A stretch of DNA of 64,000 bases from assembly GCA_022426155.1 (NCBI GenBank), contig JAKMEE010000022.1, forward strand, positions 1-64,000, in the 5' to 3' direction. Origin of the DNA: Candidatus Poseidonia sp. (GTDB lineage Archaea > Thermoplasmatota > Poseidoniia > Poseidoniales > Poseidoniaceae). The translations under genes were made by a program, and so were the position numbers. The notes beneath the pieces are model-generated. The model was not told the origin of the DNA. It saw nothing but the letters and a program-made list of their open reading frames with translations, and made no database searches. This document shows, piece by piece, positions 1-64,000 of the stretch (position 1 is its first letter; the number at the start of each line of letters is the position of its first letter).

Positions 1-1071
1 TCCTTTGGAGCTCTTTTTGTGACCTACCTCGTTTTCTCTGGAGTGGTTGTTCCAGATCTTGTGAACAAAGGCCTGGTTGAAGGCAATGCCATCAAAAGTG
101 GTCGATACGCTGTGACGTTTCCCGGCATTGAAACCATCGCTGAACAAGACTCTGATGCCATTGTCACAATAGGCTCTTCGATTCTTCAATATGCAACGGA
201 TGGAGAATGCATCACTAACCGCCTCACAACAAGTAACACCAAGGTGTATAATTTAGCCATTTCTGGCGGAAACCCCTACACGGAAATGATACAAATCCCT
301 GCTCTCGTAAAGGCCCAACCCAAGATGGTGTTGCTTGATCTTGGACCCAATTCTTTGTGGAATTTCTATGAATCCGAAAGCCTTGATGAATACATTCAGT
401 TCCGATTCACAATCTTGAGCATCACCTCAGACTTACAATCCGTTGATGAATGGAAACATCTTCTCCGACCTCAAGATAAAAACTACACCGCCTATTCCAT
501 TCATGACCGTTCAATTCTAACAAAATCCTACTCTCAAATTGCCATAGACAACCTCATTTTGAAATATTCACATGAATATTTTCCATTCTCGTATTACAAT
601 CGAAATATGCCAGAGATTGGTAGCGAGGCGTGGGAAGAATATTTGCAAACGCCCACATTCATGCCTCCAAAATTTGAAACTTGGAATCAATCAGAGGTTG
701 ATACTTGGTTTGAAGAAAACATGGCCCAGAAAACACGAGCGGGAGTTTACAACCCCTTGCCAAACGGAACCCTGAACCATCAGGCACTGGACTACACCAT
801 TCAGGCATTCACCGAGGCCGGAATTCAAGTGGTGATGGTGGCTGCCCCTCACCACCCCTTGGTTTACGACTATCTTCAGCCGGGGCAAATAGACGGACAC
901 AATGCGACACTCGAATATTTTGAGGAAACGTATGGGGCGTCAACAATTAATTGGTATTGGGAGACTTGGGAACAGGATATGTTCCGGGATCGCAATCATT
1001 TGGGCGATAACGGCCGTGAGTATTATTGTGAAAGAATGGCGGCTGAATTGAATCAAATGTTGGAGGTCTGA
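1..1071 (+). CDS. SGNH/DltD-like surface acylation protein (partial, 5' end outside window)
   Basis: The frame is open to the left edge. The first visible residues (SFGALFVTYLVFSGVVVP) look like a membrane segment, so the gene starts before the window, and the GTG at 19 is unlikely to be the true start. Of 356 visible residues, the block IVTIGSSIL resembles the nucleophile region of SGNH esterases. The C-terminal DRNHLGDNG resembles the Asp-x-x-His end of that fold. It is followed after four bases by an MBOAT O-acyltransferase, with that gene's GGAGGT ribosome site inside the end of this gene. SGNH plus MBOAT pairs are known to move acyl groups onto extracellular polymers (AlgX/AlgI, DltD/DltB). 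The acylated substrate here is unknown. I see a fold-level match only; the catalytic Ser is inferred. Confidence 0.6.
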   Translation, partial: SFGALFVTYLVFSGVVVPDLVNKGLVEGNAIKSGRYAVTFPGIETIAEQDSDAIVTIGSSILQYATDGECITNRLTTSNTKVYNLAISGGNPYTEMIQIPALVKAQPKMVLLDLGPNSLWNFYESESLDEYIQFRFTILSITSDLQSVDEWKHLLRPQDKNYTAYSIHDRSILTKSYSQIAIDNLILKYSHEYFPFSYYNRNMPEIGSEAWEEYLQTPTFMPPKFETWNQSEVDTWFEENMAQKTRAGVYNPLPNGTLNHQALDYTIQAFTEAGIQVVMVAAPHHPLVYDYLQPGQIDGHNATLEYFEETYGASTINWYWETWEQDMFRDRNHLGDNGREYYCERMAAELNQMLEV

Positions 1072-1075
1072 TTGG

Positions 1076-2530
1076 ATGGATTTCATCACATCAAACTACT
1101 ATCTCTACTTTTTACCTGTGGTGGTTTTTCTCACCATCGGCCTTGCATCTCGGCGCAGGAGAATGCAAATCCTCATTTTACTCTCAATGAGTTATGTCTT
1201 CTTTTGGCTTGCTTCAGGATGGCATCTAATCTTGTTGTTAATTTCAACATGCATTGATTGGACTGCAGGGAAAAAGATGCATGGAAGTCAAGAAACATCC
1301 TACAGAAAACGCTGGCTCCGCATCAGTATAGTCACTAATTTGACCCTTCTTGGAATTTTCAAATACCTCGATCTCCTCATTGAAACCTGGAATCTAGCAA
1401 CCCTACGGTTCAGCGGGGCTCTTGAAGCAGACGCATTAGGCTTGGCATTGCCTGTCGGGATATCATTTTACACCTTCCAAACCATGTCTTACACGATTGA
1501 TATTTACATGAAGAAACAGAAGCCATACGATTCCTTCTTGGATTTCGCCTGCTATGCAGCTTTCTTTCCTCAATTGGTCGCAGGACCAATTGTTCGAGCG
1601 GACCATTTTAGAAAGGAAATTGAAAAGCCCCTTGCGACGAATCCATACCGTTTCCGTCTTGGATTGACCCTCATCATTTACGGTGTTGCGAAAAAATTGG
1701 TGATTGCCGATAACGTTGCCCTCCATGCGAATACGATTTTTGTTGAGGGCGAACATCTGGCCAACATTGGTTTGATTTGGTGGGCCACGCTTTGTTTTGG
1801 TATCCAAATATATTGTGACTTTTCTGCCTATACAGACATCGCCATTGGATCTGCCCATCTCGTCGGGGTCGAGTTACCTGAGAATTTCAAAACGCCGTAT
1901 GCTGCAACTTCGCCTCAGGATTTCTGGCGCCGATGGCACATTTCTCTCTCGACATGGTTGCGAGATTATCTGTACATCCCACTAGGGGGCTCGCGCAATG
2001 GAAGAAATCGGATGATTTTTGCCTTGATGATGACCATGTTACTCGGTGGTTTGTGGCATGGGGCTTCTTGGAATTTCGTCCTTTGGGGTTTCGTTCATGG
2101 ATTATTGCTCATCGTCCATCGTTTTGGAAGCAAGATTGGCTTCATTGAACAGTTCTTCTCCATGGCGGGCCGTTCGGGGGTGCTTCTTTCTTGGTTCGTG
2201 ACCCAATTTTTCGTGTTCTTCACTTGGTTGATTTTCAGAGTAGAGGATACATCTGTCTTGATCCCTTCCATGAAAACCTTTGTTGGCATTGGAGGGCATT
2301 TCGATTTGCATGAAATGTACGATATGTTGCCAGAAATCAAATTTTTAACCTTCATCATCGCTGCTTGTTTCATCCTTCTTCATGGCGTGAGCGGGAAACT
2401 TGGTGGAGGGAAAGAATGGCTTTCTCGCCGACATCCTATGATATGGGGGAGTGTTTGCGGATTAATGCTCTGTCTGGCATTTTACCTCCGGCCTGCTGAA
2501 ACGGTAGATTTCATCTATTTCCGGTTTTGA
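1076..2530 (+). CDS. MBOAT-family O-acyltransferase (AlgI/DltB-like)
   Basis: A 484-residue polytopic membrane protein. It has the classic MBOAT series: LPVGISFYTFQTMSYTID, FFPQLVAGPI, DFWRRWHISLSTWLRDY followed by YIPLGGSR, and LLGGLWHGASWNFVLWG. The two conserved His (in WRRWHIS and GLWHGAS) are the usual active-site residues. Enzymes of this family carry acyl groups through the membrane to an extracytoplasmic acceptor such as alginate or a teichoic acid. The ATG at 1076 has GGAGGT eight bases upstream, inside the preceding SGNH-like gene, so the two are probably translated together. Length is normal for the AlgI group. The acceptor in this organism cannot be read from the sequence. Confidence 0.9.
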   Translation: MDFITSNYYLYFLPVVVFLTIGLASRRRRMQILILLSMSYVFFWLASGWHLILLLISTCIDWTAGKKMHGSQETSYRKRWLRISIVTNLTLLGIFKYLDLLIETWNLATLRFSGALEADALGLALPVGISFYTFQTMSYTIDIYMKKQKPYDSFLDFACYAAFFPQLVAGPIVRADHFRKEIEKPLATNPYRFRLGLTLIIYGVAKKLVIADNVALHANTIFVEGEHLANIGLIWWATLCFGIQIYCDFSAYTDIAIGSAHLVGVELPENFKTPYAATSPQDFWRRWHISLSTWLRDYLYIPLGGSRNGRNRMIFALMMTMLLGGLWHGASWNFVLWGFVHGLLLIVHRFGSKIGFIEQFFSMAGRSGVLLSWFVTQFFVFFTWLIFRVEDTSVLIPSMKTFVGIGGHFDLHEMYDMLPEIKFLTFIIAACFILLHGVSGKLGGGKEWLSRRHPMIWGSVCGLMLCLAFYLRPAETVDFIYFRF

Positions 2531-2622
2531 TTCTTCAGTGCTTGAATCATCCCTCGTTTATGTTTAGTTAGCAAAGGGTTAAGCCAAGACCTCTCGGCGT
2601 TCCAATCGTCATAACTTCATCT

Positions 2623-3876
2623 TTGGTGCCTCAAATGAAATATCAGCTAAAATGCCTCAAAACAGGCGATTATATCGACGACGATTATACCCTCCACTAT
2701 ACGGAGAACGCTCTCCTACAAGCAGTGTATAACGAACCGTTTGAACTACAAAACCGCCAAGGCGTGTGGAAATACCTCTCTTGGCTTCCTGTTTCCAAGG
2801 CTAACGAATATGTTGCAGGGACTGTGACCTACAAAGCCGAAGCCTTGGGTGATGCGATGGGGTGTTCCGACCTTTGGGTGACCTTCCACGGCTATTGGCC
2901 AGAAAAAAGAGCCATGTGCCCTACTGGGAGTTTCAAAGACATGGAAGCGGTTCCCACAATTCAACGCTTGAAAGACCATAATGAACAAGGCATCATTTGC
3001 GCTAGTGCAGGTAATACTGCACGTGCTTTTGCCCATTTCTGTGGGCTCGACAATACTCCTCTTTTGGTTGTAGTCGGCAAGGATCATGCTCAACGTCTGT
3101 GGGTGCCCGAAGGCCACCCTACCGATTCAGTACACTTAGTGGTCGTTGAAGACGGGGATTATTATGATGCCAAATTGGTTGCTAAAGGAGTTGCTAAACA
3201 CCTTGATGGATGGCAGCTCGAAGGCGGTGTACACAATGTCGCTCGCCGTGATGGCATTGGATCACTCATCATTGATGCAGCCCAAACCATCGGCCGCCTC
3301 CCCGATCACTATTTCCAAGGCATTGGAGGTGGACCTGGCCCAATCGGTGTCCATGAAATGGCTGAACGTTTGATCAAAGAAGGGTTGTTTGAAGGCCCAG
3401 TGCCACGGCAACATGTATCACAAAACGTTGAGCACCGCCCCATACACAATGCTTGGAAAGCGGGTCGTAATCATCTGATTGATGATGACTTCCCTACAAT
3501 GGATGTTGAGGTGTATTCAGATTATCTCATGAACAAAAGCCCAGCCTATGGTCTGGTAGGGGGGGTTCATGATATTCTCAAGGCATCCAATGGTCAAACT
3601 TACGTGGTTGAAGAACAAGCCGCAGTGGCTGCAAAAGCGATGATAGAATCCATTGAAGGCATTGACATCATGACGCCAGGAGCGGTGGCAGCAGCGAGTC
3701 TACAACAGGCTTTAGATTCCGGTGAAGTCAATCCTAAGGATTGCATTGTGCTCAACATTAGCGGGGGTGGCGTCCAGCGGCTCAAACGCGAAGTGACCAC
3801 GGTTGCGGTTGAGCCCTGGCTCAGAGTTTCAAAGGAGACAGGGGTTGCTCAGATTCTCAAATCCTTGGATGCTTGA
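2623..3876 (+). CDS. Cysteate-synthase-like PLP enzyme (threonine synthase family)
   Basis: A 417-residue fold-type II PLP enzyme. CPTGSFKDMEA (around residue 105) carries the lysine expected to bind PLP, with SFKDM where threonine synthases have SFKDR. CASAGNTARA is the phosphate/substrate loop and LNISGGGVQRL lies near the C-terminus. The N-terminal DDDYTLHYTENALLQAVY and overall layout resemble archaeal cysteate synthase, which makes L-cysteate from O-phosphoserine and sulfite in coenzyme M synthesis. No other CoM genes are in the window, so threonine synthase or another beta-replacement reaction remains possible. It stands alone between the acylation pair and a small membrane protein. The family call is strong; the exact substrate is inferred. 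Confidence 0.65.
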   Translation: MVPQMKYQLKCLKTGDYIDDDYTLHYTENALLQAVYNEPFELQNRQGVWKYLSWLPVSKANEYVAGTVTYKAEALGDAMGCSDLWVTFHGYWPEKRAMCPTGSFKDMEAVPTIQRLKDHNEQGIICASAGNTARAFAHFCGLDNTPLLVVVGKDHAQRLWVPEGHPTDSVHLVVVEDGDYYDAKLVAKGVAKHLDGWQLEGGVHNVARRDGIGSLIIDAAQTIGRLPDHYFQGIGGGPGPIGVHEMAERLIKEGLFEGPVPRQHVSQNVEHRPIHNAWKAGRNHLIDDDFPTMDVEVYSDYLMNKSPAYGLVGGVHDILKASNGQTYVVEEQAAVAAKAMIESIEGIDIMTPGAVAAASLQQALDSGEVNPKDCIVLNISGGGVQRLKREVTTVAVEPWLRVSKETGVAQILKSLDA

Positions 3877-3961
3877 CGATTCTACTGTGATGAATTCATC
3901 TCAAGAACGACCTTGGAAGGGTTTGTTTGTTAAATGAGCGGCCCGTGGCAAGTGTGTTCTC

Positions 3962-4558
3962 ATGTCGGAAAAGAAGGACTCCTCCCTGTTTCGAAAGTGG
4001 GCTATGCGCCAATATTGGCGCATGCAACAATCCCAAGCCGTGGTCGGGTTGTTACTCTGGGGGACCACCATCACACTCCTGGTCTGGCCTTATGTTCGCT
4101 GGCGATTTGATGGGTCATGCAGTGATGCGTTGTGCCTTTCGACCTCTTACCTTGGCATCCCCGCAACATACATCGGCCTGATTACAATCTTCATGACCGT
4201 GATGTTTGGAGTTCTCACCATCGGATACCTCTACGATCAGGTCTTTTCCTTGTGGACAGAATGGCGCAGTGTTGACATGGAGCGCAACCCCTTCGTAACC
4301 TACGCACTTTCGCCCAATTGGGCCATGCTTCTCGCGTTGCAAGCTGAAAATCTTCGCCGTCAGGCAAATGGTGATGAAGATATGATTGCCCAAGCCGATT
4401 GGTTTTTGAAATGGTGTGAGCGCTACACAGAAGGAGAAATGTTTGCTCGTGCTGTTCAACAATGGGACAAAGACATGGGCCCAACTCCGACTTTTTGGTT
4501 CACCAGTGACGAGGCTATGGAACGTGCCCGTTCGTTGAAACTTGACGATGAAGACTAA
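3962..4558 (+). CDS. Small two-helix membrane protein of unknown function
   Basis: A 198-residue protein I do not recognise. Two hydrophobic stretches are visible: about residues 25-45 (VVGLLLWGTTITLLVWPYV) and 66-92 (ATYIGLITIFMTVMFGVLTIGYLY). Between them lies a short loop with two Cys (DGSCSDALCLS), which could form an extracytoplasmic disulfide. The C-terminal 100 residues are soluble, charged and Trp-rich. The ATG at 3962 is the only sensible start in this frame. It is followed 36 bases later by another small unknown gene on the same strand. No function is claimed. Confidence 0.6.
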   Translation: MSEKKDSSLFRKWAMRQYWRMQQSQAVVGLLLWGTTITLLVWPYVRWRFDGSCSDALCLSTSYLGIPATYIGLITIFMTVMFGVLTIGYLYDQVFSLWTEWRSVDMERNPFVTYALSPNWAMLLALQAENLRRQANGDEDMIAQADWFLKWCERYTEGEMFARAVQQWDKDMGPTPTFWFTSDEAMERARSLKLDDED

Positions 4559-4594
4559 ACAAGGCTTCAAACACCGTAGCCACTAATATCTCCC

Positions 4595-4855
4595 ATGGGT
4601 CGACCATCACGCTGGAGTCCAGCACTTCAAGCCACTCGAGAACAATCAGAATGGGTGGTTCGCTGGATCAAGGACCACGGTCCAGTCAACACGCCCAAGA
4701 TTGTTGAGGCTCTCACCGAAGCCAGAATTGAAATCCGAGCCCACGTCTTACAACGAGCCTTACGGAAATCACCTTTCATCGTACGAATTGCGACCGAACA
4801 AGGCCCCCGAGGTGAAGTGAGTGTATGGGCTTGGTCAAGCGAAGATACGTATTGA
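4595..4855 (+). CDS. Small basic winged-helix-like protein
   Basis: An 86-residue basic protein. The pattern REQSEWVVRWIKDHGPVNTPKIVEAL, then ALRKSPFIVRIA and a beta-hairpin-like end, suggests a single winged-helix unit of the kind that reads DNA or RNA. This is a secondary-structure impression, not a motif match. It lies 36 bases downstream of the two-helix membrane protein on the same strand and may be co-transcribed with it. There is no Cys or membrane segment. It could be a small transcription factor; no target can be named. Confidence 0.5.
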   Translation: MGRPSRWSPALQATREQSEWVVRWIKDHGPVNTPKIVEALTEARIEIRAHVLQRALRKSPFIVRIATEQGPRGEVSVWAWSSEDTY

Positions 4856-4937
4856 GGGGTTTATCGTCAAATCTCGACACATTTTCTTTGTACGGTGATT
4901 GGCACATCCTTGCACCCTTGACATCATTCAATGCCAA

Positions 4938-4947
4938 AGAATATATC
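4938..4947 (+). promoter_or_regulatory. Candidate TATA box for the LicD gene
   Basis: AGAATATATC lies about 60 bases upstream of the ATG at 5007, in an AT-rich intergenic stretch of about 150 bases. The position would give a leader of roughly 30-35 bases. It was called by eye only. Confidence 0.3.
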
Positions 4948-5006
4948 CGTCTCAATTTCTAAGGGGAAATAGCAGTTACATTGTTTGGTGCTGAGGTCGT
5001 GAAGGA

Positions 5007-5933
5007 ATGGGAAAATACACCTCTGAATTGAAAAAGCAGATATCCTCTCTTGAAAGGAAGGTATTGATGTATGAAAATTCGATGTCCCTAAGAATCGGAC
5101 GAGAGATTACAAAATCTATTAGGCGGCCATGGAGGCTCCCTCTTCTTCCCTTTACATTGATTCGTGCCGCAGTTCAATTGCCCAAACCAATCGATATCAG
5201 AGTTGAAGGTTCAAAGAAAACTTCTCAGGGAACTCCCGAAATCGGAATCCTACCAACCCCTGTTCTTTCTTCCGAGAATGAAGCAATTTTCGAACAATTG
5301 AAACCTCACTTCTGCCCAAGTGAACGACACAATTTTGAATATGAATTGCTCAAAATACTGCACGAACACTTCAAAGAAATTTATCATAATTATTGGGCCA
5401 TTGGAGGAACACTACTGGGCCAGATAAAGTATGATGGGACGATTCCATGGGATCATGACATTGATGTCTTTTGTGAGAAATTAACCTATGAGCAAGAATC
5501 AGAACTCATTGAAATATTCTCTCAGGTTGAAGGTTGTGAGATTCGCAGGTGGCTTTTTTCCGACAGAATTCCAGGAATGCAAATTCTTGATACGAGAGGG
5601 AAAAAAGGAATCGCGATTGATATTTTTTATGGACTATTTGTAGAAGACACCATCTATACAATCGGAATAAATGTATCCAAATTTCCAGAAGTAGGGAGGC
5701 AGGGTGTTGACCGGATTATCAGCCCAGGTAATAGAACTGTAAATTTCGGCAATACCCAAATTTCGGTCCCCACTGAGGAAGCAACACTTGAATATTTGAC
5801 ATGGAAATTTGGAAATTGGAAAGAAGAATATGTCATCTTTGATTTCAAGGAAAAGACCTCTCTACAATTTCAAGCCAATGAGGAAATTGATGAGATGCTG
5901 AGAAGTTTTGTCGTCAATCGTTCTCTAGAATAA
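5007..5933 (+). CDS. LicD-family phosphotransferase
   Basis: A 308-residue protein. Residues 1-25 are a short charged coil (SELKKQISSLERKVLMYENS), as often precedes glycan-modifying enzymes. The core at about residues 128-155 reads NYWAIGGTLLGQIKYDGTIP then WDHDIDVF. This is the LicD/fukutin-related signature GTLLG...PWDxDxD, whose acidic residues hold the metal and nucleotide-activated substrate. LicD enzymes move phosphocholine or similar phospho-alcohols onto glycans. It overlaps the convergent cytidylyltransferase by 20 bases, which could supply the CDP-activated donor. The gene is visibly richer in A/T and in AGA/ATA codons than its neighbours, so recent transfer is plausible. The donor head group is not determined. 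Confidence 0.75.
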   Translation: MGKYTSELKKQISSLERKVLMYENSMSLRIGREITKSIRRPWRLPLLPFTLIRAAVQLPKPIDIRVEGSKKTSQGTPEIGILPTPVLSSENEAIFEQLKPHFCPSERHNFEYELLKILHEHFKEIYHNYWAIGGTLLGQIKYDGTIPWDHDIDVFCEKLTYEQESELIEIFSQVEGCEIRRWLFSDRIPGMQILDTRGKKGIAIDIFYGLFVEDTIYTIGINVSKFPEVGRQGVDRIISPGNRTVNFGNTQISVPTEEATLEYLTWKFGNWKEEYVIFDFKEKTSLQFQANEEIDEMLRSFVVNRSLE

Positions 5934-6315
5934 TTTTCTCAATTAGCGCAGTAGTGCTTATTTGAGGTGTGCGAGGGAGGTACCAAACCCGACAGATCTC
6001 ATTGAAATGATCGTATAAACCGTGATGGTCATCACCCATTACCAGTACATCAGCATCATATTTCGCAAGATATTCTGCTTTTTCTTCCAGTGATTCTTCA
6101 GGGAAAGTTTCATCGACGTATCGGATTGAGGAAACAATCTCTTCTCGTTGAGTGAAAGATACAATCGGAACACGCTGTTTTTTCGAATAATTCAACTCAT
6201 CAGTACTGATTCCAACAATTAAACGTGAATCAGGAAATTCATCTTTAATTCGTTTGAAGATATTTAGATGACCGATATGAAAACAATCAAAGGTACCAAA
6301 AGTAATGATGTTCAT
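5914..6315 (-). CDS. Glycerol-3-phosphate/choline-phosphate-type cytidylyltransferase
   Basis: A 133-residue nucleotidyltransferase of the TagD type. The N-terminal GTFDCFHIGHL contains HxGH (residues 13-16) and the C-terminal RTPQISTT (115-122) matches the RTxGISTT loop of TagD. These enzymes join CTP to a phospho-alcohol to give a CDP-alcohol. Archaeal FAD synthetase (RibL) has a similar fold and is the main alternative. The neighbouring LicD gene favours production of an activated head group for glycan or lipid decoration. The start is supported by GGTGA just upstream and a TATA-like element about 40 bases before the ATG. The 3' end overlaps the LicD gene. AT-rich like its partner. Confidence 0.75.
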   Translation of the reverse strand: MNIITFGTFDCFHIGHLNIFKRIKDEFPDSRLIVGISTDELNYSKKQRVPIVSFTQREEIVSSIRYVDETFPEESLEEKAEYLAKYDADVLVMGDDHHGLYDHFNEICRVWYLPRTPQISTTALIEKIILEND

Positions 6316-6349
6316 CTTTTCACCTCAAATTTTTCTTCGGGTCGGACTT

Positions 6350-6359
6350 CAAATATACG
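6350..6359 (-). promoter_or_regulatory. Candidate TATA box for the cytidylyltransferase gene
   Basis: Read on the minus strand, CGTATATTTG sits about 35-45 bases upstream of the start at 6315. The spacing suits a short leader carrying the GGTGA site. Confidence 0.35.
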
Positions 6360-6372
6360 ATGACGGCCTTCT

Positions 6373-6690
6373 TCATTGACGGCCAGCGTCAAACATTTCC
6401 TTCAGGCTTCCATCTTGGAGCATTTCCAAAGCGATGTCAGACCCGCCAATGAGTTCACCTTGAACGAACACTTGCGGCATGGTAGGGAAGTCCGACCAAG
6501 CACAAACGGAAGGAATGGCGCGTGGGTCGGTGAGAATGTTCACCGCAGCAAACGGCTCGCCCATTTGCTGCAATACTTGTGCGGCACGGTTTGAGAACCC
6601 GCATTGAGGTTCGTTTGGTGTTCCTTTCATGAACAGCACCAACGCGTGTTCATCAACGATAGCTTGCAATTCATCCGGTGTCCAGTCCAT
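6373..6690 (-). CDS. Monothiol glutaredoxin (Grx4/GrxD type)
   Basis: A 105-residue protein. The start at 6690 (MDWTPDELQ) is chosen because it has GGAG upstream and gives the usual Grx4 length; the frame stays open further upstream without homology. The active site is CGFS at residues 30-33, preceded by FMKGTP (glutathione-binding Lys). WSDFPTMPQVFVQGELIGGSD includes the TMP cis-proline loop and GGSD. CGFS glutaredoxins carry [2Fe-2S] clusters with glutathione or a similar thiol rather than reducing disulfides. The gene directly follows a BolA gene (5-base gap), matching the known Grx4-BolA cluster-sharing complex. Finding this pair in an archaeon points to bacterial or eukaryote-like acquisition. 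Confidence 0.92.
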   Translation of the reverse strand: MDWTPDELQAIVDEHALVLFMKGTPNEPQCGFSNRAAQVLQQMGEPFAAVNILTDPRAIPSVCAWSDFPTMPQVFVQGELIGGSDIALEMLQDGSLKEMFDAGRQ

Positions 6691-6695
6691 TGTTT

Positions 6696-7016
6696 TCACT
6701 CCTGTTTGTTTCGATTGATTCGGCGAATGTGGACGCCTTGTCCTCCCCCGTGGGGATCGAATGCTGTATCGCCAGCCACTTCGGCTTGGGCGGGTGTCAT
6801 GCACTTCAAATCCAGTGCGTGAACAGGGTGAGGGATGTGTTCTTTCATCACGGCGAGGACCAGTTTTTGGCGTTGGAGTGGACGCATGCCATCAAATTCA
6901 TCGGAAATAACACGAACGTGAAAATGGTCACCAGACCCATGAAGGTCCACCACTTCAACCAAGGCGTTTGGCACGGCTTTCAGAACTTCTTCTTCAACCC
7001 ATGACGATGAAACCAT
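6696..7016 (-). CDS. bolA: BolA-family protein
   Basis: A 106-residue protein. The BolA core is visible: GSGDHFHVRVISDEF, then MRPLQRQKLVLAVM, then HPVHALDLKCMTP. The invariant His after the core strand (HALDLK) is the residue that helps bind the [2Fe-2S] cluster shared with monothiol glutaredoxins. The C-terminal 30 residues beyond TPAQAEV are an extra tail. It is upstream of, and almost touching, the CGFS glutaredoxin gene, so the two form a two-gene operon. The likely role is iron-sulfur trafficking or iron sensing. The start at 7016 has a G-rich ribosome site (GAGGGG) upstream. Confidence 0.9.
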   Translation of the reverse strand: MVSSSWVEEEVLKAVPNALVEVVDLHGSGDHFHVRVISDEFDGMRPLQRQKLVLAVMKEHIPHPVHALDLKCMTPAQAEVAGDTAFDPHGGGQGVHIRRINRNKQE

Positions 7017-7106
7017 ACCTGCCCCTCATCTCTGCCTATCGTTGAATGGTTTTGAACCTGCGGTTTTGGTCGTCATGCTTGAAAGCCCACAGGGAAACCA
7101 CACGGC

Positions 7107-8570
7107 ATGGCCGCAGCAGGGACCATCTCCGCCCGCACCCCCTCAAGCGGGCGGGATGCAGGTTGGTTGGTTTCAGCCGACCTTTTGGCAGTAGGCTTGG
7201 CCTTTCTCGGCCAAATCCTTCTCACCCACGCTCTTTTGGCGGAACACTATGGTTGGATGGTGCTTGCTATTGACCTCTATGCGTCCATCTTTTTGGTCAT
7301 CGACCTTGGTTTGCCGACTTTGCTGGCAAGGGACGGGAGTCATGCGCCGCACATGGTGCGTCCAGCAGTGGGGAGGATATACCGTTGGCAATTCATGGTG
7401 AGTATGCCTTTCATCGCTTTGGCTTTCTTCATACAACCCCAATCGCTGATCGATTTGACGGCGGCTTCGACCTTGCTCTTCATCGCAGCTTGTATCGCAT
7501 TGGTTCACGTTGCAGCCTACGCTCCCCGCTCCGGCCTAAGAGCGATTGGTGAAGCGCGTTTTGAAGCCCTTTCAAAATTGTTGGAGCGGTTGTTGACAGT
7601 CCTTGGATATGCAGTTCTCTACATTGGGGGGAGCACGAATGTTGAGGCCTACGCCCTTGTCTTCTTGTTAGGTGCAACGGTAGGGACAGGATCCTCGCTC
7701 CTCTTTTTGGGACGCATTACGAGGACGATGAACGGAATGGATGCATGGAGCGAACTTGATCCCGTATGGTCAAATTCCCGTACGTTGCTTTGGACGGCTC
7801 TTCCGTTTGCGATCACGTTGGGCGTGCTGCCTTATGTGATACGCATTGAGAAATTCATTGTAGCAGGGACAGCGGGAGCACAAGCCGCTGCTGTCTTTCA
7901 CGTCGCTCAATTGGCATGGCTGGCAGGCTTGGTGGTCCCTTCAGCCATGCGAGCCGCGTTACTTCCAGTTTTGGGAGCAAATCGTCATCACCCCTATCTG
8001 CGCCGAAATGACATGGATACATCGCTGAGCATGTGCTTCGGCTTACTCCCCATTGGCCTTTTTGGAGGCGCCTTAATCGTCAAAATCCTTGCCCCAGTGG
8101 CCTTTCCAGACGAGTATCTTGATGGCACCCATGGTGCTTCAGCTGTGACATTGTTCAACATCTTACTCTTCGGCTGGGCGTGCACTCTCTTGGCCACACC
8201 CACCTACACGGCTTTGATGGCTGGAAACCGACCTTGGAAGTTCACTCAATTCATCCTTATCGTTGTACTCTGCGCAGTGCTGCTGGGCTGGTTGCTGATT
8301 GGGATCTTGCCAGAATCAGATATGGGACGTCTACATGCTGCGAGCATTGCAAGCAGTTTGAGTGCTTTCTTCCTCTTGGTAACTTCTTGGTCGATGAGTG
8401 ACCACTTTAGCTCAATTTGGCGACGCCGAGATGAATGGGCTCTCGCAGGCCTTGGCACCTGTTTTGTCGTATTGGGTTTGGTTTCTCAAACCGGTTGGTG
8501 GGTGCTCGGATTGCCTTTGTTCACCTTTCTTCCGCAAGGTTGGCGAGCAGCTCGTTCCACGCTTTCATGA
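7107..8570 (+). CDS. MOP/MATE-superfamily polysaccharide flippase
   Basis: A 487-residue, very hydrophobic protein with about 12-14 predicted membrane helices spread along its length. It has few charged loops and an N-terminal hydrophobic pair (WLVSADLLAVGLAFLGQILL), as in Wzx/RfbX-type flippases. Family members move lipid-linked glycans across the membrane for surface glycan or protein glycosylation. The convergent gene is a GT4 glycosyltransferase, overlapping by 50 bases at the 3' ends, which supports a glycan role. The ATG at 7107 has no strong ribosome site; an 8-bp hairpin lies just inside the coding region. The substrate is unknown. Confidence 0.75.
   Translation: MAAAGTISARTPSSGRDAGWLVSADLLAVGLAFLGQILLTHALLAEHYGWMVLAIDLYASIFLVIDLGLPTLLARDGSHAPHMVRPAVGRIYRWQFMVSMPFIALAFFIQPQSLIDLTAASTLLFIAACIALVHVAAYAPRSGLRAIGEARFEALSKLLERLLTVLGYAVLYIGGSTNVEAYALVFLLGATVGTGSSLLFLGRITRTMNGMDAWSELDPVWSNSRTLLWTALPFAITLGVLPYVIRIEKFIVAGTAGAQAAAVFHVAQLAWLAGLVVPSAMRAALLPVLGANRHHPYLRRNDMDTSLSMCFGLLPIGLFGGALIVKILAPVAFPDEYLDGTHGASAVTLFNILLFGWACTLLATPTYTALMAGNRPWKFTQFILIVVLCAVLLGWLLIGILPESDMGRLHAASIASSLSAFFLLVTSWSMSDHFSSIWRRRDEWALAGLGTCFVVLGLVSQTGWWVLGLPLFTFLPQGWRAARSTLS
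7129..7154 (+). repeat. GC-rich inverted repeat near the flippase start
   Basis: CCGCCCGC (7129-7136) pairs perfectly with GCGGGCGG (7147-7154) across a 10-base loop. It falls in codons 8-16 of the flippase gene and could form an RNA hairpin close to the start codon. Whether it controls translation is unknown; it may be chance in a GC-rich patch. Confidence 0.4.
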
Positions 8571-9627
8571 CGGTGTTTGGCGAACAAAACTCCATCAAAC
8601 CTTCCACGCTTTCCGTAGTTGGCCAGCCGGACATCAGGGCTTCTTCCATCCCGTCAGCAAGGGCTTCGGGCGTTGGTTCTGAAATCCATGCGCCGGGAAG
8701 AAAATCTCTGACTTCTCCAACTTCCACACTGACGACAGGCGTGCCACAAAGCAACGATTCTCGCGCCACTAAAGGTCCTGCTTCTCGCTTTGAAGTGATG
8801 AGGGATACATCAGCAACCAACATTCTGTCATGGACGATGTTTCGGGGTTGAAGGCGCAACGTCGTCACCCCTACAATCCAACCTCTGCGTTCCATTTCTT
8901 CACCGGCTTGAAGAGCGAGGAGGTGATTTTTTTCAGGTCTCCGAGGGTCTGCAGGGAAGAGAATGTCAATTGAATCCTTTCGCCATCGCCCCTTCCATCG
9001 TTTCATTGGGCGAGCCCAATCTGCTCCAATAGCGGTTACACAGGGGATGGTCATCAAACTCTTTGGGGGGTGCTTCCATTCCTTCGCGATGTTGGACAAT
9101 CTATCGGTAACACATACTAGGGCATCACAGGAACTGGCTGCTTTGGTAATCAATGGTTCAAGTCCTGATTGTTGTAGGCCTATATCAAAATCATGACCGT
9201 GTACCACGCCGATCCAAGGTACTCCCCACCGCTCTGATAATCGCTGGGCCAAGGTTGCCACGGGCCACAATGTATGGCAGATAATGGCATCAGGACGCCA
9301 ATCTCCCAAGTTCCGTTCAACCGCTCGCATCCTAGATGCAATACTCATTCGGGTAATCGATGGAAATGGATGGCCGGGAAATGCGGTGAATCGAGGAATG
9401 ATGATTTCAGTGCCCTGGTGATTCCAGCGTTTTGGAGCGCGAGCCACACCCGTGAGTGTTGACCGACGCGACTCAAGGTAGCGCATCATTCGAGGCAGTG
9501 GGTTCACCACACGAACATCATGCCCTGCCTCTTTCATCAGGTTCACATGGTCTTCGACAAAGACACCGCGACTGATGTTATTCGGAATTGGATAAAGCAG
9601 GCTCACGAACAACAGCTTGATGGCCAT
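8521..9627 (-). CDS. GT4-family glycosyltransferase
   Basis: A 368-residue GT-B fold enzyme. The N-terminal domain begins LLFVSLLYPIPNN then SRGVFVEDHVNLMKEAGHDV, the usual acceptor-side start of group 1 transferases, and IGVVHGHDF follows at about residue 140. The C-terminal nucleotide-sugar domain shows ILFPADPRRPEKNHLLALQA and EAGPLVARESLLCGTPVV. The last of these holds the E-x7-E-type pattern of GT4. It lies nine bases downstream of ribulose-phosphate epimerase on the same strand and is convergent with the flippase. The donor sugar and acceptor cannot be told from sequence. Confidence 0.85.
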   Translation of the reverse strand: MAIKLLFVSLLYPIPNNISRGVFVEDHVNLMKEAGHDVRVVNPLPRMMRYLESRRSTLTGVARAPKRWNHQGTEIIIPRFTAFPGHPFPSITRMSIASRMRAVERNLGDWRPDAIICHTLWPVATLAQRLSERWGVPWIGVVHGHDFDIGLQQSGLEPLITKAASSCDALVCVTDRLSNIAKEWKHPPKSLMTIPCVTAIGADWARPMKRWKGRWRKDSIDILFPADPRRPEKNHLLALQAGEEMERRGWIVGVTTLRLQPRNIVHDRMLVADVSLITSKREAGPLVARESLLCGTPVVSVEVGEVRDFLPGAWISEPTPEALADGMEEALMSGWPTTESVEGLMEFCSPNTVMKAWNELLANLAEER

Positions 9628-9636
9628 CCCTCCGCA

Positions 9637-10311
9637 TCACTCTTGCAAGGCTTGTTGAATGATCTCTAAGTTTTCACTAACCGTAGCTCGGTCATTGAAT
9701 AAGCCAGAACCGACCACACAATTGGTGACACCCCAGGAGCGCAACATAGCAATGTTGTGGGCTTTCACACCGCCATCCACTTGAATTTGTACCGGCCTCC
9801 CACCCGTTGCAACTTGCTCTTCAATCGCATGTGCGAGCCGTCGGATTTTGTTCTCAACATGAGGAATGAACGATTGTCCACCAAAACCTGGATTGACACT
9901 CATGATGAGGACGAGGTCAATTTCGGGGAGGACTTCCAAGGCCGCCTCTACCGAAGTTCCAGGGTTCAACACAACACCAACACTGGCGCCTCCTTCTCGT
10001 ATCGCAGTCACGGCTCGATGAAGATGTTTGACCGCTTCGACATGGACCGAAATGTGATTGCAACCAGCGTCAATGTAATCCTGGTAACAAGACTCTGCAT
10101 TCTCAACCATCAAGTGGGCGTCAAAAACGGGCCCTGGTCCAAGCGCCTCACGCAGGCTGCGAATGACGGGCGGGCCAAAGGTGAGGTTGGGCACAAAGTT
10201 CCCATCCATCACGTCGAGATGGAGCCAATCAAGGCCTGCATCCAGCGCTTCTTGGCAATCTTGGGCAAGGCCGGAAAGGTTGGCCGTTAGGACACTCGGT
10301 GCGATGATCAT
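9637..10311 (-). CDS. rpe: Ribulose-phosphate 3-epimerase
   Basis: A 224-residue TIM-barrel enzyme of the usual family length. Visible signatures are APSVLTANL at the start, HLDVMDGNFVPNLTFGP (metal His and catalytic Asp), FDAHLMVE, VNPGFGGQ (phosphate loop) and IQVDGGV (second Asp). It interconverts ribulose-5-phosphate and xylulose-5-phosphate in the non-oxidative pentose phosphate pathway. It is the first gene of a two-gene minus-strand unit with the GT4 glycosyltransferase. It is divergent from thioredoxin, with about 115 bases between the starts. All active-site motifs are intact. Confidence 0.95.
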   Translation of the reverse strand: MIIAPSVLTANLSGLAQDCQEALDAGLDWLHLDVMDGNFVPNLTFGPPVIRSLREALGPGPVFDAHLMVENAESCYQDYIDAGCNHISVHVEAVKHLHRAVTAIREGGASVGVVLNPGTSVEAALEVLPEIDLVLIMSVNPGFGGQSFIPHVENKIRRLAHAIEEQVATGGRPVQIQVDGGVKAHNIAMLRSWGVTNCVVGSGLFNDRATVSENLEIIQQALQE

Positions 10312-10428
10312 GCAAGCCCTCGTGCCAATGCAACACGGCGGGTTTCATGAGGCTTGTCCAAAGACGAACCCATCCTTTTGAGCGAAAAGACTCATAATCG
10401 GTATAGTAAACGGACAGACGGTGAATCC

Positions 10429-10758
10429 ATGGGCGAAGTACGAGCAGTGACCGATAGCGAATACGAAAGTGCAATCAATGATAGCGAATGGGTAATTGTT
10501 GATTTTTGGGCACCCTGGTGCAGTCCGTGCAAAGCCATCGCGCCGGTCCTTCAAGCAGTATCAGAAGAGCGTGAAGTCCTCATCGCTAAGGTTGACACCG
10601 ATGCAAACCCGAGCGTGGCAGGGCGTCTTGGCGTGAGAAGCATTCCTGCATTGTTCATGTATCGAAACGGGACTGTCGTCAGTCAAAAAACTGGAGCTAT
10701 GCCAAAAGCTGCTCTTTTGAAGTGGATCGACGAAGTCATGTCCGCCGACGATTTCTGA
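10429..10758 (+). CDS. trxA: Thioredoxin
   Basis: A 109-residue classic thioredoxin. The start at 10429 (MGEVRAVTD) gives the family length; the frame extends 25 codons further upstream without homology. The redox site is WCSPC (Cys31, Cys34) in VDFWAPWCSPCK, with Ser in place of the more common Gly. KVDTDANP and the cis-proline loop RSIPALFMYRNG are present. It reduces protein disulfides, normally recharged by thioredoxin reductase, which is not in this window. The stop lies one base from the end of the convergent STAND-type regulator. Confidence 0.93.
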   Translation: MGEVRAVTDSEYESAINDSEWVIVDFWAPWCSPCKAIAPVLQAVSEEREVLIAKVDTDANPSVAGRLGVRSIPALFMYRNGTVVSQKTGAMPKAALLKWIDEVMSADDF

Positions 10759-10759
10759 A

Positions 10760-12331
10760 TCAATCAAGTTTGGCGGCGCGCTTAGCCCGTTTTTCCCCGA
10801 CCTCTCGCAACAACCGCTCCCTCAGCGCTTCATGCAACCACATGCCCTGTTCGAGTTCGAGCAGAAGCCCATGCTGAATCAAATTTTGAGGTGGTACTCC
10901 ATTCCAACCAACGGCGCGTGCCAACTCATCCCAAGCCAGCGGCTTATCGGCCAAAGCCAAGGTGGAGAGCAATTCCATTTCATCCACCGGAAGGCGGGTC
11001 AGAATTTCCTCATCGAGGAAACGCAACCAGTCAGTATGGGTGGGTTGGCCGTACAATTCCAAGAGTTCCAAAGCCAATGGATGGCCGCCCGTGGCGGCAT
11101 GCACATCCGGAATCGATGCCTCTTCGGTCATGCCGATTGAATTGATCCATGCACTGGTCGCTTCAAGGGACAATCCACTCAGTGGTAATTCTCTGACGAC
11201 ATCACGTGTATGGACGTCACGGCGGTCGTAAACATCCAACGTTGTTCGTGACACAAAGAGCAGCCTTAATGGGGCCCTTGTTGCAATCTGAAGCAAGGCT
11301 CCGAGCAGATGTTTTGACTGTTTAGCGACATGATGAATGTCATCTAACACAATGAGCCAATAGGGTGGTGGGCCCCCCGCTTCGTCTTTGAATCGCTCAC
11401 GAATGGTGTGGGCGTCAGTCAGGTAAGAAAGCAAACGTCTTCGCCAGGCATCAACGTTCATTTCAGCACCAGGCGTGAGAGGTAATGTCTCAATCAAATG
11501 GTAGGGGTCGTGACTTTCATCAATGCCAAATCGATGCAAAAGACTGGTTGCTAAGCCCAGAGATTGATCCCAGGGTTGACACGGATACCAGCAGACCGAC
11601 AAATAGGGGTTCGTTTCCATATGCTGAGCGAGCCAATGGGCGACAAGGGTTGATTTCCCAATGCCTGCAATTCCGTGGACGACCATGCATGGGCGTCGGT
11701 CTGCGAACCAATCATGCAAGGCCGTTAATTCTTCATCCCTGCCGTAAACGGGTCGAGTTTCAGGGGGTGTGTTGGCATAGGTAGCATGAGCCCCGACCAA
11801 TGGCATCAACCTGCCCGGGGCAGGGCCCACATGTTCATCATCGGGTTTCCGAATAGCTCCAAAGCGGATGTCTCCGTAGGTGAGAACGCCTTCGTGTTGG
11901 GCGTGCAGAAGCACCTGGAGAAGAGGCAATTCTGTTTCGAGATGTTCAACGGATTCAGAAGCTTTCACTTCCAACAATTCCCCTTCTTTGTTACGAATCA
12001 GTACCTTCGTTGAACGTAGGGCTTTGATGCGTTCTTGGGCGAGTGAGCGACCCGTATCTGTGAGTTGCCACGTTTTTTGTCGTCGTTCGTCACCTTGTAC
12101 ACTGCGCGTGTGTTCTTCCACCATGGCTTCTTTCAGAAGATTCCGCATAGTACGGCTCACATTTGGAGGGTGCTGGGCACATGCTTCCGCGATTCCAGGC
12201 CGAGTCAACGCTGGTGAAACCATGTATTTGTCCGCCCATGAATCAAAGGCATGAAGGTGGAGTAAAATCCGGTCTTGAGCGGCCACATTGACCTTTGGAA
12301 TGTCTCCGCCCATGATGCTGTGAAAGGGCAT
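10760..12331 (-). CDS. Winged-helix STAND/NB-ARC-type ATPase regulator
   Basis: A 523-residue protein. Residues 20-110 look like a winged helix (SPALTRPGIAEACAQ, VSRTMRNLLKEAMVEEHT, WQLTDTGRSLAQERI). This is followed by a linker and a P-loop NTPase: Walker A GIAGIGKST (220-228), Walker B WLIVLDD (325-331) and the sensor strand LLFVSRTT (357-364). The C-terminus is helical with a second winged-helix-like segment. This arrangement is that of STAND/MalT-like signal ATPases or archaeal AAA regulators. It is divergent from the WD40/TSP3 surface gene, and the spacer holds a tandem 18-bp repeat that could be its operator. An in-frame Met at codon 7 is an alternative start. The ligand is unknown. Confidence 0.7.
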   Translation of the reverse strand: MPFHSIMGGDIPKVNVAAQDRILLHLHAFDSWADKYMVSPALTRPGIAEACAQHPPNVSRTMRNLLKEAMVEEHTRSVQGDERRQKTWQLTDTGRSLAQERIKALRSTKVLIRNKEGELLEVKASESVEHLETELPLLQVLLHAQHEGVLTYGDIRFGAIRKPDDEHVGPAPGRLMPLVGAHATYANTPPETRPVYGRDEELTALHDWFADRRPCMVVHGIAGIGKSTLVAHWLAQHMETNPYLSVCWYPCQPWDQSLGLATSLLHRFGIDESHDPYHLIETLPLTPGAEMNVDAWRRRLLSYLTDAHTIRERFKDEAGGPPPYWLIVLDDIHHVAKQSKHLLGALLQIATRAPLRLLFVSRTTLDVYDRRDVHTRDVVRELPLSGLSLEATSAWINSIGMTEEASIPDVHAATGGHPLALELLELYGQPTHTDWLRFLDEEILTRLPVDEMELLSTLALADKPLAWDELARAVGWNGVPPQNLIQHGLLLELEQGMWLHEALRERLLREVGEKRAKRAAKLD

Positions 12332-12378
12332 GGTTGTTCAAAACTTCCTCATCATCATGCAATCACTCTTTTATTGGG

Positions 12379-12387
12379 AATTATATG
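12379..12387 (-). promoter_or_regulatory. Candidate TATA box for the STAND regulator
   Basis: On the minus strand, CATATAATT lies about 50-55 bases upstream of the start at 12331. It borders the first copy of the tandem repeat, so repeat occupancy could block it. Confidence 0.35.
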
Positions 12388-12388
12388 T

Positions 12389-12424
12389 TTGAGCAATTAC
12401 ACAATATTGAGCAATTACACAATA
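12389..12424. repeat. Two perfect tandem copies of an 18-bp repeat (operator candidate)
   Basis: TTGAGCAATTACACAATA occurs twice back to back (12389-12406 and 12407-12424) between the divergent STAND regulator and the WD40/TSP3 gene. Each unit contains an imperfect dyad TTG-n3-AATT-n3-CAA. Around the second copy the arms extend to TATTG...CAATA (12405-12424). The location directly before a TATA-like sequence suggests binding sites for a dimeric regulator. The neighbouring STAND protein is the obvious candidate, by inference. Confidence 0.6.
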
Positions 12425-12427
12425 AAC

Positions 12428-12437
12428 CTTTTATATT
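12428..12437 (+). promoter_or_regulatory. Candidate TATA box for the WD40/TSP3 gene
   Basis: CTTTTATATT lies about 25 bases before the ATG at 12456. Archaeal transcription normally starts 22-27 bases downstream of the TATA box, so the transcript would be leaderless and begin near that ATG. This supports 12456 over the in-frame ATG at 12441. Confidence 0.45.
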
Positions 12438-12455
12438 GAAATGTGTCCGATATTC

Positions 12456-15400
12456 ATGGCAATCAAGAATGGAACCATTGTGGCCAGAAAAAATCACGCT
12501 ATTTTTCTGTCTCTTTTCTTTGTAACGGCCCTCTTCTTGCCGACCGCTTTCGCAGCAGATTCTGATGGGGATGGTGTTGAAGATAGCCTCGATGATTGCC
12601 CTTGGGCATCTGGCAATTCAACGGTTGATCGAGACGGATGTCCCGACAGAGATGGTGATGGGACTTCCGATTTGAACGACGACTGGAGCATCGACAGCCC
12701 AAATTTCCAAAACGAATTCACCACAAGTTCTAGCGATGACTACAATGCGGTTGATTATTCTCCTAGCGGTGAATTTATCGTAACGGGTTCGGAAAACAGT
12801 TTCGTCCGAATTTGGAATGCAAGCACATGGACCAATGTGCGTTCGGTGAACACCGGGACCGATGTGAACGATGTTGCTTACTCTCCCGATGGGCAATACG
12901 TGGCTTCAGCACGCGATGACGATAGCATCGACATCTATTACAGCAGCAACCTCACTTCCATTCACGGCAGTATTAGCGTTGATGTCGGAGGTGGCGACCA
13001 AGTGAACAGCGTTGAATTTTCACCCGATAGTTCCAGTGTTGCCGTTGCGATCGGACGGTCGGGCAACGGTGGCACAAATGGCGAAGTCGCCGTTATTGAT
13101 GTCCTTACTGGATCGGAGCTTTTCGCGGTGAATCCAAATGGCGAAGACCGATTCTATGACGCCACATTTTCTCCTGATGGAAACTACATCGCCATGGCAG
13201 GAAACAGCGACATCTACATCGTCAACACCTCTTCGCAAGCAACCACTTGGACCTTCACCAACCCGCCAGGTGCCGTCAATGCCATCGATTGGTCTTCCGA
13301 TGGCAATTACATCTCAATGTGTGGTGGTTGGGAAGGTAGCGGATCCAGTTTTGATATGTACAAATACAGCAATGGCTTTTGGACAAGAATTTGGGAAAAA
13401 TCCATCACGACTTCCTGTTACGCAACCGATTTCTCTGCCGATAGCAGTCAGGTCGGGGCAGCCATGGGTTGGTACGGGGGAGACGGTGCAACTGCACGAA
13501 TCTTTAGCACAGACTCTGGCGTTCAAATCGACTCCTTTGGCGGGCCACGCCCCGGTGGTTGTTCTTCAGGTCAAAACAACCAATGCGGCCAAATCGAAGG
13601 TATAACTTGGAGCCCAGACAGCACTCATATCGTAACCGCGCACGGACGAAATGATGAGGGAGTCTACTATTGGTATGCCGCTATTGATGCGGATCAAGAT
13701 GGCTATAACACAACTGACCAAGGCGACGGAGTTATCGATGCATTCCCTGATGATGGGACACAATGGAATGACACCGATAATGACGGATATGGAGACAATC
13801 AGGCCCCTGCCTTCCAACCAGACGCTTGCATAACGGTCGCTGGAACATCCACTGAAGACCGATTTGGCTGCCCTGATGGCGATAGTGATGGCTGGTCCGA
13901 CCAAGGGGATTGGGACCCAAACGATGAGAAGCAGTGGTCCGATGCAGATGGTGACGGTTACGGCGACAATTATTACTTTGATCTCAACGATTATCAGATT
14001 CACCTCAACCAGAGCGGAGATGCTTTCCCCAACGATGCAACACAGTGGAACGACACCGACGGAGATGGTTATGGAGACAACTACGTCAATGCATCATGGG
14101 ACGACGTGCGCCCATCCGAATGGCCAGGTTTGCTCGTTTCAACCGCCAACAGCATCGACGCATTCCCTCTTGACCGCACCCAATGGATGGACTCTGATGG
14201 GGACTGGGTTGGAGATAACGAGAACAGTGACCGTCCAGACGGATGCCCCAATACCTGGGGCGATTCAATCTTTGACAGACTTGGTTGCGCTGATTCAGAC
14301 GGAGACGGATATTCCGACCCGACTCCAGGCTGGCCAGCCACCACTGATTGTTACGGTGCTGATGCATTCCCTAACGAACCAACTCAATGGTGCGATGAAG
14401 ATAACGACGGTTATGGAAGTAATCAAAGCGGCAACGAGGCCGACGTTTGCCCAAATCAAGCTGGAACATCCACTATTGATCGTATTGGGTGCTCGGACCG
14501 AGACGGTGATGGCTATTCCGATGCTGGCGACCCATTCCCTGATGATGCCACTCAATGGGCCGACCGCGATGGAGACAATCGTGGCGACAATGCTGACGGC
14601 AACAATCCCGACGCATTCCCTGATGATACAAGTCAATGGAAGGACACAGATGGCGACGGTTACGGTGATAATCCCGGCGGAAATAACGGCGATTTGTTCT
14701 GGAGCGACCCGACTCAATGGTCTGACGAGGACGAAGACGGATTTGGCGATAATGCGAATGGTACCAACGGAGACGTTTGTCCACTTGAATTCGGAGAATC
14801 GACCATTGCAGAGACACGAGGTTGCCCCGACACCGACATGGACGGTTACACCGATCCTATTGACGCGTTCCCGAACGATGTCTTCCAATGGAGCGACACC
14901 GATGGTGACGGCTATGGAGACAATACCAATGTCCCCAACGGTGACGATTGCGTCGATGTCTTTGGAAAGTCAAAGGAGTTAGGCCGACTGGGATGCCCTG
15001 ACGAAGACCTTGATGGTTACGCCGATGTTGACGATGCCTTCCCCATAGACACTGAACAATGGTCTGACAGCGATGGTGATGGTTATGGTGACAACTATTT
15101 CTACGAAAACATCACAGTTGCGGATGAAGAAAATGAGGGCATGTTCCTCATTCTACGTGAACAGCGCGGTGACGCTTTCCCCGACATCATTAGTCAATGG
15201 TCAGACATCGATGGCGATGGATGGGGGGACAATCAGTCCAGTTTCAACCGGCCCGACAACTTCCCATTGCGGGCCTCCCAATGGAACGATTTCGATGGCG
15301 ATGGCTACGGTGACAACACCTTCTACACGCCAGTCGATACGCCTGACTTGGAATCTCCCTTGCCTTCATACCAGCCCGATGAATGTACAAAACAACCAGG

Positions 15401-15914
15401 TACTTCCAATGTTGATGTTTTCGGGTGCCTTGATTCGGATAGTGATGGTGTTTCTGACCTCAACGACCCCTGCATCTGGGACCCTGAAATCTTCGAAGGA
15501 GCACGTGGTTTGGTGAAGTGCAGCATTACGGCGGACCCAACCATTACAGCCAATGACGAAAAGGAGGAATCAATTCTCTCTAGCAATCTCGACACATTGC
15601 AAGTGATGGGGGGGGCGATAATTTTCCTGCTCACACTCATTCTTGTTGCTCAAATGGCACGTACTGCTGGTAAGCGTAAGGCCATGAGGGTGAAGATGGA
15701 TGAGCGTTTGGTGGATGAGGCCTTCGGTGAAGAAGAAGAACGCCGACAAGCATGGATTCAACATTACCTCTCGGAAGGTAATTTCGCTGAAGCTCGATCT
15801 CTTGGTTGGTCCGGTGATGAGAATCTGCCGGAATGGAAGAAACTCGAAGTTCAAGAAGAAGCCGCTCATCAAGCAGCAATCCCCCAAATGCCAAATTTGG
15901 ATGATATGTTGTGA
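12456..15914 (+). CDS. Giant secreted WD40-propeller/TSP3-repeat surface protein, C-terminally anchored
   Basis: 1152 residues. The signal peptide is MAIKNGTIVARKNHAIFLSL followed by a hydrophobic core ending TAFAAD. Two Asp-rich TSP3-type repeats follow, then roughly residues 80-410 form a WD40-like propeller (NDVAYSPDGQYVASA, YDATFSPDGNYIAMA, EGITWSPDSTHIVTA). After this come about 19 further calcium-binding repeats of the QW-D-DGDGYGDN kind, interleaved with Cys-containing units (PDxCPxxxGTSTxDRxGC). A membrane helix near the C-terminus (VMGGAIIFLLTLILVAQMA) is followed by a basic then charged cytoplasmic tail. The repeats are expected to bind calcium outside the cell, and adhesion or cell-cell contact is a guess. 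It precedes a membrane-bound winged-helix protein on the same strand. The start is set by the TATA spacing and signal peptide. Confidence 0.85.
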   Translation: MAIKNGTIVARKNHAIFLSLFFVTALFLPTAFAADSDGDGVEDSLDDCPWASGNSTVDRDGCPDRDGDGTSDLNDDWSIDSPNFQNEFTTSSSDDYNAVDYSPSGEFIVTGSENSFVRIWNASTWTNVRSVNTGTDVNDVAYSPDGQYVASARDDDSIDIYYSSNLTSIHGSISVDVGGGDQVNSVEFSPDSSSVAVAIGRSGNGGTNGEVAVIDVLTGSELFAVNPNGEDRFYDATFSPDGNYIAMAGNSDIYIVNTSSQATTWTFTNPPGAVNAIDWSSDGNYISMCGGWEGSGSSFDMYKYSNGFWTRIWEKSITTSCYATDFSADSSQVGAAMGWYGGDGATARIFSTDSGVQIDSFGGPRPGGCSSGQNNQCGQIEGITWSPDSTHIVTAHGRNDEGVYYWYAAIDADQDGYNTTDQGDGVIDAFPDDGTQWNDTDNDGYGDNQAPAFQPDACITVAGTSTEDRFGCPDGDSDGWSDQGDWDPNDEKQWSDADGDGYGDNYYFDLNDYQIHLNQSGDAFPNDATQWNDTDGDGYGDNYVNASWDDVRPSEWPGLLVSTANSIDAFPLDRTQWMDSDGDWVGDNENSDRPDGCPNTWGDSIFDRLGCADSDGDGYSDPTPGWPATTDCYGADAFPNEPTQWCDEDNDGYGSNQSGNEADVCPNQAGTSTIDRIGCSDRDGDGYSDAGDPFPDDATQWADRDGDNRGDNADGNNPDAFPDDTSQWKDTDGDGYGDNPGGNNGDLFWSDPTQWSDEDEDGFGDNANGTNGDVCPLEFGESTIAETRGCPDTDMDGYTDPIDAFPNDVFQWSDTDGDGYGDNTNVPNGDDCVDVFGKSKELGRLGCPDEDLDGYADVDDAFPIDTEQWSDSDGDGYGDNYFYENITVADEENEGMFLILREQRGDAFPDIISQWSDIDGDGWGDNQSSFNRPDNFPLRASQWNDFDGDGYGDNTFYTPVDTPDLESPLPSYQPDECTKQPGTSNVDVFGCLDSDSDGVSDLNDPCIWDPEIFEGARGLVKCSITADPTITANDEKEESILSSNLDTLQVMGGAIIFLLTLILVAQMARTAGKRKAMRVKMDERLVDEAFGEEEERRQAWIQHYLSEGNFAEARSLGWSGDENLPEWKKLEVQEEAAHQAAIPQMPNLDDML

Positions 15915-15973
15915 TCTTACTACACATCGTTCGTACCGTTGCCCTTTCAAGGGAGAAACCCCACTCCTCGCGC

Positions 15974-18562
15974 ATGCGAGAGGGGGTTTCAGCACGCGTG
16001 GCCTTGCTGACAACTCTCCTGCTTGTCTCACTCTTGGTTGGCTTTTCATCGGCTCAAACGTCACAAGTTCGTCTTGAAGCATCTTTTTCAGAGCCTTCTT
16101 CAACACCTTGGTTTGAACCAGACCAGCCTTTGACTATCACACCCTCGCTGGTCAATGATGGGCCCGTAACATCCGTTGAAAATGACCCTTCATGTGACGT
16201 TGTCCTGATGGTTTACAACGCAACGGATGTGTTGGTGAATGATGGAACCGAATCGTGTCGAGGCGTAACTCGAGGCATGGACTTGTTCGAAGGCGAAACT
16301 CGTACGATGGACCAACGCGTTTGGGACATGAAAGACTCCGAAGGAAACTGGTTACCCAGTGGAGAATACACCATCCAAGCCTACCACCCAACCTCAGGAC
16401 TTTCCGTCTCGACCATGGCGATTGCTCAAACTCCCGTTGATATCCCAGAGGTCTTGTCGTTTCATGTAGAGCGGGCAGAACGTGTCGAGGGAGTACAAGG
16501 TCCCGAAGTTCTTCTGGTGAATGTTCACAACCCTACGTCTCGTTCAGTGGATCTTTCTGATGTTCCTGTCTGTTTCATGGAATTCTCTCACAATGAAGTA
16601 GCACAACTGGCCATGCCATGTTTCGGGGGCGTCACTTCGATGATGCCCAATGAAATGCTTTACCTCGGCCATATTCTTCTCGATGGACAAGACGATAGCA
16701 TTGTTTCATTGACAACCCCAGGGGATGGATTTTCTTATGTTGAAGAATTTACCGCTTCTCTAACTCCCACGGCTGATATGCCCATGAACGTGGCAATGGA
16801 TGCAACATCCAAAAACGTCGAGAAATATGCAAATGGTGACGTTCTTGCACCCTCCTTGATGCTTTCCAGCACTTCAACCGAACCCTCAACTCTTGAATTC
16901 ACATCCTCATGTAAAGCTGAGTATTGGGTGATCAACGATTTAGGAGATGTTGTGTTTGACAGCCGAGCAAACAATCCATGCCAATCAATTGACCTTGAGA
17001 TGGAATTAACTCCTAGTACCCCACTAGAATTTCCTTTACCTCAATGGAGTTTCCTTCAAACCAACGGTTGTTCAATCGCTCCTGGCGCCTACACCATGGT
17101 CGCTGAATTACCTGAATTTGGATTGAGCACCAGCATGGCATTTGAATACGGGGCGCCATTCGAAACTCTTTGTTTGGAAGAATCTGAACTTTCGTTGACA
17201 AGCACTTCCCATCAAGAAACTGAATCGACCCTCCTCGTGAATCTTACTTTGGAGGGAAGTGTATTCGCCGAAACATTACGAATGGCTGAGCCGTGTGCCG
17301 TCGTTATGAAATTTTACGATGAAAACGCCCTCCCCGTTCACCAATTCCGAACCCTATGCGACGATTATGATGGAAGAAAATTGATGATTGGATTGGACGA
17401 TGAATCTGCAGCCCTCACCTTCCCGACCGTTCAGTTCTCCGTTCAAGAAAACGGAGTGGACGTGTTGCCAGAGGGGCAATATCGCGTTGATGTATCGCTT
17501 GCAACCGTCCAAGACGTGGAAACCTCATTCAGTTTGCAATGGCCGTTCGAGCAGGAAGAAATAACTGCTGAAATTGAAGAGGAGGTTTTGGACATCGAGA
17601 CCTTTGAGATCGCAGGTCAATGGGTGGGCCTACTCACCGATTCAGGAACTTGTTGGGTGATGGAGACACAAGGCACGCAATACATGCTTCATGATGCACG
17701 AACATTGGGAAGTTGGACTCCAACCTCAGAGGTCAATGGAATCTACACCGTTTATCTTACAGAAAGCTCCTCTGAATGTAGTGGCTTTTCTGCCCCGTCC
17801 GTTACAATCACAAAAGTCATCATGGAGCAGTCGCTTGAGGCTGTAGTTGCAGACCCAGAACCCACAGAACCAACAACATTTGAATTCGAAGAAGAAGAAA
17901 CACCTCCCGTTGTCCAAGCTGCAGCAGCCGTTGCTACTGCCTCCATCCTTTCCATCTTGTTACTGGTGATGGTCAATAACGAAAGTCTTCGAATCCCAAC
18001 CACCGTTGCTGGGCTCTGGTTCCTCGGCTTGATGGGGAAGACGCACGAAACAACCGATGGGCGATACCAACGCGGTCGTTTAATGGGATATCTTACAGCA
18101 AATCCTGGATGCCATTTCCGAGCACTCATGGCTGCACTAGACATGAGCAACGGCCAGATCACCCATCACCTTCGCATTCTTGAAGCAGAAGAAAACATCT
18201 GGCGAAAGAAGGATGGACGCTTGGTACGATATTATCCAATCACCAATCAATTGCACCCCAGCATGCCCGATGAAGCCCTACCAGTCCCCCCACTCTCACC
18301 CGACCCGAACAGTTTGCAAGGCAAGATTCTCAATCTTTTGGACTCCGATGGTCAATTGGGAGACTTCCCCACTCAAGCAGAGTTAGCAAAACGTTTGGAG
18401 AAGAGTCAACAATTGATATCACATCACCTCCGAACACTGCAAAAATACGGCTTGGTTGAACGCAGAAAGATGGGTGTGAAGAACCGTTACAAATTGACAA
18501 GAGAGGCCATTTTCCTCTTGGAATCTAACGATGACTTTTCCCAAGACCCCGTTGACGCATGA
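15974..18562 (+). CDS. Membrane-anchored sensor-like protein with two cytoplasmic winged helices
   Basis: 862 residues from the ATG at 15974, which begins a clean signal peptide (MREGVSARVALLTTLLLVSL then LVGFSSAQT). A GTG at 15911 overlaps the previous stop (GTGA) and would add 21 residues, so coupled translation is possible. The exported part has three Ig-like/BsuPI-like units (each ending in patterns such as LPSGEYTIQAYHP, IAPGAYTMVAELP, LPEGQYRVDVSL) with paired Cys. One membrane helix lies at about 644-672. Inside are two ArsR-like winged helices: GCHFRALMAALDMSNGQITH at about 715 and AELAKRLEKSQQLISHHLRT at about 805. The layout suggests a one-component transmembrane transcription regulator. 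The co-oriented TSP3 surface protein upstream may be its partner or target. Confidence 0.75.
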   Translation: MREGVSARVALLTTLLLVSLLVGFSSAQTSQVRLEASFSEPSSTPWFEPDQPLTITPSLVNDGPVTSVENDPSCDVVLMVYNATDVLVNDGTESCRGVTRGMDLFEGETRTMDQRVWDMKDSEGNWLPSGEYTIQAYHPTSGLSVSTMAIAQTPVDIPEVLSFHVERAERVEGVQGPEVLLVNVHNPTSRSVDLSDVPVCFMEFSHNEVAQLAMPCFGGVTSMMPNEMLYLGHILLDGQDDSIVSLTTPGDGFSYVEEFTASLTPTADMPMNVAMDATSKNVEKYANGDVLAPSLMLSSTSTEPSTLEFTSSCKAEYWVINDLGDVVFDSRANNPCQSIDLEMELTPSTPLEFPLPQWSFLQTNGCSIAPGAYTMVAELPEFGLSTSMAFEYGAPFETLCLEESELSLTSTSHQETESTLLVNLTLEGSVFAETLRMAEPCAVVMKFYDENALPVHQFRTLCDDYDGRKLMIGLDDESAALTFPTVQFSVQENGVDVLPEGQYRVDVSLATVQDVETSFSLQWPFEQEEITAEIEEEVLDIETFEIAGQWVGLLTDSGTCWVMETQGTQYMLHDARTLGSWTPTSEVNGIYTVYLTESSSECSGFSAPSVTITKVIMEQSLEAVVADPEPTEPTTFEFEEEETPPVVQAAAAVATASILSILLLVMVNNESLRIPTTVAGLWFLGLMGKTHETTDGRYQRGRLMGYLTANPGCHFRALMAALDMSNGQITHHLRILEAEENIWRKKDGRLVRYYPITNQLHPSMPDEALPVPPLSPDPNSLQGKILNLLDSDGQLGDFPTQAELAKRLEKSQQLISHHLRTLQKYGLVERRKMGVKNRYKLTREAIFLLESNDDFSQDPVDA

Positions 18563-18663
18563 ATAGGTGTTGTTGAATCAAGCCCTTCTTTGCACTAAGT
18601 TTGGGCGTGGATTTCATAGCGTGTTGGCGGCTGGGTTGAGCATTCCCGGGTGGTGAACGCGTC

Positions 18664-21486
18664 ATGACGGATGAGATTGCACCAGTGGATGAAGTTGCTT
18701 GGCAACGAAAATGGGACGAGGCTGGACTCTTTACCAGCAAGATTTCTGATGGAAAGCCATCTTTTTATTGCCTTGAGATGTATCCTTACCCCTCCGGTAA
18801 AATGCACATGGGGCACGTGAGAAATTATTCAATCGGAGATGCAGTGGCCCGATTCAAGCGTTTAATGGGCTTTGACGTTCTTTATCCAATAGGCTTTGAT
18901 TCCTTTGGAATGCCCGCCGAAAACGCTGCAATTTCCGAAGGGGGTCATCCTCACGAAATCACTGAACGAAACATGGCTTCCATCACTCAGCAAATCAAAC
19001 GCATGGGGTTCTCATACGATTGGAATCGAAGTTTGAAAAGCCATGACCCGAATTACTACAAATGGAATCAATGGTTTTTCATTCAATTCATGAAGATGGG
19101 GCTTGCAAAGCAAGAATTTGCGCCTGTGAATTGGTGCAATGACTGCGAGACCGTACTCGCTAACGAACAGGTCAAGGCCGGCCGTTGTTGGAGGTGTAAT
19201 GGTCCAGTTGAACAACACACCATGAATCAGTGGTTCCTCGATATTCCATCGTATTGTCAGGAATTGCACGATGGATTGGATACCATTCGATTCCCTGAAC
19301 ATGTCAAATCCCTTCAACGAGATTGGCTTGGCCGTTCAGAAGGAGCAAATATCTTGTTCAAAGTTCAAGACAGTGACACGGTTTTGGAAGTGTTTACCAC
19401 TCGTCCCGATACTCTGTTTGGGGCCACATTTGTTACGCTTGCCCCTGAACACCCTTTGGCAAAAGCGATGGTTGAAGGCACAGAATATGAATCAGAATGG
19501 ACCCTTCTTTACGACGAAGTTGCCAGCATGTCTGAATTTGATCGTATCAAGAACATGAAGAAAAAGAAGGGAATGTTTTCGGGACGCTACGCCATCCACC
19601 CTCTCACTGGCGAGGCCATTCAAATTTGGTTTGGAAATTTCGTCATCGCTTCCTATGGAACTGGAGCTGTGATGGCCGTCCCAGCCCACGATGAACGAGA
19701 TTTTGATTTCGCCACAACCTACGACATTCCAATCAAGCGTGTACTGGTGATGACAGAGGATGCTTCTGCTGACGCCTCACTTGAGGCTGCAGAAGTTGAA
19801 GATGGCTGGATGGTCCACTCTGGATTGGAAGGTTTTGATGGTCTTTACGGACAAGAAGCGAGGGACGCTGTGTGCGACCATCTCGAAAGCAACCAGATGG
19901 GTGAACGAGTGGTGAATTGGAAAATTCGGCCCTGGTTGATCTCACGTCAGAGGTACTGGGGAACTCCCATCCCAGTGATTCATTGCGATTCCTGCGGTAC
20001 CGTTCCCGTTCCCGAAGCTGATTTGCCGGTGGAACTACCTCGCGATGTTGTCTTCGGAACAGGCAATCCCTTGGAGACATCAGAGTCTTTCCTCAACGTT
20101 GATTGCCCCTCATGCGGCGAACCAGCGCGTCGAGAAACCGATACGATGGATACATTCATTGATTCTTCATGGTACTTTTTGCGTTATACCGACGCCCTAA
20201 ATCAAGAACAGGCATTTGAAAAATCTCTGGCAGACCATTGGATGCAGGTTGATTTTTACTGTGGAGGAATTGAACACGCTCAGATGCATCTCATCTATGC
20301 ACGGTTCATGACCAAGGCATTGAGAGATTTAGGCCTTCATTCATCGGACGAGCCGTTCGATCAGTTACTTTGTCAGGGGATGGTCAACAAAGCCGCGCCT
20401 TGGTGTTCTACCTGTAGCGTGACTCTCTCTGTTGACCACGAGGGTTCACCTTGTCCTCATTGCGATGGAGAACTTGCTATTCGTTCTGCCAAAATGAGCA
20501 AATCTTTGGGCAACACGGTTTCACCAGAGGCCATGATTGAGAAATTCGGTGCAGATACCGTTCGATTGTTCATTCTTTTCGCAGCGAACCCTACTGCTGG
20601 TATGGACTGGTCCGACACAGCGCTCGAATCAAATCACAGAGTGATGGTTCAAATGCGCTCGATGCCCGAACAATTACTTGGTTGGAAGGGGGCGGCAGGC
20701 CTCATGGATGGATGGATGCAGGCCCGTTTCAAACAACGACAACAGGCTTTCTTCACAGCGATGGAACACTACGATTTACGAGGCGCTGTAGAACTTTCTC
20801 ATTATGAAATCATCAAGGACATTAATTGGTATTTGCGCAGAGGCGGAAATAATTTGGAAATCGGGAAATCGTTGCTCAGGCCATGGGCTCAAATGATGTC
20901 AATATCAACTCCGCATCTTGCTGAAGAATGGTGGCAAACCATTGGAGAACCGGGGTTGGCGGCGGGCAGCGAATTTGATGTTCCCAGCGCGTTAACTGCA
21001 GATGAAAGTGCGCTTTTAGATGCCGAACAATACCTGCGTGATTTCCTCGAACACGCTCGTAAAATCCAGAACGTTGCAGAACGGCATTTGGGTGGACCTG
21101 CCCAATCCGCCACCATTGTTGTAAGCCCCTCTTGGAAACGAGAAATGGCTCAAGCAGCTCTCCAGCACATCGGGGATGGCGGCCATCCAAAACAATTCAT
21201 TTCCATCCTGTCAGAACATCCACTGATTCAGGAAGAGCGTAAAGGGGAAATGTTAGGCTTCTGGGGCAAAAAGATGCTTCCACAAGTCTTCAAGTGGGAC
21301 GACGCTTCCAAAATAGTCGTTGCTTCGTCCCTTGATGAACATGCGGTCATCGAAGAGCGTGCAGCCTTTATCGCCAATGAGCTTGGTCTCCAATCACTGA
21401 GTGTTGTCGTGGGTGAGGGTGAGCAAGACACAACTGGAAGAGCGAGTTCAGCGGTTCCGCTCTCTCCTGCAGTCGTCTTCGCTTGA
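18664..21486 (+). CDS. leuS: Leucyl-tRNA synthetase (bacterial type)
   Basis: A 940-residue class I synthetase. The HIGH motif is HMGH (48-51) in YPYPSGKMHMGHVRNYSIGD and KMSKS is at 610-614. The editing domain is present (TTRPDTLFGATF, then YGTGAVMAVPAHDERDF). A zinc-binding stretch VNWCNDCETVLANEQV...CWRC follows the catalytic start, exactly as in bacterial LeuRS. Archaeal/eukaryotic LeuRS has a different arrangement, so this appears to be a bacterial-type enzyme. A second Cys cluster (WCSTC...CPHC) sits just before KMSKS. It charges tRNA-Leu with leucine and proofreads. GGTGGTGA lies about ten bases before the ATG. The stop lies next to a convergent TSP3 gene. Confidence 0.95.
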   Translation: MTDEIAPVDEVAWQRKWDEAGLFTSKISDGKPSFYCLEMYPYPSGKMHMGHVRNYSIGDAVARFKRLMGFDVLYPIGFDSFGMPAENAAISEGGHPHEITERNMASITQQIKRMGFSYDWNRSLKSHDPNYYKWNQWFFIQFMKMGLAKQEFAPVNWCNDCETVLANEQVKAGRCWRCNGPVEQHTMNQWFLDIPSYCQELHDGLDTIRFPEHVKSLQRDWLGRSEGANILFKVQDSDTVLEVFTTRPDTLFGATFVTLAPEHPLAKAMVEGTEYESEWTLLYDEVASMSEFDRIKNMKKKKGMFSGRYAIHPLTGEAIQIWFGNFVIASYGTGAVMAVPAHDERDFDFATTYDIPIKRVLVMTEDASADASLEAAEVEDGWMVHSGLEGFDGLYGQEARDAVCDHLESNQMGERVVNWKIRPWLISRQRYWGTPIPVIHCDSCGTVPVPEADLPVELPRDVVFGTGNPLETSESFLNVDCPSCGEPARRETDTMDTFIDSSWYFLRYTDALNQEQAFEKSLADHWMQVDFYCGGIEHAQMHLIYARFMTKALRDLGLHSSDEPFDQLLCQGMVNKAAPWCSTCSVTLSVDHEGSPCPHCDGELAIRSAKMSKSLGNTVSPEAMIEKFGADTVRLFILFAANPTAGMDWSDTALESNHRVMVQMRSMPEQLLGWKGAAGLMDGWMQARFKQRQQAFFTAMEHYDLRGAVELSHYEIIKDINWYLRRGGNNLEIGKSLLRPWAQMMSISTPHLAEEWWQTIGEPGLAAGSEFDVPSALTADESALLDAEQYLRDFLEHARKIQNVAERHLGGPAQSATIVVSPSWKREMAQAALQHIGDGGHPKQFISILSEHPLIQEERKGEMLGFWGKKMLPQVFKWDDASKIVVASSLDEHAVIEERAAFIANELGLQSLSVVVGEGEQDTTGRASSAVPLSPAVVFA

Positions 21487-21487
21487 T

Positions 21488-24187
21488 TCAGGCTTCTTCT
21501 GAACCATCGTCTGGCAAGGTAATGTCGGCAGGACGCTTTGGTGGGTCAACATAGCGCGCTTCTGACTCCGCATTCGCTTGCCGATTTGTGATGAAGGCCC
21601 ATACTGCGATGAGGGCTGCCAGCAAGAAGACAAATTGGGTGAGGCCCCAAGTACCACTTTCCTCTGAATTACTGTTCGAGGTATCGAGTTTGATTGCACA
21701 CCCTCGTTCATCGACGACAGCGTTATCCAGGGTATTGAGACAGAAGTCATAGGCATTTTTCACACCATCTTCATCATCGTCAAGTTGGAATTCACTGCAT
21801 CCGTTCAGATTTACGCCAACATCTGTTCCAGTCGCTTGGCAGAGGTCAAGGGGGTCCAAAACCCCGTCTTGATCATCGTCATCGTCTTCAATGGCATCGA
21901 TGCAACCGTCCTGGTCACTATCTTGACCGCTCTGAGCCGTTCCAATGATGCCCCTAGGGCATCGGTCAAACGGATCACTGATTCCATCGTTATCGTCATC
22001 ATTATCCTCTTCTGCATCAAGACATCCATCGCCATCGTGGTCGCCCGAAGTATTGTTGGCCCAATTTGGCACACCGTACAAACAATCATCGTACATGTCC
22101 ATCACACCGTCTCCATCATCGTCTTCATCCATAGTAGAGTCCATGCAACCATCCTGATCGTAATCGTTGGCAGAGGTCGAAATCCACGCGTTGAGATCAT
22201 GTGGGCAGAGGTCATCGGGTATTGCAATACCATCTCCGTCTTCATCTTCATCGCAAGGGTCACCCGTCCCATCACCATCGAGGTCGGCTTGTGTTGGATT
22301 GGAGATGGATGGGCAGTTGTCAAGTTGGTCCACGAACCCATCTTCGTCAACGTCCACATCTGAGCAACCATCGGGTTCAACATCGTTTTCTTCGGTGGAA
22401 ACCCATCCTACTGGGCCGCGTGGGCAAGCGTCAAAGATGTCAAAGATTCCATCCTCATCATCATCAAAATCTTCAGAGTCATCTCGACAACCATCGCCAT
22501 CGTGGTCGGTGATTGGTTGACTGGTCCACCCCACAACGCCCAGGGAGCAATCATCTGCGAGGTCTTCAACGCCGTCTTGATCATCGTCATCATCACAAAC
22601 ATCGCCAAATACATCACCATCATGATTGGCTTGGTCGGTGTTTTCTTCCTTTGGACAGTTGTCTTCACCATCGAGTACACCGTCAGAATCCAGGTCTGTT
22701 TCATAGAGCCAGACACCCATGTCGTACGCATTTCTCTGGTCAAATTCATGCATACCATACATTCCGTCGTGATTTGTAAGGAAGGCTACAACGGGTGCAC
22801 CCGTTGCCCCAAACGCAAAGCTGGTTGGCATGTCGTTACCATTCCCCCCAGCATTCATAGCCCAATCCCATGTTCCATTATTCAATCGTTGGGCGAGGAA
22901 AATATCGTAATGGTTTCCATCGTTGATACCGTCTGAATCAGCGATTTCATTGGGTCCCAGAGAGAAGGCACCTGTGGCCATACCGACGATGATGGCATTA
23001 CCTTGCGAAGTCATTTCAATGCCAATGGCGTGTTCTGCCCCGCTCCCTCCAGACGCTACTACATCGACCCAGATGCCACTTTCTGAGAGTGTGGCATCGA
23101 AGAAATCGATCCAAGTGGCGTTTGGAGTGGTCAGTTCACCAAAGCTCATGTTTTGGTTGAAGTCACCCACTAATCGGATGCCGCCACCTTGCAATCCTGC
23201 GCAGTCACCAAGGGTGGAATCTCCGGGGCCACTTGCGCTTGCGCTCCACAGCCAGCCTTCATCATTGTAATGTCCGATGGCGATATCGATACCATCCAAA
23301 CCGATTTGTGGATGGATATCAAATACCACTTCTTGTTGAAATTCTAGGGCGAGATATGTCATTCCATTCCCGTCTTCACACAGAGCAAGATTCCCTTCAA
23401 GCAAACCTCCTGAAGTAATAGGGTGAGTAAACAGTAATTCTCCGATGGAGCTGTAACCAACCATGACCATTTGTTCATTTTCACCAGCATCAAAGGTTTC
23501 ATTTCCAATACTCAATGTCCCCCGATAATTGATCACAAAGTGTAGTTCATTGGTTGATGTCACCATCATTTCGTTGATTTTCAACTCGTAAGAATTTGAC
23601 ATTGATTCAGCCCATAACCACAATCCATCGGGACTTAACACCCCAAAGAAGAGTGCATTTTCATGGTCGGGGTCAGTTTTGTTGAGCTGCGGTAATTCAC
23701 CTAACGCCATGGTACAACCTGACAAATGAGTCAGGCCACAGAATGTTCCGCCAACTGCCACGTTTCCATCATCAAAGAGTTCGAGTGACGTGATGGCATC
23801 TGCCCCAGAACTTCCGCCCGATTGGGTTGTGTTCCAAGTGCCATTTTCATTCACCCAGGCAAGATAAAAATCTTCACCGAATTCCGAATCGTTACTGGAA
23901 TATCCTTCGACATCACCGTAAAACTCAATGTTTTGTTCAAAGGAGCCTGCAACCAAAAGACGGTCATCATTGAGCAAGACCATATCATTAATTCGTTCCA
24001 TGTTTGAACCACTCGCGCCCGCAAGCCAACCAGAAGTATCCACTTCGCCAGTCGCTTGAACGAGCCCTTCATCCAAGGCCAAATCCGCCGACTGATGGAT
24101 TGGTGCGACGCTTAGTGTAAGGAGCAGAACGGCCAGAATTGTCGTGAATTCAGCCAAGCGCATGATTCTTGGAAGGTTGTCCACCAT
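21488..24187 (-). CDS. Secreted TSP3-repeat surface protein with propeller-like N-terminus
   Basis: 899 residues. The signal peptide lies in RLAEFTTILAVLLLTLSVAP; the start at 24187 has GAGGT upstream and an alternative ATG lies at codon 9. About residues 45-520 are repeating beta units (NDMVLLNDDRLLVAGSF, TSLELFDDGNVAVGGTF) that look like a propeller of SBBP/FG-GAP kind. About 15 Asp-rich TSP3 repeats follow (DSDGVLDGEDNCP, DDDQDGVEDLADDC, DHDGDGCRDDSED), expected to bind calcium. A C-terminal membrane helix (LTQFVFLLAALIAVWAFI) and a short charged tail anchor it. It differs from the other TSP3 protein in this window in repeat wording, so the two are not a recent duplication. Function unknown; surface structure likely. 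Confidence 0.85.
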   Translation of the reverse strand: MVDNLPRIMRLAEFTTILAVLLLTLSVAPIHQSADLALDEGLVQATGEVDTSGWLAGASGSNMERINDMVLLNDDRLLVAGSFEQNIEFYGDVEGYSSNDSEFGEDFYLAWVNENGTWNTTQSGGSSGADAITSLELFDDGNVAVGGTFCGLTHLSGCTMALGELPQLNKTDPDHENALFFGVLSPDGLWLWAESMSNSYELKINEMMVTSTNELHFVINYRGTLSIGNETFDAGENEQMVMVGYSSIGELLFTHPITSGGLLEGNLALCEDGNGMTYLALEFQQEVVFDIHPQIGLDGIDIAIGHYNDEGWLWSASASGPGDSTLGDCAGLQGGGIRLVGDFNQNMSFGELTTPNATWIDFFDATLSESGIWVDVVASGGSGAEHAIGIEMTSQGNAIIVGMATGAFSLGPNEIADSDGINDGNHYDIFLAQRLNNGTWDWAMNAGGNGNDMPTSFAFGATGAPVVAFLTNHDGMYGMHEFDQRNAYDMGVWLYETDLDSDGVLDGEDNCPKEENTDQANHDGDVFGDVCDDDDDQDGVEDLADDCSLGVVGWTSQPITDHDGDGCRDDSEDFDDDEDGIFDIFDACPRGPVGWVSTEENDVEPDGCSDVDVDEDGFVDQLDNCPSISNPTQADLDGDGTGDPCDEDEDGDGIAIPDDLCPHDLNAWISTSANDYDQDGCMDSTMDEDDDGDGVMDMYDDCLYGVPNWANNTSGDHDGDGCLDAEEDNDDDNDGISDPFDRCPRGIIGTAQSGQDSDQDGCIDAIEDDDDDQDGVLDPLDLCQATGTDVGVNLNGCSEFQLDDDEDGVKNAYDFCLNTLDNAVVDERGCAIKLDTSNSNSEESGTWGLTQFVFLLAALIAVWAFITNRQANAESEARYVDPPKRPADITLPDDGSEEA

Positions 24188-24261
24188 AAGAACCTCACGC
24201 GCTGACGAACATAAGTTTTGGAGGGAGAGGCTTCAAAGAGCGTCGCCGATGACCATAGACA

Positions 24262-25296
24262 ATGAGTCGCCAACCTTCTCGGGGCCGTCGTACTTCAAGG
24301 TCATCACGTCCAAAACGCTACGGTGGCACTCGTAAAGCCACTCTTGAGGAACGTTTTGCTAACGATGTTCGGGCCATGGATGAGCGGGCACGAACACGTT
24401 TTTCTCGTGAACCTTTGCCAATGGGCATTCCAGCAGGCAGTGAAGAACCGCGTTCCTTCTCTTTCGAATGGGCTCTCTCCCCAGTGTCACTTTCCGCCGA
24501 AGAAAAGGTAGCTGAAGTTGTAGTCCGCAGGGGTGAATTTGGTTGGGTAGAGGACGAACGCCTCGAAGAAATAGAGACTTTTGTCGAACAACACGCCATG
24601 TCATTGGAACAAGCACTCTCGCTACGCTCAGCACTCCTCCAACAAAAAACCGTGTATTCCCATGGTAAGTTGAAATCAAAAGCCGGAAAAATGGCGGCGC
24701 ATTATCGCGCAGGAAGCACAATCATCGAACTATCAAAAGACAACGATTTCCCTCCAATGAATGTTTTTAGAGCAGTTCTTGAAGCCAATGGATGGTCAAA
24801 AAACAAAATCAAGGAAAGCCTACGAGCTCCTTCATCGATGAAAGAGCGTGAGAGAAAGGAATTCGAGGCTGCTGAAGCAGCAGACCGAGTGACCAATGTT
24901 GATCAGACAGAAACCCATGAACGGGCTGATTTATTTGAAGAAATTTTGGCGGATTGGTTTGAAGCACAAGGTGTACGCATTCGGAGGCAGCCCGAGATGG
25001 TGAAGGAACAACAAAAAGAGCACGGCCGACCAATCCGCACCCCAGATATTCTGTTTTTGGATCACGTGACAATCAATGGCTCTCCCGTTGCTTGGATTGA
25101 TGCGAAGCATTTCTATGGCGCCGACGTTGATTTTCAAAGGAAGAAAACCAAGAAACAAATGACCCGGTACATGGATGAATGGGGCAGTGGAGCGATTGTA
25201 TATCGTCACGGGTTTTCTGAAAATTTGTTCATTCCAGGAGTTTCCATGCTTGATGCAGGACCTTTGGACCTCACAAAGCTAGATTCTCCTGAGTGA
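24262..25296 (+). CDS. TPD-family restriction-endonuclease-like protein (CDIN1/C15orf41 homologue)
   Basis: 344 residues. The N-terminal 45 residues are Arg/Ser-rich and probably disordered. The middle (about 75-205) is helical, with a helix-turn-helix look (GSTIIELSKDNDFPPMNVFR then AVLEANGWSKNKIKESL). The C-terminal domain has RTPDILFLD and VAWIDAKHFYGAD, then WGSGAIVYRHGF. This is the Thr-Pro-Asp motif and D/E-x-K core of the TPD nuclease family, known from human CDIN1 and some archaea. The human protein reads similarly (TPDILL...WIESK...FG). A PD-(D/E)xK-type metal-dependent nuclease is expected. It is convergent with pantoate kinase (26-base overlap). The biological substrate is not known here. 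Confidence 0.8.
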   Translation: MSRQPSRGRRTSRSSRPKRYGGTRKATLEERFANDVRAMDERARTRFSREPLPMGIPAGSEEPRSFSFEWALSPVSLSAEEKVAEVVVRRGEFGWVEDERLEEIETFVEQHAMSLEQALSLRSALLQQKTVYSHGKLKSKAGKMAAHYRAGSTIIELSKDNDFPPMNVFRAVLEANGWSKNKIKESLRAPSSMKERERKEFEAAEAADRVTNVDQTETHERADLFEEILADWFEAQGVRIRRQPEMVKEQQKEHGRPIRTPDILFLDHVTINGSPVAWIDAKHFYGADVDFQRKKTKKQMTRYMDEWGSGAIVYRHGFSENLFIPGVSMLDAGPLDLTKLDSPE

Positions 25297-26305
25297 TTGG
25301 GGCGATATTGGTCACCAATGTGCCATAACCAAACTTTTCGAGTTGATGTGCTATTTTGAGCAAGGTGTCGTGTTGTACAGATTCTTCCAATGATTGAGGG
25401 AGAACGGCCACAGAATTTCCAAGCATGCACAGATGGACGTCCAATTTCTCTTCAGCACCCTCATCCGCCAAGCAACTGGCAACACGTTCGTGAAGTATAG
25501 CGCGAACTGGTTCTTCCAGCATACCCGAAGTCTTCGAAAAACGGTGTGCTTGTTTCAAAAGTTCACCCCACCGCCCCCTAGTCCATGGACCTTGATTCAA
25601 CTCAAGCATGCCTTCCTCTCCTGCTGCTGTGATGGATGCCTCCCAGCCTGGATGATTGATGTAATCTGAGGTATGGAGTGCAACATTTCCATCCCAGACC
25701 AGTAACACATCGGCAGTGGCCTGGAATGAACTTGCTTTACCCGGCCAACCAGGTGCTCCAGGGTGTTCTCGCCGTTCAACCCCTCCCACCGAGGCGCCCA
25801 AGACATCACCAAGTCCAGAACCGAACTTACGCTCAATCCGGTGGGCTATTTTCAGATATTGAACACGGCTACCCTTTCCAGTAAGTTGGTGAATTACTTC
25901 ACCTAATGCCATCAAACCAGCAGCAGACATTCCAAATCCTTGGCTGGTTGGGCATTCAATATTGATATCCAATTCAACCACTCCCTCGTTAGGCAGCAAC
26001 GAAGCATCTCTGCAGGCTTCAATATAATCCAGATAGAGTTCATGATCTTCGAGAAGACTTCCTTGACGGTCTCGAACCGTGATATTGATTGCCCCGTTGG
26101 GCCCCATGATTGGTTTTGGATCAGGTTGACTGCCAGCAAGCAGATGATTATTTGGTGAAGGAGGGAGGGTCAAAGAACCCTTGATTTCTACGCCATGCGC
26201 GATGGAAAAACCAGCACCTGTGCTGCCTTGAGAACGAGGTAACCGATGCTGCTTGTCGATGGTGAACAACAGAGTGATGTGCCCTCCCATTCGTCGAACT
26301 AGCAT
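25271..26305 (-). CDS. Pantoate kinase (archaeal GHMP kinase)
   Basis: 344 residues from the ATG at 26305, chosen over an upstream TTG because GGGTGG lies just before it. The N-terminus HITLLFTIDKQH and GSTGAGFSIAHGVE fit archaeal pantoate kinase (PoK), which often has SRGAG here. The GHMP ATP loop is CPTSQGFGMSAAG, followed by RKFGSGLGDVLGASVGGVER. PoK and phosphopantothenate synthetase replace bacterial PanK/PanC in archaeal coenzyme A synthesis; the partner gene is not in the window. It follows the RNA polymerase subunit D gene on the same strand. The stop overlaps the convergent TPD nuclease gene. Confidence 0.8.
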   Translation of the reverse strand: MLVRRMGGHITLLFTIDKQHRLPRSQGSTGAGFSIAHGVEIKGSLTLPPSPNNHLLAGSQPDPKPIMGPNGAINITVRDRQGSLLEDHELYLDYIEACRDASLLPNEGVVELDINIECPTSQGFGMSAAGLMALGEVIHQLTGKGSRVQYLKIAHRIERKFGSGLGDVLGASVGGVERREHPGAPGWPGKASSFQATADVLLVWDGNVALHTSDYINHPGWEASITAAGEEGMLELNQGPWTRGRWGELLKQAHRFSKTSGMLEEPVRAILHERVASCLADEGAEEKLDVHLCMLGNSVAVLPQSLEESVQHDTLLKIAHQLEKFGYGTLVTNIAPITQENLAL

Positions 26306-26364
26306 GAGGCCACCCAATGAGACTGAACACGTTCACAGGGATGAACCCTGCGTGACTGAACACT

Positions 26365-27297
26365 TCAAGCCAAAGCGGATTTGATATCTTCGGACAAGTC
26401 GACGAATCGGCTGTTCAATTCGTTCAAGGCTGAATTGAAAGCTGTAACGGGGTCGAGGCTTCCATCGGTCTCAAAGGTGAATACATAGGCGTTGGCAACC
26501 GTTTCAAGAGTGATAGCATCAGCGAACTCTTCGGAACGACCGGTACCTTCTCCGACTTGATGAAGTGCATTTTCCAAATCCATCACGTGATTGATGTTGG
26601 TGACGACTTTGTCCTTGCCGAAGAGTTTGGCATCAATCTTGGTGCCTTCGGAGGTGGTCAATCCAAGATCAAACAAGATGCTGGCCTTCTTTGGCTTGTG
26701 AAGTACAGCACGACGTTGAGGGCGGAAACCAACAGCTGCAGCAGGGGACCACTTGGCGTGATCTCGGCCACGGCCGAGGACTGCGAAGGCATAGAATTCC
26801 AAAAATTGCCCAGGAGCGAGGATGGTGAGTGGGATTTGCTTGTGTTCTTCATTGATGTCGTACACAGGGTCAGAAATTGTGGTGATGTCCCCCGCATAGA
26901 CGGTGCGGAACCCATCTTCTGAATCTGCGGAAGGGCCACGAGCAGAAAGGGTGTAGAGGACTTGACACATGGGGCAACCCTTGTCCTTCTCAACAACATC
27001 ACGACAATTGTCGCAATCTTCTGGGAATACTAAGCCTTCATCAGCCGGTGTGGGAATAGGAATCATGGCGAGGCGATGTGCAAGTACTTCGTCAGGAAGC
27101 ACATTCACGGATTCCACGACATCCCCCTTGTTGTCTTGGGTAACGCCTTGTGAAAAGTCGACACGAGTAATGGCCAACTTTGGCACATCTGAAATCAAGG
27201 CACGTCGAATAGCATTCACTTGTGCAGCGTCAGTTTCGGTGATCAAAATACGAATTTCGTGACCTTGTGGCCAGCCTTCTACAATTTCAGTCTTCAT
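26365..27297 (-). CDS. rpoD: DNA-directed RNA polymerase subunit D (Rpo3)
   Basis: 310 residues. The start at 27297 (MKTEIVEGWPQGHEIRIL) has GGTGA upstream; the longer open frame begins inside the S11 gene. The dimerisation domain has AQVNAIRRALISDVPKLAI and the usual VLPDEVLAHRLAMIPI. The inserted domain has Cys residues CDNC...CPMC, like the iron-sulfur-type ferredoxin insert of some archaeal D subunits. It corresponds to bacterial alpha and eukaryotic RPB3/RPAC1 and nucleates polymerase assembly with subunit L. It is the last gene of an S13-S4-S11-Rpo3 operon. L18e, L13 and S9, which usually follow in archaea, are absent. Confidence 0.95.
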   Translation of the reverse strand: MKTEIVEGWPQGHEIRILITETDAAQVNAIRRALISDVPKLAITRVDFSQGVTQDNKGDVVESVNVLPDEVLAHRLAMIPIPTPADEGLVFPEDCDNCRDVVEKDKGCPMCQVLYTLSARGPSADSEDGFRTVYAGDITTISDPVYDINEEHKQIPLTILAPGQFLEFYAFAVLGRGRDHAKWSPAAAVGFRPQRRAVLHKPKKASILFDLGLTTSEGTKIDAKLFGKDKVVTNINHVMDLENALHQVGEGTGRSEEFADAITLETVANAYVFTFETDGSLDPVTAFNSALNELNSRFVDLSEDIKSALA

Positions 27298-27313
27298 TGG
27301 TTCACCTTCTTCA

Positions 27314-27697
27314 TCAGACACGGCGACCACGGCGGCCACCTTTCTTCTTGGTACCGTCGTGAGCGATTGGCGTGACATCTTCAATACGAGTGATGGTCAT
27401 GCCTGCACGAGTCAATGCACGGATGGCTGCTTGAGCGCCAGGTCCAGTATTGTTTGAGAGGTTTCCGCCAGGGGCACGGTACTTGACGATGAGTTCGGAG
27501 AACTCCTTCTCTCGCAAAGCGTCAGCCATGCGTTCTGCTGAACGAGTTGCTGCAAATTGACCGCCTTTGTCCTTGCCAGCTTTCACCACTTCCCCTCCGT
27601 TGCAGGTGGTGATGGTTTCTGCTCCGGTCAAGTCGGTTGCAGTCATCAAGATGTTATTGTAGGAACTGAAGATGTTGACAATTGCTTTTCTGGACAT
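27314..27697 (-). CDS. rps11: 30S ribosomal protein S11
   Basis: 127 residues from the ATG at 27697, which overlaps the S4 stop by one base (TGATG). Signatures: VNIFSSYNNILMTATDLTGAE, KGGQFAATRSAERMA, VKYRAPGGNLSNNTGPG and the basic tail KKKGGRRGRRV. It binds 16S rRNA on the platform near the Shine-Dalgarno interaction site. It lies between S4 and the RNA polymerase D subunit, in the normal archaeal order. Confidence 0.97.
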   Translation of the reverse strand: MSRKAIVNIFSSYNNILMTATDLTGAETITTCNGGEVVKAGKDKGGQFAATRSAERMADALREKEFSELIVKYRAPGGNLSNNTGPGAQAAIRALTRAGMTITRIEDVTPIAHDGTKKKGGRRGRRV

Positions 27698-28350
27698 CAC
27701 TCATCGCCTCCAGTTATTTCGGCGTCGGATGCTTCAGCAGCTTCCTTCACTTCTTCAGCGAATTCAGGAGTAGCAACTGGGTCGACATCGTCTTCATCGT
27801 TGTATTCAGCAGATTCTCGACGACCCTCAATGTCCTTTCGAATCTTGTGTTCTGGATTGTTGAGTTTTGAACTTGGATGATAGCGGAGTTCGCCTTCTTC
27901 ATCACGAGCAACGGGGTAGGAGGGGATGGTCACTTTTTGGTCGCCGATGCAGATTTGACCGTGAACAACCAGTTGACGGGCCTGCTTCATTGAGCATGCT
28001 AATCCTTTGTAGTAGACTTGAGCTTGGAGTCGTCGACTCAAGATGTCTTCTGTGCCGAGTGACAAGATGTCATCTAGGCTTGCGTTGTCTGCAATTAGAC
28101 CCTTGGCGTAGAGAGAGTGAAGAAGGTCTTCCATTTCTCGCTGGCCGTGTCCTTCTGTCGTATCAACAACACCGATCAAGCGCATGGCTTGTCGTCGATG
28201 GCGACGAAGTTGAGACTTGGCCTTCCAGATTTCTCGCATGTTCTTCAGGCCATGGTTTTCCTGAATGGCATGCTCTTCTTCGATTCGGCCAGCCTTCCAA
28301 GGGTGGGATGGCGTGTCAAATTTAGGTCGTGAAAACTTCGGTTCGCCCAT
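27697..28350 (-). CDS. rps4: 30S ribosomal protein S4
   Basis: 217 residues. It begins MGEPKFSRPKFDTPSHPW, as archaeal/eukaryotic S4/S9e proteins do. The S4 RNA-binding domain is in LQAQVYYKGLACSMKQARQL and VVHGQICIGDQKVTIPSYPV. The last 45 residues are acidic (DEDDVDP...EEVKEAAEASDAEITGGDE), longer than in many archaea. It is a primary 16S rRNA binder and assembly initiator. AAGGAGGAAG precedes the start, and the stop overlaps the S11 start. Confidence 0.97.
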   Translation of the reverse strand: MGEPKFSRPKFDTPSHPWKAGRIEEEHAIQENHGLKNMREIWKAKSQLRRHRRQAMRLIGVVDTTEGHGQREMEDLLHSLYAKGLIADNASLDDILSLGTEDILSRRLQAQVYYKGLACSMKQARQLVVHGQICIGDQKVTIPSYPVARDEEGELRYHPSSKLNNPEHKIRKDIEGRRESAEYNDEDDVDPVATPEFAEEVKEAAEASDAEITGGDE

Positions 28351-28363
28351 ACATCTTCCTCCT

Positions 28364-28834
28364 TCATACCTTCTTGCGGCTCACACCAAGGGTGAGTCCA
28401 CCACGTCCATTTGAGCGACCTCGTTGACCACGAACCTTGTTGCCAGATGCGTGGCGAACGCCACGGTAGCACTTCATGGTTCGAAGGCGATCGATGTCGT
28501 CTTTGAGAGTGAATCGGACTTGTTGACCAGTTAGGTGAATTTCATCCCCTGTTTCAAGGTCACGTTGGCGGTTGAGCATCCAGAGAGGAACACCCTCTGC
28601 GTAGTTCTCAATGGCCAGACGAAGTTCTTCTTGCTGTTCAATGGAGAGGAATCCAGCAAGTTTGTGAGAGTCGAAGCCTGTATTTTTGCAGATTTGGTTA
28701 GCGGTTCGATGACCGACACCCTTGACGGATGTGAGGGCCGTAGCGAGGGGTTTGAGCCCATCCATGTCTGTATCTGCCATACGCAAGATGTACGAGAAAT
28801 CTTCTCCAAGGTCCTCGTCCTTTGGTCGTGCCAT
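28364..28834 (-). CDS. rps13: 30S ribosomal protein S13
   Basis: 156 residues, of archaeal/eukaryotic S18e-like length. The helix-two-turn-helix core is ALTSVKGVGHRTANQICKNT, followed by RQRDLETGDEIHLTG and the tail CYRGVRHASGNKVRGQRGRS. It sits in the small-subunit head and touches the P-site tRNA. It is the first gene of the operon S13-S4-S11-Rpo3, with GAGGTGA before the ATG and a TATA-like box about 55-60 bases upstream. Confidence 0.97.
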   Translation of the reverse strand: MARPKDEDLGEDFSYILRMADTDMDGLKPLATALTSVKGVGHRTANQICKNTGFDSHKLAGFLSIEQQEELRLAIENYAEGVPLWMLNRQRDLETGDEIHLTGQQVRFTLKDDIDRLRTMKCYRGVRHASGNKVRGQRGRSNGRGGLTLGVSRKKV

Positions 28835-28887
28835 CTTCTTTCACCTCTACGCCAACACATAGTGTCAAGCAGGCCTCCGACCAACCT

Positions 28888-28899
28888 CCCATATATCAA
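28888..28899 (-). promoter_or_regulatory. Candidate promoter of the S13-S4-S11-Rpo3 operon
   Basis: On the minus strand, TGATATATGGGA lies about 55-65 bases before the S13 start, giving an expected leader of about 30 bases with GAGGTGA. It lies in the 120-base spacer upstream of S13, where the methyltransferase gene also ends. Confidence 0.45.
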
Positions 28900-28954
28900 G
28901 ACCGCGATAGGCACTTTCGCGCCACTGAGTTACAAAACCAGTATTTTTTCGGGA

Positions 28955-30253
28955 TTAATTTTTAGAATCCGATTCACAAACGCACAACAGCAAGACATCT
29001 TCAATTGGGTGGCGAGCAAGAAAGCCTTCTCTTCCACCGTGGCGCCGAGCCAGTTGGCGGTCGAGCGAACCTTGCATTCGGGGGTGCAATTCTGGGGTGA
29101 TATTCAAGCGGAGGGTGACCGCCGACATATTGTTTTCAATGGCGATTTCAACAATTCGGTCAATACCAGTTTCATCCAACGGATCTCGAATCAACTCAAC
29201 CACTCGACCGGTCGCTTGTACGAGCATTTCATCATCGTATCCATCAAGGCGTAACCGTTTGTCGTGGTGCAATTGAGGACGCCGCCCTTCCACGCTCGCC
29301 CACCGATTCATGGGTTCTTTGGATACACGCGATAGCCATACCCCCATCAATCCACTTTCCAGCAAGGCAGCATCAAGGATACTCACGTATTCCCCTCGCT
29401 TAGGAGGGTGAACGAGCGTGTTAATTTTTTGATGTTCTTCAAGCCCCTCAAGACTCGCTTCCAGCACCATGGGTTGAGTTCCAAGCGTTGGAGGAATACG
29501 GACAAATTGGCGAGCTATACCCTGCTTTGAAGCTGTGCCGAGCCACAACGCCAAACGGTCCACTCGCCCTCGTCCTCGCGAGGTCCACACCCAAGTTCGT
29601 TCCACATTTGGCCACACAGCGTCAACCAACCCCTCAACTTCCTTCTGTTGGAGGGGAGTGAGACGAGGTGAGAGGTCCAGTAACAAACCTGGTCCGCGAG
29701 GATGAGGAGCGAAATAGGGGGCCCAAGCAGCGAAAACATCGTCCAAACGCGGAGCCATTTCTTCAAGCCCATGCGTTCGACTATTTCGTGGCCGAGCTGG
29801 ATCTAAATGTAACAAAGCAATGGGATTCTCGAGTTCAATTCCCCCGACTTCTAAGGCTCCTTTCGGATGGGTTCCGTCGCCTGAGATGACCACGCTTTGT
29901 TCAAACCAAGGTGCATGGAGCGAGCGGGAGTGATTTGCAACAATCTGGAGGTTCTTAGCCGTGGCTTGAGCACGTTGAGGATCCAGTTCTATGCCGATCA
30001 TCGGCCGTTTCAAGACAGAGGCGTGGGCTGCTAATTGCAAGCCACTCCCGCAGGCGCAATCCAAGAGGAATCCTTCAGCGAGAGAACGTTCAGCCAACAT
30101 GACAGAACGTGCGGTTGCAACTTGCCATGGTGTTGAAAGAGGCTGTCCTTCCTTAGCATGAAAGAACATCAGTCCCATCGGAGCCGTTTTGTCTTGGGAT
30201 TGTTCGGTTAATCCCTCCTCAGAGGCGTTGACATGGTCCCAACGAGCGTGCAT
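28955..30253 (-). CDS. Class I SAM-dependent methyltransferase with THUMP-like C-terminus
   Basis: 432 residues. The SAM motif I is FLLDCACGSGLQLAAHASVL (about residue 62-82), motif II IGIELDPQRAQATAKNL, and LLHLDPARPRNSRTHG is the Asp-Pro catalytic-site region. The C-terminal 130 residues match in character the THUMP-like domain found after such methylases. The family (COG0116-like relatives) mostly acts on nucleic acids, so RNA methylation is a fair guess. It is the second gene after PyrE on the minus strand, ten bases apart. The substrate is unknown. Confidence 0.7.
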   Translation of the reverse strand: MHARWDHVNASEEGLTEQSQDKTAPMGLMFFHAKEGQPLSTPWQVATARSVMLAERSLAEGFLLDCACGSGLQLAAHASVLKRPMIGIELDPQRAQATAKNLQIVANHSRSLHAPWFEQSVVISGDGTHPKGALEVGGIELENPIALLHLDPARPRNSRTHGLEEMAPRLDDVFAAWAPYFAPHPRGPGLLLDLSPRLTPLQQKEVEGLVDAVWPNVERTWVWTSRGRGRVDRLALWLGTASKQGIARQFVRIPPTLGTQPMVLEASLEGLEEHQKINTLVHPPKRGEYVSILDAALLESGLMGVWLSRVSKEPMNRWASVEGRRPQLHHDKRLRLDGYDDEMLVQATGRVVELIRDPLDETGIDRIVEIAIENNMSAVTLRLNITPELHPRMQGSLDRQLARRHGGREGFLARHPIEDVLLLCVCESDSKN

Positions 30254-30262
30254 AATGCTCCC

Positions 30263-30862
30263 TCAAGCGTCGGTAATGTTTGAACGCGTTAAGAGGCTTT
30301 CAAACCGAAGACCTGCTTCTGCAAACGCTTCTTTGGCGCCCTCTTGGCGGTCAAGAATGCTGATGACGCAGACAACTTCACAATCGGTGAGGGCATGAAT
30401 TCGCTCAACGGCTCGAATCGATGAACCGCCTGTCGTGGTCACATCTTCCACAATCACAACCTTGCCGCCACCGTCCAACGAGGCGCCTTCAATGCCTGGG
30501 GGGTTGTTGGTTTTACGTCCACCGCGTCCTTTGGGCTCTTTTCGAACCATGAATCCACGGAGGTCGGAAGATGCTTCCGGTGACCCAATGACAAGTGCCG
30601 TAAGTGGTACCGCTCCAAGTTCCAATCCTCCAACAAATCGGGCATCGAGTGCTTGTATTCGTTGATTCAAAAGTACGCCAAGGATACCCGCCGCCTCGGG
30701 GTGCATCATCACGGGTTTGGTGTCAAAAAACCAACGTGATGTGCGCCCACTTGCCAGCGTAAATGCCTCATCATCTCCTCCATCAAGGAAGGCCAATTCA
30801 TGAACCAAATCTTTCAACCGAGGCCATTGAGGGTGTTCTTGAACACTCAGATGAACTGTCAT
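30263..30862 (-). CDS. pyrE: Orotate phosphoribosyltransferase
   Basis: 199 residues. TLASGRTSRWFFDTKPVMM is the OPRTase N-terminal signature (substrate loop). VVIVEDVTTTGGSSIRAVE is the PRPP-binding motif, with the two acidic residues followed by TTTGGS. It joins orotate to PRPP to give OMP in pyrimidine synthesis. A mobile loop region (KEPKGRGGRKTNNPPGIEG) is longer than usual and rich in Gly/Lys. It precedes the methyltransferase gene and is divergent from the PolD large subunit with a 109-base spacer. Confidence 0.92.
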   Translation of the reverse strand: MTVHLSVQEHPQWPRLKDLVHELAFLDGGDDEAFTLASGRTSRWFFDTKPVMMHPEAAGILGVLLNQRIQALDARFVGGLELGAVPLTALVIGSPEASSDLRGFMVRKEPKGRGGRKTNNPPGIEGASLDGGGKVVIVEDVTTTGGSSIRAVERIHALTDCEVVCVISILDRQEGAKEAFAEAGLRFESLLTRSNITDA

Positions 30863-30971
30863 GGCTGCTGCTCACCGCCTCAAACCATGAACTTTACTTC
30901 TCACCACTCGTTCAATTTCTGTGCACCGCGCGGATGATAAAGGGTCGCCAACAGAGGGGTGTTGAGTCAGC

Positions 30972-33900
30972 ATGGACCAAAGAAGCGGCGGAGCCATCAC
31001 TACCGAGCATAACCCGTTGCTTGGTTTGGATTTGGACCGTCTCGAAAAAGAGCTTGACGCCTATCAACTATGGCTCGATGAGCGTGCTGAAGACGCTTAT
31101 GTCATCGCCGAGCAAGCTCGAAGCCAGGGTCTCGACCATCGTGATTTTGTTGAAATTCCGCGTGCAGCGGATTTAGCAGGTCGCACAGAAAAACTGCTGG
31201 TGGATTATCTCGATGGGTACAAAGTTGCTGACGACATTCGCGCCATGCTCGCTGAACACGACCGTGAAACTACTTCCATCATGATGGCCCAATCGGTTGC
31301 CCGTGGATTTCGAGAATCAGGTTATGACCTTCAAACCTCCATTGATGTTGGATTACGTGTCGGTCTTGCCATCTTGACCGAAGCCGTCCTTGTTGCCCCG
31401 TTGGAAGGGATTAGCGAAGTTCGATTGTTGAACAATATCGACGGTTCCCAATTCGTATCGGTCCATTTTGCAGGGCCGATTCGAGCAGCAGGTGGAACGG
31501 CACAAGCCCTAGCCGTGCTGATCGCTGACATGATTCGTCGAGAATTGAACATTGGCCATTACCAACCGACTGACCCCGAAGTTGAACGTGTCAAGGAAGA
31601 ATTTGGATTGTATCGAGGGAATTTGCAATACCGCCCCCCGCCTCATGAAATTGATGAGATTGTTCGGGCATGCCCGGTGATGATCAATGGAGAATCCACC
31701 GAACGCATCGAATGTGCTGGGTACGGACATGTCCGGAACATCGACGAAGCAAGGATTCGTGGCGGTGTGCTTCTGGTGATTGGCGAAGGCATGTGTTTGA
31801 AAGCCCCAAAGATCCAGAAACATACAGAACGTTTGAAGGTTCCAGGGTGGGATTTTATTTCGAAATTCGCCTCGAGAGGCAAAGTCGATGAAGGTGGCGA
31901 CGATGACGGATTCACCTCCAGAAAGGTCGCCCCAATTACAAAATTCATGGCCGACATTATTGCTGGCAGACCTGTTTTTGGCGGCCCTCTCCAAGCGGGT
32001 GGATTTCGCCTCCGTTACGGTCGTGCCCGCCCGTCAGGGCTGGCAGCAGCCTCGACCAACACAGCCTCGATGCTCGCGCTTGATGATTTCATCACCATTG
32101 GAACACAAATGAAAATTGAACGCCCAGGAAAGGCCTGTGCCATCACACCATCCGATGATACAGATGGCCCTTGGGTGGTTCTTGATGATGGACAATTTCT
32201 TCGATTTGATGACCCTGGCAGTTTCGCAAAAATACGTACGCGTGTGAAACAAATATGGGATAACGGAGAACTCGTGATTGGATTTGGCGAATTCATGGAG
32301 AATAACAAGAAACTGGTGCCCGCAGGGTATTGTGTCGACTGGTGGGCGAGCGATCTCTTGGAATCTCTCACTTCGCCTTCTGATGTCACCTTTTTCATCA
32401 ACACATTGAATCATTCGAGAGAAGAATGGCCAGAAGGTCAACCCGGAATTCAGCCCAATGAAGTCTCTGACCCCTCAGCTCAATTTTTGATACGTCGGGC
32501 GTGGCATGAACGTCTTCGAGAAACTACGGTAAACTGGACTCAAGCCACAGTCCTTGCCAAGAAATATCGAACTTCTCTACCGCCGCCTCACAATCCATGG
32601 TTCCGAGATCTTCCACTTGAGTGGTTGCCCGCAACACTGGAATGTATCTCGGAGGGGCTGGTTGAAGCCCTAGGAACTTCCAAACACTCAACTCAATCTC
32701 TTGACGCATCCATCCAATCTGCCCCCGAGTCTCACGAACAGCAACTTCGTATCGTGGGTGGTGTGAAAGGTTGGGATGTCAGTTTGTTGGATGAACTCCA
32801 ACCAGAAGTTGTCCCGTCCTTTGACGAGGTGAACATCCCAGGGTTGGATTTGAAACTGGAAGAACCCGTCTTTTCACCCCAAATCGCAGAGGGGTGGGCT
32901 TACGTCGTTCATGGTCTGGCGAAAGGTGCAGCCATGTTGCTAGGTCTTCCTCATCACCATGACGGAGATGATTTGGTGATCACAGCAGGATGGCCTGCGA
33001 TGGCCGAAGGTTTTGGTTTCACCATTGATGGGAATCGCCTTTTACGAATCAAGGATGGTCCCAAAATAGCCAGAGAGCGCCTCAATCAACTCCGTTCTGC
33101 CAAAACCATTCTCGATGAGGAACGGGAACGACTTGGGGTCTTGGAAAGAGAGCGTGCCACCATCCGCATTGCTTCGGAAACTGGAGCCCGACAACGTGGT
33201 CTTGGTATTGCAGAGACGGACAAGGTGGGGAGAGAAGCTGCAGCCTCAGTCATTGATGAAGGGCCCCGAGACCGCCCAGCCTTCCTAGCAGCACAGCGTT
33301 TGGAAGACGACCACGATGTCGATGGTATTCTTTCAATTGTCCGAACGCTCTCCGATTTCCGCTGGGAACACAGCGCTCCGATTCGCATTGGGTGTCGGAT
33401 GGGCCGGCCAGAAAAGTCCGCTCCACGGATTATGAACCCGATGACGCACTCATTGTTCCCAATCGAACTCAACGGGGGAAATCAACGGTTGTTGAACAAT
33501 GCATTGGATAAGAGCACCATCCGTGTTCAATTGGGCCGGCGAAGCTGCTCAGTATGCGGGAAAGAATCACCCCTTCTCCGATGCCATCATCGCGCAAAGG
33601 ACGACTTTGGTGAAGGAAAGGCAGGTGAAGCATGCGGGGGGAGAACTGAGACCATCTCATCTTCATCCAAGGCTCGTCGTAGAGGTGAGGTGCAAAGTGT
33701 ACGCCTCGATAACATGGTCGAAGATGCCCGCATACGCCTTGGAGTCGAACGTTTGCCAAATCAAGTCAAATGCACCAAGAAGCTCACCAGTCGAGACCAG
33801 ACCCCTGAAGCTATCGAGAAAGGCATCTTACGAGCTAAACATTCACTCCCAGTGTTCCGCGATGGAACCGTTCGTTTCGATATGAGCGATGTTCCAATCA

Positions 33901-35087
33901 CTCATTTCCGTCCGCGTGAAATCGAAGTTCCTTGGCAACGGTTGCACAATTTGGGCTATACACATGACATCAATGGAAAGGAACTTGAAGACGATGAACA
34001 AGTTCTCGAAATTTTCCCGCAAGATTTCATCGTTGCGAAAAATGGAGCCGACTTCTTAATGCGAACAGCGAAATACATCGATGAATTGCTGGTAAGATTT
34101 TACAAAATGAAACCGTATTACAACGTTGAAAAAGCAGAAGATCTGGTCGGACACCTGATTTGTGCTCTCGCACCCCACACAAGCGGGGGTGTTCTTTCCC
34201 GAATCATAGGTTGGGCCGATTGCTCTGGGGGGTACGCTCACCCTCTATTCCATGCAGCAAAGCGTCGTAATTGCGATGGCGATGAAGACGCCATCATGCT
34301 CTTGATGGACGGGCTTCTGAATTTCAGCAAGGCCATCCTCCCAGCTAACCGGGGTGGTCAAATGGATGCACCCCTAGTTTTGACCACACGCCTTAATCCA
34401 ACCGAAGTTGACAAAGAAGCCCTCAACGTTGATTCTGGATGGTTCTATGAACGTGATTTCTATGAAGCAACGCTTGAGCAACCCCACCCTAAATCGATTC
34501 AACACAGGATGGATTTCGTTGAACGGCGTCTCGGCTCGGTCGCGGCTCTACGCGGTTACGGGTACACGCATGACTGTCATGCAATTGACCAAGGTCCAGC
34601 ATTATCTGCCTACAAAACGTTGGAGACCATGATTGACAAGATGAACGGTCAATTGGCTCTGGGCCATCGCTTGCGAGGCGTGAACGTACGTCAAGTTGCC
34701 TCGAGTGTGGTACGGTCACATTTCTTACCGGACCTTCGTGGAAATCTCAATGCCTATGGGCGACAAAAAGTACGATGCCTCAAATGCGCCCATTCCTATC
34801 GGCGGATGCCTCTCTCTGGAAGTTGTATTCAACCTCGTAAAGTGACAGGACGAGGGTTGAGTAGTGTTGGCGTGACCAAATCTGAGGGTGATTTATGCGG
34901 CGGTAATCTTGCATTGACCGTCTCTGAGGGCGCTGTTCGCAAATACATAGAAGTGACACGTTTCGTGATGGACCATTATGGAGTGGATACCTACACTCGA
35001 CAGAACGTAGAATGGCTGGCAGATAGTGTGGACTCACTGTTCAATAATGATCGAGCCAAACAACTCTCACTTTCCGATTTCTTGTGA
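30972..35087 (+). CDS. polC: DNA polymerase D large subunit (DP2)
   Basis: 1371 residues, slightly long for DP2. The N-terminus has VHFAGPIRAAGGTAQALAVL and YRGNLQYRPPPHEIDEIV. The catalytic double-psi barrel carries RRNCDGDEDAIMLLMDG (about 1097-1113), whose Asp residues are the metal ligands of the PolD active site. Zn-binding clusters are CSVCGKESPLLRCHH and a C-terminal CLKCAHSY...C...C. The last eight residues QLSLSDFL (1364-1371) fit a PCNA-interacting peptide. PolD is the main replicative polymerase of euryarchaea and works with small subunit DP1, which is not in this window. No intein is present at the usual site. The gene is followed after one base by a convergent membrane protein. 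Confidence 0.97.
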   Translation: MDQRSGGAITTEHNPLLGLDLDRLEKELDAYQLWLDERAEDAYVIAEQARSQGLDHRDFVEIPRAADLAGRTEKLLVDYLDGYKVADDIRAMLAEHDRETTSIMMAQSVARGFRESGYDLQTSIDVGLRVGLAILTEAVLVAPLEGISEVRLLNNIDGSQFVSVHFAGPIRAAGGTAQALAVLIADMIRRELNIGHYQPTDPEVERVKEEFGLYRGNLQYRPPPHEIDEIVRACPVMINGESTERIECAGYGHVRNIDEARIRGGVLLVIGEGMCLKAPKIQKHTERLKVPGWDFISKFASRGKVDEGGDDDGFTSRKVAPITKFMADIIAGRPVFGGPLQAGGFRLRYGRARPSGLAAASTNTASMLALDDFITIGTQMKIERPGKACAITPSDDTDGPWVVLDDGQFLRFDDPGSFAKIRTRVKQIWDNGELVIGFGEFMENNKKLVPAGYCVDWWASDLLESLTSPSDVTFFINTLNHSREEWPEGQPGIQPNEVSDPSAQFLIRRAWHERLRETTVNWTQATVLAKKYRTSLPPPHNPWFRDLPLEWLPATLECISEGLVEALGTSKHSTQSLDASIQSAPESHEQQLRIVGGVKGWDVSLLDELQPEVVPSFDEVNIPGLDLKLEEPVFSPQIAEGWAYVVHGLAKGAAMLLGLPHHHDGDDLVITAGWPAMAEGFGFTIDGNRLLRIKDGPKIARERLNQLRSAKTILDEERERLGVLERERATIRIASETGARQRGLGIAETDKVGREAAASVIDEGPRDRPAFLAAQRLEDDHDVDGILSIVRTLSDFRWEHSAPIRIGCRMGRPEKSAPRIMNPMTHSLFPIELNGGNQRLLNNALDKSTIRVQLGRRSCSVCGKESPLLRCHHRAKDDFGEGKAGEACGGRTETISSSSKARRRGEVQSVRLDNMVEDARIRLGVERLPNQVKCTKKLTSRDQTPEAIEKGILRAKHSLPVFRDGTVRFDMSDVPITHFRPREIEVPWQRLHNLGYTHDINGKELEDDEQVLEIFPQDFIVAKNGADFLMRTAKYIDELLVRFYKMKPYYNVEKAEDLVGHLICALAPHTSGGVLSRIIGWADCSGGYAHPLFHAAKRRNCDGDEDAIMLLMDGLLNFSKAILPANRGGQMDAPLVLTTRLNPTEVDKEALNVDSGWFYERDFYEATLEQPHPKSIQHRMDFVERRLGSVAALRGYGYTHDCHAIDQGPALSAYKTLETMIDKMNGQLALGHRLRGVNVRQVASSVVRSHFLPDLRGNLNAYGRQKVRCLKCAHSYRRMPLSGSCIQPRKVTGRGLSSVGVTKSEGDLCGGNLALTVSEGAVRKYIEVTRFVMDHYGVDTYTRQNVEWLADSVDSLFNNDRAKQLSLSDFL

Positions 35088-35088
35088 C

Positions 35089-35712
35089 CTAACGAATCGG
35101 CTCCCGCCACGGGGTATCCCCTTCTTCAGGTGCAACGATGTCTGGCATTCCTTCAGCCACCGGTTTGAACAGGGGGGGTGCGGCTGGAGCCGGTTTGCTT
35201 GCCCTCGAATTTTGCACTTGTTTGATGACTCTGCGAACAAGTACCTCTCCATATGCCAGACCAATAAGCAGAATTGTCATCAGCAGATGTCCATGAATGC
35301 GGTACACATCAAAGGGTTGGAGGTGAAGGGTTTGGTCAACTACGATATCATTGTCACTGTGGGTGTGGACGGTGTACATGCCAGGATTGAGGGCAGCTTC
35401 CCATGTTGGAACATCATCACTGAGTTGACCTGACCACGTGTAAACTTCGGTTGTGTTCTCGAAATAAACGGTGTACCCCACCGCTCCGTCATCAACGACC
35501 TCACTGAAAAAACTGACATCAAATCGGCTTGGAATCGCCTTGGACATTCCTGCTAATGCCGCGACTTCAATCTCACGGTAGGGTTCAGTTTGTTCGCGAG
35601 TGTTGACTTCGTACGGGGCCTCCTGTCCAGCGACATTGGCCCAAATGATGTTGATGAGTAGGATTGCGACAAACCACAACGCAGGATTGAACCATTTCCT
35701 TTGTTGTGTCAC
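35089..35712 (-). CDS. Membrane protein with extracytoplasmic beta domain, unknown function
   Basis: 207 residues. The N-terminal hydrophobic stretch (LWFVAILLINIIWANVAGQ) is a signal anchor or signal peptide. About residues 45-130 are beta-rich and exported (TVYFENTTEVYTWSGQLSDD, MYTVHTHSDNDIVVDQTL). A second helix (GHLLMTILLIGLAYGEVLV) precedes a basic and Pro-rich cytoplasmic tail. It lies 30 bases downstream of MptE on the same strand. I do not recognise a family. Confidence 0.6.
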   Translation of the reverse strand: MTQQRKWFNPALWFVAILLINIIWANVAGQEAPYEVNTREQTEPYREIEVAALAGMSKAIPSRFDVSFFSEVVDDGAVGYTVYFENTTEVYTWSGQLSDDVPTWEAALNPGMYTVHTHSDNDIVVDQTLHLQPFDVYRIHGHLLMTILLIGLAYGEVLVRRVIKQVQNSRASKPAPAAPPLFKPVAEGMPDIVAPEEGDTPWREPIR

Positions 35713-35742
35713 AAAGCAATAGAATAAGTTCTCCTTCTTATG

Positions 35743-36540
35743 CTATTGTTCATCATCATCATGCCCGTTCGAAGAAAGTTGAAGCATGGAAAGAATACGT
35801 TGCATCCATTGGAGCTTTTCCAGTTTCTGCTCCTTATTCGTCGTTCCAGACCACCTTCCAAGGTGGTCGGTTGAATAACCCACCAATTGAATATTGGCGC
35901 TGTTCACACCACACCAATCTAGCAAACATGCCGCTCGGTCTCCGTCAGTGAACCCACCCACATTGGTAGCCCCTTCTAGCTCCGAAGGAATTTGGTGTGT
36001 GAGGATCAATGGCGGTTGCCCCTGCTCTGCCCATAGCGGGAGCAAACGTTGCCATGCGCTGAGATTATCACCATGGGCATGAATCACCATAGGAATGCTT
36101 CGCAAGGCTGCTTTGTTGAGATGTTCAGCCCCATCTAAATCCGTAACAACGCACGCGACATCAGCATCATCGGGGCAGGCACCAACGGCTCCATCTGCAG
36201 CGACAAACACGGTGCCGTTGGGCCAATCTTGTTTCAGAAACTCGCTGGAAGCTGCTGCTCCGACCAAGACTACCAGTGGGGCTTGAATCAATCGTTCTTT
36301 CAATTGAGCCAGGGTTGCTTCCCGAGCACTAAGACTCCAATGAGCGACCCCATAAGGTTCTGTGACGCTCATGGTTTGAATCAAATCCCTCGCACTCGCT
36401 TCATCGTCGGCAAGGGTCCAACCAAAGGCTTGACGCACCTCGTCTTGGATGGCGATAAGTCGCTTGAGTGCGCCCTCATCCATGGCTTTGGCACCAACCG
36501 ATGCTTCAAGAAGCAATCCCATCGGAATGTTGAACTTCAT
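35743..36540 (-). CDS. 6-hydroxymethyl-7,8-dihydropterin diphosphokinase (MptE-like)
   Basis: 265 residues from the ATG at 36540 (MKFNIPMGLLLEASVG). The longer frame would overlap the divergent PriL start, so the shorter start is preferred. APLVVLVGAAASSEF, FVAADGAVGACPDDADVACV, VTDLDGAEH and IVIHAHGD-like segments (here PMVIHAHGDN) are characteristic of the archaeal MptE/DUF115 family. The family activates hydroxymethyl-dihydropterin with ATP in folate or methanopterin synthesis. GFTDGDRAACLLDW completes the core. The pathway in this organism (tetrahydrofolate versus methanopterin) cannot be told here. Confidence 0.82.
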   Translation of the reverse strand: MKFNIPMGLLLEASVGAKAMDEGALKRLIAIQDEVRQAFGWTLADDEASARDLIQTMSVTEPYGVAHWSLSAREATLAQLKERLIQAPLVVLVGAAASSEFLKQDWPNGTVFVAADGAVGACPDDADVACVVTDLDGAEHLNKAALRSIPMVIHAHGDNLSAWQRLLPLWAEQGQPPLILTHQIPSELEGATNVGGFTDGDRAACLLDWCGVNSANIQLVGYSTDHLGRWSGTTNKEQKLEKLQWMQRILSMLQLSSNGHDDDEQ

Positions 36541-36565
36541 AATCCGTGGCCGATAAGCCCAACCC

Positions 36566-37822
36566 ATGCCCGTTCCAGTCAGCCCCCCTCCGCTGACCAA
36601 CGAGGTGACTTTTGCGCGGTACCCATTTTTACCTCAAGCATCGACGTGGATTCAACAAATGGCGATGACCCATTCCATTGATTTGAATGAATTGCTCGAT
36701 GGGCCGTGGATGGAAAAAGCTCGTCAGCGGGCAAGGATCCGACTTATTGATTCCGTTCAATCCAAGGAAGGAGTTCAGGTCGTTGGAGGCGATATCCATA
36801 CAGAAGAAGGCAGGCTCATTGAAGCATTTTCATTCTATTATGCTCGCTTGGTGGTCTGCGCCAGTGAAGATGAACGGTTGGTCGCTCGCTGGGCTCAAGC
36901 AGAGGCTGCAAGAGCGGAACAATTGCTGATACAAGACGACGCCAATCTCGAACATCTCGCTAATACCTACATTTCCGAGACACGTAAAATTCAACAAGCC
37001 TCAGGTGCACCAACTCTTGCCTCTTCGGGAATGAGCATGCGTCAGTTACGCCAAAACGCCTCCTCGGTTTGGAAAATAGGCCTCTCAGATTTCATTGAAA
37101 TTTGTCCAAAGATTACCGGACCTCGTTGGCGCCTTCCCAACGTCGATGTAGAAGACGGTTGGATCACATTGCACAACGAGAAACAATACGCCTCCTCCGC
37201 TAAACTTGCTCGTCTTCTCCGCGAGCGAATCAAAGCTGGAATTGAGGCGGACGCATTAAGCAAAATGGCTGAAGTGACCACTGATTTAGCAGTTAGACTT
37301 GCCGAACCAGTCGGCATGGTCCGAAACCTCATGGCGAATAAGGCGAGTGAGGCCATCGCTTTGGTCGGTGCCGAAGAAAGTGATTGGCCACCATGCATGC
37401 AGAAAATCATTGCAGACCTCGCCAATGGCGTGAACGTGAACCATTTCGGGCGTCTATTTTTGGCTTCCATGGCTGCTACGTTAGCGCTCCCCCAAGAAGC
37501 CTGCGTCGGCTTTTTCCGGGGCGCTCCCGATTTCAGTGAATCAACCACCACTTACCAAGTTGAACACGTCTATCAGCATGAATATACTCCTGCAGGATGT
37601 GGTAAATTGAAGGTCAATCACAATTGTCCAGTTCTTCCAGGGGATAATCGAACATGCGATCAATCTTGGATGGATCACCCACTCAAGTACATCAGGGCTA
37701 CGCAACGTTGGAAGCGTTTGACCAGTACGCCTCCTTCAGAAACCTCGTCTCAATCTGATGCTTCGGATTCCGCACCCGAGACTACCCAAAGCACTGAAGA
37801 ACCTGATTCCGGGACAAAATAA
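36566..37822 (+). CDS. priL: DNA primase large subunit
   Basis: 418 residues. The N-terminal FARYPFLPQASTWIQQM and the all-helical N-domain (ARQRARIRLIDSVQ...AFSFYYARLVVC) fit PriL. The C-terminal domain has the four Cys expected for the [4Fe-4S] cluster: DWPPCMQKI, EACVGFFRGAPDF, YTPAGCGKLK and the later HNCPV or RTCDQ. The last 40 residues are Ser/Thr/Glu-rich and probably disordered. With PriS (not in the window) it makes RNA primers and regulates initiation. It is divergent from MptE with only about 25 bases between starts, so the promoters overlap or transcripts are nearly leaderless. Confidence 0.9.
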   Translation: MPVPVSPPPLTNEVTFARYPFLPQASTWIQQMAMTHSIDLNELLDGPWMEKARQRARIRLIDSVQSKEGVQVVGGDIHTEEGRLIEAFSFYYARLVVCASEDERLVARWAQAEAARAEQLLIQDDANLEHLANTYISETRKIQQASGAPTLASSGMSMRQLRQNASSVWKIGLSDFIEICPKITGPRWRLPNVDVEDGWITLHNEKQYASSAKLARLLRERIKAGIEADALSKMAEVTTDLAVRLAEPVGMVRNLMANKASEAIALVGAEESDWPPCMQKIIADLANGVNVNHFGRLFLASMAATLALPQEACVGFFRGAPDFSESTTTYQVEHVYQHEYTPAGCGKLKVNHNCPVLPGDNRTCDQSWMDHPLKYIRATQRWKRLTSTPPSETSSQSDASDSAPETTQSTEEPDSGTK

Positions 37823-37860
37823 GGGGAATGTTCCAAAAGGTCCTAGCCTGACTTCGTCTC

Positions 37861-39462
37861 ATGAAGGGGGGCGAGACTGCACCGTCGGATGAAAAGCCCC
37901 GTCTTTCCTTATCGTATCGTTTTTCACGACGCTTTTTCCGCTTTCTTGCAAAGGTTTGGTTTCGCGAAATCAATGTTGTTGACGATGACCAACTTCCTCC
38001 CGAAGGTGGAATTCTCTTCATCACTTGGCACCCAAACGGACTCATTGATCCGTTGCTGATCAACGCTTCATTGGATGGAAAATTGACCACCATCGGGAAG
38101 CATACACTTTTCAAAATTCCAATTCTCGGCTTTCTGCTGCGTTCGGTTGGCTTTGTACCTGTCGAACGCCCTCAAGATAGTAAGAACAAGGAAGCCTCAC
38201 GCAAACGCAATGAAGTGATGCTTAACGGCGTTGGCAACGATGTTGCATTGGGGGGTCAAGCCCTTTTATTCCCGGAGGGTGTTACGCACGGTGAATCTGA
38301 TGTAAAGCGTGTACGTTCAGGGGCAGCTCGTATTTTTCTTCATGCGCTTCGAGCAGCGGAAGAAAAAGGAAAACCTCTTCCTAATGTGGTCCCACTGGGG
38401 TTGCATTATTCAGCATCTCATGCATTTAGAGAGCGAGCAGCTTTGGTGATTGAACGACCCATGAAATTCCCACCACACCCACCTCTTGATTCCGATAAAA
38501 AAGCACAAGATCTTGCAGATAGAGCATGGATTTCTGAAGTCACAGAAGCGATTACAGTCGAATTACGCCGGGCGAATCTATCGAAAACAACTTGGCGTGA
38601 ACGAGCCATGATTTGGAAAGGTCGTAGTTTAGTTTATGCAGAAAAACAACGCCAAAGTGGAGGTGAATTACTCAAACCTTCCTACGCCGAATCCATTCTT
38701 GGAGCCCGTCGCCTTCGGGCTGGATGGGAATACATGGCACGCCATCAACCTGCCCAAACTGAACGCTTGGCGAAGGATTGCGAACATCATTTTTCCAATT
38801 TGGATGAACGCGATATAACGCCTTACGATGTTGATTCTAGGCCTGAACGATTGACAACACTGGGATTTTTCCGAGCCGTCTGCTCATGGATTTGGGCGTT
38901 ATTCTGGATGTTTGGATTAGTGACATGGGGCGCTATTATTGGCAATTATGTCCCCTACAAAATCACGGCAAACCTTGGTTCCCTCTTGCATCGTCGGGGG
39001 ATGGACACATCGGTCATCGGCTCGGTGAAAGTCGGTTCGGCGATGATTCTCTTTCCACTCTGGTGGGCGTTTATGTCGGGGCTCCTGGCATGGTCCATCC
39101 TCGATGAAGCCAGCCCGCTGAATTCTTCCCTTGTGAGCCACTGGCTGCTTTCCTATGTCACATTTCTTCCTGCCGTGGGAGTCTTCCTCGTTTTCCTTAT
39201 TTGGTGGCCAACCTCTGCGAGATTGCATCTGGAATTGTATGCCCGATTAATGCGGAGTACTCGACAGGTCAAACGATGGAATGCATGGAACGACGAATCA
39301 ACGGATTGGGACGAATTGATGAGCGTACAACGATCACTCGCCGCCCGTTTGGTTGAGATTGGTGCAGGGTTGGTTCTGCCTGGAGACGAGGATTGGCAAG
39401 ATCCACCCGCTGGTAAGGACGATGTTGATGTTGTGGAAATGCGGGCATCATTGGCTGCATGA
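37861..39462 (+). CDS. PlsC-like 1-acylglycerol-3-phosphate acyltransferase with C-terminal membrane helices
   Basis: 533 residues. The acyltransferase motifs are ITWHPNGLIDPLLIN (H-x4-D), GFVPVERP (block II-like) and LLFPEGVTHGESDVKRVRSG (FPEG block III). The C-terminal third has at least two clear helices (AVCSWIWALFWMFGLVTWGA, LLSYVTFLPAVGVFLVFLIW), unusual for plain PlsC. PlsC moves acyl chains to glycerol phosphate, a bacterial/eukaryotic lipid step, so its presence in an archaeon with ether lipids is notable. It might act on other acceptors. It follows PriL on the same strand by about 38 bases. Confidence 0.8.
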   Translation: MKGGETAPSDEKPRLSLSYRFSRRFFRFLAKVWFREINVVDDDQLPPEGGILFITWHPNGLIDPLLINASLDGKLTTIGKHTLFKIPILGFLLRSVGFVPVERPQDSKNKEASRKRNEVMLNGVGNDVALGGQALLFPEGVTHGESDVKRVRSGAARIFLHALRAAEEKGKPLPNVVPLGLHYSASHAFRERAALVIERPMKFPPHPPLDSDKKAQDLADRAWISEVTEAITVELRRANLSKTTWRERAMIWKGRSLVYAEKQRQSGGELLKPSYAESILGARRLRAGWEYMARHQPAQTERLAKDCEHHFSNLDERDITPYDVDSRPERLTTLGFFRAVCSWIWALFWMFGLVTWGAIIGNYVPYKITANLGSLLHRRGMDTSVIGSVKVGSAMILFPLWWAFMSGLLAWSILDEASPLNSSLVSHWLLSYVTFLPAVGVFLVFLIWWPTSARLHLELYARLMRSTRQVKRWNAWNDESTDWDELMSVQRSLAARLVEIGAGLVLPGDEDWQDPPAGKDDVDVVEMRASLAA

Positions 39463-39563
39463 GGCTCGAGTATTGGACCTAGAAATACACGAATCCCCCC
39501 CATGTCGCACAAGGGTTTGAATGAAAGGAGGCGCGTGGACCGTCCACAGGGGAGGCGTAGGGA

Positions 39564-40685
39564 ATGAGGCGAACACTGGTATTGACGGTTGACCGAGACA
39601 ACGATCTTGGCATTAAGACGTCCATTCGTGGCCCCGTTGTCGGACGACGGAATGTGCTGACTGCTGCCCTAAAGCTCGGCATCGCAGACCCAGAGGAAAG
39701 CGACACAAACGCGATTCTCGGGGCCCTTTCTCAACACGATCTTTTGGTGGAAAATAAATCAGAAGAAGATGAAGTTGAAATTGCGATTCTGACCGGTGAT
39801 GAAAAAGTTGGTATGCGCTCTGACCGTGCCATTGCGGCACAATTGGAAGAGGTTGTTTCAGCCTTCCAACCCGATGAAGCTATTCTCGTGACTGATGGTG
39901 CAGAAGATGAGAGTGTGCTACCCATCATACAATCACAGGTTCGTATTGACCATGTTGAGAAGATCATTGTGAAGCAATCCAAGGGTATTGAAGGGACTTA
40001 CTATTACATCATCAAGGCACTTGAGGACCCCAAATGGCGCTCTAAAATTATGATTCCATTTGGAGCGGTTATGGCCATCATGGGGCTGGGCATTATGCTG
40101 CCAAATGAAATTGGAGGCATTGTAATTGGAGCCCTCCCACTCGTTGTTGGATTGTATGTTTTCAGTAAGGGGGCAGGTATCGAATCCACCGTGAATCGTG
40201 TCATTCAAGAAATGCGAGAAAACGCAGATGCAGCGATGTTTTCATCCTTGCTTTGGACCGCCACCCTCTTCAGCGCCATATTTGCAGTAGCCGAAGGTTG
40301 GCGTGCGTTTGGAACGCTTGAAAGTGAAGCGGCTACAGGGTCAATCATGTGGCTTACAGTCATTGATTCATCGCTTGCATGGATTGTCATTGCCTTCCTT
40401 ACTTCGACAGCAGGATTCATGCTTTTACGTCTCAAACGAGGTTCATTCTCTGGCAGCCTCATTGTCCTGAGTGTCTTTGGCATGGTTGTCTACTCATTCC
40501 TCAATGCCGCACTCGGCATCTCCATCCTCGTATTGGAGGGTAACTCCTACCAATTCAGCGTCGACCGCATCCTCAATGACCTCACCACTCCATTGATTTG
40601 GGTCGTGGTATTGTGGATGGTGATGACCATCGTGAGAACATTGCAAGCCAAGCAAGCTCAGGCAGACCGATACTGGGGCATCTGA
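39564..40685 (+). CDS. DUF373-family membrane protein
   Basis: 373 residues. The N-terminal soluble domain begins LVLTVDRDNDLGIKT and continues with GPVVGRR, LGIADPEESDTNAILGA and EAILVTDGAEDESVLPII. These are the characteristic conserved blocks of the archaeal DUF373 family. The C-terminal 215 residues carry about six membrane helices. GGAGG-like bases stand just before the ATG at 39564. The function of the family is not known. The stop lies next to the convergent CBS protein gene. Confidence 0.8.
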   Translation: MRRTLVLTVDRDNDLGIKTSIRGPVVGRRNVLTAALKLGIADPEESDTNAILGALSQHDLLVENKSEEDEVEIAILTGDEKVGMRSDRAIAAQLEEVVSAFQPDEAILVTDGAEDESVLPIIQSQVRIDHVEKIIVKQSKGIEGTYYYIIKALEDPKWRSKIMIPFGAVMAIMGLGIMLPNEIGGIVIGALPLVVGLYVFSKGAGIESTVNRVIQEMRENADAAMFSSLLWTATLFSAIFAVAEGWRAFGTLESEAATGSIMWLTVIDSSLAWIVIAFLTSTAGFMLLRLKRGSFSGSLIVLSVFGMVVYSFLNAALGISILVLEGNSYQFSVDRILNDLTTPLIWVVVLWMVMTIVRTLQAKQAQADRYWGI

Positions 40686-41147
40686 TCACAGAACAAACTT
40701 CGGCATGACTCGAGCCAAGGTCTTGTGACCCACTACGCCGATGAGCGTTCCTTCTTCATCAACCACTCCCAGTTGATTCAGGTCATGTGTGAGCATCAAA
40801 GCACCTGCTTTCAACAGGGGCGTTCCTTCTCTTACAGTAAGTGGGGGGTGAGTGAGCAGTTGTTGAGCCGGTATGGAATGCATCCATGCAATGTCCCTGT
40901 TGACAGTTTTTCGAGCTACGAGTTTCAACAAATCCACGGCGTGCAATCGTCCAAGAGGGGCGCCTTCCTCGTCCACAATGAAAATGTGGTCCCAATTGTT
41001 TCGCGTCAAGGTTTCAAGAGCAATTGCCATTGATTGGTTGGCACGTAGCGCCTTTGCTTTGTGCATGGTTTCTCCACAGGTAATGCGGCGTGCTGCATGA
41101 TTTGCAGTTCGTCGTGTCAAACGTTGGGTTCGCGTCTTGCTGGCCAT
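40686..41147 (-). CDS. CBS-pair protein
   Basis: 153 residues from the ATG at 41147 (MASKTRTQRLTRR); a longer open frame upstream has no homology. After a basic N-terminus come two CBS motifs: RANQSMAIALETLTRNNWDH with IFIVDEEGAPLGRLHAVDLL, and TVREGTPLLKAGALMLTHDL with GVVDEEGTLIGVVGHKTLAR. CBS pairs usually bind adenine nucleotides and regulate other proteins or act as sensors. No enzyme domain is attached. It is convergent with DUF373. Confidence 0.85.
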   Translation of the reverse strand: MASKTRTQRLTRRTANHAARRITCGETMHKAKALRANQSMAIALETLTRNNWDHIFIVDEEGAPLGRLHAVDLLKLVARKTVNRDIAWMHSIPAQQLLTHPPLTVREGTPLLKAGALMLTHDLNQLGVVDEEGTLIGVVGHKTLARVMPKFVL

Positions 41148-41290
41148 GGTTGTCTCATTCTCTGCCGACCGCCGACCCCTTTTGAAGCCTGTGTATTTTC
41201 CGCATGGGTGAAACCAACTTCCGGATAGTGGTAATGTGGTGCCGAACAATTCCCCTCAATTCCTAAATTCAAGAAGATGGTCGGGGTGGT

Positions 41291-41701
41291 ATGGGCACCA
41301 TTCCCGATGTTGAATTACAGGCTGTTAATGCGATGCAGGGATATGACCAGATGCTAGAGGTAGACCGGTTATGCAAGCAGTATGGCTTCGATGAAGCCAG
41401 TATACGAAGCATGATGGCTTCCGCTACAGGGGCGGCCGCCCATTCATCACAACCAAGCCCTGAAATTCAAGAAACTCCGTCTCAAGTGAACAATGCTCCG
41501 ATGAACGCGCGACCCAATTTGATTAACAAAGATCAATTTCGATTTGAATACGACCCCAGCCGAGAAGCTGCCGAACGACGGGAACAGGTGAAACAGGCGA
41601 TTCTCTGTGCAGCCTGCGGCGTCGCTCTAGGAATTCCAGACATCCGACCAATCAAGGTCACATGCCCTGCATGCATGTACGAGACGACCTACCAGCAATG
41701 A
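41291..41701 (+). CDS. Small protein with C-terminal zinc ribbon
   Basis: 136 residues. The N-terminal 45 residues are helical; the middle is Ser/Pro/Gln-rich and probably disordered. The C-terminal segment has ILCAACGVALGI and VTCPACMYETTYQQ, two CxxC knuckles likely to bind zinc. GGGGTGGT precedes the ATG. It is followed 37 bases later by an unknown gene on the same strand. Not recognised further; a nucleic-acid or protein adapter role would be a guess. Confidence 0.6.
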   Translation: MGTIPDVELQAVNAMQGYDQMLEVDRLCKQYGFDEASIRSMMASATGAAAHSSQPSPEIQETPSQVNNAPMNARPNLINKDQFRFEYDPSREAAERREQVKQAILCAACGVALGIPDIRPIKVTCPACMYETTYQQ

Positions 41702-41738
41702 ACGGACCCTTCATGAAGCCCACACGCCACGCTCGATC

Positions 41739-42557
41739 ATGCGAGATGGTTCTCCCCGCCTATGGCCTTACGCCCCAGCCAATTCGCCTCTTCCACTCCC
41801 CGACCGTGCCCTTTTCACGAGTTCCCAAGACGTTACCACGCTCACAGCTGACTTCGAGGACCTGAATTTGGATGCAATTCTTTCAGGCTCTGAACTGGCT
41901 GAACACTTTGCTCAATTTTTTATTGGCCAAACTCCACTCAATGACCATTTGAAGGCGCAAGAAGTCGATCTTCTGTCCAAGCGACACCCAATTTTATTGC
42001 TCGGTGAATTGGCCAATCCCTATTGTTTGCAAGACATCAATATCGGACCACTCCCCATCTTTCCGTGCCGTATTCAAGATGTATGCCGAACTTGGGCAGA
42101 TGGTTTAGATTCAAGGTCAGCCTATCCTGGCGTGCACCATATAACGCTGGCACGAACACCAGGTTGGTGGGAGTCCGCCCACATCGGTATGGCGACTATT
42201 GAGCAAATGAAAGCCATGATGGCTTGGCTTGACAACGGTATCAAAGGTGTTTGGAAGGCTGTAAAACTGGATGAAGGTATCGTACGATTGGAGCATGGCC
42301 CCAACCTTGACCCCCCCTCAAAGGAGGATGTCACATGGGATGGAAGCGTTGAGCGCGTTGAACGAGCATCACCACCTGGGACCGGGCCCTTTGTGGATTT
42401 GTCCATGATTCGAGTTCCTATTCACACGCGCCATGGGTGCTACAACAATCGAGGCCGTTTGGCGCGTTGCGCCCATTTGAATCAACGAAATTTCCACGAT
42501 AATCTCTTTCGAAAAGGCTCCTCTCACCGATGGGACGATGTGTTGTCAACCAAGTGA
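41739..42557 (+). CDS. Unknown protein of 272 residues
   Basis: I do not recognise this protein. It has no signal peptide or membrane segment. It is Trp-, His- and Cys-rich (PIFPCRIQDVCRTWADGL, YPGVHHITLARTPGWWESAH, RHGCYNNRGRLARCAHLN). The C-terminal Cys/His-containing end could bind metal. The start at 41739 is the only good ATG. It overlaps the convergent ribD gene by 12 bases and follows the zinc-ribbon gene closely, so the two may be co-expressed. Confidence 0.5.
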   Translation: MRDGSPRLWPYAPANSPLPLPDRALFTSSQDVTTLTADFEDLNLDAILSGSELAEHFAQFFIGQTPLNDHLKAQEVDLLSKRHPILLLGELANPYCLQDINIGPLPIFPCRIQDVCRTWADGLDSRSAYPGVHHITLARTPGWWESAHIGMATIEQMKAMMAWLDNGIKGVWKAVKLDEGIVRLEHGPNLDPPSKEDVTWDGSVERVERASPPGTGPFVDLSMIRVPIHTRHGCYNNRGRLARCAHLNQRNFHDNLFRKGSSHRWDDVLSTK

Positions 42558-43580
42558 TGATTGTCGCAGGTAATGATCAACGCTTTCTTCGCCCCATACC
42601 ATGCCCCCATTCAGCTTCATACCGTGCTGAAGCAAAAGTTCTTGAGAAATGTTTGATGGTACTGGAGTGGCATGCGTTTTCGATGAATGAATCAGATAGA
42701 ATTCATCAACCAAACCACCCTCCAAGAAGTGGTGGACGGTCGTCGGGCCACCCTCAATCAACACACGTTGGATGTCGCGGTCTCCCAATTGATTGAGTAA
42801 ACTGGGGAGGTTGGAAAATGACGATTGAGCCAGAAGGGTTTCATGTTCATCATTCAGAAGTTGAGCTTCAGAGGGAGTTCTTCCTTTTGGGTCGATAACG
42901 ACACGCAAAGGTTGGCGCTCCGCCCTTCCGTATCGCACGGTCAAAGCGGGGTCGTCCCGAACCACGGTTTCAACTCCGACTAGAATCGCATCACAATTCC
43001 GCCGTAATTCATGCACTTTTTCCAAGCACCCAAGTGATGTGAAACGTTCAGATTCTTTTGAACGGTCATCAACTGAACCGTTTGCATCAACCGCCATCTT
43101 GACAGATACGAATGGTTTTCGATGTTCACACCAATGGAGAAATGCACGCATTTGCCTTGCCGCATCGTGTTCCAATAACCCGATTCGTGTTTCAATACCA
43201 GCATCCTGCAAGACCCGCATCCCCTTTCCTCTCACGGTAGGGTTGGGGTCCTCGTGCGCGATGATGACTTCACTTACACCAGCCCACATCAGAGCTTCTG
43301 TGCAGGGGGGAGTGCGCCCAAAATGATTGCAGGGCTCAAGAGTGACGTAGGCCACAGCGCCGTTGGGCGAGTGTCCTTTGGCTTCAGCATCATGAATGGC
43401 CATTTGTTCGGCGTGCAATCCGCCCAAATGGTCGTGCCACCCTTCTGCTATCACGCGACCGTCTTTGACCAAAATACACCCTACCAAAGGGTTAGGGCTC
43501 ACCTTTCCGCGACCCCTTTCCGCGACGAGCAGAGCACGTTCCATGAAGTGACGTTCCTCCTCACTCCATTCCTTCGCCAT
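42546..43580 (-). CDS. ribD: Riboflavin biosynthesis deaminase/reductase RibD (bacterial type)
   Basis: 344 residues with both domains. The N-terminal deaminase shows SPNPLVGCILVKDG, GLHAEQMAI (zinc His and catalytic Glu) and LEPCNHFGRTPPCTEALM (zinc Cys). The C-terminal reductase has FVSVKMAVDANGSV, SEAQLLNDEHE-type segments and VLIEGGPTTVHHFL. It deaminates the pyrimidine intermediate and then reduces the ribosyl side chain in riboflavin synthesis. Archaea normally lack this fused bacterial enzyme and reduce first, so transfer from bacteria is likely. No other riboflavin gene is in the window. Confidence 0.95.
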   Translation of the reverse strand: MAKEWSEEERHFMERALLVAERGRGKVSPNPLVGCILVKDGRVIAEGWHDHLGGLHAEQMAIHDAEAKGHSPNGAVAYVTLEPCNHFGRTPPCTEALMWAGVSEVIIAHEDPNPTVRGKGMRVLQDAGIETRIGLLEHDAARQMRAFLHWCEHRKPFVSVKMAVDANGSVDDRSKESERFTSLGCLEKVHELRRNCDAILVGVETVVRDDPALTVRYGRAERQPLRVVIDPKGRTPSEAQLLNDEHETLLAQSSFSNLPSLLNQLGDRDIQRVLIEGGPTTVHHFLEGGLVDEFYLIHSSKTHATPVPSNISQELLLQHGMKLNGGMVWGEESVDHYLRQSSLG

Positions 43581-43697
43581 GTGATTGCCACATGGCCCGA
43601 GTTCAAGACCTCTTGCATTCGGTCCTACGTGGGTTATGTAGAAACGAGGTGCTGCGGCAAGATTGAATGAGCTCTAGCAACTTATGCACTTCGGGTT

Positions 43698-43708
43698 GAA
43701 ATATATTC
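43698..43708 (+). promoter_or_regulatory. Candidate TATA box for the lipid kinase gene
   Basis: GAAATATATTC lies about 70-80 bases before the ATG at 43777 in an otherwise featureless spacer of about 200 bases between ribD and this gene. Confidence 0.3.
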
Positions 43709-43776
43709 AAAAAGAATAAGATACGGAAAAGCGCAATTGGGGAAGGATTCAAGCCAACAAGCCTCTTCACTTGTGC

Positions 43777-44841
43777 ATGGGCTCCAATGGAACGAATGAG
43801 AACCCCGTGACACTTCAGTTTGAAGCGGAACCAGATTCAAAGATTAAGAAAGGAGCCCATCGACCAGTATTTGCTCCTATTTTCACCCAACCTCCCGCAC
43901 AAAGGAAAGCCCCAAAGCGCCTCCATTTGCTTGTCAATCCGTATGCAGGAAAGCGTCGTGGTCGTGCAACTGCCGATAAAGCCAAACTGCTTTTTGAAGA
44001 AGCAGGTGTCAATGTTGAGTTTCATGTATCGTCCTACAGCGGACACCTCGTTGAACTCGCTCAAAATTTGGAATTGAAGAAAGGAGACGCTATTGCAGTG
44101 GTTGGCGGGGATGGCAGTTTTTCAGAAGTCATCACTGGTCACTTGCAAAGTGGATCGTCATTTCACCCAATTTTCGGACTTATTCCAAGCGGAACAGGAA
44201 ACTCACAAGCACATGATCTCGGTCTCAAAGACCTTGAAACCGCCATTCAAACCATTCTAGGTGGTCAAACCCAAACAATTGACCTTGCCCGAGTCCAAAT
44301 GGCCAAAGGACTACCGGGCCATGTTAATGGAAAGATGGTTCGGTACAGCCACAACCTTGTGACTTGGGGGCTTGGCGTCGATTCCACCCTCAAAGCTGAA
44401 AAAATGCGGTGGATGGGCCCCATTCGCTATGACGTGGGGATCTTGATGGCCATCATGGCCAATAATCGTCGGCAAGCTACACTCACGCTTGATGGGAAAG
44501 AGATGGAAGGTGATTACACGTTATTCCTCATTCAAAATAGTCAAACTGGAGGTTCTCTCCTCCCCCTTGCTCCTGGTGCCTCACTCGATGATGGTCTGAT
44601 GGATATTGGGATTTTGAAGAAAATGACACGGCGAGGTATTCTCAAAGCCTTTGGGATGCTGAAGTCAGAGGGGAGACACGTGTTTCATCCTCGTGTGGAT
44701 TACCATCGCTTTACTACACTTTCCATTGAAACTCCGACACCAGCAGCCATCAATGTGGATGGAGAGAACATAGGTTCTACGCCCCTGAACATGGAAGTCA
44801 TCCCTCAAGCAATTGAGGTGTTCACTCCTTCTTTAGAATGA
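43777..44841 (+). CDS. Diacylglycerol kinase/LCB5-family lipid kinase
   Basis: 354 residues from the ATG at 43777, preferred over a TTG six bases earlier. The catalytic domain has LLVNPYAGKRRGR, AIAVVGGDGSFSEVITG (the GGDGT-like nucleotide loop, here GGDGS) and GLIPSGTGNSQAHDLG. The C-terminal beta domain has GGSLLPLAPGASLDDGLMDI and INVDGENI. It phosphorylates a lipid alcohol, possibly an archaeol-type or long-chain substrate. Together with the PlsC-like gene 4 kb away it suggests additional lipid chemistry. The stop overlaps the convergent lipoprotein gene by nine bases. Confidence 0.85.
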   Translation: MGSNGTNENPVTLQFEAEPDSKIKKGAHRPVFAPIFTQPPAQRKAPKRLHLLVNPYAGKRRGRATADKAKLLFEEAGVNVEFHVSSYSGHLVELAQNLELKKGDAIAVVGGDGSFSEVITGHLQSGSSFHPIFGLIPSGTGNSQAHDLGLKDLETAIQTILGGQTQTIDLARVQMAKGLPGHVNGKMVRYSHNLVTWGLGVDSTLKAEKMRWMGPIRYDVGILMAIMANNRRQATLTLDGKEMEGDYTLFLIQNSQTGGSLLPLAPGASLDDGLMDIGILKKMTRRGILKAFGMLKSEGRHVFHPRVDYHRFTTLSIETPTPAAINVDGENIGSTPLNMEVIPQAIEVFTPSLE

Positions 44842-46257
44842 GAAATCTGAGAACTCTTCCTCTTCTTCATGAACCGCAGGGGTGTGGGGAGTTTCTTCTT
44901 CAACCGGTGTTCTTGTAACGGCTTTTCTTTTCCTTAACTTGGGTTTCTTTTCGGCAGTTCGTGTTGGCGGTGAATTCGATGAAGGAACTGATGTAGTGCC
45001 AGTGACGACGGAGGATTTCCGTTGAGTAAATGAGGGGGCATTCGATGAACTCACAACAGATTGTGTGCTTCGGTCCATTTCTTCCGCTTCTTGGGTGACT
45101 ACGACGGAACTTTTCCTTCCTTGTGGTTCTCTGCTAACAGGAGCGGAGGTTGAAGCCAAAACACTGTCAAGGTCAAATCCTCCCATAGCATCTCCAGAAT
45201 CCGATTTCGTTTCTTCTTGAGGTTTAGGTTTCTCTTTCTTCACTGAGGCCCGCTGCTTTTTCAGGCGCTCTTCAGGTGATTCCATGCCCGCTTTTTTGGC
45301 CGATTTGATATCCGATTTCACTTGTTTTATCTTGTCCAAGCCTTGACTTCCAACAAGGACCTTCATACTGGATCTTGCAGAAGTACGAATCATCTGCTTT
45401 GAGAATATGAAAGCACCTGCTCCACCGCCGATTCCAAACACCATGAAGAATAACAAAAACCCGGTTCTGCCAAAGAAGGGAACATTTCCTTGAATCCATT
45501 CTTCATCGTCATTTCCGGCCTGTGTGACCACGCCATTTTCAAAGTTGATCTTTGTAACAAAGACGTAGAGATTCTCACGATTCTGTGCGTTGACTCCCAT
45601 TGAGCAATCACTCTCAACGCTGTAGGCCATGTTACTGTTGTAATATCCAACTCCGGTAACGTCTGAACTGACCATGTATCCCTCAATGGTGATGGGTTGA
45701 TGCCATTCTCCCAATGCGGTGAATCCGCTTTGAATATGCTCAGTTGTCGGAATTAATCCTAGGACGAACCAATCGGTATCAGAATCTGCATCTACTTTTT
45801 CCAAATTGATGCTTCCAGCACCCGTGGAAGGCATCATGGGAACGTTCCATTCTTTGACATCGATGCGAGCTCCGTCACCATCCACCACTGCAGCAGCCTC
45901 AGCGAAGGTCATCTTTTGAATTCCAACGGCTGTGGTAACGCCGTAATCTAATCCCTTTGCCCCCATTGCAGGGTTGTGGGAATCGTAAAAATGACTGGTG
46001 GCAAGGTAACCTGTGAACAAGAAGGGTGCTCCATCAGCAACTACTGGGTCGGTAGCATCCGGTGGGCATCCAACTGCTTGCAAACCTTCCATTACCGTGG
46101 CACTTCCAGATAGTGTTGAGCGAACCGATGTATCGGTTTTCGAAAAGTCAACTTCCACAGCATTGTTTCCAGTTCCCCAATCCGAGGTAGAGGGGCCAAG
46201 ACATCCAGCCATGACCATGATGGCGATGAGGCACAGGGCCAAAGCACTACGGCGCAT
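44833..46257 (-). CDS. Lipoprotein with one membrane helix and long disordered cytoplasmic tail
   Basis: 474 residues from the ATG at 46257, which begins a lipoprotein signal (MRRSALALCLIAIMVMAGC, with a lipobox-like MAGC). About residues 20-255 are exported beta-rich sequence with two Cys. One membrane helix follows (TGFLLFFMVFGIGGGAGAFI). The remaining 190 residues are Lys/Ser/Glu-rich, low-complexity and probably cytoplasmic (KKEKPKPQEETKSDSGD, EEEEEFSDFSF). I do not recognise a family. It lies downstream of tRNA-Ser on the same strand. Confidence 0.6.
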   Translation of the reverse strand: MRRSALALCLIAIMVMAGCLGPSTSDWGTGNNAVEVDFSKTDTSVRSTLSGSATVMEGLQAVGCPPDATDPVVADGAPFLFTGYLATSHFYDSHNPAMGAKGLDYGVTTAVGIQKMTFAEAAAVVDGDGARIDVKEWNVPMMPSTGAGSINLEKVDADSDTDWFVLGLIPTTEHIQSGFTALGEWHQPITIEGYMVSSDVTGVGYYNSNMAYSVESDCSMGVNAQNRENLYVFVTKINFENGVVTQAGNDDEEWIQGNVPFFGRTGFLLFFMVFGIGGGAGAFIFSKQMIRTSARSSMKVLVGSQGLDKIKQVKSDIKSAKKAGMESPEERLKKQRASVKKEKPKPQEETKSDSGDAMGGFDLDSVLASTSAPVSREPQGRKSSVVVTQEAEEMDRSTQSVVSSSNAPSFTQRKSSVVTGTTSVPSSNSPPTRTAEKKPKLRKRKAVTRTPVEEETPHTPAVHEEEEEFSDFSF

Positions 46258-46335
46258 GAACGGTTGAGGGAGGGTGGAGTTTGAGAAGTCTTCCCTCATT
46301 GCAAACGAGGAAGATGGGTGGTAAATCTAACAAAA

Positions 46336-46421
46336 TGGCGCAGTCGGAGAGATTTGAACTCCCGAGTCACGGGGACACCGGATTTCAAATCCGGCGCAAT
46401 ACCAGGCTATGCGACGACTGC
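46336..46421 (-). tRNA. tRNA-Ser (anticodon TGA), CCA encoded
   Basis: On the minus strand the acceptor arms GCAGTCG and CGACTGC pair fully, with discriminator G and an encoded CCA (46336-46338), followed by TTTTG. The anticodon arm is CCGGA-TTTGAAA-TCCGG, giving anticodon TGA, which reads UCA serine codons. A class II variable arm (stem GTC/GAC) and the T arm GGGAG-TTCAAAT-CTCTC are clear; the G discriminator and long variable arm fit serine. The upstream sco-like gene overlaps its first 37 bases, and that gene's stop codon is exactly the anticodon. Confidence 0.95.
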
Positions 46422-47974
46422 TTTGTGTCGTCGGGGGTGCTGCTCTCTTTTTCCCCTTTCGCTTCATCTCGTTGAGGCCTCATGATGATGGCGGCACCGA
46501 TGGCCGTCGATGTCAATACAACAGACAGAGCTGGTGTGTCCATGGGGTCATTGTCTCCCAAACGATGTTTATCGAGCATTTCTCTCACATCGCTGGTGAA
46601 ATCTTCGACTCGCCAATTGTCCCCAGGCCATGCAACTTCTGGTTGACGATTTGGATTGAGGATGTAGGTGATGGTTGAATGCCCCACAGTGTATTCTTCT
46701 GTGAGTTCAGGAACACATGTCATCTGTTCATTCCCATCCCATCCATACCCCTCATCACACATGCAATGGGCGGAATTTCCACTCCCCATGACCCAACCGT
46801 GCCCATTGCAGGCTTCATCTGAAGCGTTAGTTGATACGGGCCATGGTATGCTTGAAGCATTGATTGTAGAGGGCGCCCAGGCAAGATGTTCCGGTTCTGA
46901 GATGCCATCCATCCCTACATTCGTGGAATCCCATGACATGTTGGTATTGTTCCAAGCATAGAGATTCCACCACCAAGTGTAATTGCTCGGTGCAGTTTCA
47001 TTGTTCAATGTCGTGAGGTAATGACCGAAGGATGGATCTTCTTCAATGGTCGAATTAATTTCTGCTCCATTCAGAGCGCCGAGAGTGAGTGTGTATCCAT
47101 TCATCTCTGAGAGAGTTTGAGTATCGGATGAACCGTTTGGCCAATTGACCGTCATGCTTGCCATGCCTTCTTGTGATGGAGCAGAGAGATTTGTTCGGTT
47201 CATGCTCGAAGGCATCCACATCAGGTGAGGGTTTTCGAATACATCAACGCTATCCACGCCAACTTCGGACATGTCCCAGGATGCATTGGACTCATTCCAG
47301 AGGTTCAATTCCCAAACCCAATCGGGATAAGTTCCTTCAATCCCATTGAATCCAGAAACATAGTGACCATATTGGCTCATGGAGGCATTGACTTCCCATT
47401 GACCTTGTTCAGCCATGAGTTCTGTCAACGCCCATCCGGAGAGTTCAGCCATCATGACCGTTGAGTTACCTTGTGTGTCAATCGTCGTGAGAGATGCCTC
47501 ACGAGGTTGATAATCCATCACGTGAGCGTCGATGACAGTTTCTTCAACAACCAAACCAAACGTGTCCCATACGTGCCTCAAGGAGGGTTCATCACTCGTC
47601 AAATGGGGCCATTCAACGCCGTGCAATTCCGTGTATTTCTTGAGCGCCTCTGAAGAATCGTGCTTTGGATCGACGGTGACCGAGATAAATGTCACATCTT
47701 CCAACTCAGTTTCAGTCAACGACGACTCGACGCCCTTGATTAATTGTGTCAATACCGGACAGACATCTGGGCATCGGGTGAAAATAAAGGAGATGACGAC
47801 AACTTCGTTGCTATCGTTATAGAGAGAATAATTTTCTCCATGTTGGTCAATTAAGGTAAAATCATCAACGGGTTCACGTGATAATCGGCTACCGTTGTAA
47901 GCTGATGCTGGAAAAGCCATCAAAGCAATAACTGCATAGACCACGAGGGCTTGTTTGATGTTCATGACGTTCAC
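46385..47974 (-). CDS. Sco1/SenC-like copper protein with a large domain insertion
   Basis: 529 residues with a signal peptide (QALVVYAVIALMAFPASA). The thioredoxin-fold start DDFTLIDQHGENYSL leads to ISFIFTRCPDVCPVL (Cys68, Cys72), the Sco copper site. The third ligand, His432 in TVGHSTITYILNPN, comes only after an insertion of about 300 residues. The insertion holds two similar DUF4430-like repeats (YGHYVSGFN... and FGHYLTTLN..., each ending HLxWxPSxxN) and an EGF-like Cys-rich unit (CNGHGWVMGSGNSAHCMC). A C-terminal membrane helix follows. Sco proteins deliver copper to the CuA site of cytochrome oxidase, and this gene closes the cox operon. Its last 12 codons and stop lie inside tRNA-Ser. 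Confidence 0.88.
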   Translation of the reverse strand: MNVMNIKQALVVYAVIALMAFPASAYNGSRLSREPVDDFTLIDQHGENYSLYNDSNEVVVISFIFTRCPDVCPVLTQLIKGVESSLTETELEDVTFISVTVDPKHDSSEALKKYTELHGVEWPHLTSDEPSLRHVWDTFGLVVEETVIDAHVMDYQPREASLTTIDTQGNSTVMMAELSGWALTELMAEQGQWEVNASMSQYGHYVSGFNGIEGTYPDWVWELNLWNESNASWDMSEVGVDSVDVFENPHLMWMPSSMNRTNLSAPSQEGMASMTVNWPNGSSDTQTLSEMNGYTLTLGALNGAEINSTIEEDPSFGHYLTTLNNETAPSNYTWWWNLYAWNNTNMSWDSTNVGMDGISEPEHLAWAPSTINASSIPWPVSTNASDEACNGHGWVMGSGNSAHCMCDEGYGWDGNEQMTCVPELTEEYTVGHSTITYILNPNRQPEVAWPGDNWRVEDFTSDVREMLDKHRLGDNDPMDTPALSVVLTSTAIGAAIIMRPQRDEAKGEKESSTPDDTKQSSHSLVLRRI

Positions 47975-47977
47975 TGT

Positions 47978-48349
47978 TCAACGGTTACGAGCATAATCCC
48001 AGTTTGGTGTGCACCAATCTGGAAGTCCTTGAACTGAGCCGGGATTTGACAACCCGATTCCCCAAAGCATCAACAATACGAAGAGCACTGGGAACAGCGC
48101 AGTCCGAGTGTAGATGCGTGGGTCGCCTTTCAAGTGCATGAAGTAGGCTGCGATACCGTACCCTTTCACAATACCAACGCCGATCAGGATGGCCCATACC
48201 GTGGTAAGAGGGATGCCTTCGAAGAAGACTGCACCGACTTCAAACAGAGTGAAAACCATCAAGATGATGAAATTCCAAAAATAGATATCCTTTCCAAGCA
48301 ATCCATCAAAGATGTTCTCAATTATTCCGTGTGTTTCATGTTCTCCCAT
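47978..48349 (-). CDS. Cytochrome c oxidase subunit IV-like small membrane subunit
   Basis: 123 residues with three hydrophobic stretches (IYFWNFIILMVFTLFEVGAV, TTVWAILIGVGIVKGYGIAA, TALFPVLFVLLMLWGIGLS). The central YGIAAYFMHLKGDPR matches the prokaryotic COX4 family, where a KxxxVAxFFMHLK pattern is usual. It is a structural subunit thought to aid assembly of the haem-copper oxidase. It sits between CoxC (9-base gap) and the Sco-like gene (3-base gap) in a single minus-strand operon. Confidence 0.85.
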   Translation of the reverse strand: MGEHETHGIIENIFDGLLGKDIYFWNFIILMVFTLFEVGAVFFEGIPLTTVWAILIGVGIVKGYGIAAYFMHLKGDPRIYTRTALFPVLFVLLMLWGIGLSNPGSVQGLPDWCTPNWDYARNR

Positions 48350-48358
48350 TGTCTCACC

Positions 48359-49714
48359 TCAATACAAGTAAAAGGCTGGGAAGATAACGACCCAAGCCAA
48401 ATCAACAAAGTGCCAGTAAAGCCCAAAGTATTCAATTCCCTGAGCATTCTTTTCATCAAATCCAACCGTATCGGCTTTGAATACCAGATACAACATCACG
48501 AGCAAACCAATGAAGACGTGCAAACCGTGAGCGCCAGTAGCGATGTAGAAGATGGAGCCCGCTTGAGTTTCAATGGTGAACCCCTCAGCGACCAAGTGGC
48601 TCCATTCAATCAATTTCAAGACGATAAAGAGGGAACCAAGCATGAGTGTAGCAATGAGGTAGTTGCGAATAGCTGCTTTTTGGGTGGGCATAATTTTGCC
48701 CATGAAGCCTTGCGATGCTTTCCATTCACTCGCCTTTGTGTTAGCTGTTTTGAGGGCCAACACGATGGTGTAGGAGGAAATGATGAGGGCGAAGGTATTG
48801 ATTGCTCCTGGAAGCAAGGTCATGAAGTCACCTTGGCCCCCTATGTCTCCGAGCTTAGCCCCGTTTGGGCGGAGGAAGTCAGAAGCGGTGAGCATGTTGA
48901 CTTGGCTACAGTTACCAGCTTCAACCTGCCATCCTGTGCACCATTCTGTGCGCATGCGTAGGTAGGCTGAGAAGAAGGTTGCGAAAACCATGATTTCAGA
49001 CATGATGAAAATCCACAATCCAGCCTTACGAATGTGTTGTCCAGCGAACGGGTCAGATGTTGCGAGCTGCTCGTTGTTACCAATGAAGGGCAGATCTTCT
49101 CTCCACCAGTTCGAAACCCCTATGACCACAATCATCAATCCAACCATGCTCATCCCCAAATCGCCAAGAGCGGCTTCATTTCCTGCAAGCATATCTTTGA
49201 GTGTAGCTTGGAAGGAAGGGAATCCCATCAGGAACAACATGATACCAAATGCAAACACGATGGGTGACCCTGACCCATGATGCTCGTGTCCCCCACCATA
49301 GCCATAATCATCATGCGAGTCATGACCGTCATCTTGGGGTTGGATGGAATTCAAGAATCCACCCAAGCCAATGAACGATGCATAGGTTCCACACATCAGA
49401 AGAATGGTGATTCCAGCTGTACGCCAGGTTAGATAGGAAAGATGGGCGTCAATTTCATGATGGTGTGCTTCTGTTTTGAGATCGTAAAGTTGTGAAATTT
49501 CATCTTCAGAAGCGTTGGCGGCTTTTGCATCCTCGTAGGCGTGCTTAGCATCCTCGTACTCGTGCACAGCTTCTTCGTATTCATGATGCCGAACGTTGGC
49601 CATACCAACACCCATGGTCGCATAAGCAGCTACGCCAATGAGCAGGAAAATCGAACCCATGACAACAGCTTTCATCCAAAGCGTGTTCTCAATGTGTGCT
49701 TCTTGACCGCTCAT
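48359..49714 (-). CDS. coxC: Cytochrome c oxidase subunit III
   Basis: 451 residues from the ATG at 49714, which overlaps the coxA stop (ATGA) and has GGAGG upstream. The core has KAGLWIFIMSEIMVFATFFS, the later SHLVAEGFTIETQAGSIFYI, then TGAHGLHVFIGLLVM and YWHFVDLAWVVIFPAFYLY, all typical of subunit III. An N-terminal half with a charged coiled coil (HEYEEAVHEYEDAKHAYEDA) and a His/Asp-rich loop is extra. Subunit III stabilises the oxidase and its oxygen/proton paths. Gene order is coxB-coxA-coxC. Confidence 0.95.
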   Translation of the reverse strand: MSGQEAHIENTLWMKAVVMGSIFLLIGVAAYATMGVGMANVRHHEYEEAVHEYEDAKHAYEDAKAANASEDEISQLYDLKTEAHHHEIDAHLSYLTWRTAGITILLMCGTYASFIGLGGFLNSIQPQDDGHDSHDDYGYGGGHEHHGSGSPIVFAFGIMLFLMGFPSFQATLKDMLAGNEAALGDLGMSMVGLMIVVIGVSNWWREDLPFIGNNEQLATSDPFAGQHIRKAGLWIFIMSEIMVFATFFSAYLRMRTEWCTGWQVEAGNCSQVNMLTASDFLRPNGAKLGDIGGQGDFMTLLPGAINTFALIISSYTIVLALKTANTKASEWKASQGFMGKIMPTQKAAIRNYLIATLMLGSLFIVLKLIEWSHLVAEGFTIETQAGSIFYIATGAHGLHVFIGLLVMLYLVFKADTVGFDEKNAQGIEYFGLYWHFVDLAWVVIFPAFYLY

Positions 49715-52038
49715 GATTTTGCCTCCTTCGGCTCGCCTTTCCATAATCGTTCTTTCAGGCCGGGGGCATCACTTTCAGTGTGATGTCCATGAATTTCATT
49801 CATGTCTTTCTGGGTTGGAATATCATGGAAGGAAGGCGTTGGTGGAGGTGAAGATGTGGACCATTCAAGGGACCATCCGCCCCACGGGTCCTTGCCAACT
49901 GGTTCGCCTCGTCGAGCGGAATACACGATGTTCCAAACCAAGAGCAATTGACTGATTCCGAAGATAAAGGCAAAGATGGATACAGCCATATTGTACTCAG
50001 CAAAGCCGGATTCGAGTGTGTAGGAGTGTGTGCGCCGTGGCATGCCCATGATTCCTAGAGCGTGCATGGGCCAGAATGCTGCATTGTAAGCCGAGAACCC
50101 GATGAGGAAATGCCACAATCCCAACGTCTCGTTCAACTTTCGACCTGTTGCTTTGGGGTACCAGTAATACACGGCAGAGAACAGGGCGAAGACCGTCCCA
50201 CCGATGAAGACGTAGTGGAAGTGAGCAACGACGAAGTATGTGTCATGGAAATGAATGTCAAGTCCTGCAACTGGGAAGAACATTCCAGAGATACCACCAA
50301 GGGTGAAGGTGACAAGGAAGCCTAGGGACCACAATGTGTGAGTTTTCATTACGAGAGACCCACCCCACAGAGTTGCTAGCCAGTTGAAGATTTTCGCACC
50401 GGTTGGAATCGCGACCAACATCGTGGTGACCATGAACAGAGCTCTCCAGAACGGGTCCATCCCTGATGTGAGCATGTGATGGCCCCATACGATGAAGCCG
50501 ACAATGCCAATACCAGCCATGGCGATGACCATTGATTTGTACCCGAAGATTGAGCGGCGTGCAGAAGTAGCAAGCACTTCCGATACGATACCAAACGCAG
50601 GAACGATGACCACGTACACCTCGGGATGGCCGAAGAACCAGAACAAGTGCTGGAAGAGCAGCGGATCTCCCCCGGCAACGAAGAATTGTGTGCCAATGGT
50701 GTGGTCAAACAACAAGAAAACAACACCGATGATGAAAGCAGGGAGTGACATGTAGAGCATGAACACACTGATGAAGACTGACCATGAGAACAAGGGCATC
50801 TTCATCCATGTCACGCCAGGCGCTCGCATGGTGAACACTGTGGTGATGAAGTTCACACCTCCGAGGGTGGAAGATGCACCAAGCATAATCATACCAGAGA
50901 TGAACGCCGTGGTTCCTGGGTTCGAACCATAATCTGCTAGTGTTGATCCTAAGTTTGCCTCGTTGAGCGATGAATAAGGCGGGTACATCACCCAAGTGAT
51001 GTCTGAACCTTCACCCGACCAAATTCCAGTAAAGATTAGTGGCGCGGAGAAGACGAGAAGCCACAGGCCCATGGCGTTGATTCGGGGGAATGCAAGATCC
51101 TTAGCGCCTATCTGGAGCGGTAGAACATAGTTCATGAAACCAGCAATCATTGGCATGGCCGCAAGGAAAATCATGGTTGTTCCGTGAAGGGTGAAGAAAG
51201 AGTTGTATTCGTCGTAGGTGAGGAAATCATTCTCTGGGAGTGCCAATTGAATGCGGAAGAGCAAGGCTAGCAATCCTCCAACGAGGAAGAAGAAGAATCC
51301 GAACAAGAAGTACATGATTCCGACTTCTTTGTGGTCGGTGGTGGTCAACCAAGGTTTGAGGAAACTCCAGAATCGCTCCATAGTGAAGGTTTCGGGGGAG
51401 CGTCGATAGAACACCCAGAGGACACCGACAAAGACAAGTCCAGCAGCAAGGCCGATGGATGTGACGAAGATCACAAGAGCACCAGCACTTGGGGCAACGG
51501 CTCCAGCGTTCACGCCGGGAATCATAACAATAGCTTGATTCCACATGTCTCCGCCAGACCCAGCACCACCGTTGACAGCATTGCCGTAAACAGTGATTTC
51601 AACATTCAGGTCATCGGCTGCAGGAGCGGTCCATTCAAAGGTCCATGAGCGAACAGTGTTCGCTTCTGAGGTATGGGTCAATCCACCGTCCATGTTTTGT
51701 CCTAGGGAGGTTGGTACCGCAGCGATGCTGCCGTGAGATGTGAGGATACGATAGCCGCCAGCACGGCCGTTCCATGGGTCGTCCCCTTCGAGACTGCCAT
51801 CGTTGTACAATTCCATATCATCGTTGACAACGGTGACTGTGAACGTGTAAACTTCGCTTGCGTTATATGTCTCAGGTAATCCATCTACCAAGACACTCGT
51901 ATCGGGTGAAGTGCCACCGTGGCAAGAACAGCCTTGGTCTCCAGCTGAACCAATTCCACTCGGGATGGCATTGAATTGCGGCGTGGCTACAAGGGCGAGC
52001 AAAAGCACACCGAGCATGGCTACAGTTCGAGTACGCAT
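49711..52038 (-). CDS. coxA: Cytochrome c oxidase subunit I with N-terminal secreted domain
   Basis: 775 residues. A signal peptide (VAMLGVLLLALVATPQF) is followed by a beta domain of about 140 residues. It starts GSAGDQGCSCHGG, with Cys37, Cys39 and His40, and resembles the choice-of-anchor V/Reeler-like modules, which also start with a Cys-x-x-Cys-His region. After a first helix the normal subunit I begins: TTTDHKEVGIMYFLFG, FFTLHGTTMIFLAAMP (haem a His), FWFFGHPEVYVVIVPAFG (Cu-B His and the A-type Glu) and FHDTYFVVAHFHYVFIGG (haem His pair). It reduces oxygen to water and pumps protons. It overlaps the coxB stop by one base and coxC by four. Confidence 0.95.
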   Translation of the reverse strand: MRTRTVAMLGVLLLALVATPQFNAIPSGIGSAGDQGCSCHGGTSPDTSVLVDGLPETYNASEVYTFTVTVVNDDMELYNDGSLEGDDPWNGRAGGYRILTSHGSIAAVPTSLGQNMDGGLTHTSEANTVRSWTFEWTAPAADDLNVEITVYGNAVNGGAGSGGDMWNQAIVMIPGVNAGAVAPSAGALVIFVTSIGLAAGLVFVGVLWVFYRRSPETFTMERFWSFLKPWLTTTDHKEVGIMYFLFGFFFFLVGGLLALLFRIQLALPENDFLTYDEYNSFFTLHGTTMIFLAAMPMIAGFMNYVLPLQIGAKDLAFPRINAMGLWLLVFSAPLIFTGIWSGEGSDITWVMYPPYSSLNEANLGSTLADYGSNPGTTAFISGMIMLGASSTLGGVNFITTVFTMRAPGVTWMKMPLFSWSVFISVFMLYMSLPAFIIGVVFLLFDHTIGTQFFVAGGDPLLFQHLFWFFGHPEVYVVIVPAFGIVSEVLATSARRSIFGYKSMVIAMAGIGIVGFIVWGHHMLTSGMDPFWRALFMVTTMLVAIPTGAKIFNWLATLWGGSLVMKTHTLWSLGFLVTFTLGGISGMFFPVAGLDIHFHDTYFVVAHFHYVFIGGTVFALFSAVYYWYPKATGRKLNETLGLWHFLIGFSAYNAAFWPMHALGIMGMPRRTHSYTLESGFAEYNMAVSIFAFIFGISQLLLVWNIVYSARRGEPVGKDPWGGWSLEWSTSSPPPTPSFHDIPTQKDMNEIHGHHTESDAPGLKERLWKGEPKEAKS

Positions 52039-53045
52039 CAGTAATCGCCTCCAGCATTCGCCCCTGCTGGTGAACCAGGGAACGTGTCTTCAGTAGCGCA
52101 GTTCGTCCCTTTTGGAAGGCCATTAGCGTAATCTTCCATGGCGACGACTTTGACTTGCCCCACCATTTGTGAGTGCTGGTTACCACAGTATTCGTAACAT
52201 CGAATGTCGAAGACGCCTGCGTCATCGGGCGTGACGGTCATGTAGGTTCCATTTTCAAGTCCAGGAACGAGATCTTCTTTGACCCCCCATTCGGGTAGTC
52301 CAAACGAATGTTGCACACCAACATATTTTGGATTGGAGTCGTCAGATGGCTTCGAGTGCATTTCGAAAATGATGGGGACGTCGCAAGGGATGATCATATC
52401 TTCACTTGCAGCGGAGGAGAAAATGTGGCCTTTCGGAATGTGCATCCATGTGTGGATGACATTCCCATCGGTGTCGGTGACTTCAACGGTGGCGAAGGCG
52501 TAGGGGTCAAATGTCAAAGTTTCGTCAAGTGAAACCGTCATTTGGTCCAGTTCGTAATCTGTGCTTTCACCTTTCACGGTGACGGTTGCATTGACGGCTT
52601 GAGATCCAGCCCCTCCGTTGATTGTAAGAGCCGTACCGGCCCAATCGACATCAACTGAAGTGGCTTGAACATCATCTTCCCATGTGAGGCTGTCTTCATA
52701 TTCAAACTCCCAAAACCACTGCTTTCCTGTGATGACCATGTTGTGGCCTTCGCTGTCTTCTGGGATGACCCAGACTTCGGTGTTGGAAGAAAGCGCGAGG
52801 ACAACTAGCCAAGCGACAATAATGGTTGGGACCACGTAAAACAACACTTCAATGGGTGTGTTGTGTCGGTCTACGGGAAATGCTCCGACTTCAATATGGT
52901 CGATATGTGAGGTGTCAGGTTCAACGCCATCGCGGTATCGCAGCATGGCCAAAAACATCCAACCGAAAGTGAAAATTCCGACAAGAATTGACCAGAACAT
53001 GAATTTATCGTAAAGAACAGAGAAAACCGTATCTTCTGCAACCAT
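52038..53045 (-). CDS. coxB: Cytochrome c oxidase subunit II (CuA)
   Basis: 335 residues. Two N-terminal membrane helices (FMFWSILVGIFTFGWMFLAM, IEVLFYVVPTIIVAWLVVLA) precede the cupredoxin domain. The CuA site is complete: VQHSFGLPEWG supplies His, and CYEYCGNQHSQM supplies two Cys, His and Met. The aromatic ITGKQWFWEFEYED is the cytochrome c docking stretch. An acidic insertion of about 75 residues lies between that stretch and HTWMHIPKGHIFSS. It is the first gene of the minus-strand operon; a GC-rich hairpin lies just upstream of the start. Confidence 0.95.
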   Translation of the reverse strand: MVAEDTVFSVLYDKFMFWSILVGIFTFGWMFLAMLRYRDGVEPDTSHIDHIEVGAFPVDRHNTPIEVLFYVVPTIIVAWLVVLALSSNTEVWVIPEDSEGHNMVITGKQWFWEFEYEDSLTWEDDVQATSVDVDWAGTALTINGGAGSQAVNATVTVKGESTDYELDQMTVSLDETLTFDPYAFATVEVTDTDGNVIHTWMHIPKGHIFSSAASEDMIIPCDVPIIFEMHSKPSDDSNPKYVGVQHSFGLPEWGVKEDLVPGLENGTYMTVTPDDAGVFDIRCYEYCGNQHSQMVGQVKVVAMEDYANGLPKGTNCATEDTFPGSPAGANAGGDY

Positions 53046-53056
53046 GCAAGCACCTT

Positions 53057-53086
53057 GTTTAAGGGGCCGTGACGCCCCTCCTTAAG
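53057..53086 (-). repeat. Inverted repeat in the leader of the cox operon
   Basis: AGGGGC (53062-53067) pairs with GCCCCT (53074-53079) across a six-base loop, and flanking TTTAA/TTAAG extend the stem after a CC bulge. It lies 12-40 bases upstream of the coxB start codon. It may be an RNA hairpin or a protein site; no function is claimed. Confidence 0.4.
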
Positions 53087-53234
53087 CATTTGTTGAAAGG
53101 GGTCTGTGATGGTTGAACTTTCCCCCCCAAGGTCCCTGCTTAAACACACTCCGTTTTTGGTGTTAAATGATAGAAATTTGGCGGAAAGATTCGCGCCTTT
53201 CCAAGTCACCTAAGCGCCGACGAAAATAAAAACC

Positions 53235-53251
53235 TCCTTCAAAATGAAGGA
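53235..53251 (+). promoter_or_regulatory. Hairpin directly before the DUF167 start codon
   Basis: TCCTTC (53235-53240) pairs with GAAGGA (53246-53251) around AAAAT, ending two bases before the ATG at 53254. The right arm holds the only Shine-Dalgarno-like GGA, so folding would hide it. Control of translation is an inference; an AT-rich TATA-like AAAATAAAA lies just upstream and could instead give a leaderless transcript. Confidence 0.35.
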
Positions 53252-53253
53252 CC

Positions 53254-53583
53254 ATGGAATTCGTGGCCTGCTTGTCACAAACTCTGGATGAAGCCTTGCT
53301 CCTCGAGGTCGAAGTTCAACCTGGAGCTTCACGTCAAGGAATTGTTGGCTTCAATTCTTGGAGAGGTCGATTGATGGTGGCTGTTCGAGCGGAAGCAAAA
53401 CAAGGACAAGCAAATCGAGCTCTTCTGCATGTATTGGCAGAACAATGTCTCCTTCGCCCTAACCAATTGAGTGTGACAACTGGGCACTCATCTCGACAAA
53501 AGCGAGTACGAATTGAAGGAGCAAGCCGGGAAATATTGGTCGAACGCCTTGCACAATTGTTGGGGGGTGGCCATGATGGATGA
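53254..53583 (+). CDS. DUF167/YggU-family protein
   Basis: 109 residues. The DUF167 pattern is clear: LLEVEVQPGASRQGIVGFNSWRG, LMVAVRAEAKQGQANRALLHV and LSVTTGHSSRQKRVRIEG. The family is widespread in bacteria, archaea and eukaryotes, and its function is not established. It overlaps the downstream Toprim gene start by about 11 bases, so the two are translationally linked. It is divergent from the cox operon, with about 208 bases between starts. Confidence 0.85.
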   Translation: MEFVACLSQTLDEALLLEVEVQPGASRQGIVGFNSWRGRLMVAVRAEAKQGQANRALLHVLAEQCLLRPNQLSVTTGHSSRQKRVRIEGASREILVERLAQLLGGGHDG

Positions 53584-54070
53584 TACCTACCACGGCCCTA
53601 GAAGGGGTACGGCCAACGCAGAGCAACGCTGGTTGGAAGCTTCCTCATCCCTGGCAGAGGCCCGTCTTCGAAACCGTGAAATGAATTGTCCGATGTTTGT
53701 CGAAGGAAAGCGGGACAAGATCGCACTAGAACGTCTCGGCTTCCAAGGCCCAGTCGAGGTATTGAACCGAGGTTGGTCAGTAGACGATGTTTTAGTTCAT
53801 CTCGTTGACACATACGGAGCACGTCACCCCATTGACGGAGGGATCACACTCTATCTTTTGATGGATTGGGACCGAACAGGGGGGCGGATTCAACGAACCT
53901 GCCGTCGTAATTTAGAATCCTTGGATGTCGCATTTGATGAAGATGTACGTCGCACTCTCATGAGATGCCTCAAACCAGAAACCGTGGTTGTTGAGGGCCT
54001 CTTAGGACTGGCAGAGGTACTCAAGCCGCTGATTGACCAATTCGATTACGAAGATTCGTCAACGGGTTGA
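53573..54070 (+). CDS. Small Toprim-domain protein
   Basis: 165 residues from the ATG at 53573 (a second ATG follows at once). The Toprim motifs are NCPMFVEGKRDKIALERLGF (conserved Glu) and LYLLMDWDRTGGRIQRTC (the DxD region). The overall size matches archaeal stand-alone Toprim proteins related to RNase M5/DnaG-like folds (COG1658-type neighbours). These act on nucleic acids through metal-bound acidic residues; the substrate here is unknown. It overlaps the end of DUF167 and, by 25 bases, the convergent Lrp gene. Confidence 0.75.
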   Translation: MMDDTYHGPRRGTANAEQRWLEASSSLAEARLRNREMNCPMFVEGKRDKIALERLGFQGPVEVLNRGWSVDDVLVHLVDTYGARHPIDGGITLYLLMDWDRTGGRIQRTCRRNLESLDVAFDEDVRRTLMRCLKPETVVVEGLLGLAEVLKPLIDQFDYEDSSTG

Positions 54071-54516
54071 GGGAGAGGGTCTTCCTTCACCGTGTTCAAG
54101 ACCACATGAGTGAATGAGCGAGCAACACCGTCCAATGTAAAGACGGTTTTTGTTAAATCATCCAAATCTGCTCGGTCTTTTACACGGGCTAACACCATTG
54201 AATCCCAATCTCCAGTGACGTCGTAGACGGCGAACACACGGGGGTCTGCAGCAATGCGTTGTTGCACATCGATCATTCGACCTTTCATGATTCTCAAACC
54301 AGCCATGATGGTCATACTCCAACCGATTTCTTCAGGGTTCAAAACGGCAGCATACCCCTGGATGACCCCCCCATCCTCCAATCGTTTGAGGCGATTGGTC
54401 ACCGTGCCTTGTGCCACACCTAGGGCTCGCGCAAGTTGGCGTTGGCTGGCCCTCGCATCGTTCTTGAGTAACGCCAGCAAACGGCGGTCGGTATCATCCA
54501 AATCCATGGGCCTCAC
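54046..54516 (-). CDS. Lrp/AsnC-family transcription regulator
   Basis: 156 residues. The N-terminal helix-turn-helix reads LDDTDRRLLALLKNDARASQ and QLARALGVAQGTVTNRLKRL. The C-terminal RAM domain holds VFAVYDVTGDWDSMVLARVK and a C-terminal strand (SFTHVVLNTVKEDP). Lrp proteins assemble as dimers to octamers and respond to amino acids. The start at 54516 overlaps the stop of the upstream membrane-protein gene (ATGA); MDLDD three codons later is an alternative. It forms one operon with NSUN and that membrane protein. Confidence 0.92.
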   Translation of the reverse strand: MRPMDLDDTDRRLLALLKNDARASQRQLARALGVAQGTVTNRLKRLEDGGVIQGYAAVLNPEEIGWSMTIMAGLRIMKGRMIDVQQRIAADPRVFAVYDVTGDWDSMVLARVKDRADLDDLTKTVFTLDGVARSFTHVVLNTVKEDPLPQPVDESS

Positions 54517-55688
54517 TCTTCATCATCAGGGCCGTTCACTTCAACGCTTCCATCTATTGCGATTGGCGTGTGCTTGGCCACCCAGAGATGTTGGCGCCAA
54601 ATTCCAAACTCCTCGAGGTCGAGACTGACTTCAAAGCGGCAATCCTCTTCGCCCTCGTGTACAAAACGTAGGTACAATTCTTTCACTTCGAAGGCTTGGA
54701 GGGTAGGTTTGGCTGGTTGCCCCTTGAATTTCCATGGCGATGTGACGGACCAATTGACCGTTCGAAACGGGACCGCTCCCGCTTCCATACGAACCAGTAA
54801 TTTTGTTGATGAATCACTCGCCCATGTCGCAGTAATCCGAGGCATGCTTTTTTCACGAGTCCGAAGGTTTGCGAACAATGTGGTCACAAGAATGACCGCA
54901 ATCACCATTCCAATAGCGGCCATGAGCGTGTCCGATGAACTCACATCCATGTCAGAGCTTGGTACAGTTCCATGAGAAAATGCAAGAATTGATTGGCTGT
55001 TATTCGACCCTTCAATTCCTCCAAACATGACCAGTGAATATGACCAGCCACGAGGATATGCTTCCAAATCGACTCCCGCCGCAACCAAATGATCCTCTGG
55101 AAGTTCAAACACTGTATGCGTGGTGTTGTCTTGGCCATGTGAAAATCCAACTTCAGGGCGCATATCCCTAACTAAATGATGCATGGTTCGTTCGTGTTGG
55201 TCTATCGCTTTGTTTTCGGTTAGCACAACGTACAGCAGGGTGTTGTTGGTGAGATTCTCTTGGGGGGTAATGGACACATCAAAGAGCAACGAGCGGACTC
55301 CTGATGAACCCGAAACCACGCGAACATGCCCGTCGATCAAAACCATTGGTTGTTTGGGAATTGTATGGTTCACGGAGGTGGGGGGTGAGGTTGAATCAGA
55401 GAGATTGAGGCCTAGAGCCCCAGATCTGTAAATGGCATCATCATCAGGCCAGTTAGACCCTGTGGTTTCACTCCATGGCCACCATCCCCATTGGATGCGG
55501 TCTTCAGTATCCCCTTCTGTTCCTGAACCCTGCTCGTCGACGAAGATTTCTTCCAACGTCCCTGGTTGATGTTTTGACAAAGGGCTGGATGCATGGAGGG
55601 TCCAAGTTGCTTCTTGGGCTGCTGCCATGGAGAGCCAACAAACAATGAAGGCCGTGCAGATAACAAGATGGCGTTTCACGTTCCTCAT
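54513..55688 (-). CDS. Membrane-anchored exported protein, unknown function
   Basis: 391 residues. The signal peptide is RHLVICTAFIVCWLSMAAAQ. About 225 exported residues are beta-rich, with several Asn-x-Ser/Thr sites (possible glycosylation). One membrane helix (TLMAAIGMVIAVILVTTLFA) and a 130-residue cytoplasmic beta domain follow (VRMEAGAVPFRTVNWSVTSP, ELYLRFVHEGEEDCRFEVSL). It sits between NSUN and Lrp with four-base ATGA overlaps on both sides. Not recognised; the tight coupling suggests a shared condition of expression. Confidence 0.65.
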   Translation of the reverse strand: MRNVKRHLVICTAFIVCWLSMAAAQEATWTLHASSPLSKHQPGTLEEIFVDEQGSGTEGDTEDRIQWGWWPWSETTGSNWPDDDAIYRSGALGLNLSDSTSPPTSVNHTIPKQPMVLIDGHVRVVSGSSGVRSLLFDVSITPQENLTNNTLLYVVLTENKAIDQHERTMHHLVRDMRPEVGFSHGQDNTTHTVFELPEDHLVAAGVDLEAYPRGWSYSLVMFGGIEGSNNSQSILAFSHGTVPSSDMDVSSSDTLMAAIGMVIAVILVTTLFANLRTREKSMPRITATWASDSSTKLLVRMEAGAVPFRTVNWSVTSPWKFKGQPAKPTLQAFEVKELYLRFVHEGEEDCRFEVSLDLEEFGIWRQHLWVAKHTPIAIDGSVEVNGPDDEE

Positions 55689-57394
55689 TCCTCTTCATCT
55701 CTCCAAGGGAGATCCAATTTCCTTCTGAGCACATCTTGTTCTGCTTTGTCAATCATCAGAGTAACTCTTGCTCCAATCCACACAGAGATGATAACACGGG
55801 ATTCAGCAGCTTCAGTAACGAAGAGCAGTGCTCCAGAGGCTGGTGGCTCACAGCCAACTACTTCACAGAATTCTTCGACCATCGGAGCCCAACCTCTCAA
55901 CACGCGTTCAAATATATCGGCTTCAATCTCCATGATGTTATCAGAAATGTCATGCTGAAGCAAATGAATCGCTTCTTGTCGAGTTCGCCATGAGCCTTTT
56001 TTGAGAGTAAATGCAGGCATTCCAACATGAAGTACTCGAAGAGGGTGAAAGGTTCCTTTTGGCCAACGTTCTCCTTTGTTTGTTGGGCATTCACGGTCAA
56101 AGAGGCGCTCATGAATCATGGGCGGTGCGATGTTCATTCGTTTTCCACGTTGCCAAACAGAATAGGGGACATGATCTAATCCATAATGCCCGAACACCTC
56201 GTCCCGCACCGTAATATCAACGGGAAGTACCGTGTTTTTGTCAGGGTGCGGTGGGGTTCTGATTTTTGGCTCCCACTCGGGGTCACGCCGAAGTTCGCGT
56301 CTCGAGCGGAAAGTTTGCGCAGTACCTTCTGGCGATTCCTCTGGACGATGTCGAAGCAATGCCAAAAAGAACCCTCCTGTGTCGTTGTCGTGGTGCCATA
56401 ACCTTCGACAATTAAGCAAGGCCTTTGAAATGCCTTGTTCTGCGACCGTATCGATTTCCTCCACCATTTGGATACGCTGAGAGGGCGAAAGGTGTTCATG
56501 TTTGAGAAATGGGGTTGCTGACGGAATCTCAAACGGTGTCACAGGGGTGCCATCTTGGTCGAAACAAGGCCAATCCGCCAAACCCGGGCGAAGGAGTAAC
56601 CCTGGGAATTTTGAGTCCTCTATTGGGAGCAATTCAAGGTAAGGGCACCGGCGTAGTAACTCGGCTACTACCGCCTCGTTTTCCACAGCATCCACGCTGC
56701 AAGTTGAGTACACGAGATGTCCACCAGGGCTGAGCATCGCAGCTCCTCTCATGGCGATGTCAAGTTGTAACTGGAACATTCGACGACCCTCTTGAGGCGT
56801 CCACCCCCACCAAATATCTCGGTTTTTTCTTGTGGTAGCAGTGCCAGTACACGGGACATCAGCAATAACTGCATCAAAACCTGGCGGAGGTATCCTCCCG
56901 ATATGCCGTCCATCATGTTGTGTGATGACCATGTTGGCCAAACTCAACCGGCTACGATTGCTGACGAGCATGTTCAATCGACCCGAAACAGGTTCGTTAG
57001 CGACTACAACGCCGTTGGGGTGCAATGCTTCTGCAAGTTGGGTGGCTTTTGAACCAGGGGCTGCACACATGTCCAGCGCCAGCATATCTTGGGTGAGTTC
57101 TAGGAGTTGAACAGGTAACATGCTGGCCGCTTCTTGGCGCGTGACTCTTCCTGTTTCATGCAATCTTGCCATCAAACGTTGTGCCGTTCCTTCAGGAGCT
57201 CGACCTCTTGGAAATGGCATGATGAAACCGACATCTCCTGGCATCCATGACATGAGCGTTCCCCCCAATTCCTTCAATTGTTGAACGGTCCAATGGCGGT
57301 CATTACGATGCAGTGATACACGGAGAGTTTCGGGAAGGGGCTGCAATGCTGCTTCTAACCACGGTGCTTTGTCAATGCCGAGATGAGCCACCAT
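55685..57394 (-). CDS. NOL1/NOP2/Sun-family RNA cytosine-C5 methyltransferase
   Basis: 569 residues from the ATG at 57394; the longer open frame would overlap the divergent membrane gene. SAM motif I is LDMCAAPGSKATQLAEAL (107-124), the motif IV catalytic Pro-Cys is ADVPCTGTATTRKNRDIW, and the motif VI Cys is YSTCSVDAVENEAVV. This two-Cys set is the NSUN/RsmB hallmark. The long C-terminus (about residues 330-569) is like that of Trm4/NSUN2-type enzymes. It likely makes m5C in tRNA. It starts an operon with a membrane protein and Lrp. Confidence 0.9.
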   Translation of the reverse strand: MVAHLGIDKAPWLEAALQPLPETLRVSLHRNDRHWTVQQLKELGGTLMSWMPGDVGFIMPFPRGRAPEGTAQRLMARLHETGRVTRQEAASMLPVQLLELTQDMLALDMCAAPGSKATQLAEALHPNGVVVANEPVSGRLNMLVSNRSRLSLANMVITQHDGRHIGRIPPPGFDAVIADVPCTGTATTRKNRDIWWGWTPQEGRRMFQLQLDIAMRGAAMLSPGGHLVYSTCSVDAVENEAVVAELLRRCPYLELLPIEDSKFPGLLLRPGLADWPCFDQDGTPVTPFEIPSATPFLKHEHLSPSQRIQMVEEIDTVAEQGISKALLNCRRLWHHDNDTGGFFLALLRHRPEESPEGTAQTFRSRRELRRDPEWEPKIRTPPHPDKNTVLPVDITVRDEVFGHYGLDHVPYSVWQRGKRMNIAPPMIHERLFDRECPTNKGERWPKGTFHPLRVLHVGMPAFTLKKGSWRTRQEAIHLLQHDISDNIMEIEADIFERVLRGWAPMVEEFCEVVGCEPPASGALLFVTEAAESRVIISVWIGARVTLMIDKAEQDVLRRKLDLPWRDEEE

Positions 57395-57447
57395 GTTGGT
57401 GAGGGGCGCTTGCTGGGCCCAAGCGCGCCGTTCTTCATCACGATCGG

Positions 57448-58878
57448 TTGGGCCTCGCACACACCTTCCTCCAAGCGCTTCGTTTTGTGGCTTCCGCCAC
57501 CTACAAAGAGCGTCGCCTCCCAATCCCTCTCATGCTGGCCGAATCTGCTCCGTGGTACCTCCCCGCGATGATTGGCCTTACCGTTGCTTGGATTGCAGCA
57601 CCTTATGTTTCACAAAAGATGACACAAGAAGGCCGATTATGGAACGCTTATGTTTGGGCCCCCATAATTCTAGCAGTAGGCCTTCTTCTTCACCGCTGCC
57701 AAACCATTTGGTCTCTTGACCAACGTTCTCGCGAGGTTGGATTGGTGTTGGGGGGGGCTTCCAATTTCACCGAACGTGTGCAACTGCTATTCAACGGACA
57801 AGGCGGCCTCGAAGGTGCGTACTTATCCGTTCTAATCTTCGCAGCTCTTTGCCCCCGTCTTCCGAGTTTGCGCAACGTAAAGCCTAGGCAACAGGAGGAG
57901 GTACAAGTTCGAATCATGGCCCACACCGGTTGGTGGGCCCTCTTGCTCGCCACCCTACTGTTTCCAGTAGAAGCCTATGAGTCGTTGACTTCCATTCCCC
58001 TTCAACCGACACAGGCTTTGCCTGGATGGTCGGTATTTGGCTCAATATTGATCTGCACTCTTCTCTTGGTGATGTCGGGAGAAATTGTTGCATCTTCTGC
58101 CATGCTTGCCCACTCAAGGGCAACAACCCTTCTTTTTCAGCGAGCAATTCTCAAGATTGTCATCCTGTTACCTTTGGCTTGGTGGCTGTTATGGAACATG
58201 GAACCTCTCTCCACTTCATGGTGGGATCGTCCAGATCAACACTCCCTGGAAACCTTGGCCTTAATCGTAATCAGTTATGCAACCATGGTGTGTTTTGTTC
58301 ATGCCCCCGCCGCATGGTTTGAGAGGTCCCTGGGAGTTACAAAGAATCAAAGTTGGTCACTTGGATTGACATTTCTCATCGTCGTAGCCTGCCTTTTCCT
58401 CACTTCACGTTGGATGGTCGGGCAACTTGAAGGAACTGAGTCAGGAATGAATCCATGGTTGAGGGCGTTTGGTGTTACCGCTGCCTTTTCCTTATTCGCC
58501 ACCGCTGTCATGTATTTGCCAAGTGCAGGTTTTGATGCTGCATATCGTCCTGAGCTGTGGTGGCTTCGTTGGGCATTAATCCTTATTCTCCCCATAGGTC
58601 TTTGGTTTTCGAACAATGTATGGGTTCTTCTCCCCGGAATTTTTCTTGCGGGTGGGGCGACACTTCTCCTCCCTTGGCAAATAGAAACACATCAACATGA
58701 GATGTTTAAGCAACGCACGCTGACCATGCTTGCTGGAGCTGTCATACTTGGAGTGGCCATCTTTGTTGCTGCCCCTAACATGCTTGTAGCCACCACCTTG
58801 AGCGCAAGTGTATTGGCAATTTTGAGCGTTATATTTTCAAAAATGGGTAGCCATTGGTTGAGTGGTGAACCCTCCTGA
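57448..58878 (+). CDS. Polytopic membrane protein, unknown function
   Basis: 476 residues with about 12 hydrophobic helices over the whole length. It has no motif that I recognise as a transporter signature. The frame begins with a TTG at 57448; the first ATG is at 57532 (MLAESAPWYLPAMIGL), so the start is uncertain. The cytoplasmic-looking segment FNGQGGLEGAYLSVLIFA, with FERSLGVTKNQSWSLGL later, might suggest a respiratory-chain antiporter-like fold, but this is weak. It is divergent from NSUN. Confidence 0.55.
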   Translation: MGLAHTFLQALRFVASATYKERRLPIPLMLAESAPWYLPAMIGLTVAWIAAPYVSQKMTQEGRLWNAYVWAPIILAVGLLLHRCQTIWSLDQRSREVGLVLGGASNFTERVQLLFNGQGGLEGAYLSVLIFAALCPRLPSLRNVKPRQQEEVQVRIMAHTGWWALLLATLLFPVEAYESLTSIPLQPTQALPGWSVFGSILICTLLLVMSGEIVASSAMLAHSRATTLLFQRAILKIVILLPLAWWLLWNMEPLSTSWWDRPDQHSLETLALIVISYATMVCFVHAPAAWFERSLGVTKNQSWSLGLTFLIVVACLFLTSRWMVGQLEGTESGMNPWLRAFGVTAAFSLFATAVMYLPSAGFDAAYRPELWWLRWALILILPIGLWFSNNVWVLLPGIFLAGGATLLLPWQIETHQHEMFKQRTLTMLAGAVILGVAIFVAAPNMLVATTLSASVLAILSVIFSKMGSHWLSGEPS

Positions 58879-58940
58879 AAAGGGCCCCTTCACGCCGTCA
58901 TCAATCGCGCTTCTTATAGGTTCAATAATCAGCGAAGCAA

Positions 58941-59330
58941 ATGAAGTCAGACGACTTCAGGGATGGGACCCTCATGGCACGTGCATTTCGCGAAGGCGTT
59001 GAAGAAAAGAAAAAAATGAAGATGACGATTCGACAAAGGTTTTGGAAACCGATGCGAAAATTTGAGTCATTAACCTCACGTGCAACTCAAATCCGTCAAA
59101 GCATGGGCCCAATAGTTGATGTTCCAGCATTGGTTCGTATTGAAGACGAACATTGGGTTTTCGAACGCATTGATGAAGCTACGCTACAACACCTGACCCA
59201 TCGTCTTGTGCTCCATAGTGAAGAAGGTGAAACCACACTCGGCGTGACGGCTGATTTTGAAACAGCGCTGCAGGTTGCAAAATGCATGGCTGAGCAACAA
59301 CAAAAAGTTGTGATGATCCGCTCGCTCTGA
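58941..59330 (+). CDS. Small unknown protein
   Basis: 129 residues, no membrane segment. The N-terminal half is very basic (EEKKKMKMTIRQRFWKPMRK), and the C-terminal half is a mixed alpha/beta piece (ALVRIEDEHWVFERIDEATL...TADFETALQVAKCMAEQQQ). It follows the polytopic membrane protein by about 60 bases and is convergent with Sec61-beta, two bases between stops. Not recognised. Confidence 0.5.
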   Translation: MKSDDFRDGTLMARAFREGVEEKKKMKMTIRQRFWKPMRKFESLTSRATQIRQSMGPIVDVPALVRIEDEHWVFERIDEATLQHLTHRLVLHSEEGETTLGVTADFETALQVAKCMAEQQQKVVMIRSL

Positions 59331-59332
59331 AT

Positions 59333-59527
59333 TCAAGCGAAGATGTTCCAGATTGCTTGAATAACGCCTTGATTGACGAGGTAAAAGAAGCCACCCAGTG
59401 CGATACAAGCAAAGTAAACCTGTGCGGGAGTGATCTTCCAAGAATCTTCAGATTCTTCATCGAAGTATCGAATCAAACCGGCCGCTTGCTGAATACCGCT
59501 GCCATCATTTTTCTTCTTCGTTGCCAT
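59333..59527 (-). CDS. Preprotein translocase subunit Sec61-beta
   Basis: 64 residues. The cytoplasmic N-terminus GSGIQQAAGLIRYFDEESED and the following ITPAQVYFACIALGGFFYLV helix match archaeal SecG/Sec61-beta, a single-helix tail-anchored subunit (typical AGLIRYF-E box). It sits at the edge of SecYE and is not catalytic. It is too short for many gene finders but the motif is clear. Confidence 0.9.
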   Translation of the reverse strand: MATKKKNDGSGIQQAAGLIRYFDEESEDSWKITPAQVYFACIALGGFFYLVNQGVIQAIWNIFA

Positions 59528-59583
59528 GTGGACCGTTCTTGGGGAGAGACCTCCCCCTTATCAACGCGACGCGGCAGGTTGAG

Positions 59584-60471
59584 TCATTCACTTTCCGAAG
59601 AATCCTCGGTTAAATCAACAAACGGGATGGATGAACCCCCCTCCAACCTCTCTCCTTTCATTGATATGACAGAGGCCCCGAAAGAATTGAGCGAGCGGCG
59701 ATCCTGAACTCCGTTTAGGGCGTCGCTAAGATCGTGCTTTTCCGATTGTAGCCATGGGTCACCTCCGATGATCCAAGCCTCAGCGCGAGCCATGGCTCGT
59801 TCAATGGCTGGCCCATTATCTTCACTCAGAGCCTCTCGTGCAGTGCTGATTTCTTGACCAATGGAGGCCATCAAGGAGGTTGTTTCTTCTGAGTCCTCCA
59901 TGGAACGCAAGAGTGTGTCGCGGCGCTGAACGATGACTTCGATCATTTCCCGAAGTGTTTCCCGTCCAGTCGCACAGTGGTCTTTCCATGTTTGTTCATT
60001 GGTTTTGATGGTGTGAAGAGGGTGATGCTTGAGTAGCCATTTCCGCGCTGAACCTTGATGGCTAAATTCCCACGGAGGCTGGCCGAGTGCGGCAACTGTG
60101 TCCAGCACAAGGCGAGCTCGTCCTTCCATAGGTCCTGTGATCCGGATGATGTTCAAATAACCCGAATTCAGCAGACCAAACGCCCAGTAAGGGCGAGATT
60201 CGACGGTTAATTTGATGTCACCGCTCGATGTTTGCATGGACCATTGCTGCTCATTGAAGCCGGGGGGTTCAATCATGGTCGGAGTTTCAGGGTGGGGCAG
60301 TTGGGACAGGAAAGCAAATGCAATATCTCCAAGATACACAACCTTTGACGGGCCGTTGAAATGTTTGCCTCGTAGCAATTGGTTGGTTATATCCATCCGA
60401 TGAGAAGCATCGGCTTTGCGAACCTGTGCGAAGAACACGCTGGTGTTGGGCTCCATCTCTTCCAAACCCAT
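59584..60471 (-). CDS. Unknown protein with helical C-terminus
   Basis: 295 residues from the ATG at 60471, chosen because GAGGGG lies at once upstream and the stop of the ATP-grasp gene is 11 bases before it. The first 145 residues are mixed alpha/beta (PSKVVYLGDIAFAFLSQLPH, KLTVESRPYWAFGLLNSGYL). The rest is helical and acidic (EMIEVIVQRRDTLLRSMEDS). It is in one operon with the TupA-like enzyme. Not recognised. Confidence 0.55.
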   Translation of the reverse strand: MGLEEMEPNTSVFFAQVRKADASHRMDITNQLLRGKHFNGPSKVVYLGDIAFAFLSQLPHPETPTMIEPPGFNEQQWSMQTSSGDIKLTVESRPYWAFGLLNSGYLNIIRITGPMEGRARLVLDTVAALGQPPWEFSHQGSARKWLLKHHPLHTIKTNEQTWKDHCATGRETLREMIEVIVQRRDTLLRSMEDSEETTSLMASIGQEISTAREALSEDNGPAIERAMARAEAWIIGGDPWLQSEKHDLSDALNGVQDRRSLNSFGASVISMKGERLEGGSSIPFVDLTEDSSESE

Positions 60472-60482
60472 CCCCTCTTGAT

Positions 60483-61439
60483 TCACGGGTTGTTTCCCAG
60501 CCAAAGTGCTCCGCCCAATTCTTCCCATTCAAGAGATTGTGGGTGGCAGGAATTGTGATAATTTGTAAATTCTCCAAATACCCATTCGTCCTCGACCAAG
60601 AACATATCCACTCGTGTATAATCAATTCCTTGTGCCAATGATTCTGAAATCGAGATCAATGATTCAATCAAGGAGCGTTCGAGAACACTGGTCAATGCTT
60701 GAGGCATGGCTCCCTGATTCCAGAGGGGGTCATTTTGCTCAATACGCTCTCCTTCGGGTGTGTAAATGGCTTGAAAATGCTCTCCGACACGGCCAGTGTC
60801 GTATTGAATAAATCCCGCTTTCCCATGAAATACATGAACTTTCCAATCGTGCGGTAAACCTCCTTGGTCAATCAGCAATTCTTCGACCATAACACCACGC
60901 GGTTCAATGTTCGCTGCAGCCCACTCGAGTTGAACGGGGAACGGCTGCTTGAGGCAATGTTTCAACGCCCTCTCAATTCTTCTTTTTGACCAGGGCATGC
61001 CATATTGGTCGCGTCCATTTCGTATGACCCTGTACCCATTCTTAGCCCGTGCCCAAGGCCTAAATCTACGCTTTACATTTTGAAGAGGTTTGGCCCCATT
61101 ATCCATGATGAAGAGGCAATTTCCTGTCCAATGGTTGGGTTTAATGACGCATTGTTCTGGTAAAGAGTCCCATGGTACCTTGTGGGTTTCAGTTGACCAA
61201 TGGTGAAGATGGGCAAGCTTGCACACCCCTTTTTCCTCAACCAATGCTCGCGATTGAAATTTATCCTCAATTTCAATCAGAAGTGGGTTGCGATCTTCCA
61301 TGCATCTCTTGAGAAGAAGTTGGCTGAAGTGGTGCTTCTTGTCATCATCAAAGCGGTGCCAAGGGCCAATGCCACCGGGCAACAATCCACTCATGTATGT
61401 CCCATCGCATCGTGGATGATGAACGCACCGCCCAATCAT
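60483..61439 (-). CDS. TupA-like ATP-grasp enzyme
   Basis: 318 residues. The order of blocks matches TupA-like ATP-grasp proteins. LVEEKGVCKLAHLHHWSTET and LPEQCVIKPNHWTGNCLFIM come first (ATP lysine). VMVEELLIDQGG then HDWKVHVFHGKAGFIQYDTG follow, and the last block is YTRVDMFLVEDEWVFGEFTN, with acidic metal ligands. Family members are linked to synthesis of teichuronic acid and other surface glycans by peptide-like ligation. It precedes an unknown helical protein in a two-gene operon. The product is unknown here. Confidence 0.75.
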   Translation of the reverse strand: MIGRCVHHPRCDGTYMSGLLPGGIGPWHRFDDDKKHHFSQLLLKRCMEDRNPLLIEIEDKFQSRALVEEKGVCKLAHLHHWSTETHKVPWDSLPEQCVIKPNHWTGNCLFIMDNGAKPLQNVKRRFRPWARAKNGYRVIRNGRDQYGMPWSKRRIERALKHCLKQPFPVQLEWAAANIEPRGVMVEELLIDQGGLPHDWKVHVFHGKAGFIQYDTGRVGEHFQAIYTPEGERIEQNDPLWNQGAMPQALTSVLERSLIESLISISESLAQGIDYTRVDMFLVEDEWVFGEFTNYHNSCHPQSLEWEELGGALWLGNNP

Positions 61440-61506
61440 TTCGTGAGAAAGGCGATGGGTAAGGTTGAAATTTGAGAGCCATCATTAGGCAATAGGTGAG
61501 ACGAAT

Positions 61507-61974
61507 ATGGGCAAAGAGAATCCAAAAAATGACTTGACCTCGCTTCCAGGCGTCGGTAATGCAACAGCAAAGAAATTAATGACTGCAAAGTTAACCACAG
61601 TTGCCAAAATTGCCACATCAACTCCGGCTGCCCTCAAGAAAGCAGGCCTTTCTGCCTCCGTTGCCACTAGTGTGTTGAAAGCTGCAAAAGCAGCGAACAA
61701 AGCGAAACAAACGGCTACGAAAGCCAAGAAAACAGCAAAGAAAGGGGCGAAAAAAGCCACAACAAGTGCGAAGAAGGCCACCTCAAAAGTCGCGCAAGCA
61801 GCCAAGAAACAAACTCAGAAGGCCCTCAATAAATCAACGAAGGTAGCAGAAAAAGTGGTGGAGAAAACAACGTCTGTTTCGGGGCTGAAATCCACCAAAG
61901 ATGGTGAACGTAAAGGCTCGAATATCAAAGTTCCAAAATCAGTGAAAGACATGCCTTGGTTCAAGAAGCGCTGA
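61507..61974 (+). CDS. Helix-hairpin-helix protein with histone-H1-like Lys/Ala tail
   Basis: 155 residues. Residues 8-60 form a HhH pair: DLTSLPGVGNATAKKLMTAK and KIATSTPAALKKAGLSASVA, as in the Rad51/DNA polymerase-lambda N-terminal domain. Residues 61-140 are a Lys/Ala/Thr-rich tail (KAANKAKQTATKAKKTAKKG and more) like histone H1 or bacterial HU-tails. The layout predicts a DNA-binding, chromatin-compacting protein. AGGTGAG lies upstream. It is close to the Xer and MC1 genes. The name and role are inferred. Confidence 0.75.
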   Translation: MGKENPKNDLTSLPGVGNATAKKLMTAKLTTVAKIATSTPAALKKAGLSASVATSVLKAAKAANKAKQTATKAKKTAKKGAKKATTSAKKATSKVAQAAKKQTQKALNKSTKVAEKVVEKTTSVSGLKSTKDGERKGSNIKVPKSVKDMPWFKKR

Positions 61975-62017
61975 ATTCGCCGCTATCTTTGAAGACCCTC
62001 TTGGCTGAACACATCAC

Positions 62018-62203
62018 ATGCCAAGGCGAAAGTACGGTCGTTTGAGGAAAACGGTTGAACTGCCATCTAAAGATAACTGCTCACGCTGTCGCTCAGGAAA
62101 GTATTGCCCTATCGTTGGCCATACTGGACAATTCATCCTTCCAGAACGTACTTGGGTTGGCCCAGAATCCATCTCCAAACGGCAAAAAAAGTCTTCATCA
62201 TAG
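62018..62203 (+). CDS. Possible small Cys-rich basic protein
   Basis: 61 residues, basic (MPRRKYGRLRKTVEL at the start) with CSRCRSGKYC, which could bind metal. It has an ATG but no clear ribosome site, and lies 43 bases after the HhH gene. It overlaps the end of the convergent Xer gene by six bases. It may be a chance frame; I keep it because the region is otherwise empty and composition is protein-like. Confidence 0.4.
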   Translation: MPRRKYGRLRKTVELPSKDNCSRCRSGKYCPIVGHTGQFILPERTWVGPESISKRQKKSSS

Positions 62204-63289
62204 AGTTTCTAAGCCACTTGAACTGGTTGAGGGCGTTGAATCGATCAATTCATCCGCTGGTGCTTGCTGTTCATTGATGGTCTCTCGCATGGCTTGAGCA
62301 CGATGGTACACTTCTCGTAGAGTTTGATCGGAAATCTCGAGGTAAACCCGAGTCGTGGCAATCGTCGCATGCCCCATGAGTCGCTGAATCGTGACCAGGT
62401 CGGCTCCTCGCTCCAACAACCCGGTCGCAAAATTGTGACGAAGAACGTGAGGAGTCAACTTTCCTTTTGGTAGGCGAGCGACTTCTCCGAGTGAATCCAT
62501 CATTCGCTGTACGGCTCTGGGCTGCAATCTTCTTCCATGGCGGTTCACCAAACACGCCTCTTGATTGTCTTGACAAAGTCGTTCTCGAACTGGAAGCCAA
62601 GAATCCAATCGCCTAAGTGTTCGTTCTGTGAATAACACCAATCGGTCTTTGTCGCCCTTTCCACCAAGAATACGAGCTGAACCATCGTCGATATCGATGT
62701 CAGCCAGATTGAGATCGCACACTTCACTCACGCGCATGCCTGTGTCCAACATCATGGTGACCAAGAGTGCAGTGGCTGGATTTTCGCTGTTTTCTGCTGC
62801 GTCAAGAACCGAACTCAACTCCCTTCGAGTCAATGTTCTTGGCAGCCGTTTTCCTGTTCTTGCTCGTTGAATGTGATCTGGCCAAATCAATCCGAGCCAC
62901 TTGACTAAGTGGCGGGCAGCTGCAATTCGTGCATTGTATGTGGTTGGCCTGAGGCCAGAAATACTCTGAGTCCAGAGATCAAGTCGGCCATTCATTGGTT
63001 CCATTCGCTGAGCCATTTCCTCAATCGTGATGGCCTCATAGGATGCTTGATCGAGAATTCGTTCTGAGGGAAGCGGGGTTTCGATCAGGTGGCGTAATCC
63101 ATAAAAATACGCCTTTTGCGTATTTTCAGATTTGTTTTCTGCCCTCAATTGTTGCTCATAACATCCGAGCCAAGGGAGATGTCGAAGATGCATCAGGCGA
63201 GCAGGAAGGCGAATATCATCGTCACTCAACCTCAACTGGCTGGGCCGTTTGGCCTTTGGCTGTGGCTTTCGCATCTCTCTCTCTCTCAT
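62198..63289 (-). CDS. Xer-type tyrosine recombinase
   Basis: 363 residues from the ATG at 63289 (MREREMRKPQ); a longer frame upstream has no homology. The N-terminal SAM-like core-binding domain (CYEQQLRAENKSENTQKAYF) precedes the catalytic domain. All residues are present: Arg186 (TGMRVSE), Lys211 (GGKGDKDR), His281 and Arg284 (TPHVLRHNFATG), His307 (LMGHATIATT) and Tyr316 (TRVYLEI). No attachment sites or cargo are visible, so a chromosome dimer-resolving Xer (XerA) is more likely than a prophage integrase. Two palindromes lie beyond its 5' end, before MC1. The start codon lies in a GA-repeat. Confidence 0.9.
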   Translation of the reverse strand: MREREMRKPQPKAKRPSQLRLSDDDIRLPARLMHLRHLPWLGCYEQQLRAENKSENTQKAYFYGLRHLIETPLPSERILDQASYEAITIEEMAQRMEPMNGRLDLWTQSISGLRPTTYNARIAAARHLVKWLGLIWPDHIQRARTGKRLPRTLTRRELSSVLDAAENSENPATALLVTMMLDTGMRVSEVCDLNLADIDIDDGSARILGGKGDKDRLVLFTERTLRRLDSWLPVRERLCQDNQEACLVNRHGRRLQPRAVQRMMDSLGEVARLPKGKLTPHVLRHNFATGLLERGADLVTIQRLMGHATIATTRVYLEISDQTLREVYHRAQAMRETINEQQAPADELIDSTPSTSSSGLETL

Positions 63290-63303
63290 TGGCGTCACCG
63301 CCT

Positions 63304-63317
63304 CCCGCCGAAGCGGG
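63304..63317 (-). repeat. Small hairpin upstream of the Xer gene
   Basis: CCCGC-CGAA-GCGGG forms a five-bp stem with a tetraloop 15 bases upstream of the Xer start codon. A short leader hairpin is possible; chance is also possible. Confidence 0.3.
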
Positions 63318-63433
63318 CATGCATCCCGTGTCCCTGAGGACAATAAGAGATTGGAAAACCTCTTTATCAAGGCATCGTTAAAATCCCTGTACATACACAG
63401 CTCATGCTGTTTGTTGGGTGGAAAAAGTAAGGG

Positions 63434-63463
63434 CCCGTTTTTGCGCCGAGGCGCAAAAAAGGG
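63434..63463. repeat. Perfect 10-bp palindrome between xer and MC1
   Basis: TTTTTGCGCC (63438-63447) and GGCGCAAAAA (63450-63459) are fully self-complementary around a two-base centre, with flanking CCC and GGG (63434-63436, 63461-63463). In RNA this would be a stable hairpin with T/A-tract ends, as a terminator-like element. As DNA it could be a recombinase or protein-binding site. Confidence 0.5.
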
Positions 63464-63470
63464 CGTTGTA

Positions 63471-63490
63471 CACGTTTGTGATCAAACGTG
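63471..63490. repeat. Perfect 8-bp inverted repeat next to the first palindrome
   Basis: CACGTTTG (63471-63478), TGAT, CAAACGTG (63483-63490). It lies 28 bases downstream of the MC1 stop and only 7 bases from the previous palindrome. Both could be the 3' end of the MC1 transcript or sites for the neighbouring Xer recombinase. Confidence 0.55.
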
Positions 63491-63518
63491 GATGGCTGAG
63501 AAGGGCCGGTTCAAACAC

Positions 63519-63785
63519 TCAAAGGTGCTCGATGCCTTGCTTCTTGACGTTAGCCTTCTTGATCTTATCAGGGAGCCAAGCTGGGCCACCAGCTGGCTTG
63601 TCAACCATGCTGATGCTGCCTTTGAAGATGTGGACACGCTTGGTGCCACGCTCTCGTAGGCGGATGTTCTCATGTCCGCGGGTAGCAGCCTTTAGGGCCG
63701 CGCCGCGTGGTTGTTTGCTTGCAAAAACCTGGCTCGTGTCTTTTCCGTTCTCCATGAGAACGAAGTATTTTTTTCCGTCTGACAT
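63519..63785 (-). CDS. Chromatin protein MC1
   Basis: 88 residues from the ATG at 63785, with GGAGG upstream; a longer open frame has no homology. The sequence follows Methanosarcina MC1: KKYFVLMENGKD, FASKQPRGAALKAATRG, NIRLRERGTKRVHIFKG and GPAWLPDKIKKANVKK. MC1 is a small monomeric protein that binds and sharply bends DNA and takes part in archaeal chromatin. It is conserved in length (88 versus about 93). A TATA-like box stands upstream. Its neighbours are the Xer recombinase and the HhH/Lys-Ala protein. Confidence 0.95.
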   Translation of the reverse strand: MSDGKKYFVLMENGKDTSQVFASKQPRGAALKAATRGHENIRLRERGTKRVHIFKGSISMVDKPAGGPAWLPDKIKKANVKKQGIEHL

Positions 63786-63820
63786 TTGGATTTCCTCCGC
63801 TCCGGTCTTGTTTGGTTGAG

Positions 63821-63833
63821 CATATAATAATTT
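63821..63833 (-). promoter_or_regulatory. Promoter candidate for MC1
   Basis: On the minus strand AAATTATTATATG, preceded by GGGGAAA (BRE-like), lies about 36-48 bases before the MC1 start codon. The leader would be about 15-25 bases and includes the GGAGG site. It is one of the clearest TATA candidates in the window. Confidence 0.5.
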
Positions 63834-63943
63834 CCCCAAAAAAAGGCATTACTGCGCCACATATGGGCCCCAGTCCCTCATCCGGGCCATCAATTTCCGC
63901 CTATTCAAGCCTCAGTAGGGCGTTTATGAAATCGGTTTTCTGC

Positions 63944-64000
63944 TTAAATTTCAGCACCAGCAAGGGTCTTTGTTTCGACCACCCCTGGAACTTGCCGAAT
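63944..64000 (-). CDS. C-terminal fragment of a gene continuing beyond the window
   Basis: The last 57 bases read on the minus strand give 18 residues ending in TAA. They end VPGVVETKTLAGAEI, which resembles the last strand of Lrp/AsnC RAM-type domains (consensus-like PGVxETxT). The call rests on too few residues to be firm. The 100 bases between it and the MC1 promoter show no other gene. Confidence 0.3.
   Translation of the reverse strand: MRQVPGVVETKTLAGAEI

Follow-up and report, generated by a model that had tools for sequence, protein, structure and literature searches.

The window, a stretch of 64,000 nucleotides from a Marine Group II archaeon close to Ca. Poseidonia, holds three neighboring genes, here called A, B, and C, which encode a STAND regulator, an exported WD40 protein with a TSP3-like stalk, and a predicted transmembrane transcription regulator, respectively (Table 1). 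All three are present as first described, together with a perfect 18-bp tandem repeat; the body of A (10760-12331) lies outside the range of 12331-18562 originally assigned to the system. A literature search leaving out most subscription journals and bioRxiv found no description of the locus.

Table 1. Features of the A-B-C locus (window coordinates)
Feature	Coordinates	Strand	Basis or remark
A, PH0952/MalT-type STAND regulator (winged helix + NBD-HD-WHD)	10760..12331	-	Profiles, fold comparison; 523 aa
Conserved A-side element, consensus TGTTCAAGACTT	12335..12348	.	Alignment of 24 same-genus intergenic regions
Perfect 18-bp tandem repeat, two copies	12389..12424	+	Relatives have a single copy of the element
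Putative B core promoter, BRE/TATA-like	12421..12437	+	TATA 26 nt 5' of ATG 12456
B, exported surface protein (WD40 + TSP3-like; TM, cytoplasmic tail)	12456..15914	+	Profiles, hydropathy; 1,152 aa
B WD40 propeller head, residues 81-408, the exchanged cassette	12696..13679	+	Profile, head comparisons
B stalk, TSP3-like, residues 409-1010, with the majority of the 19 DxDxDG motifs	13680..15485	+	
B transmembrane segment, residues 1048-1070	15597..15665	+	Hydropathy
B cytoplasmic tail	15666..15911	+	Hydropathy, genome search
Promoter element of C: CTTTCAAG box, 22 nt 5' of ATG 15974	15935..15953	+	Conserved
C, predicted outside-in transmembrane transcription regulator	15974..18562	+	Profiles, model, hydropathy; 862 aa
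C ectodomain, residues 29-640, with 12 invariant Cys: BsuPI/Ig-like sandwiches and a juxtamembrane domain	16058..17893	+	
C transmembrane helix, residues 643-668	17900..17977	+	Model, hydropathy
C winged helix 1 (HTH_HVO_0163_N)	18062..18238	+	Profile, sequence comparison
C winged helix 2 (ArsR/HTH_24-like)	18308..18529	+	Profile, sequence comparison
leuS, conserved flanking gene	18664..21486	+	3' of C in 79/80 loci; the L199 contig stops with C

Gene A encodes a STAND regulator ending at the WHD

The reading of A as a winged-helix protein with a P-loop STAND ATPase was borne out. AAA_16 (Pfam) matched with 60 bits (cut-off 32.6), the Walker A motif is GIAGIGKST, and the fold model contains an N-terminal winged helix, for which Pfam HTH matches were weak (HTH_20, E = 0.004, below cut-off). 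The AAA_16 match and a PH0952 NOD profile (E = 6.9e-15) identified the NOD, comprising NBD-HD and the STAND-specific WHD. Fold comparison gave Z = 16.3 with MalT (8bob_C), at an rmsd of 11.9 and with many AAA+ rows tied, and Z = 14.3 with APAF1. Translation probably begins at ATG 12313, homologues starting at residue 7.

A resembles PH0952 of P. horikoshii and E. coli MalT in its NOD, but differs from both in lacking the arm and TPR sensor (PMC6468293). No arm or repeat sensor follows the NOD of A, which stops with the WHD at residue 523; such a sensor is present in most STAND proteins ("in most cases") and is not a strict defining feature. The lengths of A are similar throughout the order, and an 851-aa paralogue in the same genome carries TPRs.

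Protein B carries a WD40 head on a TSP3-like stalk

B starts at ATG 12456, the first ATG of the frame being 12441, and has hydrophobic segments at residues 13-36 and 1044-1073. The WD40 profile PF00400 scored 68.1 bits (cut-off 27). Thrombospondin type 3 repeats (PF02412, TSP_3) reached 15.5 bits against a cut-off of 25, and because of this we call the stalk TSP3-like despite its 19 DxDxDG motifs. The original description of a giant calcium-binding surface protein therefore stands as to large size and calcium-binding-type repeats, but 1,152 aa is not giant and TSP_3 stays below threshold. The head and stalk domains are directly evident; B may in addition bind a ligand.

The propeller head has been swapped more than once above a conserved stalk, a feature new here: between loci L152 and L162, B heads are 37% identical and C ectodomains 85%. 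Four B-bearing genomes had a single copy of the cytoplasmic tail apiece, and two genomes without B at the locus had none. TSP_3 matches numbered 10-31 in C-bearing versus 0-13 in C-less genomes, leaving aside G005, G012, and G028, whose block is missing. Thrombospondin-type adhesins with a proposed adhesion role occur in the same order, Poseidoniales; compared with these, B adds the WD40 head, the TM with its conserved tail, and the linkage to a regulator (PMC6461757). A split APAF1, with the STAND part in A and the WD40 part in B, was rejected because B is exported.

Promoter elements on both the A side and the B side are conserved across the 24 same-genus intergenic regions, and the distance from the TATA to the ATG of B suggests a leaderless transcript. 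The tandem repeat is a duplication, private to the window genome, of a single conserved element that immediately precedes the B promoter; the 16-bp core of the repeat has no further copy in the window at up to 3 mismatches. The B-side and C-side elements recurred nowhere else in six genomes at 0-1 mismatches, and the repeat was accordingly discarded as a regulon operator. Allowing up to 3 mismatches gave, over all six genomes, 80 matches for the B-side element versus 30 for its reversed pattern, and 57 versus 34 for the C-side element; weaker copies may thus exist elsewhere.

Protein C is a predicted membrane-to-DNA regulator

Homologues back ATG 15974 as the start of C, leaving a B-C gap of 59 bp. 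Since C has its own conserved promoter element, co-transcription with B is not required. An RNA hairpin was considered, given that the gap folds in the window, and dropped, as the conservation agrees with a promoter box whose 22-nt spacing is fixed. Hydropathy placed hydrophobic segments at residues 3-30 and 644-672; a second stretch after the TM, barely over the scan threshold and overlapping it, was kept as juxtamembrane. HTH_HVO_0163_N matched with 53.8 bits (cut-off 31) and HTH_5 with 42.7 (cut-off 22). The structure model is Ig-like in the ectodomain and poor in the cytoplasmic half. Profiles, hydropathy, and model agree with exported Ig-like domains, one TM, and two winged helices, as originally proposed. 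From the signal peptide and TM, the sensor would lie outside and the winged helices inside, so that a single protein could report an external signal straight to DNA; this predicted membrane-to-DNA design is well supported.

Over 47 rows, identity to the window's C was 25-42% in the ectodomain and 76-97% in the winged helices, which points to a fast-changing, variable input and a nearly fixed output. Full-length C occurs in 14 of the 22 genera of the order and the remaining 8 have none. A link to the archaellum was dismissed, archaellin agreeing with C in just 12/15 genera (C occurs without archaellin in g12, and archaellin without C in g5 and g9).

ToxR/CadC-like transmembrane transcription regulators (TTRs) have an N-terminal cytoplasmic winged helix and a C-terminal outer domain. 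Sequence and model show this order reversed in C, with the sensor first and the winged helices C-terminal. The claim that no such system had been described was too strong as regards C, TTRs being a described class (PMC10269533). Like these, C unites a predicted DNA-binding domain with a TM in a single protein, and some TTRs have an associated partner protein (the co-component pairs ToxR/ToxS and TcpP/TcpH), comparable to C with B; by contrast, C has its sensor first and two C-terminal winged helices, and B, unlike the partners, is a large WD40/TSP3-like surface protein (PMC10269533). In archaea, ArnR and ArnR1 of Sulfolobus acidocaldarius are likewise membrane-bound one-component regulators with ties to surface structures. 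ArnR has an N-terminal HTH, a HAMP domain, and two C-terminal TMs, the reverse of C with its large ectodomain (PMC6396743).

B and C as a candidate surface-sensing pair

In 75 of the 80 named loci, B precedes C on the same strand, and the contigs of the other five end less than 1 kb from C. Among 59 genomes, B was at the locus in 36, C in 37, and both in 36, the contig of the exception ending there. B and C are a real gene pair, and our leading explanation, held tentatively at a little under even chances, is that they sense surfaces together. Membrane-anchored B would present its exchangeable WD40 head on the calcium-binding-type stalk. Contact of this head, or of the Ig-like domains of C itself, with particles or polymers would change the assembly of C in the membrane, in the first case through a putative coupling to B. 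Bound to DNA, the paired winged helices might then turn promoters on or off, perhaps including those conserved 5' of B and C. The locus-specific tail of B counts for the pair; a B homologue in G033, a genome without C, lacks it. Also in its favor are a PAS-histidine kinase gene directly 3' of B in g12, the TSP_3 counts of C-bearing genomes, the spread of full-length C over the genera, its variable input and nearly fixed output, and the presence of its cytoplasmic half on other ectodomains in the phylum.

A possible, though rather unlikely, alternative is that C is a stand-alone TTR: it would sense by means of its own Ig-like domains and have B, a plain adhesin, as its target, without any physical complex between the two. 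Members of the C family do occur without B, as short versions of 330-374 aa with the juxtamembrane domain only (g8, g11, and g15) and as long proteins elsewhere. B and C distances showed no co-evolution beyond phylogeny, correlating at 0.00-0.12 after controlling for leuS and A (permutation p at least 0.056). The head exchange between L152 and L162, unmatched by a jump in C, counts against the pair, as does an MBL hydrolase gene on the opposite strand between B and C in several genera. On its own, however, a stand-alone C would not account for the constant pairing of B and C at the locus, or for the conserved, unique tail of B.

Linkage of B and C could also result from stable gene order beside leuS and rpe alone, with no functional link among A, B, and C; the same region keeps leuS, rpe, trx, and a glycosyltransferase gene with no obvious link. 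We consider this improbable, as B and C come and go together across genera while the flanks stay: g5 (G033) lacks both there and retains leuS-MBL-A.

Gene A is a separate neighboring cytoplasmic STAND regulator with its own history and not an obligate part of the system. It is borne by 54 of the 59 genomes searched for A, B, and C, in 19 of them without B and C, and in all 19 it adjoins trx and rpe, a neighborhood it keeps where B is missing. In six of seven such regions read further, A follows a gene for an exported protein of 605-623 aa; A may regulate an adjoining gene of this kind. Because A is independent, the obligate three-part system was rejected as leading reading. The original prediction, for which independent occurrence was to be decisive, thus survives in the linkage of B and C and fails in the membership of A. 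It is quite improbable that A, B, and C nevertheless work as one system in which A binds the repeats lying between its own gene and B. Divergent A adjoins B in 54/54 loci with a continuing contig, promoter elements are conserved on both sides, and A evolves with the C ectodomain beyond leuS (partial r = 0.55, leuS alone controlled), but A persists without B and C, the repeat unit is single in relatives, and the element does not recur in the six genomes at 0-1 mismatches.

Implications for Marine Group II archaea

Judged from its sequence, the B-C pair looks like a simple way of turning outside contact into gene control. Elsewhere in the phylum, the intracellular half of C is borne by unrelated ectodomains, and one such protein is encoded 31 bp downstream of a beta-propeller gene. 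This raises the speculative and less than likely possibility that Thermoplasmatota use modular outside-in TM regulators with interchangeable adhesin-like ectodomains, which Poseidoniales couple to the head-swapping B. The fixed half would be the TM with tandem winged helices (HVO_0163-type and ArsR-type), and cells would re-target sensing by swapping the WD40 cassette between lineages, with the wiring to DNA left unchanged. In surface waters, Marine Group II archaea are abundant; a 2018 account describes them as without cultured representatives (PMC6461757). For these organisms, a conserved receptor with a membrane-to-DNA regulator would provide a named, testable route for sensing particles or algae, and the exchange of heads suggests that ligand specificity shifts between lineages.

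Predicted constant output and variable input of C

The ectodomain of the transmembrane winged-helix regulator C was modelled well (mostly 80 to 94 pLDDT), and its domain spanning residues 268 to 393 matches 3isy, a Bacillus subtilis protease inhibitor (Z 12.6, 112 residues, rmsd 2.6). Twelve cysteines of the ectodomain are invariant in 48 sequences. The cytoplasmic half was modelled poorly, and the assignment of the winged helices therefore rests on profiles. Between the window's C and 47 relatives, identity is 25 to 42% in the ectodomain, 81 to 97% in winged helix 1, and 76 to 95% in winged helix 2. Judged from these sequences, C is a regulator of predicted constant output and variable input.

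Short C relatives in genera g8, g11, and g15 consist of just a signal peptide, a juxtamembrane domain, a TM, and both winged helices; they adjoin a lipoprotein gene, whose product contains PKD domains in the one case scanned. In genus g5 (genome G033), a 699-amino-acid version of the C-type protein carries TSP_3 in its ectodomain. Outside Poseidoniales, C was matched in 18 of 237 genomes at E<=1e-15, by its C-terminal part only in the 11 genomes with places listed. All five of these proteins scanned contain HTH_HVO_0163_N and a second winged helix, joined to CARDB, NPCBM-associated, carboxypeptidase-regulatory, He_PIG, or DUF2330 ectodomains. In G305, a distant member of Thermoplasmatota, a same-strand PF09826 beta-propeller gene lies 31 bp 5' of the DUF2330-TM-tandem winged helix gene, a parallel to the arrangement of C with the WD40 and TSP3-like surface protein gene B.

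Features of the locus and of related loci (window positions, unless preceded by the number of a relative's locus)
Feature	Position	Strand	Description
A	10760-12331	-	winged helix, then STAND core
18-bp tandem repeat	12389-12424		between A and B
B	12456-15914 (from ATG)	+	signal peptide, WD40 propeller, 19 DxDxDG motifs in all, one TM, 82-residue tail
C	15974-18562 (from ATG)	+	signal peptide, Ig-like sandwich ectodomain, one TM, HTH_HVO_0163_N, ArsR-type winged helix
Second TSP_3 surface protein	21488-24187		3' of leuS; 64 bits (cut-off 25)
MBL-fold hydrolase	L113:9124-9897; L110:3936-4703		between B and C
Histidine kinase, g12	L113:7885-9087	as B	PAS-HisKA-HATPase, directly 3' of B
Histidine kinase, g12	L112:7068-8279		after B, seen by eye
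Secreted lipoprotein	L106:5214-8641		S15 (X-Pro dipeptidyl-peptidase-like), upstream of A
Beta-propeller and DUF2330-TM-winged helix pair	L229:2071-5131		G305

Linkage of B and C

Named loci from the best 80 of 178 relatives were compared. In 75 of these 80, B precedes C in the same orientation; in the remaining five, the contig breaks off less than 1 kb from C. The STAND regulator gene A adjoins B divergently in all 54 loci with more than 100 bp of contig beyond B, and leuS follows 3' of C in 79 of 80, the remaining contig ending with C. The B-C gap measures about 50 to 70 bp in most loci, and about 690 to 830 bp in most of those with an intervening opposite-strand metallo-beta-lactamase (MBL)-fold gene. 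This gene is found between B and C in several genera; its best NCBIfam name, hydroxyacylglutathione hydrolase, scored under the cut-off. Histidine kinase genes after B were seen in g12, and the second TSP_3 protein after leuS is kept there in most loci tabulated.

In 59 relatives, A was present in 54, C in 37, and B at this locus in 36. Full-length C was found in 14 of 22 genera (292 Poseidoniales genomes) and not in g5, g7, g8, g9, g11, g13, g15, or g21. In G033, B and C are gone from the locus, leuS, MBL, and A remain, and a B homologue elsewhere in the genome (38% identity) lacks the tail. The strict linkage of the two genes, their presence or absence together, and the locus-specific tail of B lead us to favor, tentatively and from sequence, B and C as a predicted receptor-regulator pair.

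Head exchange in B and promoter elements

Pfam TSP_3 scored under the cut-off for B. In 50 B proteins, average-linkage clustering at thresholds of our choosing (distances of 50% and 35% for head and stalk, respectively) gave four propeller types versus two for the stalk, and heads were less than 50% identical in 101 of the 379 pairs whose stalks shared 70% identity or more. On a quick leuS and A tree (44 of the 50 B), the head types need 7 changes versus a minimum of 3. The clearest exchange is between L152 and L162, with 37% identity in the head, 89% in the stalk, 87% in the tail, and 85% in the C ectodomain, and with breakpoints close to residues 81 and 405 of B; the heads of L152 and L204 share 76% identity, and their stalks 61%. 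The head exchange has no counterpart in C, which speaks against the receptor-regulator pair. That C acts alone with B as its target is a reading we consider rather unlikely beside the linkage and the B tail.

The tandem repeat noted in the original prediction is real. Besides the window's region, the alignment includes 23 from the same genus (24 in all), and in these the B-side element, TTTGAGCA-n-CAAnAACCcTTTATA, is either single or diverged; the 18-bp duplication is thus peculiar to the genome of the window. A diverged element is seen in five regions, the ones with divergent B heads. By eye, L162 shows a separate tandem duplication, of 11 bp, in a similar element of the B promoter, about 50 to 75 bp upstream of B at 600. 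C's own element, TTTGCACCGCTGnCCTTTCAAaGG, is the most conserved 24-column stretch compared (24 to 26 rows), at 1.78 bits per column versus 1.44 upstream of leuS, 1.36 of B, and 1.24 of A. TATA-like boxes about 26 nt 5' of the ATG suggest leaderless B and C transcripts. In six genomes, neither element recurred elsewhere at 0 to 1 mismatches, which fits local or self-regulation; at up to 3 mismatches, the C element had 57 matches versus 34 for the reversed pattern, and the B element 80 versus 30, and weaker sites may exist elsewhere.

B and C distances were not correlated beyond phylogeny, which also speaks against the receptor-regulator pair. That A, B, and C have no link at all is improbable.

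A as a core gene of Poseidoniales

A draw from the phylum, Thermoplasmatota, in which the order is placed, showed A in 98 of its 103 genomes of Poseidoniales; among the 237 genomes from other orders, only 11 have matches at E<=1e-30, in frames of 795 to 1,097 amino acids. A scores 60 bits with Pfam AAA_16, and a profile built from 15 A proteins hits Pyrococcus horikoshii PH0952 (E 6.9e-15, over the second half). The top structural match of the A model (mean pLDDT 75.1) is MalT (Z 16.3, rmsd 11.9, 296 aligned); APAF1 and numerous further AAA+ proteins come within about 2 Z units of it. A ends with the WHD; arm and TPRs are absent. The window's genome (1.99 Mb, 48 contigs; the window is G000:C44:1-64000) encodes an 851-amino-acid paralogue with TPRs, 28% identical to A. 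Its occurrence marks A as a core gene of the order, and the missing arm and TPRs suggest that the sensor was lost.

A occurs without B and C in 19 of 59 relatives searched, a count that leaves out G005, with A at a contig edge, and G012 and G028, which have none of the three; trx and rpe are retained beside A in all 19. In six of seven such regions read further, A lies behind an exported protein of 605 to 623 amino acids. The one upstream protein scanned is an S15 peptidase, and in these C-less genera the exported-protein neighbor of A thus differs. A three-part system of A, B, and C, which the divergent position of A beside B might suggest, is hence improbable.

Possible relation to surface attachment and signaling

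Transmembrane transcription regulators form an established class, reported from 367 of 404 archaeal species surveyed (PMC10269533). In the open-licence literature, we found no description of a regulator of this form, with tandem winged helices in inverted order and a propeller receptor, which does not imply its absence from print. Particle attachment has been proposed for Poseidoniales on grounds that include thrombospondin genes (PMC6461757). Leaving aside three genomes with the block missing, C-bearing genomes have 10 to 31 TSP_3 matches versus 0 to 13 in C-less ones, and genome size trends the same way. The proposal that C could signal from the outside to DNA with no kinase is well supported by its architecture.

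Follow-up and report, generated by a model that had tools for sequence, protein, structure and literature searches.

Does a stop codon that doubles as the anticodon of the neighbouring tRNA tie the fates of two genes together, or is it simply where a reading frame happened to run out? The question arises at the end of a sco-like gene in a 64,000-nucleotide stretch of DNA, which we call the window, from a marine Group II archaeon of the family Poseidoniaceae. The stretch belongs to contig C44 of a single MAG, 89% complete, whose 1.99 Mb are spread over 48 contigs. On the minus strand, the sco-like gene (47974..46385) runs into the gene for tRNA-Ser(UGA) (46421..46336) and ends there at a TGA (46385..46387) that is, by the coordinates of both the ORF and the ARAGORN prediction, the sco stop codon and the tRNA anticodon at once.

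The sco-like gene starts with GTG and encodes a protein of 529 amino acids that resembles copper chaperones. Its translation ends in TPDDTKQSSHSLVLRRI and, just as the original prediction had it, all 529 codons are open, with no stop ahead of the TGA at 46387-46385. Pfam identifies the protein as SCO1/SenC (PF02630, residues 38-151, E = 2e-23, or 2.1e-23 unrounded), with a score of 83.2 bits against a cut-off of 22.8. The translation contains a putative CxxxC copper site and a distal His, in the segments RCPDVCP and DAHVMDYQ. Beyond the SCO1/SenC domain, the protein has an extensive additional region and, towards its C-terminus, a hydrophobic segment, and the ORFs ahead of sco look like cytochrome oxidase subunits by their sequence. 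Homologues of sco were found in Poseidoniales and Poseidoniaceae MAGs (GTDB genomes), including 164 of the 171 family genomes searched, some of them matching only the Sco domain of shorter proteins. The closest homologues found are about 55-57% identical, so that the overlap is a state seen in one species only.

The tRNA is no remnant either. It is recognised by ARAGORN and by Rfam (RF00005, 54.6 bits over 46421..46339, minus strand), folds into a cloverleaf with all arms, a long variable arm, anticodon TGA and an encoded CCA end, and is the sole copy found in the genome. In the ARAGORN prediction the anticodon begins with base 46387, position 35 of the tRNA; the stop-anticodon identity and the 37-nucleotide overlap (46385..46421, minus strand) originally described are thus exact. 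All 86 nucleotides are identical in the 23 other lineages of the genus that we examined, so the final Sco residues, QSSHSLVLRRI and the stop, are this tRNA read as codons. The Sco C-terminal tail differs between species, and the terminal residues, whose conservation among relatives had been proposed as a check, are set by the tRNA and conserved in no protein; they only spell the tRNA.

Is the overlap maintained in related species? We compared 80 loci from GTDB genomes and 30 more (the window's own included) from a search of 30 congeneric genomes, and scored those having both a sco stop and a downstream tRNA, which left 76 loci, 33 in the genus and 43 in other genera. The two collections come partly from the same genomes (L005 and L086, for instance, have identical upstream sequence), and the genus is counted here by distinct upstream sequences, 24 with the window. 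The downstream tRNA was tRNA-Ser(UGA) in all 76 scored loci, and the order sco, tRNA-Ser(UGA) is common to the whole family Poseidoniaceae; it is old in this family. The overlap is another matter: the alignment of related genomes meant to reveal its conservation shows an earlier stop in each of the 75 other loci, 0-77 nucleotides before the tRNA (25-77 in other genera), with a negative gap in the window only and the overlap retained in none. Among the matches listed for the 171 family genomes, a search blind to overlaps in another frame, the window's is the only one that stays free of stops all the way to the query's end. Since it is absent from all 75 other loci, the overlap is, as far as these sequences indicate, specific to the window's genome, a C-terminal tail without its stop.

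Within the genus, about half of the 23 other lineages nevertheless stop 0-7 nucleotides before the tRNA. Eight have a TAA at a gap of 1, four a TGA at 0, 1 or 7, and one a TAA at 24; at longer gaps, nine have a TAG or TGA at 39-42 and one, with a broken gene, a TGA at 53. The TAA one base before the tRNA (L005, L006, L008, L087-L089, L091, L092 and L096) makes a tight junction with no overlap, where cleavage by RNase P would yield an mRNA still carrying its stop codon, at the extreme end. The broken gene (L110 and L114, both from genome G029) is split into several frames with an early stop, which suggests either a pseudogene or a fault in the assembly.

Why, then, does the frame of the window end precisely at the anticodon? 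The coding strand has no T in the last 44 nucleotides before the tRNA, which makes a stop impossible there in any frame. Inside the tRNA, a frame meets a TAG at position 13, meets the TGA at position 35, that is the anticodon, or stays open to beyond the tRNA. With these three outcomes only, the anticodon as a stop is a one-in-three coincidence of frame once an ORF enters the tRNA without a stop. Were the 23 other congeneric lineages to lose their present stop, 4 would next stop in frame at the anticodon, 7 at position 13 and 11 only beyond the tRNA, and 1 would still stop ahead of it. A purposeful use of the anticodon as a stop was rejected on the grounds of this frame coincidence with its three outcomes and of the fact that 3 of the 43 anticodons of the genome read as stops anyway (Leu TAA, Leu TAG and Ser TGA). 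We also observed a TAG at positions 8-10 in 19 of the 43 tRNAs of this genome, which would stop a same-strand ORF in that frame 7 nucleotides inside.

The sco frame crosses a second feature before it reaches the tRNA. At -41 to -24 from the tRNA (46445..46462, minus strand), inside sco, lies the element GCGAAAGGGGAAAAAGAG, a probable tRNA promoter of the BRE/TATA type. The same element, or near variants of it, occupies this position in the 24 distinct lineages of the genus, displaced by no more than about two bases. The sco frame of the window reads it in codon phase 0 and that of other lineages in phase 1 or 2; where the gap is 39 or more, it falls after the sco stop. Per site, it carries a mean of about 1.2 bits of information, and positions further upstream carry 0.2-0.3; these values come from an ungapped profile anchored on the tRNA, where changes in tail length depress the upstream values. 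An element conserved in any coding phase, or outside the coding region, is most simply explained as a promoter belonging to the tRNA, which would lie within the end of sco in several species.

We derived a motif from the 42 other tRNAs of the genome, CCG-n5-gTTyAAa, whose best site is mostly at -41 or -40. The element GCGAAAGGGGAAAAAGAG fits the position and the BRE-like half of this motif and not its TATA half: in the genus, the tRNA promoter PWM gives the corresponding segment GGGGAAAAA 0.8 bits, a chance-level score (p about 0.37), and proof of a promoter by a PWM built from other tRNAs failed for the window's genus. The orthologous site of a sister group (L040, L042, L043, L048, L056 and L063) reaches 7.0-9.3 bits at -40/-41, with the sequence CGGCGCCGTTCATA. 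There the sco stop, a TAG, shares bases with the TATA-like part of the presumed tRNA promoter (CGGCGCCGTTCATAG). A separate promoter inside sco, which the original prediction had named as a finding that would overturn it, is favoured by an element that holds the promoter position whatever the coding phase, and disfavoured by the poor score of its TATA half.

Another element, AGGGAAGACTTCTCAAACT, is present shortly after the tRNA in most lineages of the genus (L006-L010, L012, L054, L091, L092, L094, L095, L097, L098, L100, L102 and L105-L107), at about 46281-46300 (minus strand) in the window. It could be a promoter of the BRE/TATA type for the next gene, a lipoprotein-like ORF (46299..44833), in which case the true start of that ORF may be its second Met, MRRSALALC.

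We consider it likely that the overlap is a species-specific run-on of sco into the neighbouring tRNA, with no regulatory role. Across the genus, the last 45 or so nucleotides before the tRNA would hold the tRNA's own promoter, and the variable Sco tail would have grown into and out of this region. In the window species, the usual stop is missing and the frame runs to the first in-frame stop of the tRNA, the anticodon TGA. Most of the tRNA would come from a promoter of its own, with transcription beginning a few nucleotides ahead of the tRNA, and its supply would be independent of sco. An sco mRNA left uncut across the tRNA would be translated to the anticodon and give a protein with an 11-residue tail encoded by the tRNA; if RNase P cut first, the result would be a non-stop sco mRNA lacking the codons for just those 11 residues. 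The original reasoning is right that RNase P, by cutting a shared transcript, would remove the sco stop, and it is plausible that an sco transcript processed at the tRNA would have no stop codon. The further claim that RNA from this locus can serve as mRNA or tRNA and not both holds for a single transcript; it does not extend to tRNA made from its own promoter. Since the tail comes after both the SCO domain and the hydrophobic segment near the C-terminus, the Sco product is probably functional with or without it, and since it also varies between species, both outcomes are probably tolerated.

Could the junction be an error of assembly or base calling, the real sequence of sco stopping before the tRNA? 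The state is known from one incomplete MAG and is unique among relatives, and the same junction had no match in the viral contigs that we searched. However, with no stop in any frame over the last 44 nucleotides, the gain or loss of one base in the CCCCC run next to the tRNA would restore none ahead of it; of the 180 single substitutions scored over the last 60 nucleotides, just 7 would give an in-frame stop, and the remainder of the ORF is intact. We regard an error as unlikely.

A functional coupling would have a single transcript balanced between translation through the anticodon and RNase P cleavage, adjusting Sco against tRNA-Ser, or non-stop decay limiting Sco. The overlap is real, the gene order is kept across the family and the tRNA gene is single copy; moreover, there is no space for a terminator between sco and tRNA-Ser(UGA), so that sco transcripts probably continue into the tRNA. 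Yet none of the relatives examined has the overlap, and in those with a stop 0-1 nucleotide before the tRNA the mRNA would remain complete when cut by RNase P, the reverse of a switch. A conserved promoter-like element also sits between the two genes, and a promoter of the tRNA's own inside sco would make any coupling of tRNA supply to respiration unnecessary. With an earlier stop in 75 of 75 other loci and this element conserved upstream of the tRNA, the link between tRNA-Ser supply and respiration that had been suggested finds no footing here, and we judge the coupling very unlikely. A conserved coupling device, in particular, was rejected, the overlap being found in no relative (75 loci, and the matches listed for 171 family genomes). 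The observation itself is right; its regulatory reading is unlikely.

Even less probable, in our view, is that cells do not make the product of the annotated frame: the sco mRNA would end upstream, by processing or at an internal 3' end, and most molecules of the protein would end before the tRNA. The tail is free to vary among species, which would make a truncated or non-stop product tolerable, but no poly-T stretch occurs before the tRNA. Least probable of all is a competition of Sco synthesis and tRNA-Ser(UGA) maturation for the same RNA, in which clearance of the non-stop mRNA left by RNase P, the task of the archaeal ribosome-rescue pathway, would limit Sco and tie respiratory assembly to tRNA processing.

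How often do protein genes enter tRNAs in these genomes? A long, credible same-strand ORF does so at this one of the 43 tRNAs of the genome and at none of the 42 others, and no believable ORF runs into a tRNA in two sister genomes (30 and 32 tRNAs). The other ORFs entering tRNAs in these three genomes were discarded as short and devoid of recognisable protein character, the three that we tested having no Pfam match. An apparent second overlap in a sister genome (L178) was also dismissed, the ORF and the tRNA being on opposite strands with no overlap. In the part of the literature that we covered, no publication describing a prokaryotic stop codon that doubles as an anticodon came to light.

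The run-on of sco into tRNA-Ser(UGA) offers a clean natural example of a protein gene growing into a tRNA gene, with an unconstrained tail and a tRNA that probably has its own promoter. If the non-stop sco mRNA is truly made, it would also give archaeal ribosome rescue a natural test case. The locus carries a warning for annotation as well, since an ORF overlapping a tRNA can be lost by a gene caller, as one report suggests (PMC8967034). It concerns a bacterial ORF that overlaps a tRNA gene and is backed by metaproteomic data; like sco, it is a protein-coding ORF that a standard gene caller missed, though it comes from a gut bacterium, and the portion available to us does not describe its frame, its strand or the relation of its stop to the anticodon. 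In Thermococcus kodakarensis, a tRNA-Lys is located in the 5'-UTR of TK0306 (PMC4247193), another case of an archaeal tRNA and mRNA on a shared transcript; there, however, the tRNA is upstream of the protein gene and the coding frame is not overlapped.

The closest parallel is the tRNA punctuation of animal mitochondria. Six human mitochondrial mRNAs without an encoded stop (ND1, ND2, CO3, ND3, ND4 and CYTB) abut a tRNA on the same strand, and excision of the tRNA decides the stop: the mRNAs are cut from polycistronic RNA and their stop is completed by polyadenylation, while uncut or miscut forms are non-stop (PMC9674279). At the sco junction, too, an mRNA and a tRNA abut or overlap on one strand. 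Punctuation would also have the tRNA, lacking a promoter of its own, set free from the shared transcript only; at sco the conserved element in promoter position argues against this, though its TATA half is weak. What sets the sco junction apart from mitochondrial punctuation is the likely presence of a local tRNA promoter, the position of the stop within the tRNA and the restriction of the arrangement to one species.
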